This document shows positions 1-37,431 of a stretch of DNA of 37,431 nt, piece by piece. Numbering within the stretch: the first letter of the stretch is position 1; each line of letters opens with the position of its first letter. The stretch is from Ignavibacteria bacterium (GTDB lineage Bacteria > Bacteroidota > Ignavibacteria > Tepidaquicellales > OLB5): positions 1 through 37,431 of the forward strand of contig JABFSP010000105.1 of assembly GCA_013140565.1 (NCBI GenBank), read 5' to 3'. The translations under genes and the position numbers were made by a program. The notes beneath the pieces were generated by a model. The model had not been told where the DNA came from. It worked only from the letters and a program-made list of their open reading frames with translations, and ran no database searches.

Positions 1-65
1 GTGTAATTCAGGCTTAATTCAGTAACTAATTGTGGCATTAAATTTAATTTACTATATCACATTAA

Positions 66-2024
66 TTGAAAAGAAATAACATAAATATTATAGTTATCGT
101 ATTATTTTTCCTTTCAATTAATTTCATTACCTTTGCGCAGGATACAACCAAACCAATAATCAAACCCGTTGATCCCAAAGATACCGTCTACGTTCAGAAT
201 TTTATTCTTGCCGATCATAATTACCAGTATATAAACAAATCTAACCCGGATACATTAACGCGCCGCAGATTTTTGTGGTATCCCGCAAAATCACTTGAGG
301 ATATGTTCAATATTGTACCGGGATATTATTTGAAATTTATGGATATAGGGCAGCTTAACCCTTTAAATTACAACCAGCAGACGTATACCAAAACAGGTTT
401 ATTAAGAAACGGCAGGCCTGTTAATGATCCTCTGGATGGTTCAATAGATTTTAATTTGTTTTCCAGGAATGAAATAGCGGAAATTGAATTTTCAGGTGAC
501 TACAGTAATAATATTTACGGGTACAGCAATACTATAAATGTAATTCAGCGGCAGTTATTTCAATTCAGGCCGTATACTGAAATGAGCTTTTACCAGGATA
601 GATATGAGAATCTTTACCTTGATGCCAATTTTCATCAGAATTTTTTCAGACAGCTGAATTTTAATTTCGGTATCACAAAACACTCGTACGATGGGCATTA
701 CACGAACAGCGATTTTGATAAATGGCTCGGCAGGTTCAACCTGAATTTTGCTCCAAACAATAAACTTAATTTTTTCGCTTATGTAAATTATGCCCATATC
801 CAAAAAGGGCTGAATAGCGGAATTAATCCTGATACAGTTAACCTGGGAGATAAAGGTAAAGTATTTGATGCAACTGAGGCATTTGTGTTTAACAGTGATG
901 CATATGAAATAAAGGAAAGATTTGATGTTGATCTTGGGACTGTTTTTAAAACCGGCAATAATTCAACATCATTGATCCAGTTGTTTGTAAGCAATTCATT
1001 CAGAAATTACAGGGATGAGGAGAATCGCAGCAATCCAAACGGTGTTTATGAAAAAAATAATTACCAATGGATAAATTACGGAATTAAGTTAAAGGAACAA
1101 TTGTATTTTGATCTATCACGGACTCTTAAGCTATATTCTAACTCAGAAGGTGAGTTCAATTATACCGTTAAAAATTACAATTTTAGTTCAGGAACTGACC
1201 CATTTTACCTGAATACCAAAAATATAAATTTTATACAGGAGCTTTCTTTAAAATATAACGATTTATTATTGTCAGGATTTGTCAGAGGGTTTTCCGAGGC
1301 ATTTGATTATGATTATTACTCCGCCGGTTTTAACAGTATCAGTATAACTCCCGGCGCCAAAGCAGAGTATAAGCTGAAATTTTCGGAAAGCGAAAACATG
1401 CAGCTTAAGCTGCAGTACAGTTATAAGGATAACCATGTAAGCACTTCAGTAGATTACAGGAACAATTTTATGAATGTGGGTACAGAGTTTTATTATTACA
1501 AAACGAGAACCTACGATTACTATTTCACCCTGCTGAATTTTCCTCCTTCAACTGTATTCAGAGGTATAAATTTATTTTCTGAAATTAAGGTGTTTAAATT
1601 TAAGCTCGCGTTAAATCATTCTTACTCGTTCAGAAATGATCATAATATGGATAGCCCTGAGAATTTCGGCAGGATAAATTTAGTGTGGGAAGATAATGCA
1701 TTTAAAAACAAGCTTGAATACAAGATCGGACTTGGAACCCGCTATTGGTCTGAATACAGGTCACTATTTTATTCGGGAAGTTCAAATATGTTCCAGCCAT
1801 TCACAATTCATTTAAATTCGATGCAAAACAGCATTCGTATCCCTGCCAACGCCACATTAGATTTCTACATTATCGGTAAGATCGGTAAGGCTACTTTTGG
1901 TTTGACGCTTGAAAACATACTGGATAGAATTGTTTATAATACGGGAGTTTATCCTTTTATGGATAGGGGAGGATTCTTAAACACTATTTCAAGGTTCAAC
2001 ATTACTTGGAATTTCTTCGATTAA
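66..2024 (+). CDS. TonB-dependent receptor-like outer-membrane protein (plug-like N-terminus plus beta-barrel)
   Basis: 652 aa ORF; signal peptide MKRNNINIIVIVLFFLSINFITFAQ; plug-like segment (LRNGRPVNDPLDGSIDFNLFSRNEIAEIEFSGDYSNNIYGYSNTINVIQRQ); repeated aromatic amphipathic strands; C-terminal aromatic residue region. TTG start. Confidence 0.7.
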   Translation: MKRNNINIIVIVLFFLSINFITFAQDTTKPIIKPVDPKDTVYVQNFILADHNYQYINKSNPDTLTRRRFLWYPAKSLEDMFNIVPGYYLKFMDIGQLNPLNYNQQTYTKTGLLRNGRPVNDPLDGSIDFNLFSRNEIAEIEFSGDYSNNIYGYSNTINVIQRQLFQFRPYTEMSFYQDRYENLYLDANFHQNFFRQLNFNFGITKHSYDGHYTNSDFDKWLGRFNLNFAPNNKLNFFAYVNYAHIQKGLNSGINPDTVNLGDKGKVFDATEAFVFNSDAYEIKERFDVDLGTVFKTGNNSTSLIQLFVSNSFRNYRDEENRSNPNGVYEKNNYQWINYGIKLKEQLYFDLSRTLKLYSNSEGEFNYTVKNYNFSSGTDPFYLNTKNINFIQELSLKYNDLLLSGFVRGFSEAFDYDYYSAGFNSISITPGAKAEYKLKFSESENMQLKLQYSYKDNHVSTSVDYRNNFMNVGTEFYYYKTRTYDYYFTLLNFPPSTVFRGINLFSEIKVFKFKLALNHSYSFRNDHNMDSPENFGRINLVWEDNAFKNKLEYKIGLGTRYWSEYRSLFYSGSSNMFQPFTIHLNSMQNSIRIPANATLDFYIIGKIGKATFGLTLENILDRIVYNTGVYPFMDRGGFLNTISRFNITWNFFD

Positions 2025-3068
2025 CGCTTCGCATGCTTCCAATACATCGATCACTTCAACTAATTTAATACACTTGTATTCATCTTTGCCTGTGTAAATA
2101 CACTTAACAGACTTTGGTGAATTAAAAAAACACGGCGAGCAGTCAAGCTCTGTTCGTACAATAATATGCCTGTTCTGCCACGGGTAAAGCTCTTTATAGT
2201 TTGTGTAAGCGAATATTGCCACCTGCGGTATACCGAGTCCGGCTGCCATATGCATTAAAGCTGAATCATTACTTACGAACATACTGCATCTTTCCATCAG
2301 CGCCAGCGATTGCATCAAATTCCCTGTTTTAGGAATCAATACATTGCTTCCGCCAAGTGTCTGGATCATCTCATTTACATCCGTTTCCGTGCCAAATAGC
2401 AGTATTTTAGCATGATAACTTTCAGCAAGCTGCCTGGCAAGAGATGAGTATTTTATAGCTGACCAGCGTTTATTAATGTGTCCCTTAAATGTAGCAGAAC
2501 CTGCATGGAATCCCACGACAAATCTGTGGTTCAGAGCATTCTCGCTGAAATACTTTTCCGCGAATGCTGCGTCATCCTGTGTAAGATATATTTCAAGTCC
2601 CCCAAGCTCTTCTTCGCGTATCTTCGGGAAAACTGTTTTGGCAAGCTCAAAATTTTCGATAACATTGTGCCTGTCTTTAACTTCCTGAATAAGTTTAGTG
2701 TTCAGGAAGTCCCAATTTGACTTTGAATAGTGCAAATACCTGTGGGCGATTTTAACTTTCGCTCCTTCAAGGTACTGCACCATGTTATACTCCCGCCTGT
2801 TTGAAGGATACACGTTAAATGAAGCGTCATAATTGTTTTTACGCAGGGCAAGAGTTTGTTTTAGTGATTTTAGTTTCGACTGCTTAAGGAAATCAATGAA
2901 ATATACATTGCTTACATACGGATTATTCTTAAACAGGTCTTCGACCGGTTTGAACATTACTGCAACATCAATAATAGTATCGGGTGAGTGCCGTTTCATC
3001 AGGGCTAAAGCGGGTGAGAACATTAATGCATCACCAATACCTGATAATGCGTTTATTAATATTCTCAT
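1989..3068 (-). CDS. Glycosyltransferase family 9 (heptosyltransferase-like)
   Basis: 359 aa; MRILINALSGIGDALMFSPAL N-terminus, VGFHAGSA..KRW and SNDSALMHMAAGLGIPQVAIFAYTN motifs typical of GT9. Confidence 0.88.
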   Translation of the reverse strand: MRILINALSGIGDALMFSPALALMKRHSPDTIIDVAVMFKPVEDLFKNNPYVSNVYFIDFLKQSKLKSLKQTLALRKNNYDASFNVYPSNRREYNMVQYLEGAKVKIAHRYLHYSKSNWDFLNTKLIQEVKDRHNVIENFELAKTVFPKIREEELGGLEIYLTQDDAAFAEKYFSENALNHRFVVGFHAGSATFKGHINKRWSAIKYSSLARQLAESYHAKILLFGTETDVNEMIQTLGGSNVLIPKTGNLMQSLALMERCSMFVSNDSALMHMAAGLGIPQVAIFAYTNYKELYPWQNRHIIVRTELDCSPCFFNSPKSVKCIYTGKDEYKCIKLVEVIDVLEACEALIEEIPSNVEP

Positions 3069-3095
3069 ACTGTTTTAAATAAGTTCAAAATTAAA

Positions 3096-3773
3096 TTACG
3101 GCTTATTAAATATCACAAGAAACTTATCATTAAAATCAACCCTGCTCAATACTTCGGCATTGCCGTATATTTTCTGGTACCAATCCAAACCGCGGGGCTT
3201 TTCAATTCTGTTAAGCCTTAGTTTATTTGAAAGGTAAACATTCTTTTCGGGATCCCACATGGTAATAATAAGCTTAGCCCCGCTCTTCAACGAGCGCCAC
3301 AGGTTATTCATAGCCTTATCAAAGCGGTCATCATCGGTGATATGCTGCGTTACATCAATCATAACGCCAAGGTCAAATTTGCCTTCGGGCAGCCTTACTT
3401 CGCTTATATCCCCGTGTATAAATTCATACTGCGGGTATTTTTTCTGAAGGTTGATAATTGATATTTCGGCAATATCATTGCCGGTGTATATTTTGGCACC
3501 CAATGAATTAAAATAATCCGTCCAGTAACCAACGCCAATTCCTATTTCAACAATTGCCATATTTGGAGTTATCTCAATCCCTGCTTTTTTCATTTCACCG
3601 GCTAAGATTACCTTCTTCTCTTCATACATTTTAAGGTTCTCTTCATTGCTCATCCTGAAGTGTCCAACACCCTTTAAGTCAAATGAGTTAGTTAACAGCT
3701 CATTCCAGAAGGTCTTGGGTTTATAGTTGAACATCATCTTAAAATATATCTTAATATCGTTTAACAGTGCCAT
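3096..3773 (-). CDS. Class I SAM-dependent methyltransferase
   Basis: 225 aa; AIVEIGIGVGYWTDYFNSLGAKIYTGNDIAE glycine-rich SAM motif, later FDLGVMIDVTQHI. Confidence 0.82.
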   Translation of the reverse strand: MALLNDIKIYFKMMFNYKPKTFWNELLTNSFDLKGVGHFRMSNEENLKMYEEKKVILAGEMKKAGIEITPNMAIVEIGIGVGYWTDYFNSLGAKIYTGNDIAEISIINLQKKYPQYEFIHGDISEVRLPEGKFDLGVMIDVTQHITDDDRFDKAMNNLWRSLKSGAKLIITMWDPEKNVYLSNKLRLNRIEKPRGLDWYQKIYGNAEVLSRVDFNDKFLVIFNKP

Positions 3774-3777
3774 ATAT

Positions 3778-5781
3778 TTACCTGCTTAGCATCTCCGGTG
3801 CGTATTTTCTTATTTTATCTAAATTGTTCATTGCGTTAGCCGTATCTTTTCTTTCGGCGTACATCTGGTACAAATAATAATGAGCCATCACATTATAATC
3901 ATCAAGCTCAACTGCTTTTTTGTAGTTCTCAAAAGCCTTTTCAGTATTCTTTTGCTGCAGGTAAATATCGCCTATCATCTGGTAGGGGGTGCCCCAACCG
4001 CCCGGACCTGCTGCAATCGCCTGCTGGTACAGACTTAACGCCTCATTGGTTTTAGATTTATCCCTCTGTGTATTCATAGCCTGGTTATACAGGTTTACAA
4101 ATGATTTTTTGTATTCGGGGTTAGGCTGCACCGGTTTAATTTGTGATGCTTCTTCATCAGATTTGCGTTTATACATTATGTCAGTAAATCCCGCTTCTTT
4201 TATGCTGATGTAATACGGATAGTAGTACTTCATGAATGTATCACTTGTGAACAAGCCGCGCTCAGCATAAGCGCTGGGCTTAATGCCCGTTGAAAAATAA
4301 ATGTAGTCAGGCTTGCGGCTCATAATATATTCAACATTGTAATTACGCTCTCTCCAGCCAACATCCTTGCTCGATATTTCAGGTATCGGTTTCGGATTGT
4401 GCGCAACCTCTTTATCAGTCAGCCCAAGCATATCTATAAGAGTTACTTCTGAGTAATACGAAACTGCTCCTATTGTAGTTGCTGCCACAGTCAGCGGCTT
4501 GCCGTTTTGTGTCTGTTTGTTTTTAAGCCAGCCTGCGGTTATTTTCATCTTTTCTACTAACCCTTTTTCAAGATCGGCGTAGCCTTTGATGGTTTCAGCT
4601 TCGTTATTATATGTATAGTATGTGAAGCCGCCTATAAATATCAGCCCAACAATTGCGCCCATTGCCATTTCTCGTTTTTTATCAAACAGCCCGGTAAGCA
4701 TTGCAAGCCCTTCCTGCACCAGGATAAAGAACACAGGCATAACAGGAACAAAAAAACGGTTTGGCCTGAGTACATCGCCGCCAACAAAAATTACATATAT
4801 GGTGAATACAACAAAAATCATTACTAAGTAAAGATAATTATAAAACTTTTCTTTTGATGTCAGTGTGTAGAGCCCGATAAGTAAAAAGAGTCCGTAGAAA
4901 CCGTATGACTTAAGGAAGATCCATGTGTATTCAAAACCCGTGGAAAAATACTCCAGTGATGAGCCTGTTTTTGCGTAGAAAGTATTAGGCAAAAGGTAAC
5001 CATAGTATGAATAACGCCATATCATGTAGATCAATGCCGGGGCAAAATATAAGCCAAGCCAGATAAGATTATTTTTATCTGTCAGTTTTTTTACAGGATT
5101 TATCCCGGCGGTTTTATTCTGCCTGAATGTTACAATGACCTTATGCAGCACAGTAACCGCAAATATCAGGTTGCCTTCAGGTCTGGTGAGTGAGGCAAAA
5201 AGAAATACAACCGAAGAAATAGGGAAGGAGTCAGAGTTATCGTTTATTTCACGGAGATATAAATATATTGCAAGCATTGTCAGGCAGCCAAATAAACCGG
5301 TTTCCATTCCGCTTACTGCCCAGTATGCAAACGAACCGTTTGCGGCAAGCATTAAACAAGCGCCAAGAGAAAATACCAGGTTATAGGCGATTCCTTTACT
5401 TTTGGGGAATATTTTTGAAGATATCAAATATGTGAACAATAGTGTAAGCATACTTGAGATAATTCCCAACACCTGCGATGCCGAAATGAAATTGAATCCA
5501 AGTGACTTAACTCCCGCAAGCAGTACAACCCAAAGAAAGCACGTATACCCTTCAACGCGCTCGCCAATATTGAACACAAGCCCGTTTCCTTCAGTGAAAT
5601 TCTTTACATAACGGTATGTAATAAAAGAATCATCCTGAATAAAATCAAATGTTTTGGAGTAATAATATAAAACAATAGCAAGGATGCCAAGCCCTATCAG
5701 ACCAAATACTTTAATATCCGGTGAGGCGGGCGCTTTTTGTGTTTTAACCTGTGTTTTTTTAACCTGTTTTTTCTGGCTCAA
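3778..5781 (-). CDS. Multi-TM GT39/AftC-like glycosyltransferase with C-terminal TPR repeats
   Basis: 667 aa; DFIQDDSFITYRYVKNFTEGNGLVFNIGERVEGYT motif, many TM helices, C-terminal TPR (GDIYLQQKNTEKAFENYKKAVELDDYNVMAHYYL). Confidence 0.75.
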   Translation of the reverse strand: MSQKKQVKKTQVKTQKAPASPDIKVFGLIGLGILAIVLYYYSKTFDFIQDDSFITYRYVKNFTEGNGLVFNIGERVEGYTCFLWVVLLAGVKSLGFNFISASQVLGIISSMLTLLFTYLISSKIFPKSKGIAYNLVFSLGACLMLAANGSFAYWAVSGMETGLFGCLTMLAIYLYLREINDNSDSFPISSVVFLFASLTRPEGNLIFAVTVLHKVIVTFRQNKTAGINPVKKLTDKNNLIWLGLYFAPALIYMIWRYSYYGYLLPNTFYAKTGSSLEYFSTGFEYTWIFLKSYGFYGLFLLIGLYTLTSKEKFYNYLYLVMIFVVFTIYVIFVGGDVLRPNRFFVPVMPVFFILVQEGLAMLTGLFDKKREMAMGAIVGLIFIGGFTYYTYNNEAETIKGYADLEKGLVEKMKITAGWLKNKQTQNGKPLTVAATTIGAVSYYSEVTLIDMLGLTDKEVAHNPKPIPEISSKDVGWRERNYNVEYIMSRKPDYIYFSTGIKPSAYAERGLFTSDTFMKYYYPYYISIKEAGFTDIMYKRKSDEEASQIKPVQPNPEYKKSFVNLYNQAMNTQRDKSKTNEALSLYQQAIAAGPGGWGTPYQMIGDIYLQQKNTEKAFENYKKAVELDDYNVMAHYYLYQMYAERKDTANAMNNLDKIRKYAPEMLSR

Positions 5782-5808
5782 TCAATAATTATTTCTGTTA
5801 AAAAAAAT

Positions 5809-5850
5809 GCGGCAGTTATGAACTATAAAAACTAATCCATAAACTGCCGC
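5809..5850 (-). terminator. Rho-independent terminator downstream of the DUF2723 gene
   Basis: GCGGCAGTT..AACTGCCGC inverted repeat; on the minus strand followed by ATTTTTTTT. Confidence 0.7.
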
Positions 5851-5862
5851 TTAAAACCTATT

Positions 5863-8682
5863 TTACTTTCCCTGCTGTTTTTGTTTCAATGTTTCTATCT
5901 TTAATTTAACCTCAGGGTTATTTGGTGATACCCTGTCGAGTCTATAAAGTATATCCAGCGCTTTGTTATAATCGTTTCTTGTTTCGTAAATATCTAGCAG
6001 CAGCTTGTACGGATTCCAGAATGACTGAATATCATTTGGGTTCTTGTTCAATGCGTCCAATGCGTCTTTTTCAACCAAAGGAGAAAGTTCATTGAACTTC
6101 GCTAAATTATCAGCCTTCAGGTACTGCATGCATACGTCGTATAATATCCTGTAATCATATGGTACAATATTTTTCGGGAACAATGCTTCCATCCTGTCAA
6201 GTACCTGGTTGGTCCTTGCTTTATCGCCGGCATTTATGAATTCATAAGCAAACTGCAGGTACTGTGTGCGGTAACTTTGTACTGCGTTGTTTTCCACCTG
6301 GTTAAAGAATATATCCGGGTTCTGGAAATTGCCAAAGAAGTAACCGTCCTGTGGGGTCTTTGAAAAACTCCCGGGTGTTTCCATGAAATTCTTCCACATT
6401 TTGTCAACATTCACCCTGAACTGTGTCGGTATATCTGCTTTGAACGGCACAACTCTTTTTGCCATTCCTTCCTGAACCGCGTATTCTTCGAGTCCTATGT
6501 AGTTATCTTCGGTAACCGTCGCAGAAAAATAGATCGGTCTCTGCCAGTTATTGGTTTTTATAATATCAAATATCAGCTGGTCCTGTACCTTAACAGCCTT
6601 AACATTGCCTGATGCGAAAGTATAAGGCATCCTCCACGAAAGTTTATCGGGTGTCTGGTTCTTTGCTTTTAATGTGTCAGGATATGCCGTTGGCGGTACT
6701 GATACATTTACAACCTTAAAATCACCCCATTGTATTGGTGAAATTCTCCTTAGTTCATCATCACTCATGCTTATTGGGACCTTTAGACTGCCGTACGGCA
6801 TTGAGTTCTTCATTTCAAGCGCGTACCAGTCTGTGTTAAGCAGACTTAAATTCACGACACGCACGTCCGTTCTGTAACCTTCAACTGCCTGCAGGTACCA
6901 AAGGGGGAAAGTATCGTTATCACCGTTGGTGAAAAGTATAGCGTCCTTATCGATTCCCTGCAATAGATTATATGCGTATTCAAACGGAACAGTGTTTTCG
7001 TTCCTGTTATTGTAATGGAAATTTGTCTTAAGCATCATACCCGGAACAAGTATAAGTGTTAATACAAGCACTGCGCCGGATAAAGCTTTATTAAGCTGAA
7101 TGCTGGGAATGCTTTCTTTAATCAGCTCAATAATTCCCATTATGCCGATACCAATCCACAATGAATATACAAAGAACGCGCCCGTGTAGAAATAATCTCT
7201 TTCTCTTGGCTGCGGATCCTGCTGTCTCTGGAAGAGCGCTGTGAACACACCCATAAGCAGGAACATCCAGAGGAAAGTAAGCCCAAGCTTCCAGTCTTTC
7301 CGGAAATGGTAGAACAACCCGAAGAGCCCGATGAGGAACGGTATGGCTTTAAATGCCGTGGACCAGAATCCGGCTGCCCCCACCACCAGCAGTAATATTA
7401 CACTAATTAAACTGTACAGATACTTTTGAGAGGAATAAAAATACATTGAGGCAAGCAGCAGTGCGCTTAGCCCGATAATAATTATCATTTTCGTCCCGCT
7501 TGAAGCATTCCACCCAATACCAACATCCTGGTCATAACTTTCTCTGCCAATGTACTGCCATCCAAGATAGCGGTTAAACATCTGGTTTATCTGGTAACGC
7601 CACATGAAATCCATATCACTTGTATACATAGACCATGTTCTTTTATGCATAGGCTCCTGTGAATACCTTCTGGGCCAGAATGGCGCATCGCCGTACTGTT
7701 CACGGCTAAGGTATGATACAAGTCCGGGAAGATTTTTCGGGTCATTTTCATCAATCGGAATATTATCAACACGCGCTCTTAAAATTACACCGGCGTAAAT
7801 TGTGTAACCCAGTATAATAAGGAACGCTGCTGAAAATGCAATTGCATGAGTTTGTTTTTTGTTTTTAGCTGCCCAGTAAATGCCGTATATTAATAGCGGT
7901 GCTATCAGAGCAGCAAATAACGTAACCGCGCCTGAATCTTCAACCTTGAACGCTTTAATATCGCCGCCAAGCCACGTTGGGAACCATATTACCGTAATAG
8001 GGTAGACTGCGATAAACGCCGCCGCTGAAATTGCGACAGCTATTAAAAATCCTTTTCTTTCGTATTTGTGTTTCCTGAAGTAAAATATAAAACCCGCAAC
8101 CAAAATTACCTGAACTACGAGCAAATGGATACCGAGAGAAATACCAACAATGAATGCTACCAAAAGCAGAATTCTTTCATTGCCTTTTTCATCGGCTTTT
8201 TCCCACCAGTGCATAAGCAGCCAGATACATAAACCTACAAGCATTGTTCCCAATGCGTATACTTCCGATTCCATCGCATTGAACCACTCCGCATCACTGA
8301 AAGTGAATGAAAGCGCTCCTATAGCCGCCGCTGAATATATCATTATGGCATCCCAGTTGGTAGAAATTTCTTTCTTCCACACTTTAATAACTGATACAAT
8401 AACCAGGTATAAAAATGATGCCGTGAAAGCCGAGCTGATAGCAGCCAGCGCATTCATACGCAGGGCGGGATTTGACCCGATAGGTATCATTGTTGCCAGC
8501 TTACCAAGCAGTATCCACAGCGGTGCGCCCGGCGGGTGAGGAACCGAAAGCGTGTAAGCGCATGCTATAAATTCGCCGCAATCCCAGAAGGAAAGCGTTT
8601 TTTGCATGGTGTATAAATAGGTAATGGCGGAAATGAGCAGTACTATCCCCGCAAATATATAATTCAGCCTCTTATAATTCAT
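5863..8682 (-). CDS. DUF2723 (TMEM260-like, putative protein O-mannosyltransferase) membrane protein with helical/TPR-like C-terminus
   Basis: 939 aa; N-terminus LYTMQKTLSFWDCGEFIACAYTLSVPHPPGAPLW is the DUF2723 signature; many TM segments; soluble C-terminal helical repeats. Confidence 0.85.
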   Translation of the reverse strand: MNYKRLNYIFAGIVLLISAITYLYTMQKTLSFWDCGEFIACAYTLSVPHPPGAPLWILLGKLATMIPIGSNPALRMNALAAISSAFTASFLYLVIVSVIKVWKKEISTNWDAIMIYSAAAIGALSFTFSDAEWFNAMESEVYALGTMLVGLCIWLLMHWWEKADEKGNERILLLVAFIVGISLGIHLLVVQVILVAGFIFYFRKHKYERKGFLIAVAISAAAFIAVYPITVIWFPTWLGGDIKAFKVEDSGAVTLFAALIAPLLIYGIYWAAKNKKQTHAIAFSAAFLIILGYTIYAGVILRARVDNIPIDENDPKNLPGLVSYLSREQYGDAPFWPRRYSQEPMHKRTWSMYTSDMDFMWRYQINQMFNRYLGWQYIGRESYDQDVGIGWNASSGTKMIIIIGLSALLLASMYFYSSQKYLYSLISVILLLVVGAAGFWSTAFKAIPFLIGLFGLFYHFRKDWKLGLTFLWMFLLMGVFTALFQRQQDPQPRERDYFYTGAFFVYSLWIGIGIMGIIELIKESIPSIQLNKALSGAVLVLTLILVPGMMLKTNFHYNNRNENTVPFEYAYNLLQGIDKDAILFTNGDNDTFPLWYLQAVEGYRTDVRVVNLSLLNTDWYALEMKNSMPYGSLKVPISMSDDELRRISPIQWGDFKVVNVSVPPTAYPDTLKAKNQTPDKLSWRMPYTFASGNVKAVKVQDQLIFDIIKTNNWQRPIYFSATVTEDNYIGLEEYAVQEGMAKRVVPFKADIPTQFRVNVDKMWKNFMETPGSFSKTPQDGYFFGNFQNPDIFFNQVENNAVQSYRTQYLQFAYEFINAGDKARTNQVLDRMEALFPKNIVPYDYRILYDVCMQYLKADNLAKFNELSPLVEKDALDALNKNPNDIQSFWNPYKLLLDIYETRNDYNKALDILYRLDRVSPNNPEVKLKIETLKQKQQGK

Positions 8683-8850
8683 GTATTTGGTAAAATATTA
8701 TAAAAAACAAATATATTTAATATGATTGTCAGTTTCAATTGAAAAACAAAGCATTTTTGAGGTTTATTTATGTGCTGTTTTTGGCATTTCAAAGCGTGTA
8801 ATAACAATTTTTATGATTGCATCAATTATGACAAAAAAGCTAATAGAAAA

Positions 8851-8931
8851 CACCCCTCTCCTTTCAAGATAAACCCGCAGGGAGTATCGCAGTCAAGCAA
8901 AAGGCATGAGGAGAGGGGAAGGGGGAGAGGT
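8851..8931. repeat. Imperfect palindromic intergenic repeat (CCCCTCTCC...GGAGAGGGG...GGGGGAGAGGT)
   Basis: Direct read: cacccctctcctttc..gaggagaggggaagggggagaggt. Confidence 0.55.
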
Positions 8932-8938
8932 CAGAGAA

Positions 8939-9011
8939 CACAGATGATACTGATGATACTAATTTCCACGGATATTTATCAGTATATATCCGTAATATCT
9001 GTGTTATCCGT
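8939..9011. repeat. Nested palindromic intergenic repeat (CACAGAT..CACGGAT..ATCCGT..ATCTGTG)
   Basis: CACAGAT 8939-8945 pairs with ATCTGTG 8997-9003; CACGGAT 8967-8973 pairs with ATCCGT 8988-8993. Confidence 0.6.
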
Positions 9012-9040
9012 GATCAACAATTTTGATTTCCTGCATAAAA

Positions 9041-9064
9041 AAAGGACGCTCTATAGCGTCCTTT
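9041..9064. terminator. Hairpin, terminator-like (bidirectional)
   Basis: AAAGGACGCT CTAT AGCGTCCTTT perfect 10-bp inverted repeat with A/T flanks. Confidence 0.5.
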
Positions 9065-9072
9065 AAAAAATT

Positions 9073-9099
9073 AAATCCTCCCCTTAAAGGGGAGGATTT
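9073..9099. repeat. Short perfect palindrome AAATCCTCCCC-TTAAA-GGGGAGGATTT
   Basis: 11-bp perfect arms, 5-nt loop. Confidence 0.55.
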
Positions 9100-9196
9100 A
9101 GGTGGGGTCTTACTTCACCAGAATCGCTTTTCTTTGAAGTATATCATAATAAGCGTTGGATGCATTGAAATATTCTATATTTTTAAAAAAGAAAAC

Positions 9197-9230
9197 CTGG
9201 AAGGTTTTTAAATCTTCCAGGTTTATTTTT
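9197..9230 (-). terminator. Terminator-like hairpin downstream of the 9251-10159 gene
   Basis: AACCTGGAAG..CTTCCAGGTT inverted repeat just 3' of the minus-strand stop codon. Confidence 0.45.
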
Positions 9231-9250
9231 GCTTTTTGCCTTTTTACTTT

Positions 9251-10159
9251 TTACTTAACTAATATCATCTTATTTGTCTTCACAAAATCACCGGCTGTAA
9301 GCCTGTAATAATATGAGCCGCTCGGCAAGCCGGATGCGTTGAAATCATACTTGTAAGTACCGGGTTTTAATTCCTGGTTAACAAGGTTGGCTACAATTTG
9401 ACCAAGTGAATTATATACCACCAGGCTTACATCATTTGTCTTGGCTATGCTGAATTCAATATTAGTAACCGGGTTAAACGGATTTGGATAGTTTTGTTTG
9501 AGTTCAAAAGAACCAGGAACTTCGGTACTAATTGGAGTTATACCGATTGGATTAGATACTTCAACATCATCCAATTGAACGAAATATCCGTCAACTGAAC
9601 AATCAGTATAATAACGGAAACCTACCCATACTGTCTGGCCGATATAATCATCTAAAGGAACAAAATTTTGGTTGAAAACACCGTAAGGACCATGTAATGA
9701 TAAAGTTTCAATATAATGAGTAAAACCTGAAGGAGTTGAATCGACCGTACTTATCCAAATTTGTACACTATCTAGAAAAGATGTTGAACCACCTGTGATC
9801 CAGTAGCTTAAAAATGCACCTCCAGCCCAAACCGGAATTCGTTTGGTAACTAACCATGCATTTGATATAGTTGGTGTCGTCCCGTTTGTATCAATTGATG
9901 ACCACCAGCTTACTCCGCAAGATTTTAATCCTGAATGGGACTTTGACGTTGCAGTACTTAAGCCAGGTAATCCTAAGCCCGAATCTCTTACAGTCCAGTT
10001 TGTCCAGGGGTCAATTGGGAAGCTGGCCGCGTTATATTTTGACCACCCGGCTGGTAAGGATAGTGAGTCAATTCCTTCAAAACCTTCAGTCCAGTTTTGA
10101 GAGTAGATTGAACCCGATGTTAACAGGGCGATAAATAAAATTAGAAATACTTTTTTCAT
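9251..10159 (-). CDS. Secreted choice-of-anchor J (cleaved adhesin) protein with T9SS type A sorting domain
   Basis: 302 aa; signal peptide; NWTEGFEGIDSLSLPAGWSKYNA and LDDVEVSN pattern; C-terminal NYPNPFNPVTNIEFSI...GSYYYRLTAGDFVKTNKMILVK. SD-like GGAGG upstream. Confidence 0.82.
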   Translation of the reverse strand: MKKVFLILFIALLTSGSIYSQNWTEGFEGIDSLSLPAGWSKYNAASFPIDPWTNWTVRDSGLGLPGLSTATSKSHSGLKSCGVSWWSSIDTNGTTPTISNAWLVTKRIPVWAGGAFLSYWITGGSTSFLDSVQIWISTVDSTPSGFTHYIETLSLHGPYGVFNQNFVPLDDYIGQTVWVGFRYYTDCSVDGYFVQLDDVEVSNPIGITPISTEVPGSFELKQNYPNPFNPVTNIEFSIAKTNDVSLVVYNSLGQIVANLVNQELKPGTYKYDFNASGLPSGSYYYRLTAGDFVKTNKMILVK

Positions 10160-10271
10160 TGTTCCTCCGTTGAAAAATAGTTAATTGAGATATTTGAATT
10201 TAACTATTTCTTAACTGAAATTCCACTGAAAAAAATAAATTGTCATTTATCATTAATTTAAGCAAATAAAA

Positions 10272-10296
10272 AAAGCTATCACAATGTGATAGCTTT
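10272..10296 (-). terminator. Terminator-like hairpin downstream of the 10319-11905 gene
   Basis: AAAGCTATCACA-A-TGTGATAGCTTT, perfect 12-bp arms; minus-strand side runs into T-rich sequence. Confidence 0.65.
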
Positions 10297-10318
10297 CAGT
10301 GCTTCTATTTTGAACTTA

Positions 10319-11905
10319 CTATTTTAGCAGTAGCATTTTTTGTGTCTGTATATTGCCGTTTGAAATCAGTTTGTAAAAATAGACACCGCTCGGCAAGTTT
10401 TGTGCATTAAACTCAATATTATGTGTGCCTTTCTTTCTATATTCATTATATATTAATGTTTTGATCTCTTCGCCTAGTATATTAAATATTTTAAGTGTAA
10501 TGAATCCTTCTTGAAGTAAATTAAATGAAATTTTTGTAATAGGATTAAAAGGATTTGGATAATTGTTAAGAGAGCTATTTACAAAACTATCTCCATTATC
10601 TGAAGATCTATTGTATTTAATTAATGTAAAGTCCGAACTGGTAGAATTACTAGTACTGAAGCCAAAGACATAGAGATTATTACCCGATTGATCTATTCTA
10701 ATGGAATTAGTTTCATCCTGTAAGTTAGCCGGGCCGTCATAAATATCACTCCATATTAACTGACCATTGAGATTGTATTGGAGAGTTAGAAAGTTACTGC
10801 TGTTCAATGGTACTGTGAATCCTGAAATATAAGCGTGACCATTGGCATCTATTGCCAACGAACTTGGTCTTGCATTTGTATATGTATTAGACCATCTTAT
10901 TGTGCCTGTTGAGCTATAACAAATAGTGGTTATATTATCATTATCATTACCTGTTACATATATGCTCTCATCCCGATAATCATCAATTTGCTTTACTATT
11001 AATTTTCCGCCACTGCTGTGGGTAAAATTTGGATTATCATATCTTGCAACCCATTGTTGGACTCCGTTAGAATTATATTTTACTGTTGCAAAACCATTGA
11101 CAAATATTGCTCTGGGATCAAAGTCACTATATTTTGTTATATTCAGCGGACTTTTGCCGGTAATGTAAACTGAACCTGAGTATACATCGATTGAGTTTGC
11201 AATATCAATTGAATTACTTCTATCGTAAGTTGAGGACCATTCTAGTATTCCATATGCATTATATTTAACAGTTACATAATCAAATAGACTTTCTCCAGTT
11301 ACATATACGTTCCCTAGATCATCTACTGCTATATCTTTCGAGAAATCGCGACTAAAGTCGTTGTCCCTATATCTGCTGTACCATTGTTGAACACCAGATG
11401 AGTTATACTTTACGGTTAGATAATAATCGTTACCGCTTAGTAATTGATCACCACCGGTAATGTAGACATTAGAATATTGATCCAATGTAATTGCCTGTGG
11501 ATAACCCTCTTGTGCACCTGCTAAATTTACCCATTGTTGTATGCCATTTGTGTTATATTTGATAGTTACAAAAATTTTTGGTCCGTTACTAATTTGACCA
11601 AGGACATATACGTCACCTGTAAAATAGTCTACTGCAAGGGCTATCCCATCATCGTTTGCACTATTATAAGTTTGTGCCCACTGTTCGACTCCAGCAGAAT
11701 TATATTTAATAGTAACTATATCTCCTGAAAATCCCACATTGCTTTTTCCGGTATAATAAACATTCCCATATTGATCTAAACCGATATTCTTACCGCATTT
11801 AACTGAATTATTATCTTCATGTCTCGCTACCCAATTTTGCTGAAATTGAGCATAAACTGAAAAGTTAATAAAAATTAATGTAAGTATTTGGATTATAGTT
11901 TTCAT
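10319..11905 (-). CDS. SBBP-repeat beta-propeller secreted protein with T9SS type A sorting domain
   Basis: 528 aa; repeated 'GNVYVTGxS..YxTVKYNSxGVQQWxxRY' units; C-terminal NYPNPFNPITKISFNL...SGVYFYKLISNGNIQTQKMLLLK. Confidence 0.85.
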   Translation of the reverse strand: MKTIIQILTLIFINFSVYAQFQQNWVARHEDNNSVKCGKNIGLDQYGNVYYTGKSNVGFSGDIVTIKYNSAGVEQWAQTYNSANDDGIALAVDYFTGDVYVLGQISNGPKIFVTIKYNTNGIQQWVNLAGAQEGYPQAITLDQYSNVYITGGDQLLSGNDYYLTVKYNSSGVQQWYSRYRDNDFSRDFSKDIAVDDLGNVYVTGESLFDYVTVKYNAYGILEWSSTYDRSNSIDIANSIDVYSGSVYITGKSPLNITKYSDFDPRAIFVNGFATVKYNSNGVQQWVARYDNPNFTHSSGGKLIVKQIDDYRDESIYVTGNDNDNITTICYSSTGTIRWSNTYTNARPSSLAIDANGHAYISGFTVPLNSSNFLTLQYNLNGQLIWSDIYDGPANLQDETNSIRIDQSGNNLYVFGFSTSNSTSSDFTLIKYNRSSDNGDSFVNSSLNNYPNPFNPITKISFNLLQEGFITLKIFNILGEEIKTLIYNEYRKKGTHNIEFNAQNLPSGVYFYKLISNGNIQTQKMLLLK

Positions 11906-12151
11906 TTTTTTATATTTTTAAGTTATTAAATAAGGCTAACATAATCTATTTTGAAAACTATGGAGGTCTATTGCAATATGTAAGAATACTGTACATAGTA
12001 AAGTTAATATCTTTGAGATACTGGGGGATAAACAAAGTTAATATGTGGAGCTTGCTAAAAGCAATGACATGAGGCAATAATAAATATGATTTTTGGTGCA
12101 GTTCTATCTTTTCCTAATCAAATTAAATTGAATTAAACATAACCAAACGTT

Positions 12152-12159
12152 AAATTTGT
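12152..12159 (+). promoter_or_regulatory. Candidate Bacteroidota -7 element TAAATTTG upstream of hldD
   Basis: Matches TAnnTTTG, 22 bp before the ATG at 12182. Confidence 0.35.
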
Positions 12160-12181
12160 ATTCTAAACTATATATACATTT

Positions 12182-13168
12182 ATGAAAATAATTACAGGCG
12201 GTGCGGGATTCATAGGCAGTGCGATTTGCTGGAAACTTAATTTATCAGGTATCACAGAAATACTAATTGTTGATGAAGATACCAAAGGTACAAAAAAACA
12301 GAATCTGGAGGGACTGAAATTTACTGATTTTGTTGATAAGGATACATTTTTGAAGCAGGTAGAAAAAGGGGCAATTAATTATAAGGTCGATTCCATTTAT
12401 CATATGGGTGCGTGCAGTTCAACCACTGAAAATAATATGGAGTACCTTATAGAAAATAACGTTGAGTATTCCAAATCACTGGGTAAATGGTGCTTAAGCA
12501 ATAATGCAAAATATATTTATGCATCAAGCGCGGCAACGTATGGCGATGGTGCAAACGGGTTTGATGATGATATTGAGACTATTCCAAACCTGAAGCCGCT
12601 CAATAAATACGGCTTATCCAAGCAGATGTTCGATATGTGGGTGATAGAAAACAAGTTGCTTGATAAATTTACGGGGCTGAAATATTTTAATGTATTCGGA
12701 CCTAATGAAACGCACAAAGGCAGTATGCGCTCAATGGTAAATAAGGCGTATGACCAGATAAAAGATACAGGTAAACTTAAACTCTTTCGTTCACTTAAAC
12801 CTGAATACAAAGATGGCGAGCAGATGCGTGATTTTATCTATGTAAAGGATGCGGTTGATATGACTTTGTTCTTTGATCCAATAAACGGTGAAGGGAAAGA
12901 CAGCACGGGCATTTATAATATAGGCTCAGGCAGAGCCGCAACATGGCTTGATGCCGCCAATGCGGTGTTCAAAGCGCTTGGCAAAGAGCCGCAAATTGAG
13001 TGGATAGATATGCCCGATAATATAAAGGACCAGTACCAGTATTTCAGTAAAGCAAATATGAGCAAGCTCCGCTCCGAGGGATATAAAAATGATGTAATGA
13101 AATTAGAGGATTCTGTGAGGGATTATGTTGAAGGATATCTTGTGACCGGGGAATTTCTTAAAGTTTAA
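12182..13168 (+). CDS. hldD: ADP-L-glycero-D-manno-heptose-6-epimerase
   Basis: 328 aa; ITGGAGFIGSAICWKLN Rossmann motif, HMGACSSTTENN, YASSAATYGDG, NKYGLSKQMFD, characteristic of RfaD/HldD. Confidence 0.92.
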   Translation: MKIITGGAGFIGSAICWKLNLSGITEILIVDEDTKGTKKQNLEGLKFTDFVDKDTFLKQVEKGAINYKVDSIYHMGACSSTTENNMEYLIENNVEYSKSLGKWCLSNNAKYIYASSAATYGDGANGFDDDIETIPNLKPLNKYGLSKQMFDMWVIENKLLDKFTGLKYFNVFGPNETHKGSMRSMVNKAYDQIKDTGKLKLFRSLKPEYKDGEQMRDFIYVKDAVDMTLFFDPINGEGKDSTGIYNIGSGRAATWLDAANAVFKALGKEPQIEWIDMPDNIKDQYQYFSKANMSKLRSEGYKNDVMKLEDSVRDYVEGYLVTGEFLKV

Positions 13169-13180
13169 TGATCGAAAAGC

Positions 13181-13292
13181 AAAACAAAAGATAGACACAA
13201 AGGCACAAAGACTCAAAGAAAAGCAAAAGAAAGCAGTAATTTAAATAGGAAAAACTTTGAGCCTTGGAGACTTAGAGTCCGCTTTATGTTTT
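13181..13292. repeat. Imperfect inverted-repeat unit 1 (L1..R1)
   Basis: L1 aaaacaaaagatagacacaaaggcacaaagactcaaag; R1 aactttgagccttggagacttagagtccgctttatgttt. Confidence 0.7.
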
Positions 13293-13320
13293 AAATGATA
13301 AAGACAAAAGTTTTATTGAA

Positions 13321-13725
13321 ATGGAAATGAAAAAGGAATTAATCCCATTAAGTGATAGGGAAGAAGAAATTGGTAAAATAATTGTTAATGCGGCATATAA
13401 AGTACATTCTGCTCTTGGTCCGGGTTTGCTGGAAAAAATCTATGAAATTTGTTTTGTTCATGAATTGAAGAAAGCAGGTTTAAATGCCATAAGGCAAATT
13501 GATTTGCCCATTCAATATGATGGTATTATATTTGATGAGGGCTTAAGAATTGATGTATTTGTTGAAACTTTAGTTATATGTGAAATAAAAGCAGTTGAAC
13601 ATGTAAATCCTTTATGGAATGCACAGGTATTAAGTCAATTGAAGTTGACTGATAAACGCCTGGGCTACTTAATTAATTTTAATGTAGAAAAAATTAAAGA
13701 CGGGATCAAGCGAATAATCAGATAG
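13321..13725 (+). CDS. GxxExxY protein (PD-(D/E)XK nuclease-like)
   Basis: 134 aa; VHSALGPGLLEKIYEICFVHELKKAGL and LRIDVFVETLVICEIKAVE (D..ExK core), the GxxExxY family signature. Confidence 0.88.
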   Translation: MEMKKELIPLSDREEEIGKIIVNAAYKVHSALGPGLLEKIYEICFVHELKKAGLNAIRQIDLPIQYDGIIFDEGLRIDVFVETLVICEIKAVEHVNPLWNAQVLSQLKLTDKRLGYLINFNVEKIKDGIKRIIR

Positions 13726-13729
13726 TATG

Positions 13730-13768
13730 AACTTTGAGCCTTGGAGTCTTAGAGTCCGCTTTGTGTTT
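13730..13768. repeat. Solo right arm R2, starting 4 bp after the GxxExxY stop codon
   Basis: aactttgagccttggagtcttagagtccgctttgtgttt, near-identical to R1. Confidence 0.7.
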
Positions 13769-13774
13769 AGTATG

Positions 13775-13930
13775 ATCAAAACAAAAGATAGACACAAAGG
13801 CACAAAGACTCAAAGAGAATCAAAAGCAAAACAGATTATAGATATAGAAGAAAAAAGATAATCAAAAGAAAGCAGATATTTTAGCAGAAAGAATTTTGAG
13901 CCTTAGAGTCTTCGTGTCCGCTTTTTGTTT
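13775..13930. repeat. Inverted-repeat unit 2 (L2..R3), non-coding
   Basis: L2 atcaaaacaaaagatagacacaaaggcacaaagactcaaag (near-identical to L1); R3 gaattttgagccttagagtcttcgtgtccgctttttgttt. Confidence 0.7.
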
Positions 13931-13943
13931 AAAGTTTTTACTT

Positions 13944-14051
13944 AAAAAAATAGATACAAAAGCACAAAGACTTGAAGAAAAGCAGAAGAAAGCAGATATT
14001 TTAATAGAAAGAACTTAGAGTCTTAGAGTCTTAGTGTCCGTCTTGTGTTTT
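13944..14051. repeat. Inverted-repeat unit 3 (L3..R4), non-coding
   Basis: L3 aaaaaaatagatacaaaagcacaaagacttgaag; R4 aacttagagtcttagagtcttagtgtccgtcttgtgttt; shared inner spacer agaagaaagcagatattttaatagaaag. Confidence 0.65.
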
Positions 14052-14074
14052 GACTTTCACTCTTCGAGAACATA

Positions 14075-14818
14075 TCATCTTACGGCTTCCCATTCTTTAC
14101 TTACAGATCTGTTTTTGAAGAACACTGAAAACGAATTCTTTGTCCAGTCGCCGAAAACTTTTATGTAGCCAAATTTCCTGTACCTGCGGGGTGATTCATA
14201 TACCAGCAGTTCATTAAGGAATTTGATTTTTCCTTTACCCAGCTTTTTTATTCTTCTGTAAAGGTCGTAGTCTTCGCCTGCGGCAAGGAGCTCATTGTAA
14301 CCATTCACTTTCCTGAATATATCGCTTCGCACCATCTGGCACTCGCCTCTGCCCATTCCCATACCTGCAGCATTCAGAAGTCTTACATAATTATTATAAA
14401 ACCCGTGAAACATTTTATCTGAGAGCCTGATATCATCCGGGAAAACGTGGAACCGGCAGGTGAGTGCAAAGTTCCATTCAAGTGAAAAAGCCTTCATCGA
14501 ATTTGAAAAGAAAAGGTCAGCATCCTGTATCATTGTATCCGCGTTCAGGAAATATAAAAATTCGCCATCTGCCGCTTTTGCTCCTGCATTTCTGCCCTGC
14601 GGAATATTTTGCTTTACGCCCTCCTCGGCCTTCACAACTTTATCAACCAATGGGGTCAAAAGAGATAAAGTGCCATCGGTACTTCCGCCATCTGATATGA
14701 TTATTTCTATGCTGTATTTTTCTTTTAAATGGGGAGTGAATTGTTCCAGTGTCTTAACGATGAGTTTCTCTTCGTTGAGTGTGGGGATGATTACGCTTAT
14801 TTTCGGAGTGTTTTGCAA
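14075..14818 (-). CDS. Glycosyltransferase family 2
   Basis: 247 aa; ISVIIPTLNEEKLIVKTLEQF, IIISDGGSTDGT, FLNADT, AAGEDYDLYRRIKKLGK motifs. Confidence 0.88.
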   Translation of the reverse strand: MQNTPKISVIIPTLNEEKLIVKTLEQFTPHLKEKYSIEIIISDGGSTDGTLSLLTPLVDKVVKAEEGVKQNIPQGRNAGAKAADGEFLYFLNADTMIQDADLFFSNSMKAFSLEWNFALTCRFHVFPDDIRLSDKMFHGFYNNYVRLLNAAGMGMGRGECQMVRSDIFRKVNGYNELLAAGEDYDLYRRIKKLGKGKIKFLNELLVYESPRRYRKFGYIKVFGDWTKNSFSVFFKNRSVSKEWEAVR

Positions 14819-14880
14819 AGTGCAGAAAATATTCAGTGAAATTTAAACACACGATTTTGAAATTAACAGGCAAAATAATA

Positions 14881-14905
14881 GGAGTGTAAAACGGGTTTAC
14901 ACTCC
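14881..14905 (-). terminator. Terminator-like hairpin downstream of rpmB
   Basis: GGAGTGTAAA-ACGGG-TTTACACTCC perfect arms; T-rich on minus-strand side. Confidence 0.5.
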
Positions 14906-14934
14906 CAAAAAAATTTAATGGTTAAGTAAAAAGA

Positions 14935-15162
14935 TCAGCTTGCCTGTTTCATTTCAGCAACCATTTTAGCATAACCCTTTTTCTTTAGGGTTCTGAGCGC
15001 ACTGGTTGAGATCTTCAAAGTGATGAATTTATTCTCTTCTTCGATCCAGATCCTTTTTGACCTTAAATTGGGAAGCTGTTTTCTTTTAGTCTTGTTATGC
15101 GCATGGGAAACATGGTTTCCTGAAAGCGGCTTTTTTCCTGTTAACTGGCAAACTTTTGACAT
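14935..15162 (-). CDS. rpmB: 50S ribosomal protein L28
   Basis: 75 aa; MSKVCQLTGKKPLSGNHVSHAHNKTKRKQLPNLRSKRIW. Confidence 0.93.
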   Translation of the reverse strand: MSKVCQLTGKKPLSGNHVSHAHNKTKRKQLPNLRSKRIWIEEENKFITLKISTSALRTLKKKGYAKMVAEMKQAS

Positions 15163-15247
15163 AATACTATCTTCTTTTCCGGATTAAATATTCTTTACTA
15201 AAATTTTAAGTGCAAACCTGAACAGTACAAATTACAGACTGTTTCTC

Positions 15248-15451
15248 TTACGGTTTATATGGTTTTAATGATGATTCATACACCTTTTGCATTCTTTCGA
15301 GGAATTTCCAGGTGCCTTTTTCGGTCTTAACTGATTCTATGAATTTTACATTAAGCAGTTTGGTTTCTTTTCCTGATTCGGGATCTATGACTGTTTCAGC
15401 CTTTTTGCCTAATTTTCCTGCTTTATCTGCGAATGTTTGTTGTTTAGCCAT
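15248..15451 (-). CDS. Small basic conserved-looking protein upstream of rpmB (ribosome-associated?)
   Basis: 67 aa, Lys-rich, MAKQQTFADKAGKLGKKAETVIDPESGKETKLLNVKFIESVKTEKGTWKFLERMQKVYESSLKPYKP; same strand immediately upstream of rpmB. Confidence 0.6.
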   Translation of the reverse strand: MAKQQTFADKAGKLGKKAETVIDPESGKETKLLNVKFIESVKTEKGTWKFLERMQKVYESSLKPYKP

Positions 15452-15505
15452 CTTTTGTTGGTTTTGTGGATTTGTATTAAAGCTACAAAAATAAAAGAAA
15501 AATAG

Positions 15506-16528
15506 TTAAAAATAAAGTCCATACCAAACTCCCTCAGGTGAAATCTTTATTGCGGGAGCCGGGAAGTGATAAAAATTCAGGATTCTCTTCAATTTTTGCA
15601 TGAAATCTGATTTTCCTGGTAACTGGCTTACATCCCAGTCAAATGATAAATACCATTCAACCTGCGCTTTGCCGCTGCCGGTTACATGGCTGGCATCTTT
15701 TATGCTCATACCGACTGCCAAAGCTAAAAAATTGGGATAGAATTTAGCTTTTGTGACTGATTTTGGGAATATTATCATTGGATTAACACTGAGCCAAAAC
15801 GTCATGTTGGTATAATCATCCAGCAGGTCATCTTCTGCGGAAGATGTTTTGGCTTTTATCCATCTTGGCTTAAAGCTCCATTTAAAATTTACATGTTTCA
15901 GGGGTTTGAATTCTTCCTGTAAAAACGGGTAAACTGCCCCGAAAACATTAGCTCCAACATCACCCCAGTCAAATCCCCAATTGGGTGCAAAACCATCATT
16001 AATTTCAATATACGTTTCGTACGCTAATGAAGTTAATGCTCCGTACAGCAAAGCCTTGCCCGGCGCGATTCCTGCCCATTCATATGCAACTGCTGAACCA
16101 ACTGTGATAGCATTTGCTGTAAAAATATGTGAAGCCTTATCAATATTCCTGGCGTAATATCCATCTGTGGCGAACTTAAAATAGTCGCGCTGATCTTTCC
16201 ACCATGTATTGGCATAAAATATATGAAGCCCGGTAAATACACCGGCACCGGCAACTCCCAAAATAGTAAGCTTTACAGGGTTAACTTTATATTGTTTTAT
16301 TTTCCTCGGGTTGTAAGCTGACTGGAATGTACTTTCAGTAAATGAGAGCTTCGTGCTTTTTACTGAAATATTGTTTTCCTTTTTTTTGTTCAGATCAAAA
16401 TACTCAACTGCTGATCTTTCTTTCAGCTTGAGTTTTATTTCGCCGGGCTTAAAGGAAATATCACCCGCAATTACCGAATTAAGAGCAATCATCAAAAGAA
16501 GCGGAATGCTTAATGTTATTTTTTTCAT
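15506..16528 (-). CDS. DUF2279 (YfiM-like) membrane-associated protein, paralog B
   Basis: Start reassigned from 16621 to the ATG at 16528 (MKKITLSIPLLLMIALNSVIAG); DKASHIFTANAI..EWAGIAP..EINDGFAPNWGFDWGDVGANVFGAVYPFLQ. Confidence 0.72.
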   Translation of the reverse strand: MKKITLSIPLLLMIALNSVIAGDISFKPGEIKLKLKERSAVEYFDLNKKKENNISVKSTKLSFTESTFQSAYNPRKIKQYKVNPVKLTILGVAGAGVFTGLHIFYANTWWKDQRDYFKFATDGYYARNIDKASHIFTANAITVGSAVAYEWAGIAPGKALLYGALTSLAYETYIEINDGFAPNWGFDWGDVGANVFGAVYPFLQEEFKPLKHVNFKWSFKPRWIKAKTSSAEDDLLDDYTNMTFWLSVNPMIIFPKSVTKAKFYPNFLALAVGMSIKDASHVTGSGKAQVEWYLSFDWDVSQLPGKSDFMQKLKRILNFYHFPAPAIKISPEGVWYGLYF

Positions 16529-17487
16529 TACCAGTTTACTATATATTGGACGCCATCTTTGTTGAACCTTAAAGCCGGAAGCGGAAGGAACCTGAAGTGA
16601 TTTATGATATTTTTGAACCACAGCATGAATTTTGAATTTCCGGGAATAATGCGTTCCCAGTTGAGATCAAGTCCTACGTAATAATCAGCATATCGTTTAT
16701 CGAATTGTTTATAATCATTCACGCCGTAACCGGTCACAATATTTAAATAATCAGGCCAGAAATTTTTTGCTTTCTTTCCCAGGAAATCGTGAACATTCAC
16801 CGAAAGCCACATTGTCTGTCCGTTATAATCATCGAGGAAAGCACCGTTTTTATTTCCTGAAGTTATTTCTTCTGATGGGTAATAGCTCCATTTGAAATTA
16901 AAGCTTCTTAGCGGTTTAACGTAATATTGAGCAACGGGGTACAGTGCGCCGGCAACGTTGCATATCTGGTCGCCCATGGAAAATCCCCAGTCTGTTGCGA
17001 AGCCGTCTTCAATTTCAATATCTGTCATATACGCAATACTGAAAGCTGCGCCAAGCCATGTTGATGCCGTGGGTGAAAATCCAGCCCACTCCAGCGCGCC
17101 GCGGTAAATTGCCTGTAATAGTGCGCCATCAAAAAAGTGACCCGTTTTATCGGCGCTCATTGCATAATCCCAGTCATTTTGTATATGGAATTTACCCCTT
17201 TGTCCGCTCCACCATGCGTTCTTCTGGTAATTGTGCAGCCACCAGAATGCGCCTGCGGTTACTCCGGTTATTGCGGCGACTTTGAAGTAATTGACCTTAT
17301 ATTTTGGCTTTTGGAATTGCGATCCGCTGTTTATTTTGTTTTCGGTTTTACCGGTGGAATCAAATGATACTTTTTTATCTTTGAGTTTTAATTCCGTTTT
17401 AAAACCGGTTGAGCTTTGTGAAAAAACGCTCACCGAAAAGAATATCAGTATTACTGCGGGTAGTATTTTATAGATGAAATGGCTCAA
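16528..17487 (-). CDS. DUF2279 (YfiM-like) membrane-associated protein, paralog A
   Basis: 319 aa; signal peptide; DKTGHFFDGALLQ..LEWAGFSP..EIEDGFATDWGFSMGDQICNVAGALYPVAQ. Confidence 0.75.
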   Translation of the reverse strand: MSHFIYKILPAVILIFFSVSVFSQSSTGFKTELKLKDKKVSFDSTGKTENKINSGSQFQKPKYKVNYFKVAAITGVTAGAFWWLHNYQKNAWWSGQRGKFHIQNDWDYAMSADKTGHFFDGALLQAIYRGALEWAGFSPTASTWLGAAFSIAYMTDIEIEDGFATDWGFSMGDQICNVAGALYPVAQYYVKPLRSFNFKWSYYPSEEITSGNKNGAFLDDYNGQTMWLSVNVHDFLGKKAKNFWPDYLNIVTGYGVNDYKQFDKRYADYYVGLDLNWERIIPGNSKFMLWFKNIINHFRFLPLPALRFNKDGVQYIVNW

Positions 17488-17738
17488 TATTAATTATATA
17501 CGAAAAGTTTCTTTCAATTGATGTAAGTTTAATCTAAAATCTTCGCTTATTCAATACTTGGATTTATGGTTTAAAATTAAGCTAATTCTTCATTCATATA
17601 TACTTTTGCTTAATAGGATTATTATATTATTTTTGTTTGAGTTATGAAAACCGGATAAATGCTGATTCATTTCACCCGGCAAGCTTGTATGTAAATTTGT
17701 AAATTGATTTTTCAATCAATTACGGATATTTTTGAATA

Positions 17739-18338
17739 TTGAAGACACTTCCTATATATACGTACGGTTTTGAAGTACTCCGGAAAAAGACCAAAAAGGT
17801 CACGAAAATTGATGATAAATTCATTGAGCTGGTTGGCAGTATGTTTAATACTATGCATAAAGCTTCAGGTATAGGGCTGGCTGCGCCGCAAATTGGCAGC
17901 GAACTTGCTGTTACAGTTATTGATATTTCCAGGACAGAAGAGAAAAAGAAGATCAAGACCGAACCCTTAACCCTGATCAATCCGTTAATAAGGGATTACC
18001 ACGGTGAAGTTACTCTGGAAGAAGGCTGCCTGAGCATACCATATGTAAGGGGTGATGTTACCAGGCCGGAGACAATTTATATTGAATACCAGGACCTTGA
18101 CCTTAACAAACACTATATTGAGCTCAAAGGATTTATAGCCAGGGTTGCGCAGCATGAAATTGATCACCTCAACGGAGTATTGTTCATTGACCATCTGAAT
18201 AAAGATGAAAGAAAGATCCTGAAGCCTGAACTGGATTTGATCCGTAAGGGAGAAATTGAAACGGATTATCTTCTTGCAGAGCTTCCTAAAAAAGGAAAAA
18301 GTGTAAACACGCAGCACTCAAAACTTCACAAAAAATGA
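17739..18338 (+). CDS. def: Peptide deformylase (TTG start)
   Basis: 199 aa; GIGLAAPQIG, EEGCLSIP and HEIDHLNGVLF, the three PDF motifs. Confidence 0.95.
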   Translation: MKTLPIYTYGFEVLRKKTKKVTKIDDKFIELVGSMFNTMHKASGIGLAAPQIGSELAVTVIDISRTEEKKKIKTEPLTLINPLIRDYHGEVTLEEGCLSIPYVRGDVTRPETIYIEYQDLDLNKHYIELKGFIARVAQHEIDHLNGVLFIDHLNKDERKILKPELDLIRKGEIETDYLLAELPKKGKSVNTQHSKLHKK

Positions 18339-19261
18339 ATATCATTTTTATGGGTACGCCTGAATTTGCCGTACCTTCACTTAATATACTCTTAAACTCA
18401 CACCACAATATTTCCGCGGTTGTAACAGTGCCTGATAAACCTAAAGGCAGGGGACAGCATATTGCACAAAGCGATGTTAAAAAATTCGCTGTAGATGCCG
18501 GGCTCAACATACTCCAGCCTGTTAGTCTTAAAGATCCCGTTTTCATTGAAGAGATGAAGGACCTTTCACCCGATCTTATCGTTGTTGTCGCATTCAGAAT
18601 ATTGCCAAAGAATATTTTTAAACTGCCTAAATACGGTTCCATAAACCTTCATGCATCATTGCTGCCAAAGTACAGGGGAGCAGCGCCCATTAACTGGGCT
18701 GTAATTAATGGTGAAAGGGAAACGGGTGTAACAACATTTTTCCTGCAGGAAAAAGTTGATACCGGCGGCATCATAATGCAGAAAAATATAGATATTAATG
18801 CAGATGATAATGCAGGCTCGATCCATGATAAACTTATGAAATTGGGTGCACAGGTTGTTTTTGATACGGTGGATCTTATTGAAAATACAAACGGTAATCC
18901 TCCTGTATCAAAACAAAACAATGGCGAAGCTACCCCTGCGCCTAAGATATTTAAGGAGGATTGCAGAATTAATTTTGACCAGTCAGTTGATAAAGTTTAT
19001 GATTTCATCAGGGGACTCTCACCATATCCCGGCGCATTCACTGAATACAACAGCAAACAGATCAAAATTTTCCAGACAACCAAGTCACATTGGGATAGTC
19101 TTAAAGGTCCGGGCAGATTTTTTATTAAGGAAGGTAAGTTGTATGTTTCTACGCTGAATGAATTCCTTGAAATTAATGAATTGCAGATGGAAGGCAAGCG
19201 GAGAATGAACTCCGCTGAATTTCTGAACGGGTACAGCGATCTTTTCAAAAAGTTTAAATAA
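18335..19261 (+). CDS. fmt: Methionyl-tRNA formyltransferase
   Basis: 308 aa; MNIIFMGTPEFAVPSL, NLHASLLPKYRGAAPINWAVINGE; ATGA overlap with def. Confidence 0.95.
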   Translation: MNIIFMGTPEFAVPSLNILLNSHHNISAVVTVPDKPKGRGQHIAQSDVKKFAVDAGLNILQPVSLKDPVFIEEMKDLSPDLIVVVAFRILPKNIFKLPKYGSINLHASLLPKYRGAAPINWAVINGERETGVTTFFLQEKVDTGGIIMQKNIDINADDNAGSIHDKLMKLGAQVVFDTVDLIENTNGNPPVSKQNNGEATPAPKIFKEDCRINFDQSVDKVYDFIRGLSPYPGAFTEYNSKQIKIFQTTKSHWDSLKGPGRFFIKEGKLYVSTLNEFLEINELQMEGKRRMNSAEFLNGYSDLFKKFK

Positions 19262-19331
19262 TAAAAGTTCATTTTCGTATTGAATATTTTCAGAAGTAAA
19301 GTTATAATAATCCAATTAACTTTCTTTCAAT

Positions 19332-21518
19332 ATGAAAATAAGAATAACTCATTTTTTTGTTTATTTCATGATCCCTTTCTATTTATTCTCTCAGGGTTTG
19401 AAAGATGTTACTTCAGGCGGCAATGATAAAGTAATAGCTGTTGGCAAAAATGGCCTTATCTTAAGGTCAACCAATGGCGGAGAATTCTTTTCAAGCTCAA
19501 TAGAAGGTAACTCTGATCTTAATTCGGTTTTTGCCATTTCAGATTTTGCATGTACTGTGGGTAAATCAGGTAAGATATTTATAAGCTCAAATTCCGGTAT
19601 GGGTTGGCAATCAGTTAACCAGAGCTCTTCAAGCGACTTTCAGTCGGTTTATTTTGTGGATGCTGTAACCGGGTTTATTTGCGGAACAAACGGTACAATT
19701 TTAAAAAGTACTTCCGGGGGAACTTCATGGTTTGCTCTTTCAAGCGGAATAACCTCAGATCTGAATGATATTAAATTCAGGGACCCGAACACGGGATTTG
19801 TATGTGGTTCAGGCGGAACAGTTCTGAAAACAACAAATGGCGGAGCGAACTGGAATAATCTGAATACCGGTATTAATAAAGAATTGTTATCAGTTGATAT
19901 AAAAGTTAATACAGTATTTGTAACCGGAAAAAGATCTGCAGTATACAGATCAACTAATGAAGGTTCAAACTGGAGTTTTGTTGACTACAGGCTAATGGGA
20001 ATATCGGATGTAAACTCACTTTTTATGATTGATGAAAATGCTCACTATGCGGTTGGGGGTGGAGGTTTTATCAGGAAATCAACTGATGGTGGCACCACCT
20101 ATACATACCAAAGCAACCCAATGCTTGCGAAACTGAATTCGATTTTTTTTACAGATCTAAATAACGGATGGGCAGTCAGTGAGAATAATAATGTTGTGCT
20201 CAGAACTGTAAACGGAGGAGCAAACTGGCTTTTGTATCCAGGTACAACTATTTCCTATACCTGGACAAAAGTTTTGCAGCTGCCCGCTAACCAATATTTA
20301 TCAGGTAAAACAATTTCAGTAAATCATCAAAATCCGCATATACTTTTTGCAGCAGGCGGTAATATAATGTACCGAAGTTCAGACGGGGGGAGCACCTGGA
20401 GCCAGGCGTTTACAATGCCAAATTTTAATTTGTGCGGGGGGTTTCTAAACAGTCCTTACGATAGTAACAAATTCGTTGTTATATTAAGGAATATCTCAAG
20501 CGGGATTGCAACAGTTCATAAAACTAATAATTATGGAGCTAACTGGCAGCTGGTATACAGCGGAGATCTGTTAAATGGCGGAATGCCTATAGAAGCTGAT
20601 CCGGTACATCATGATACTATATATTTCGGGGCATCGGGCACGCTTTACCGTTCAACAAATTTTGGTTCTGATTTTAGTGCAATTACTAGTCTACCAATAT
20701 TCAGATTCTGTGATATTGCTGTTAGTCATTTTGACCGTAACATCATATTCATAAGCTCAAATTTTCCTTCAAGGTTATTCAGGTCAACAAATTGGGGACT
20801 CAATTTCACCAAGGTAGATTCATCAATAATCACAAATTCTGAATTGCCTTCCATTGTAACATCACCATACTCACCACTGAATATATATCATGTATTTATA
20901 GGAAACACCACAGATGCGTTAAGGAAGTCACTTGACGGTGGGTCTACCTGGTCAAATGGTTACATTACTCCGCTGATGTGGGGCATGGATATTGCCAATG
21001 ATGATCCAAATTTGCTGTATACATTCAATTATGATACAAATGGTACCGATAGAGGTTATGTAAATATTTCATTTGATAATGGAAACACCTACACACAAAC
21101 TCCGATAAGGGAAAATTTAATCGGGAAAATAGACGAATCAATTTTTAATCTTGACAGGGCAAATGTCTTTGATCTTTTTGGAACAGAGATTTATAAACTG
21201 GTCCCGGTTTATAGCGCAGCAATTGGAATTCAACAGATATCATCGGAGTTGCCGAAAAAGTTTTCTTTTTCTCAAAATTATCCTAATCCGTTCAATCCTA
21301 AAACAAACATCGAGTTTTCGCTCGCAGCAAAGAGTCAGGTAAACATAAAAATATATGATTTAAGCGGTAAAGAGATTGAAAGGTTATTCACGGGTAATTT
21401 AACTCCCGGCAAATACAAAGTATCCTTGGATGCAACGGCCTATTCCAGCGGAATATATTTTTGCATCATTTCCACAGAACATATCACCGGGACTGTGAAA
21501 ATGGTTTTGATCAAATAA
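19332..21518 (+). CDS. YCF48/BNR-repeat beta-propeller secreted protein with T9SS type A sorting domain
   Basis: 728 aa; repeated 'GxVLKTTNGGANW' units; C-terminal NYPNPFNPKTNIEFSLA...SGIYFCIISTEHITGTVKMVLIK. Confidence 0.85.
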   Translation: MKIRITHFFVYFMIPFYLFSQGLKDVTSGGNDKVIAVGKNGLILRSTNGGEFFSSSIEGNSDLNSVFAISDFACTVGKSGKIFISSNSGMGWQSVNQSSSSDFQSVYFVDAVTGFICGTNGTILKSTSGGTSWFALSSGITSDLNDIKFRDPNTGFVCGSGGTVLKTTNGGANWNNLNTGINKELLSVDIKVNTVFVTGKRSAVYRSTNEGSNWSFVDYRLMGISDVNSLFMIDENAHYAVGGGGFIRKSTDGGTTYTYQSNPMLAKLNSIFFTDLNNGWAVSENNNVVLRTVNGGANWLLYPGTTISYTWTKVLQLPANQYLSGKTISVNHQNPHILFAAGGNIMYRSSDGGSTWSQAFTMPNFNLCGGFLNSPYDSNKFVVILRNISSGIATVHKTNNYGANWQLVYSGDLLNGGMPIEADPVHHDTIYFGASGTLYRSTNFGSDFSAITSLPIFRFCDIAVSHFDRNIIFISSNFPSRLFRSTNWGLNFTKVDSSIITNSELPSIVTSPYSPLNIYHVFIGNTTDALRKSLDGGSTWSNGYITPLMWGMDIANDDPNLLYTFNYDTNGTDRGYVNISFDNGNTYTQTPIRENLIGKIDESIFNLDRANVFDLFGTEIYKLVPVYSAAIGIQQISSELPKKFSFSQNYPNPFNPKTNIEFSLAAKSQVNIKIYDLSGKEIERLFTGNLTPGKYKVSLDATAYSSGIYFCIISTEHITGTVKMVLIK

Positions 21519-21527
21519 CAAACAGAA

Positions 21528-22961
21528 CTACTTCATTTCAATAATTTTTTCTATCAGCCATTCCCGCGCAATTGTTGTCCTGTTCTCGTCAAGTTTTTTC
21601 ATCAGTATCTTCAGTTCGGGTTTCTGTTTCTTATCAAGTTTCATTAGGTTCGTTACATAATTAAGGAACAGTATGTACCTATCGAAATGAATGGAAAGCA
21701 TTTCCTTATGGCGTTTAAGGTAATGTTTTGCCGCATCAACAACCGCCTCCAGTGATTCAATTTCACCAAGCTCATAATACGCTTTTATCAGTGTTTCCTT
21801 TGACTTCAGGTAGAAGTATGTGAATTTGTAGCCTACTTTACTCAAATAGCCGATACAATCTTTATATCTTTTGTCATGAAATGCAATTAAAGCGGATGAA
21901 AGATTTATTGTATCGCGTTTTACTTCGCTGGCAATATTGCCTTTATATGTTTCAAAGAAATGTTCTACCCATTTCATATGTTTCATATTCAAACCGCAAA
22001 TGATAACCCCTATAAAATCGGTGTACTGCAGGTTTTTGTTCTTGGAATAGAACCCGGTCTTTTCAAAATTGGAGTGAATTTTATACAGTTCATTTACAAA
22101 TTTATCTTCACCAAGCGCTATTTTATTTACGCAGTAATTGGAAAGGGAGTAATATACCTGTTCAAGTTCATCCTCGTTATATTTTATTATATTCTGGAAT
22201 ACGTGTTTTTCAAGGTCATGGAAATGTTTGACAGTTTCGGGCTCAAGGACCATCATCAGGATCTTATACTCTGAATAGATTATCGGATGTTTTTTTTCTA
22301 TATCATCAATATTCTTTTCAATGTATTTAAGTATGTTTTCAACAGCCCAGTAAGTTTTATAAATACTTATGCCGGAAAGGATCCTTCTGCTTATTACAGT
22401 GTTCAGTACCTTGAGTTTTGTTACTATAAATAAATGGTCGGCATTATCACTCATTTCAAGGTAACTTTTATCCAGGTCCATATCCAGATCTTCACCGTGG
22501 TAGTTAAGCCAGGTTTCTTTAAAGGTAAATTCGTTGTAATAGTAATCGGTGTTGCGGTTAAAATCTTTCTGCTGAATTTCCGTGATCTCTTTGGAAACCA
22601 TATCAAATGTCTTAAGTATGTTCCTGTCACGAAGCGACCTGAGCAGGAAAGTTTTGCCGTGAAGTGAATTGTTGTTCAGTTCCTCTACTATCAGGAATTC
22701 TTCGAGAAGTGATGTGAATGTGCTGATGAGCGTTCTTACGTTCTGGTCCTTATCGCCTTCGCCGCTGAATATGGCTTTCGCTATTTTTTCGTTGGTAATG
22801 ATGTTTGCGTCAAATTCATCATAGCTGAAGTTGATCAGCTCATAAAGCTGGATTATTTTTCTGCTCTTGTTGTGGTAAGGTGAATTCAGGAATTCACCGA
22901 ATCTTTTGAATTCCGCAGGGCTAATGCCCTTTACCATTTCTGTTAGTTTAGATTCCCGCAT
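21528..22961 (-). CDS. Hypothetical cytosolic protein, probably alpha-helical
   Basis: 477 aa intact ORF; MRESKLTEMVKGISPAEFKRFGEFLNSPYHNKSRKIIQLYELI; charged, helix-rich, no signal peptide. Confidence 0.7.
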   Translation of the reverse strand: MRESKLTEMVKGISPAEFKRFGEFLNSPYHNKSRKIIQLYELINFSYDEFDANIITNEKIAKAIFSGEGDKDQNVRTLISTFTSLLEEFLIVEELNNNSLHGKTFLLRSLRDRNILKTFDMVSKEITEIQQKDFNRNTDYYYNEFTFKETWLNYHGEDLDMDLDKSYLEMSDNADHLFIVTKLKVLNTVISRRILSGISIYKTYWAVENILKYIEKNIDDIEKKHPIIYSEYKILMMVLEPETVKHFHDLEKHVFQNIIKYNEDELEQVYYSLSNYCVNKIALGEDKFVNELYKIHSNFEKTGFYSKNKNLQYTDFIGVIICGLNMKHMKWVEHFFETYKGNIASEVKRDTINLSSALIAFHDKRYKDCIGYLSKVGYKFTYFYLKSKETLIKAYYELGEIESLEAVVDAAKHYLKRHKEMLSIHFDRYILFLNYVTNLMKLDKKQKPELKILMKKLDENRTTIAREWLIEKIIEMK

Positions 22962-23085
22962 AATATTATGGTTTTACTGAATATAATAATTTAACAAATT
23001 TTAGTTTAGGATATTTGTTTTTTCGCGAAAATGGCTCATTTTCAGAAGTTTATCCTGCTCCCAGCGGCGTAATATTCTTATTTTC

Positions 23086-23114
23086 TTTTAACAAAACCAT
23101 TTAAAAATCTTTGC
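23086..23114 (+). promoter_or_regulatory. AACAAA-N13-CTTTG promoter-like motif, copy 1
   Basis: ttttAACAAAaccatttaaaaatCTTTGc; 68 bp upstream of ATG 23181. Confidence 0.55.
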
Positions 23115-23180
23115 ATTCTTTTTCCAGTCATTGTATTTTTAAATTGTCAGATAATAATCAATAAATTAAATTTATTTATT

Positions 23181-25352
23181 ATGAAAAAGCTCTCAATCTT
23201 AACAATGATATTCCTCTTTGTGCTCCCTTCGTTTTCTCAGGGATTAAATGATATTTGTATCTCTTCTGCAATAAATATTTATGCGGTCGGCAACGCGGGA
23301 GTATTTCTGAAGTCTACAAACGGGGGAACAGCATATTCAAGTTCTGTCATCGGAAACCGCAACATTAAATCAGTTTACTCAATAGGCTCAAATATTTGGT
23401 GCGCCGCAGATAACGGAGAGCTTATTCTCAGCAGGAATAGCGCCTTATCGTGGACTACCATAACCGTAAGTTCAGCTCACATACTAAATTCTGTATACTT
23501 CACAGATACGCTTACGGGATATATTGCCGGAAGCAGCGGAAGTCTTTTTAAAAGCATGGATGGTGGCAATACATGGTCAGCAGTTGCTACAGGATTAACG
23601 TTTAACCTTAATGAGATAAAATTTATAGATCCTCAAAACGGTTATTTAGCAGGGGATAATAATAGTTTGTACAGGACAAGCAATGGAGGCAGTAACTGGA
23701 TACAGCTCGCTACTCCATCAGTTTCAAACCTCAGATGTTTTGATCTTTCAGGAAATGAAATAATTGCCGGGAGTTCAGAAAATATACTCTATAGGTCAAC
23801 TAATGGAGGACAAAACTGGACAGCAATCCCGCTTAAAATACAATCGATTCCGGGAATAAACGCATTGGCAATATTAAGCCCGAACAATTACACAATAATT
23901 CTTGAAAGCGGTACAATATGGAATACGACCAATGGCGGGCAAAGTTTTACATTTGCTATTACTGAATTTATGGATCAATTGAACGCTGTTTCACTGTTAG
24001 GTCAAAGATTATTTGCGGTGAGCAATAAACAATTTATAGTATTAAGATCACTAAACAGCGGGTTAACATGGAACCTCTCTCAAAATACTACTGCTTCAAT
24101 TTCTTTCAGCCAGGTTTTAGGTGTAGGGGGAACCAATTATAACAAGATTCTTGAAATAAATTATCAAAAACGCGGTGTATTATATGTACTTGCAAAGGAT
24201 CTGCTGTACAGAACTCTGAATTACGGGGATAATTGGTCTGTTATAAGCACATTACCGCTTGATAGCGGCCAATATAAAAGCACACAACTTCTTGTGTCAA
24301 GAAATGATTCATCAAAAATGTTGGCCGGGTTAAGCACACCCGCTTCCGGCGGAGATTTGTGCAGAATATTCAGAACAAGCAACTACGGACAATCATGGAC
24401 AGAAGTAATTCAGGTTAAAATTGATGCAATTGGAAATTTTATGACTTCGGATCCTTCTCACCCGGATACAGTTTATTTAGGAGCAAGAGATTCTTTTTAC
24501 GTATCTGCGGATTTCGGCTTCACATGGCAAAAGATCTCTGAGTATCCGTTTGATGACTGGTGTGATATGGCAGTCAGCAATTCAGATTCCCGTATTATAT
24601 ATGCATCTACTAATCACTATCCGGCAAAGATCAATAAATCTACTGATAGAGGATTGACCTGGAATTTTATCGACTTTGTACTTGATACAAGTTTTTCAGA
24701 GATGCCATGCATCGCATTAAGCAATTTAGCTCCCAATGTATTGCTGCACGCCCAGGTTTCGGGAGTCGTAAGCCAAACAGGATTGAAAAGATCATACTCA
24801 TCCGGAAATTCATGGCTTTTCAATCAGCTTCCGGGTGCAAGCTGGTCGGTTGATATCGCTAAAGATGACCCAAAGTTATACGCCTTCGGCAGTGTATCAT
24901 ATGACCCGCTTTTTCTTTCCACAAATTCCGGCGGCAGTTTTACAGGCACATCTAATATTTATGCTGAACAGATAATGTATTATGACAGGGCAAACCTGTT
25001 TGTGAACAATCACGGGAACATAAGTAAGATGAAATACACGTATAACATGCCAGTAATAGGAATACAGAATATCTCAAACGAAGTTCCCGTGGATTTTTTA
25101 CTTGAACAGAATTTCCCGAATCCGTTTAACCCCGAAACCAATATAAATTTTTCCCTTCCCCAAAGGTCACGTGCAGCCATCATAGTTTATGATATTACCG
25201 GCAAAGAGGTAATCAGGCTTGTGGATGAATTTCTGGAAGCGGGAAATTACAGGATCAACTGGAATGCTTCGGGTTATTCCAGCGGAATATATTTTTATAA
25301 TCTGATATCAGATGATTTTCAGCAGACAAGGAAAATGGTCCTTGTTAAGTAA
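23181..25352 (+). CDS. YCF48/BNR-repeat secreted protein with T9SS type A sorting domain (paralog of 19332-21518)
   Basis: 723 aa; 'LYRTSNGGSNW'-type repeats; NFPNPFNPETNINFSLP...SGIYFYNLISDDFQQTRKMVLVK. Confidence 0.85.
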   Translation: MKKLSILTMIFLFVLPSFSQGLNDICISSAINIYAVGNAGVFLKSTNGGTAYSSSVIGNRNIKSVYSIGSNIWCAADNGELILSRNSALSWTTITVSSAHILNSVYFTDTLTGYIAGSSGSLFKSMDGGNTWSAVATGLTFNLNEIKFIDPQNGYLAGDNNSLYRTSNGGSNWIQLATPSVSNLRCFDLSGNEIIAGSSENILYRSTNGGQNWTAIPLKIQSIPGINALAILSPNNYTIILESGTIWNTTNGGQSFTFAITEFMDQLNAVSLLGQRLFAVSNKQFIVLRSLNSGLTWNLSQNTTASISFSQVLGVGGTNYNKILEINYQKRGVLYVLAKDLLYRTLNYGDNWSVISTLPLDSGQYKSTQLLVSRNDSSKMLAGLSTPASGGDLCRIFRTSNYGQSWTEVIQVKIDAIGNFMTSDPSHPDTVYLGARDSFYVSADFGFTWQKISEYPFDDWCDMAVSNSDSRIIYASTNHYPAKINKSTDRGLTWNFIDFVLDTSFSEMPCIALSNLAPNVLLHAQVSGVVSQTGLKRSYSSGNSWLFNQLPGASWSVDIAKDDPKLYAFGSVSYDPLFLSTNSGGSFTGTSNIYAEQIMYYDRANLFVNNHGNISKMKYTYNMPVIGIQNISNEVPVDFLLEQNFPNPFNPETNINFSLPQRSRAAIIVYDITGKEVIRLVDEFLEAGNYRINWNASGYSSGIYFYNLISDDFQQTRKMVLVK

Positions 25353-25371
25353 AGTACCTTAATGCGACTCA

Positions 25372-25412
25372 AAAAACCACATACAATCCAGAATTGTTTG
25401 TGGTTTTTTATT
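25372..25412 (+). terminator. Rho-independent terminator after 23181-25352
   Basis: AAAAAACCACA..TGTGGTTTTTT stem followed by ATTTTT. Confidence 0.65.
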
Positions 25413-25450
25413 TTTAGCTAAGAAAGCCATTTATCATAAAATAGTATGAC

Positions 25451-25477
25451 TTAACAAAACAGCTAAAAATTCTTTGG
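25451..25477 (+). promoter_or_regulatory. AACAAA-N13-CTTTG promoter-like motif, copy 2
   Basis: ttAACAAAacagctaaaaattCTTTGg; 64 bp upstream of ATG 25540. Confidence 0.55.
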
Positions 25478-25539
25478 TAAATGATAACCGGAATATTATT
25501 TTACATCAAAGTTCTTTTAAAATTTTAACTACTCTTGTT

Positions 25540-27267
25540 ATGAAAACCATAATCCTTTTCTTAATATTATTCTTTGCTATTTTAATTTCTTCTTCATTCG
25601 GCGGTTATGAAAATAAAATAATTACTGCCGATTATACTATACTCCCCGCAAAAAGTATCTATTTGCAGGGTAATAATATCCATACTGTAATGCGTAATGA
25701 CGGAATCATGAATTTTGACAAGTCTAATCCTCCGCATTTTAATGGTGGGTTTTTCTTTGGTCCCGGATCAGTAATTTTCAGCAGCGGAATTTGGATTGGC
25801 GCAAAAGTAGTTTTACCGGGCAATCAAAAAGAATTGAGACTTGCAGCGTCATTTTATGGCACACATTTTTCCCCGGGAAATATTCCTGTGATGGGTGCTG
25901 TACCGCCGGTTTCGGTTTGCAATGACTCAGCTTTTAGCGGCTACCTGGTTAGTGTCACGGATCAATCACTGGTAAACGGGGGAGTGAGAACAAAAATTGC
26001 AGGCGGCAGAACATATACTTTTGTTTATACTTCCTGGGCAGCCTGGCCTGTAAATCAGGGAGCGCCTTATGTTGAAGTTAACGGACTTCCCGGCTACCAG
26101 CCGGGGTGGAATTCAGACCGGCCGGGAAATGGTGTAAATAGTTCCAGACCGGAAGATCTGATGTTCTCTGTGTATATGAATTATACCAATTGTGCAAATG
26201 AGCCGCATGATGTTGAATTAAGTCTACCGGGCGGCTCACTTCCTCTTGGAGTTGAAATTCAGCAGGTTACTTATGCATACCGGCTGCCAGGACTTTTGAA
26301 TTCATACTTTGTAACATTTAAGTTTATAAACAAAAGTCTATTGAATTGGGATAGTACATTTATTACCCTTGTTAATGATGGTGATATTGGAGAAGGTAAT
26401 GATGATGCAGTTGGATGTGACAGTTCAAAAAATCTTGCTTATACTTACAATTATGATAATATCGATAACATTTACGGACAAGCTCCTCCGGCAGTTGGGT
26501 ATAAATTGGTTCAGGGTCCGGTAACATACACCGGTCATAACACAGATACGGCGAAATTTCCTTGTTACGATAAAACAGGCTATAGGATGCAGAAAATGAC
26601 TGGTCATAACAGATTTATAAATGGAGGGAATGAATGTACAGGTGATCCTGATAATTTTGTGAATGCTTATAATTTCATGAAGGGGAAGAATGGTTGCGGT
26701 GTTGATATGATCAATCCTGTGACTGGAAATCTTACCAAATATGTTTATAACAGGTCAAGTTGTATCGAAAATGCAAATTGGTTCGATAGTCTTGAGGGAG
26801 ATAAACGAAATTTGGTAAATACCGGTCCCTTTAATATGGCATCAGGTGATACACAAATTGTAACTTATATATATAGTGCTGAAAGAGGGAATAGTAATTT
26901 AACGAGTATATGCCAATTGATTGATAATCTTGAGCGTGCAGCAAACTATTATTATGATTGCAGCGGTACAATCGGAATAGAGCCTATTGGGAATATTTTA
27001 CCACAGAAATATTCACTTGAGCAGAACTACCCGAATCCGTTTAACCCGGAAACGGCTATTAAGTTCTCAATTCCCGAAAAGAATTTCACCAGCCTTAGGG
27101 TTTATGATATACTTGGCAAAGAAATTGCAGTTCTTGTAAACGAAGAACTATCGGCAGGAAATTACATCATAAACTATAATGCTTCAGACCTGCCAAGTGG
27201 TGTTTATTTTTACAGGCTGAGTACTGATAAATACACAGATTCAAAGAAAATGATCGTGATTAAGTAA
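25540..27267 (+). CDS. Large secreted protein of unknown function with T9SS type A sorting domain (tandem paralog A)
   Basis: Start reassigned from 25474 to ATG 25540 (signal peptide MKTIILFLILFFAILISSSFGG); NYPNPFNPETAIKFSIP...SGVYFYRLSTDKYTDSKKMIVIK. Confidence 0.82.
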   Translation: MKTIILFLILFFAILISSSFGGYENKIITADYTILPAKSIYLQGNNIHTVMRNDGIMNFDKSNPPHFNGGFFFGPGSVIFSSGIWIGAKVVLPGNQKELRLAASFYGTHFSPGNIPVMGAVPPVSVCNDSAFSGYLVSVTDQSLVNGGVRTKIAGGRTYTFVYTSWAAWPVNQGAPYVEVNGLPGYQPGWNSDRPGNGVNSSRPEDLMFSVYMNYTNCANEPHDVELSLPGGSLPLGVEIQQVTYAYRLPGLLNSYFVTFKFINKSLLNWDSTFITLVNDGDIGEGNDDAVGCDSSKNLAYTYNYDNIDNIYGQAPPAVGYKLVQGPVTYTGHNTDTAKFPCYDKTGYRMQKMTGHNRFINGGNECTGDPDNFVNAYNFMKGKNGCGVDMINPVTGNLTKYVYNRSSCIENANWFDSLEGDKRNLVNTGPFNMASGDTQIVTYIYSAERGNSNLTSICQLIDNLERAANYYYDCSGTIGIEPIGNILPQKYSLEQNYPNPFNPETAIKFSIPEKNFTSLRVYDILGKEIAVLVNEELSAGNYIINYNASDLPSGVYFYRLSTDKYTDSKKMIVIK

Positions 27268-27434
27268 ACAATGAAGTAATTGTACCCGGTTTAGGAACTC
27301 AGTTAAGAAAACTTTAAATTCTTAACCCCATCTTTCGCGTATTTTTTCCTGTAAAATTTCCGAATTAAGGTGCGGAAATTATTATTTTACGTGAGTTTAT
27401 GCGATTGCATGTTTGCGTTCGATAAACAATTTGC

Positions 27435-27463
27435 TTTTAACAAACTTTAAAAAAAATCTTTGC
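27435..27463 (+). promoter_or_regulatory. AACAAA-N13-CTTTG promoter-like motif, copy 3
   Basis: ttttAACAAActttaaaaaaaatCTTTGc; 66 bp upstream of ATG 27528. Confidence 0.55.
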
Positions 27464-27527
27464 CATCTTCAAGAAATTACTATATCTTTGATATAAGAAA
27501 TTTCATTAACTTATCTTAAATTAAAAT

Positions 27528-29267
27528 ATGAAATATTTAGTCCTCTTTACAGCCCTGTTTTTATTTGCAGTTTTAAACAGTTTTAGCTCTGATGATAACA
27601 ATCATCAGACGTTCGTTAACAATTCAGTCCTTGCACCAAAGAGTATCTTTTTGCAGAGCGGAAACATTAACACGCTATTCAGAACTGACGGTTATTTTAA
27701 TTACGATAAGGTAACTTTCTCAAACGGAATGGCGGGTATGATTTGGCCGGTTGCAGCATCTCAAAGATTAACCGCAGTATTTGCTTCCGGAATCTGGATA
27801 GGCGCAAAAGTAAACATCGCGGCAAATCAAAAGGAATTGCGTCTTGCCGCTTCAATGTACAGCTCACACTACTCTCCGGGTAATATTCCTGTAAATGGCC
27901 AGGTGCCGCCCAATTCTGTATGCAATGATTCTGCTTTTAACGGGTACCTTGTAAACCTAACTGATCCTTCTTTAGTTAATGGCGGTATGCGAACAAAAAA
28001 TGCCGGTGGCAGAACGTACAACTTTAATTATACACCATGGAGTGCATGGCCAATCAATCTTGGGGCACCGTACCTTGAAGTAAACGGTATACCGGGTTAT
28101 CAGCCCGGGTGGAATGCTGACAGGCCGGGAACCGGTGTAAACAATTCCAGACCCAGTGAAATGGTTTTCACAGTCTTTATGGATTACAGCAATTGCACTA
28201 ATGACCCTCATTTTTCAGAGCTGAGTCTGCCGGGTGGTTCATTACCCCTTGGGGTTGAAATTCAGCAGCTTGCTTATGCATATGAAACACCGGGTATGTT
28301 AAATTCTTATTTTGTAAGTTATAAGATCATTAACAAAAGCGGTAAGAACTGGGACAGCACTTATTTTTCTTTGGTAAATGATGCTGATCTTGGTGACGCG
28401 TCGGATGATGCTGTAGGATGTGACAGTATTAAGAATACAGCGTATACTTATAACTTCGATAACCAGGATAGTGAGTATGGTGCGGCTCCGCCAGCCGTAG
28501 GCTATAAAGCCATACAGGGACCTGTAATATACACCGGCGTGAATTCCGATACTGCTAAATATCCCTGTTATAACAGAATTGGTTACAAAATGCTGAAAAT
28601 GACGGGTCATAACAGATTTCTGAATAGTGGTACTCCATGTAACGGTGATCCTGATAATTATGTTAACGCATATAATTATATGCGCGGAAAAGACGGATGC
28701 GGTTCAACTATTTACAATCCGTTGACAGGTAACCCGACACAATATGTATATAGCGGTAACGGATGCCTGCATACTGGCTGGTATGATTCGACACAAAATG
28801 ACAAAAGGAATCTGATCAATTCCGGTCCGTTTAATATGGCTTCGGGTGATACGCAGGTTGTTGTATACGCATACGGAATTGAAAGGGGCAATAATAACTA
28901 CGAGAGCATTTGCAATATGATGAGTACTCTTGATTTCGCGGATCAGTTCTACCGCAATTGCAGCGGAACCATTGGAATAGAACCCGTTGGAAACATTGTT
29001 CCCAAAAGTTTTGCTTTAGAGCAGAACTATCCGAATCCGTTTAACCCGGAAACTGTCATAAAGTTTTCAATTCCACAAAAGAGCTTTTTGAAACTGGTAA
29101 TTTATGACGCTCTGGGCAAGGAGATCTCGGTTCTGGTAAATGAAGAACTTGCATCAGGTAATTACAGTATTAATTATGACGCCTCAAATCTGCCAAGCGG
29201 TATTTATTTTTATAAAATGATCTCCGCTTCTTATACTGATACAAAGAAAATGGTAGTATTGAAATAA
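27528..29267 (+). CDS. Large secreted protein of unknown function with T9SS type A sorting domain (tandem paralog B)
   Basis: 579 aa; extensive collinear similarity with 25540-27267; NYPNPFNPETVIKFSIP...SGIYFYKMISASYTDTKKMVVLK. Confidence 0.83.
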   Translation: MKYLVLFTALFLFAVLNSFSSDDNNHQTFVNNSVLAPKSIFLQSGNINTLFRTDGYFNYDKVTFSNGMAGMIWPVAASQRLTAVFASGIWIGAKVNIAANQKELRLAASMYSSHYSPGNIPVNGQVPPNSVCNDSAFNGYLVNLTDPSLVNGGMRTKNAGGRTYNFNYTPWSAWPINLGAPYLEVNGIPGYQPGWNADRPGTGVNNSRPSEMVFTVFMDYSNCTNDPHFSELSLPGGSLPLGVEIQQLAYAYETPGMLNSYFVSYKIINKSGKNWDSTYFSLVNDADLGDASDDAVGCDSIKNTAYTYNFDNQDSEYGAAPPAVGYKAIQGPVIYTGVNSDTAKYPCYNRIGYKMLKMTGHNRFLNSGTPCNGDPDNYVNAYNYMRGKDGCGSTIYNPLTGNPTQYVYSGNGCLHTGWYDSTQNDKRNLINSGPFNMASGDTQVVVYAYGIERGNNNYESICNMMSTLDFADQFYRNCSGTIGIEPVGNIVPKSFALEQNYPNPFNPETVIKFSIPQKSFLKLVIYDALGKEISVLVNEELASGNYSINYDASNLPSGIYFYKMISASYTDTKKMVVLK

Positions 29268-29289
29268 CCGGTTTTAATATAGTACTTTG

Positions 29290-29330
29290 GCCCCCTCATC
29301 ATTTAAAATATTGATGAGGGGGCTTTTATT
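29290..29330 (+). terminator. Rho-independent terminator after 27528-29267
   Basis: GCCCCCTCATCA..TGATGAGGGGGC followed by TTTTATTTT. Confidence 0.8.
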
Positions 29331-29492
29331 TTATCAAAAAAGCAGATTTAGTTGGCGAACATATTAATTTATTGATTTTTATATAGGTTACTGTTTTTAA
29401 CAAATGTGAAATTGTGTCGTAATGGAATTGTTGAAAAATTTAAAATTTTAAGCTTTTATGTAAAAATCGTTCACTTTTTTTGTGTTTTTAGC

Positions 29493-29521
29493 CTTTAACA
29501 AACAAATTAAAAAATCTTTGT
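29493..29521 (+). promoter_or_regulatory. AACAAA-N13-CTTTG promoter-like motif, copy 4 (no annotated gene downstream)
   Basis: ctttAACAAAcaaattaaaaaatCTTTGt, identical spacing to copies 1-3. Confidence 0.55.
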
Positions 29522-29722
29522 CTAATCATACTTAATGTGCTATTTTTGAATAAGAGAATTGAAATTAACTCCTGGTGTAAAAGTTTTCAAACCCTTGCTG
29601 ATGTTGTTGACCGGGGTTAGAGGTTGGTCCGAAGGCGTCAACGGAGGTAAGTAAAATGGAGCATCCATGACCCCGGTTTAGATTCAGAAGTCTGGAATTC
29701 TTTTAAAAAAATAATTTGTTAT

Positions 29723-29845
29723 ATGATAATAAGCGCAGCAGCCTCTGTCTTGATTGATTGTCCTCTTTCGAAGGGCGGGAGAAACAATTATGATCACTGC
29801 AGATCAGGAAGCTGCGCTAAGTTTTTTGCCCTCTTTAAAACCTAG
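29723..29845 (+). CDS. Candidate 40-aa Cys-containing peptide
   Basis: MIISAAASVLIDCPLSKGGRNNYDHCRSGSCAKFFALFKT, ATG to TAG, inside the promoter-terminator unit. Below ORF-track cutoff; may be chance. Confidence 0.2.
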   Translation: MIISAAASVLIDCPLSKGGRNNYDHCRSGSCAKFFALFKT

Positions 29846-29900
29846 CTATTTTCTTCATTCTTCTTTCCTTTCTTTTTCATTTGTGTTTTTTGTTTAGATC

Positions 29901-29930
29901 AAGGCAGCCGGTATAATGGCTGCCTTTTCT
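29901..29930 (+). terminator. Rho-independent terminator of the 29.5-29.9 kb transcription unit
   Basis: AAGGCAGCC-N8-GGCTGCCTT followed by TTCTATTT. Confidence 0.65.
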
Positions 29931-29988
29931 ATTTAAATAAAGCAATTACAGCTATTTATTTTGTAACTAAAATAGCTATTATTATAAC

Positions 29989-30017
29989 TTGACAATACTT
30001 TAATCGTATGCTATATT
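29989..30017 (+). promoter_or_regulatory. Sigma70-type promoter TTGACA-N17-TATATT for the TrmB-like gene
   Basis: TTGACA 29989-29994, 17-bp spacer, TATATT 30012-30017; start codon at 30043. Confidence 0.55.
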
Positions 30018-30042
30018 GCAGTAGTTTAAAGCTACAGCAATA

Positions 30043-30873
30043 TTGAACAAGGAAATTTTAATAGAACGGCTTAAGTCTTTAGGGTTCAAGGAATATGAAT
30101 CCAAGGTTCTTATTGTATTGCTTGGCGGCAGTCCGATGAGTGCTTCTGAGATCGCAAAGGAAGCTAAGATAATCCGTAATTCTATTTATGATATCCTGAA
30201 ATCTTTTGTAGAAAAAGGCTACTGCAATGAAATTGAAACTAATACAATACTCAATTACCAGATAATAGACCCGGCGATAATACTTGATAAAATAGCAAGT
30301 GACTACAGAAAAAATTTCAATCATAAACTCTTAAGTCTTAACGAAACTTTCGGTGAACTTCAGCAGATATATAAAAGCGAATCAACCAAAACAGAAGGTC
30401 CGGATAAGAATATACAGCTTATCCGCGGTTTTAATAAACACCGCGTGGCACGCTATCTGGAGCTTGTTAACAGCTCGGTTAAAGAAATACTGGGTATGTA
30501 CAGCCCCAGAAGGGTTGTGGTTGAAGAGCTTAGCCGTGATGCACAAAGATTCATAAAAGATGGCGGAATTATCCGTTCAATTTACCAGCTGAGTGATGAT
30601 AAAGAAATGAACAATGAGCTGATAGCTGCCTGCGAATTGTTCCAAAAGGGCGGTGAACAGGTAAGGCTCGCGCGGTTTAAACTTCCCAACATTTCTGTAT
30701 TCGATTCTGAAAATGTATTCATAAATCTTTCCGCTGATAAGAACGTTCCCAAACACAAGCAGGCTGATCTGATCATTAAGAACACAGATTATGCCGGTCA
30801 CATGAAAGACCTGTTTAATACATACTGGGAAAAGGCTGTAACACTTGAAGATTATAAAAAAGAAAAGAACTAA
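30043..30873 (+). CDS. TrmB-family transcriptional regulator (TTG start)
   Basis: 276 aa; N-terminal wHTH MNKEILIERLKSLGFKEYESKVLIVLLGGSPMSASEIAKEAKIIRNSIYDILKSFVEKGYC; C-terminal regulatory domain. Confidence 0.8.
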   Translation: MNKEILIERLKSLGFKEYESKVLIVLLGGSPMSASEIAKEAKIIRNSIYDILKSFVEKGYCNEIETNTILNYQIIDPAIILDKIASDYRKNFNHKLLSLNETFGELQQIYKSESTKTEGPDKNIQLIRGFNKHRVARYLELVNSSVKEILGMYSPRRVVVEELSRDAQRFIKDGGIIRSIYQLSDDKEMNNELIAACELFQKGGEQVRLARFKLPNISVFDSENVFINLSADKNVPKHKQADLIIKNTDYAGHMKDLFNTYWEKAVTLEDYKKEKN

Positions 30874-30884
30874 TTCATAATAAC

Positions 30885-30965
30885 ATGGAATTCAAAATTA
30901 AATTTTCATTGCGCGGAATTATAAGCTTGTTCTTCATATTTCTGCTATTATTGCTCATAATATAG
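30885..30965 (+). CDS. Candidate 26-aa hydrophobic micropeptide
   Basis: MEFKIKFSLRGIISLFFIFLLLLLII; positive N-terminus then one TM span; 11 bp after the TrmB-like stop. Confidence 0.3.
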   Translation: MEFKIKFSLRGIISLFFIFLLLLLII

Positions 30966-31007
30966 AAAAACAGTTGAAATCCGTTAAAAAATGAAAGAAA
31001 TTAAAGT

Positions 31008-31082
31008 ATGGTAGTAAACAGCTTGCAGGGTTTCCAGATCCTGGTAGTAATGATAATAATTTTTATGCTGTTTTTTTTGTAA
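31008..31082 (+). CDS. Candidate 24-aa hydrophobic micropeptide
   Basis: MVVNSLQGFQILVVMIIIFMLFFL; tandem to the previous small ORF. Confidence 0.27.
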   Translation: MVVNSLQGFQILVVMIIIFMLFFL

Positions 31083-31171
31083 ATTACTGTTAAATTACGT
31101 ATGAATGGGTAGTTCCATTTACGCAGTTCAGAATTTACAGATACAAAGAAATTATTTTGTGAGGTTTAATT

Positions 31172-33049
31172 ATGAACAAAAAATACATACATATAATATT
31201 CGGTATAATTGTTGCCGTGATATTTGCTATGACCGGCCGCCTCACTGCGCAAACAGGCTGGTATCCTTTGCAATCAGGTACTGAAAATATTCTGAAGTCA
31301 GTTTATTTTGTTTCCCAGAATACCGGTTTCATGTCCGGTAACGGAATAATATTAAAGACTTTAAACGGTGGAACTAACTGGCTCGTTATATCAACAGCGT
31401 TCAGCGGTTCTTCAATTCATTTCAACAATCAGTATACCGGCTACATTTGCGAAGGAACGATCCATAAAACCACCGATGGCGGTGTAAGCTGGTCTGACCT
31501 CGGGCAGACTTCACTTATTTCTGTGAACTTTGCGGATATTAACACCGGTTTTGCCGTAGGTTACAATAGCAAGATCACAAAAACCACTAACGGCGGGGCT
31601 TCATGGGAGCTTCAGTTCGTAAGTATGTATGGTAACAAGTTCAATTCAGTCTTTTTCAGGAATCCCAGTACAGGCTTCATTGCCGGCGGTAAGATGACCG
31701 AACCATACAATGGAGTGATCTATAAAACCATAAACGGCGGAAATTCATGGTATGAAGTATCACCTTCATCTGCTGATATTGATTTCAGATCAGTTACTTT
31801 TCCTTCAAATGAAATTGGATATGCTGTAGGCGGATATGAATACGGTTCTTCGGGTGTAATATACAAAACTTCCAACGGCGGTGAAACCTGGACACAACAG
31901 GGTATTGTTAATAAAGATCTGAACTCAATTCACTTCTGGGATACACAGATCGGTTACACAGTTGGAGAAGACGGCATAATACTTAAAACTACCAATGGCA
32001 GCGCGATATGGAATTCACAGATCTCAAGTTCTGATAAAGACCTGAATTCAGTTTACTTCCTCGCGAACAATTTGGGATACACAGTAGGAATTTCCGGCTC
32101 AGTCCAGAAGACAATTAACGGCGGTATATTCGGACCCCCGTTCGCAGTAAGCGGAAGAGTTACATTTCCAAACGGGCAGCCGGTTACCAATGGTATAGTA
32201 AAAGCTTTAAAATACGATGCACAGCAGAATGCCGTAATAGTGGTAGATACAGCGTATATACAGCCCAATGGCGATTATATGCTCAGGAATCTGAATATTG
32301 ATAGTGTTGATATTATGGCTTATCCTGATGATGAAGATATGGACGCTAATCCACCTCAATTTGTACCTACATATTTTGCCGGCACAAACAACGGAACTAT
32401 CAGCTGGACTTCATCCAGAACATTGTATACTAATAATAATATTTTCAATATAGATATCAGGGTATTTAATATTACAGGTACGGGCGGCAATTCATTTATC
32501 AGCGGCGGTGTTTATGTCGCTCCACCTCAATCGGGTGGATTGCAGAATGCGATTGTTTACGCTATGAGCGGAAATGAATTCAAAGGATTCAGTGTTTCGC
32601 GCAGCGGCGGACCTTATGATATCAATAACATCACACAGGGTACTTACAGGGTTGTTTGTGACAGGTTCGGTTACTGGCAGGCTGAAAAAAATGTTGTTGT
32701 CGGAAGCGTAAGCCCCGATACAATTAATTTTTATATGACAGGTATCAGTGTTATAGGTATAGAACCTGTGGCAGGTATTGTTCCAAAAACATTTAATCTC
32801 AGCCAGAATTATCCAAATCCGTTTAATCCTGTTACAAAGATAAATGTTGATATCCCAAAGAATACAATGGTTAAAGTTGCTGTCTATGACATGATAGGCA
32901 AAGAAATTGAAGTATTAGTAAATAACCAGTTGAGCGCCGGAAGTTATAAAATTGACTGGAATGCATCTAAGTATGCAAGCGGTATTTATTTTTACAGAAT
33001 TACAACATCTGAGTTTACCGATATTAAAAAAATGGTATTGGTAAAATAA
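31172..33049 (+). CDS. YCF48/BNR-repeat protein with carboxypeptidase-regulatory-like domains and T9SS type A sorting domain
   Basis: 625 aa; 'GVIYKTSNGGETW' repeats, then GRVTFPNGQPVTNGIVKAL..GDYMLRNLNIDSVDIMAYPD; NYPNPFNPVTKINVDIP...SGIYFYRITTSEFTDIKKMVLVK. Confidence 0.83.
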   Translation: MNKKYIHIIFGIIVAVIFAMTGRLTAQTGWYPLQSGTENILKSVYFVSQNTGFMSGNGIILKTLNGGTNWLVISTAFSGSSIHFNNQYTGYICEGTIHKTTDGGVSWSDLGQTSLISVNFADINTGFAVGYNSKITKTTNGGASWELQFVSMYGNKFNSVFFRNPSTGFIAGGKMTEPYNGVIYKTINGGNSWYEVSPSSADIDFRSVTFPSNEIGYAVGGYEYGSSGVIYKTSNGGETWTQQGIVNKDLNSIHFWDTQIGYTVGEDGIILKTTNGSAIWNSQISSSDKDLNSVYFLANNLGYTVGISGSVQKTINGGIFGPPFAVSGRVTFPNGQPVTNGIVKALKYDAQQNAVIVVDTAYIQPNGDYMLRNLNIDSVDIMAYPDDEDMDANPPQFVPTYFAGTNNGTISWTSSRTLYTNNNIFNIDIRVFNITGTGGNSFISGGVYVAPPQSGGLQNAIVYAMSGNEFKGFSVSRSGGPYDINNITQGTYRVVCDRFGYWQAEKNVVVGSVSPDTINFYMTGISVIGIEPVAGIVPKTFNLSQNYPNPFNPVTKINVDIPKNTMVKVAVYDMIGKEIEVLVNNQLSAGSYKIDWNASKYASGIYFYRITTSEFTDIKKMVLVK

Positions 33050-33087
33050 TAACTTACTGGATTTTTCCTGATTTTCTCCTCCTTTAG

Positions 33088-33137
33088 AAAAGGCTGACAT
33101 TCTCGTTACCTCCGTAGAATGACAGCCTTTTGTTTTT
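33088..33137 (+). terminator. Rho-independent terminator after 31172-33049
   Basis: AAAAGGCTGACATTCT..AGAATGACAGCCTTTT followed by GTTTTT. Confidence 0.65.
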
Positions 33138-33297
33138 GCGTACTTTGTCATTCCTCGTTTACCCCCTTGGCCTTGTTTACCCCTTTTGGGACGAAAGCGG
33201 GAATCTCATAAAAAATATTATCCCCCGCAGCATGTGTTTACACCAATTACAATAAATCGTATATTTGAAAAATTATTTCATCCATTTTTTAAAAATA

Positions 33298-34365
33298 ATG
33301 CTGATGCCAAAATCAATTAAAGTCATTTTCATTCTTATAGCCATTATTGTAATTTCATACCAATACAGCGGATGCAGTGATGACCTCATGGGTACAGGCG
33401 GCGTTACTACGCCGATGTTTGGAGGTTATGACCTGAGTGAAGCCGGAGTAATGATGACGCTTTCGGCATTATGCTATGTTGCCGAAGGCAATACAAATGC
33501 CCTGCAAATAAGGGATTCTATAAACATTCAGCTTGCTGATTCAAATTACTCAACAGGGGGTGACTGGGAAGTATGCTGGGGACCCGGTGTGAGTCCTACA
33601 GGCGATAACCTGCTGTACATGGCTGTTGATTCAACCGGTGACTCAATTAGATACGCTATTTGCGTCAGGGGCACCGTATTCAATTTTGCCAATATTGTTG
33701 AAGATATAGAAGTGTGGGATATGGAAAAATGGCCGTTTTCCGGCGGAGGAGATTCAGTTGCCCTTGGTTCGCTCAAGGGTCTGGATACGTTACTTAATAC
33801 AACCGATCCGTTAACATTCTTAAGCTTACAGTCTTATCTTAATACACTTAACGCACCAAAGCAGAAGTTGTTTATAACAGGTCACTCGCTCGGCGGGGCT
33901 ATGGCAACCCTGATAACAAAATGGTTTTTAGACCAGGGGTTCACTTCAAGGTTTAAACTTGAAACGTATACTTTCGCGGCGCCAACGGTGGGTAACATAA
34001 GTTTTGTTGGTACATATCACTCACAAATGACTGCAACCGGGTCAGAATCACATCGTTGTGTGAATAACAAAGACGTTGTTCCTTTTGCATGGGCGGGTCT
34101 GCCGGAAATTATCAGCGGGAATATACCAACAACTGTACCGCCGCTTGTAGCAGCTGTTATTCAAACTGCGCATGATTACCTGAAAGACAGTGTGGTGTAT
34201 AAACATGTTGAAACCAAACAGTCACTTGGCTCATTTGATCCGCTTAACTGCGGTGCATCAGGGGAAGACAGTACCTACTTTTGCTGGGTCGGATTTGAAC
34301 ACGCTTCAAACACATATTTAAGACTGCTTAATGCTGATACTATTAACTGGAACAGAAGGCGGTAA
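33298..34365 (+). CDS. Lipase class 3 family, putative lipoprotein
   Basis: ORF track starts at TTG 33265; ATG 33298 gives MLMPKSIKVIFILIAIIVISYQYSGCSDD (lipobox-like YSGC); GHSLGGAMATL nucleophile elbow; TFAAPTVGN. Confidence 0.83.
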   Translation: MLMPKSIKVIFILIAIIVISYQYSGCSDDLMGTGGVTTPMFGGYDLSEAGVMMTLSALCYVAEGNTNALQIRDSINIQLADSNYSTGGDWEVCWGPGVSPTGDNLLYMAVDSTGDSIRYAICVRGTVFNFANIVEDIEVWDMEKWPFSGGGDSVALGSLKGLDTLLNTTDPLTFLSLQSYLNTLNAPKQKLFITGHSLGGAMATLITKWFLDQGFTSRFKLETYTFAAPTVGNISFVGTYHSQMTATGSESHRCVNNKDVVPFAWAGLPEIISGNIPTTVPPLVAAVIQTAHDYLKDSVVYKHVETKQSLGSFDPLNCGASGEDSTYFCWVGFEHASNTYLRLLNADTINWNRRR

Positions 34366-34453
34366 ACAGAACCGCTATACCGGTGGTTAAATATAATTCA
34401 TTTCTATGGAAATGAATTATGATTATTATTGAGTAACTAATTAAATACAGGAT

Positions 34454-34984
34454 ATGTCCGAAAGATCAGATAAGTATTTCCAGATGCTTGATGGCTGGCT
34501 GAAGTATTACGGGTTTGAAGCTATTAACGTAAATGCAGAAGCAGGCGCTGACAGGGTTTTCAAAAGGAGCAGGGTAGAGGTAACAAAGTTCGGCAAAGTT
34601 GACTGTTATATTTGCGTTAAGTATATGCCCGAAGGAGCAACTGGTCAGGAAATGAGAATGTACAGCGGAAAAATGTTTTCGCTTGCAAACCGTCATAGAA
34701 CAGGAATGCCGCTCGGATTTGGAGCTATGCTTGTGGTTTACCCGCTTATCATTACCGAAAATCTGTCATCTGAGCTTGTCGGATATCTGAATCAATATTG
34801 TCCAAAACATTTCGCTGCGGCTGAATTTCCGTCAGCTTTGGATCTATCAACAGGAAATCTCTACTACTATCCAAATACTCCCATTTGGGGTTATGCGTAT
34901 TACGCAACATACAGGCGCGAATCGTACAGCTACTTTTCACCAAAATCATGGGAAGAAGTTGCAAGGCAGCAAATAGTGAAGTAA
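34454..34984 (+). CDS. Hypothetical protein
   Basis: 176 aa intact ORF MSERSDKYFQMLDGWLKYYGFEAINVNAEAGADRVFKRSRVEVTKFGKVDCYI; no recognised family. Confidence 0.65.
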   Translation: MSERSDKYFQMLDGWLKYYGFEAINVNAEAGADRVFKRSRVEVTKFGKVDCYICVKYMPEGATGQEMRMYSGKMFSLANRHRTGMPLGFGAMLVVYPLIITENLSSELVGYLNQYCPKHFAAAEFPSALDLSTGNLYYYPNTPIWGYAYYATYRRESYSYFSPKSWEEVARQQIVK

Positions 34985-35006
34985 ATTGCAGAGTATTTAG
35001 TATATG

Positions 35007-35041
35007 AAAAGCCTCTTTTGTATAACAAAAGAGGCTTTTTT
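35007..35041 (+). terminator. Rho-independent terminator
   Basis: AAAAGCCTCTTTTG-TATAA-CAAAAGAGGCTTTTTT. Confidence 0.85.
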
Positions 35042-35079
35042 ATTGATTTAAATGCATTTTATCTTTTACAATGGCTCGC

Positions 35080-35087
35080 TATCTTTG
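35080..35087 (+). promoter_or_regulatory. Candidate -7 element TATCTTTG upstream of the GatB/YqeY gene
   Basis: Exact TAnnTTTG match, 46 bp upstream of ATG 35133. Confidence 0.4.
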
Positions 35088-35132
35088 CAATTATTTAAAA
35101 CTATTTTACATTATAATTAACAGGAGTTATTC

Positions 35133-35546
35133 ATGCTTATTGAAACGATCCGTAAGGATATGCAGCAGGCAAAACTTGCCAAAGAAACAGTAAAAGCTAA
35201 CCTGCTTTCTACTTTGTATGCCGAAATTTTCACACAGTCAAAAAACGGCACTCAAATGACCGAAGATGATGAACTTAAGATCATCCGTAAATTCATGAAG
35301 AACGCTGATGAAACACTTTCTTTTGATGTAAGCGAAGAAGCCAAAGCCAAGCTGAATGAAGAGAAGAAAATTCTAGAAGCGTATTTGCCTGCCCAGTTAA
35401 GCAAAGAGAAGATCGAAGAGATAGTAGCATCGCTCATTACCGAAGGCAAAACCATGAAAGAAATTATGCCGTTTTTCAAAGAAAAATATAACGGTTTATA
35501 TGACGGCAGAACAGTAAGTGAGCTGGTTAAGGCAAAAACATCTTAA
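35133..35546 (+). CDS. GatB/YqeY domain-containing protein
   Basis: 137 aa; MLIETIRKDMQQAKLAKETVKANLLSTLYAEI, EAYLPAQLSKEKIEEIV; SD-like AGGAG upstream. Confidence 0.9.
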   Translation: MLIETIRKDMQQAKLAKETVKANLLSTLYAEIFTQSKNGTQMTEDDELKIIRKFMKNADETLSFDVSEEAKAKLNEEKKILEAYLPAQLSKEKIEEIVASLITEGKTMKEIMPFFKEKYNGLYDGRTVSELVKAKTS

Positions 35547-35559
35547 TTAATATCATTAC

Positions 35560-36393
35560 ATGATACACATAGCAGGATATTTATTATTAATTTTGTTTAT
35601 TACGGGTTCAGCATTTTCACAGGATGCTGAGGGTTTGTTCACGCAGGGTGAGGAGTACTTCGCCCAGGGCAGATTTACTGATGCGCATTTCAGCTTCAGC
35701 AAGTATATTGAATATAATCCCGATAGCGCAAAAGGATATATTTCGAGGGGCAATACGTACATTTTCCTGAAAAAAATAAAGGACGCGCTCAGTGATTTTG
35801 ATAAAGCTATTTCAATTGACCCCAAAAACTACAAAGCATACAGTGGCAGGGGAACAGCGTATATTTATATGCAGGATGGGGTTGAAGCTTTAAAAAGTTA
35901 CAACAAAGCGCTTGAATTGAATCCGAAGGATGTTGTATCAATGAATTCTATTGCGGTAATTTATTATGGTGAAGGCAAGACCGTTGAAGCGCTTGGCTTC
36001 TTGGATAAAGCTATAAAGATACAGCCGGAAAATGTTGATTCGTACAAGAACCGCGGTTCAATGCGGCTCTTTAACGGTGATACCACAGGCGCACTGGATG
36101 ACCTGAATAAAGCTGTTGAGCTGGGTCCGAACCGCGTTGATGTTTACAATACCCGCGGCGCTATATTCCGCGAAATGAGCCGCTACGATGAAGCAATTGC
36201 TGATTTTACCAAAGCGCTGGAGCTTGACCCGTTTTCAGCGGAAGCTTTATGCAGAATGGGAATTGCATATTTGTATAAGGGTGACTATGACAATGCCATA
36301 CTAAATATGGAAAAAGGTCTCAACATGGATCCATCTTTAAAGGAAACAATGAGCAAATACCTTGAAGAAGCAAGAGAGAAAAAAGGAAAGTAG
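35560..36393 (+). CDS. Secreted/periplasmic TPR-repeat protein
   Basis: 277 aa; signal peptide MIHIAGYLLLILFITGSAFSQ; about seven TPR units (e.g. AYSGRGTAYIYMQDGVEALKSYNKALELNPKD). Confidence 0.85.
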   Translation: MIHIAGYLLLILFITGSAFSQDAEGLFTQGEEYFAQGRFTDAHFSFSKYIEYNPDSAKGYISRGNTYIFLKKIKDALSDFDKAISIDPKNYKAYSGRGTAYIYMQDGVEALKSYNKALELNPKDVVSMNSIAVIYYGEGKTVEALGFLDKAIKIQPENVDSYKNRGSMRLFNGDTTGALDDLNKAVELGPNRVDVYNTRGAIFREMSRYDEAIADFTKALELDPFSAEALCRMGIAYLYKGDYDNAILNMEKGLNMDPSLKETMSKYLEEAREKKGK

Positions 36394-36406
36394 AAGTATA
36401 TAATAA

Positions 36407-37431
36407 ATGGAAATAATTTTATTAATTGCCGGTGTAATTGTTGGGGTGCTGCTTGGCTTTTTCATTGCCAAAAGTAAACAATCAGGTTTATCCTCCAAAA
36501 TTGAAGAAAAAGAAAAATCCTTAATAGAAAAGGATAAGCAGATCAGTGATGCTAGGTCAGAAACTGAACATGAACGGTCTAAAGTAATAGTCCTTGGGAA
36601 TGAACTCTCAACTTCGAAGGCTAACTATAACAATCTTGAAACCAGGCTTACCGAGCAGAAGGGTGAGTTAGAGGAATTACAAACAAAATTTACGAAAGAA
36701 TTTGAAAATCTTGCCGGGAAAATACTGGAAGATAAAAGCAGAAAATTCACAGAGCAGAATAAAGAAAATCTCGATACAATTTTAACTCCATTAAAAGAAC
36801 GTATAGCCGATTTTGAGAAAAAAGTAAACGAAGTTTATATTACGGAAACCAAAGAGCGGGCAGCGCTTGCTGAACAGCTCAGGTATCTGCATGAGCTTAA
36901 TAAACAAATGTCAGAAGAAGCAAATAATCTTACGCGTGCTTTAAAGGGTGATTCGAAGACACAGGGCAATTGGGGTGAGTATATACTTGAAAGTATCCTC
37001 GAGAAATCCGGTCTTGTAAAAGGGCGCGAATTTGTAATTCAGGAGACAATTAAATCTGATGACGGCGCAAATTTGAGACCCGATGTAATTGTTAACATGC
37101 CCGATAATAAAAGTATGATCATTGATTCCAAGGTATCATTAACCGCTTATGAGGCGTTTTGCTCAACAGATGATAAGTTATTGAAGGAAAAATCTTTAAG
37201 TGAGCATATAAATTCTATTCGCAGGCATATTAAGGGATTGAGTCCGAAGGATTACCAGAATCTCTACGGTTTGCAAAGCCTGGATTTTGTGCTGATGTTT
37301 ATTCCTATTGAACCGGCTTTCGCACTGGCAGTGCAAAATGACGCGGCATTATTTTATGATGCGTTTGAAAAAAATATTGTGATTGTAAGTCCATCAACAT
37401 TGCTGGCTACTCTTCGCACTATTTCAAGTAT
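36407..37431 (+). CDS. rmuC: DNA recombination protein RmuC, 3' truncated by window edge
   Basis: ATG 36407, frame open to the end: MEIILLIAGVIVGVLLGFFIAKSKQ, coiled coil, QGNWGEYILESILEKSGLVKGREFVIQE and LRPDVIVNMPDNKSMIIDSKVSLTAYEAF. Absent from ORF track because no stop. Confidence 0.87.
   Translation, partial: MEIILLIAGVIVGVLLGFFIAKSKQSGLSSKIEEKEKSLIEKDKQISDARSETEHERSKVIVLGNELSTSKANYNNLETRLTEQKGELEELQTKFTKEFENLAGKILEDKSRKFTEQNKENLDTILTPLKERIADFEKKVNEVYITETKERAALAEQLRYLHELNKQMSEEANNLTRALKGDSKTQGNWGEYILESILEKSGLVKGREFVIQETIKSDDGANLRPDVIVNMPDNKSMIIDSKVSLTAYEAFCSTDDKLLKEKSLSEHINSIRRHIKGLSPKDYQNLYGLQSLDFVLMFIPIEPAFALAVQNDAALFYDAFEKNIVIVSPSTLLATLRTISS

Follow-up and report, generated by a model that had tools for sequence, protein, structure and literature searches.

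The locus

The window, by which we mean the whole 37,431-nucleotide stretch of contig JABFSP010000105.1 that was analysed, contains a small GxxExxY gene set in an array of imperfect inverted repeats, each made of a left (L) and a right (R) arm. An earlier note on this DNA had described the gene, three units of the L..R form and one R arm on its own, all of which were recovered within a few bases of the positions it gave. The arms of the three units were located by direct reading and a repeat search, and the features are as follows.

12182–13168, + strand: ADP-glyceromanno-heptose 6-epimerase, upstream neighbour and left border of the insertion site (TIGR02197, 373.8 bits)
13189–13218, + strand: L arm of unit 1, AGATAGACACAAAGGCACAAAGACTCAAAG
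13255–13292, + strand: R arm of unit 1, CTTTGAGCCTTGGAGACTTAGAGTCCGCTTTATGTTTT
13321–13725, + strand: GxxExxY gene, 134 aa, PD-(D/E)XK-fold nuclease-like (TIGR04256, PF13366, alignment, AlphaFold2, PDB search)
13732–13768, + strand: solo R arm, CTTTGAGCCTTGGAGTCTTAGAGTCCGCTTTGTGTTT, directly 3' of the GxxExxY gene, whose stop is at 13725
13786–13815, + strand: L arm of unit 2
13894–13930, + strand: R arm of unit 2
13951–13978, + strand: L arm of unit 3, diverged
14014–14050, + strand: R arm of unit 3
14075–14818, - strand: family-2 glycosyltransferase, downstream convergent neighbour and right border of the insertion site (PF00535, 61 bits)

The repeat search found the whole 107-nt unit three times (66–82% to the reference), the R region four times and the L region three times, and an Rfam search of the window gave 0 matches. 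As single-stranded hairpins the units folded unevenly: unit 1 had a z score of -1.2 on the + strand and of -4.3 on the - strand, unit 2 one of -3.0 and unit 3 one of about 0, so the description of the repeats as imperfect is right and hairpin stability is not their defining property. The inner spacer that had been read as common to the units is held by units 1 and 3, and only in part by unit 2. The proposal that L-R-[GxxExxY]-R is the autonomous form was corrected, the basic form being L-gene-R; the L-R-gene-R-L-R-L-R array of the window looks like a product of local amplification and decay. The L-R-gene-R-L-R arrangement recurs at the ccm site of the genus genome G010, and G001 has the simple L-gene-R form.

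The host genome encodes two further GxxExxY genes, one on contig C223 with arms ACCGCAGAGATGCAGAG / CTCTGCG...CTCTGCGGT, and a broken copy on contig C386 with AACCGCCAAAAGCGCTAAG-type arms on either side. The arm sequences of its three GxxExxY genes are all different, and their construction is identical. Tandem copies at the C386 locus (L007) take in the 3' end of an M24 peptidase gene together with an arm unit, and those at locus L135 in G002 take in the 3' end of the epimerase gene and an arm unit, which suggests duplication of the end of a neighbouring gene plus the element.

The GxxExxY protein

The open reading frame at 13321–13725 matched TIGR04256 with 130.5 bits (cut-off 35) and PF13366 (PDDEXK_3) with 125.6 bits (cut-off 22), and the alignment showed conservation of D78, E88-x-K90, Q102 and the G35-E38-Y41 motif. 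In an AlphaFold2 model of high confidence (pLDDT 94.5, pTM 0.87), residues D78, E88 and K90 map to strands 69–81 and 85–90. PD-(D/E)XK folds, including lambda exonuclease (probability 0.90) and archaeal Cas4 (probability 0.92), headed the Foldseek matches in the PDB, which were weak (best E 0.0097, none at E 0.001), and a sequence search for relatives with solved structures returned none. We are confident from the model that the protein has the core fold of the PD-(D/E)XK superfamily with an intact D-ExK site, as the earlier note had supposed, and nuclease activity is predicted.

Estimates of dN/dS for the gene, at about 0.02–0.12, indicate purifying selection. Searches of phages, viral contigs and PHROGs found no relative, and a phage origin was rejected on this basis; a known defence system was likewise rejected, as PADLOC gave no match. 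Five GxxExxY genes (L080, L084, L097, L098 and L100) with ~67–74% identity to the window protein were found in the JAUYDP MAG, labelled Dehalococcoidia, where they represent contamination or transfer.

Arms accompany GxxExxY genes across genomes

Matching inverted arms at 62 loci from the phylum far exceeded cross-locus controls. On the same contigs, such arms flanked 63 of 80 GxxExxY genes versus 4 of 122 other open reading frames (Fisher 3e-31), and the best-scoring of the four armed controls was itself a second GxxExxY gene. In a larger set of 194 elements, which adds 60 more phylum loci, genus loci and named genomes, matching arms were present in 139 (72%) versus 6.7% of cross-paired controls. 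Three-unit arms had a density ~80x higher in the 400 nt around GxxExxY genes (18 in 22 kb) than in the remainder of those contigs (2 in 204 kb), and arms were undetectable at about a quarter of the genes. Outside the Bacteroidota, matching arms were found in MAGs of Sumerlaeota, Nitrospinota, Lentisphaerales and Neomarinimicrobiota, some of which assignments may be blurred by MAG contamination. They were also found in a plasmid record of Bacteroides finegoldii (L320, NZ_OY725952.1), a 24.8-kb "plasmid" in which thrA, radA and asparaginase genes surround a GxxExxY element with near-perfect arms, and which is possibly a chromosomal circle or a misassembly.

The enrichment of repeats beside GxxExxY genes that the earlier note had put forward for checking was thus strongly positive, and gene and arms form a discrete unit, the arms being systematically attached across the phylum and beyond. 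Gene and arms behave as a single long-lived element, and its presence in some species and its absence or reduction to repeat scars in their sisters (below) suggest a family of DNA elements that moves slowly and has not been described; a literature search of limited coverage, in which absence is not proof, found no publication tying GxxExxY to repeats.

Anatomy of the arms

Each arm is a row of about two to four degenerate 7-nt units, CRCNRA(G/T), spaced from start to start by 8, 9, 10 or 11 nt (118, 143, 114 and 42 cases, respectively) and mostly lying at most 60 nt from the gene. Upstream of the gene, 477 units are in sense and 143 in antisense orientation, and the pattern is mirrored downstream. 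Mismatches between L and R arms are mainly A/T transversions, as expected from the free fourth position (N) of the unit, and wobble mismatches have no strand bias (106 sense versus 105 antisense), which led us to reject RNA pairing as the main cause of the arms. An arm looks like a row of putative protein-binding sites rather than a conserved stem.

Across genomes, arm features and protein identity vary together (rho -0.28, against a permutation sd of 0.036), and do so equally with GC matched; within genomes the covariation is weak (p about 0.04). This covariation indicates that gene and arms belong together, and its cause could be recognition, or else joint inheritance. If the genes are indeed cargo of such elements, the covariation would provide a natural series for how a small PD-(D/E)XK protein recognises DNA.

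Occupied and empty alleles in sister genomes

Orthologous loci of sister species were compared at four sites (epimerase|GT2, ccmA|ccmB, TDO|SDR and methyltransferase|GT4), which yielded alleles with the element, alleles with arms but no gene, alleles with a solo arm and cleanly empty ones. Both of the findings whose absence the earlier note would have held against its proposal, enrichment of the repeats next to GxxExxY genes and presence/absence polymorphism at orthologous loci, were therefore obtained.

At the window site, between the convergent epimerase and glycosyltransferase genes, ten genus genomes were compared, in which epimerase orthologues mark the insertion site and the glycosyltransferase neighbour is also found. 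Orthologous GxxExxY genes are present in G000, G012, G008 and G003, arms without a gene in G002 and G004, and the element is absent in G001, G005 and G007. In G010 (C31, L215/L134; 92% epimerase identity) the site holds a gene of the S23/four-helix-bundle type with unrelated arms, CAAATGTCAAAGCTCAAATGTCAAAT / TTTGACATTTGAGCTTTGACATTTGGCATT. The intergenic gap of G007 (L140) contains a different palindromic unit, GTAGCAGGCGCGGCTTGCCCGCC ... CGGCAGGCAAGCC.

The ccmA|ccmB site is occupied in G010, G008, G002 and G001, and nine other genomes, G000 (98% ccmB identity) among them, have a clean empty site; empty and occupied alleles there are too diverged and A-rich for a clean target-site duplication to be read. 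The TDO|SDR site has full elements, solo R arms in G000 and G010, a solo L arm in G003, a gene-less L..R unit in G007, an empty allele in G011 and, in G004, a gene surrounded by a tandem array. At the methyltransferase|GT4 site, the host genome (C121) has a gene-less unit versus a full element in G012, G003, G009 and G001, and S23-type arms are found in G010, G008, G002 and G011. In G002 (L309), the S23-type arm unit starts just 3' of a GxxExxY L-arm remnant, as if one element type had inserted into or replaced the other.

GxxExxY genes at the same site are vertical orthologues with common neighbours, and the element has seldom come to occupy a new site; among the elements compared, no two sites carried near-identical copies. 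The element appears mostly vertical and slow, rather than actively jumping. Upstream neighbours lie on the same strand as the gene in 70 of 76 cases versus a baseline of 116 of 150 (77%; p 0.006), a modest excess, and a strong claim about orientation was scaled down once this baseline had been computed.

Gene-less copies

The earlier note had proposed that short, MITE-like copies lacking the gene exist. Gene-less copies do occur, and some at the ccm site are internal-deletion derivatives, but the copies that were traced are relics in situ. The spacer of unit 2 at the G010 ccm site keeps the 3' end of the gene, its alignment to the final ~45 nt scoring higher than any of 500 shuffles; the spacer of the other unit there scores above the 95th percentile of shuffles, and that of G004 comes close to the shuffle maximum. 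The spacers of the window units were rejected as GxxExxY gene remnants, their alignment being not above shuffles. Six other arm sites were found in the host genome, and the one traced, on C121, is an in-situ relic. Because the full element is present in sister species at the positions of the traced gene-less copies, these copies are best seen as relics left in place, formed by local deletion, or as tandem derivatives, rather than as transposed copies.

Interpretation and alternatives

The gene with its arms is an intergenic unit present in multiple phyla, polymorphic for presence and absence, locally amplified, scarred by decay and under purifying selection. We consider it rather probable that it represents an undescribed family of inverted-repeat elements with its own PD-(D/E)XK nuclease, matched to its own arms and working in a manner similar to REPIN-RAYT systems, though with a nuclease of unrelated fold, the catalytic role being inferred. 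The nuclease would bind the rows of sites in the arms that flank it and nick or cut at the ends of the element; on rare occasions this would place a copy in another intergenic gap, and more often the element would be duplicated in tandem, deleted internally or lost where it stands.

A homing-type element, in which the nuclease cuts element-free alleles, repair copies the element in, fixed sites pass through cycles of gain, decay and loss, and the arms are binding or autoregulatory sites, would account for same-site orthologues gained and lost between species, the strong purifying selection, the intergenic position and the PD-(D/E)XK fold. We regard it as unlikely, since homing can do without inverted arms of several units at either side and has no need of tandem arrays or gene-less L..R units, and the arms belong to the element rather than to the empty site. 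Free-standing homing endonucleases are similarly small nuclease genes in intergenic gaps, patchy at fixed sites, but the inverted multi-unit arms are part of the GxxExxY element, and to our knowledge no target cleavage is known for GxxExxY proteins, unlike those enzymes.

Two further explanations seem to us very improbable. In one, an RNA-level element like the intervening sequences (IVS) of 23S rRNA, the arms would pair in the transcript and be processed, and the protein would serve RNA. S23/four-helix-bundle genes, the IVS protein family, share the architecture and even sites, and the same-strand excess of upstream neighbours is in keeping with this, but the wobble between arms has no strand-specific excess, arm mismatches follow the free N of the unit, the window units fold unevenly and rRNA is absent near the 20 loci examined. 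In the other, a host-domesticated regulatory module that has lost mobility, nuclease and operator-like arms would control the surrounding operon; purifying selection, vertical inheritance and sense orientation inside operons agree with such a role, yet each site has different, unrelated neighbouring genes, the element is missing in sisters without replacement, and genomes carry multiple paralogues, some of them broken.

Relation to known systems and to S23 elements

The preferred reading, a nuclease-bearing inverted-repeat element, has its closest functional analogue in REPIN-RAYT, which combines a vertically inherited nuclease with paired repeats, decaying singlets and local amplification (PMC8049555). 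Shared with it are a nuclease gene tied to short inverted repeats, vertical inheritance, gene-less paired units, decaying singlets and local amplification (PMC3116915, PMC8049555). REPIN-RAYT has an HUH/Y1 tyrosine transposase, whereas the only gene of the GxxExxY element is of the PD-(D/E)XK type, and lacking the HUH transposase it is not a member of that system. It also differs in having arms that are arrays with 8–11-nt units, directly flanking and matched to each gene, several paralogous pairs per genome, and gene-less copies that are in-situ relics where traced. IS elements and MITEs resemble it in pairing a coding element with inverted ends and internally deleted derivatives (as at the ccm site), but the GxxExxY element has no DDE, HUH, serine or tyrosine recombinase, and its gene-less copies traced so far are relics in place.

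The closest structural analogue is the 23S rRNA IVS with an S23p open reading frame (PMC4990558), a small ORF of similar size inside terminal inverted repeats, and S23-family genes with arms of their own occur at GxxExxY sites in the genus. Unlike IVS, the GxxExxY element lies outside rRNA (neither the Rfam search of the window nor the 20 related loci gave any), its protein is unrelated, its arms consist of repeated units and no RNA pairing constraint was found.

Hypothetical proteins of the GxxExxY and S23 families are very frequent in annotations: 152 of 297 sampled genomes had a match to the former and 114 of 148 to the latter. Should both prove to be carried by an inverted-repeat element whose recognition arrays match them, one explanation would cover many unexplained genes together with the surrounding repeats of the CTTTGTG/CTCTGCG type. 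Tentatively, and at somewhat less than an even chance, the GxxExxY and S23/four-helix-bundle genes may be interchangeable cargo of one unrecognised element class, with inverted arrays of short degenerate words (8–11-nt units for GxxExxY, 7-nt units for S23), mutual replacement at intergenic sites and a recognition code between protein and word. Inverted arms enclosed 15 of 30 S23 genes (L102–L131) versus 4 of 122 controls, and in these arms AG recurs with a 7-nt period (maxima at 7, 14, 21 and 28), a motif unlike the GxxExxY unit.
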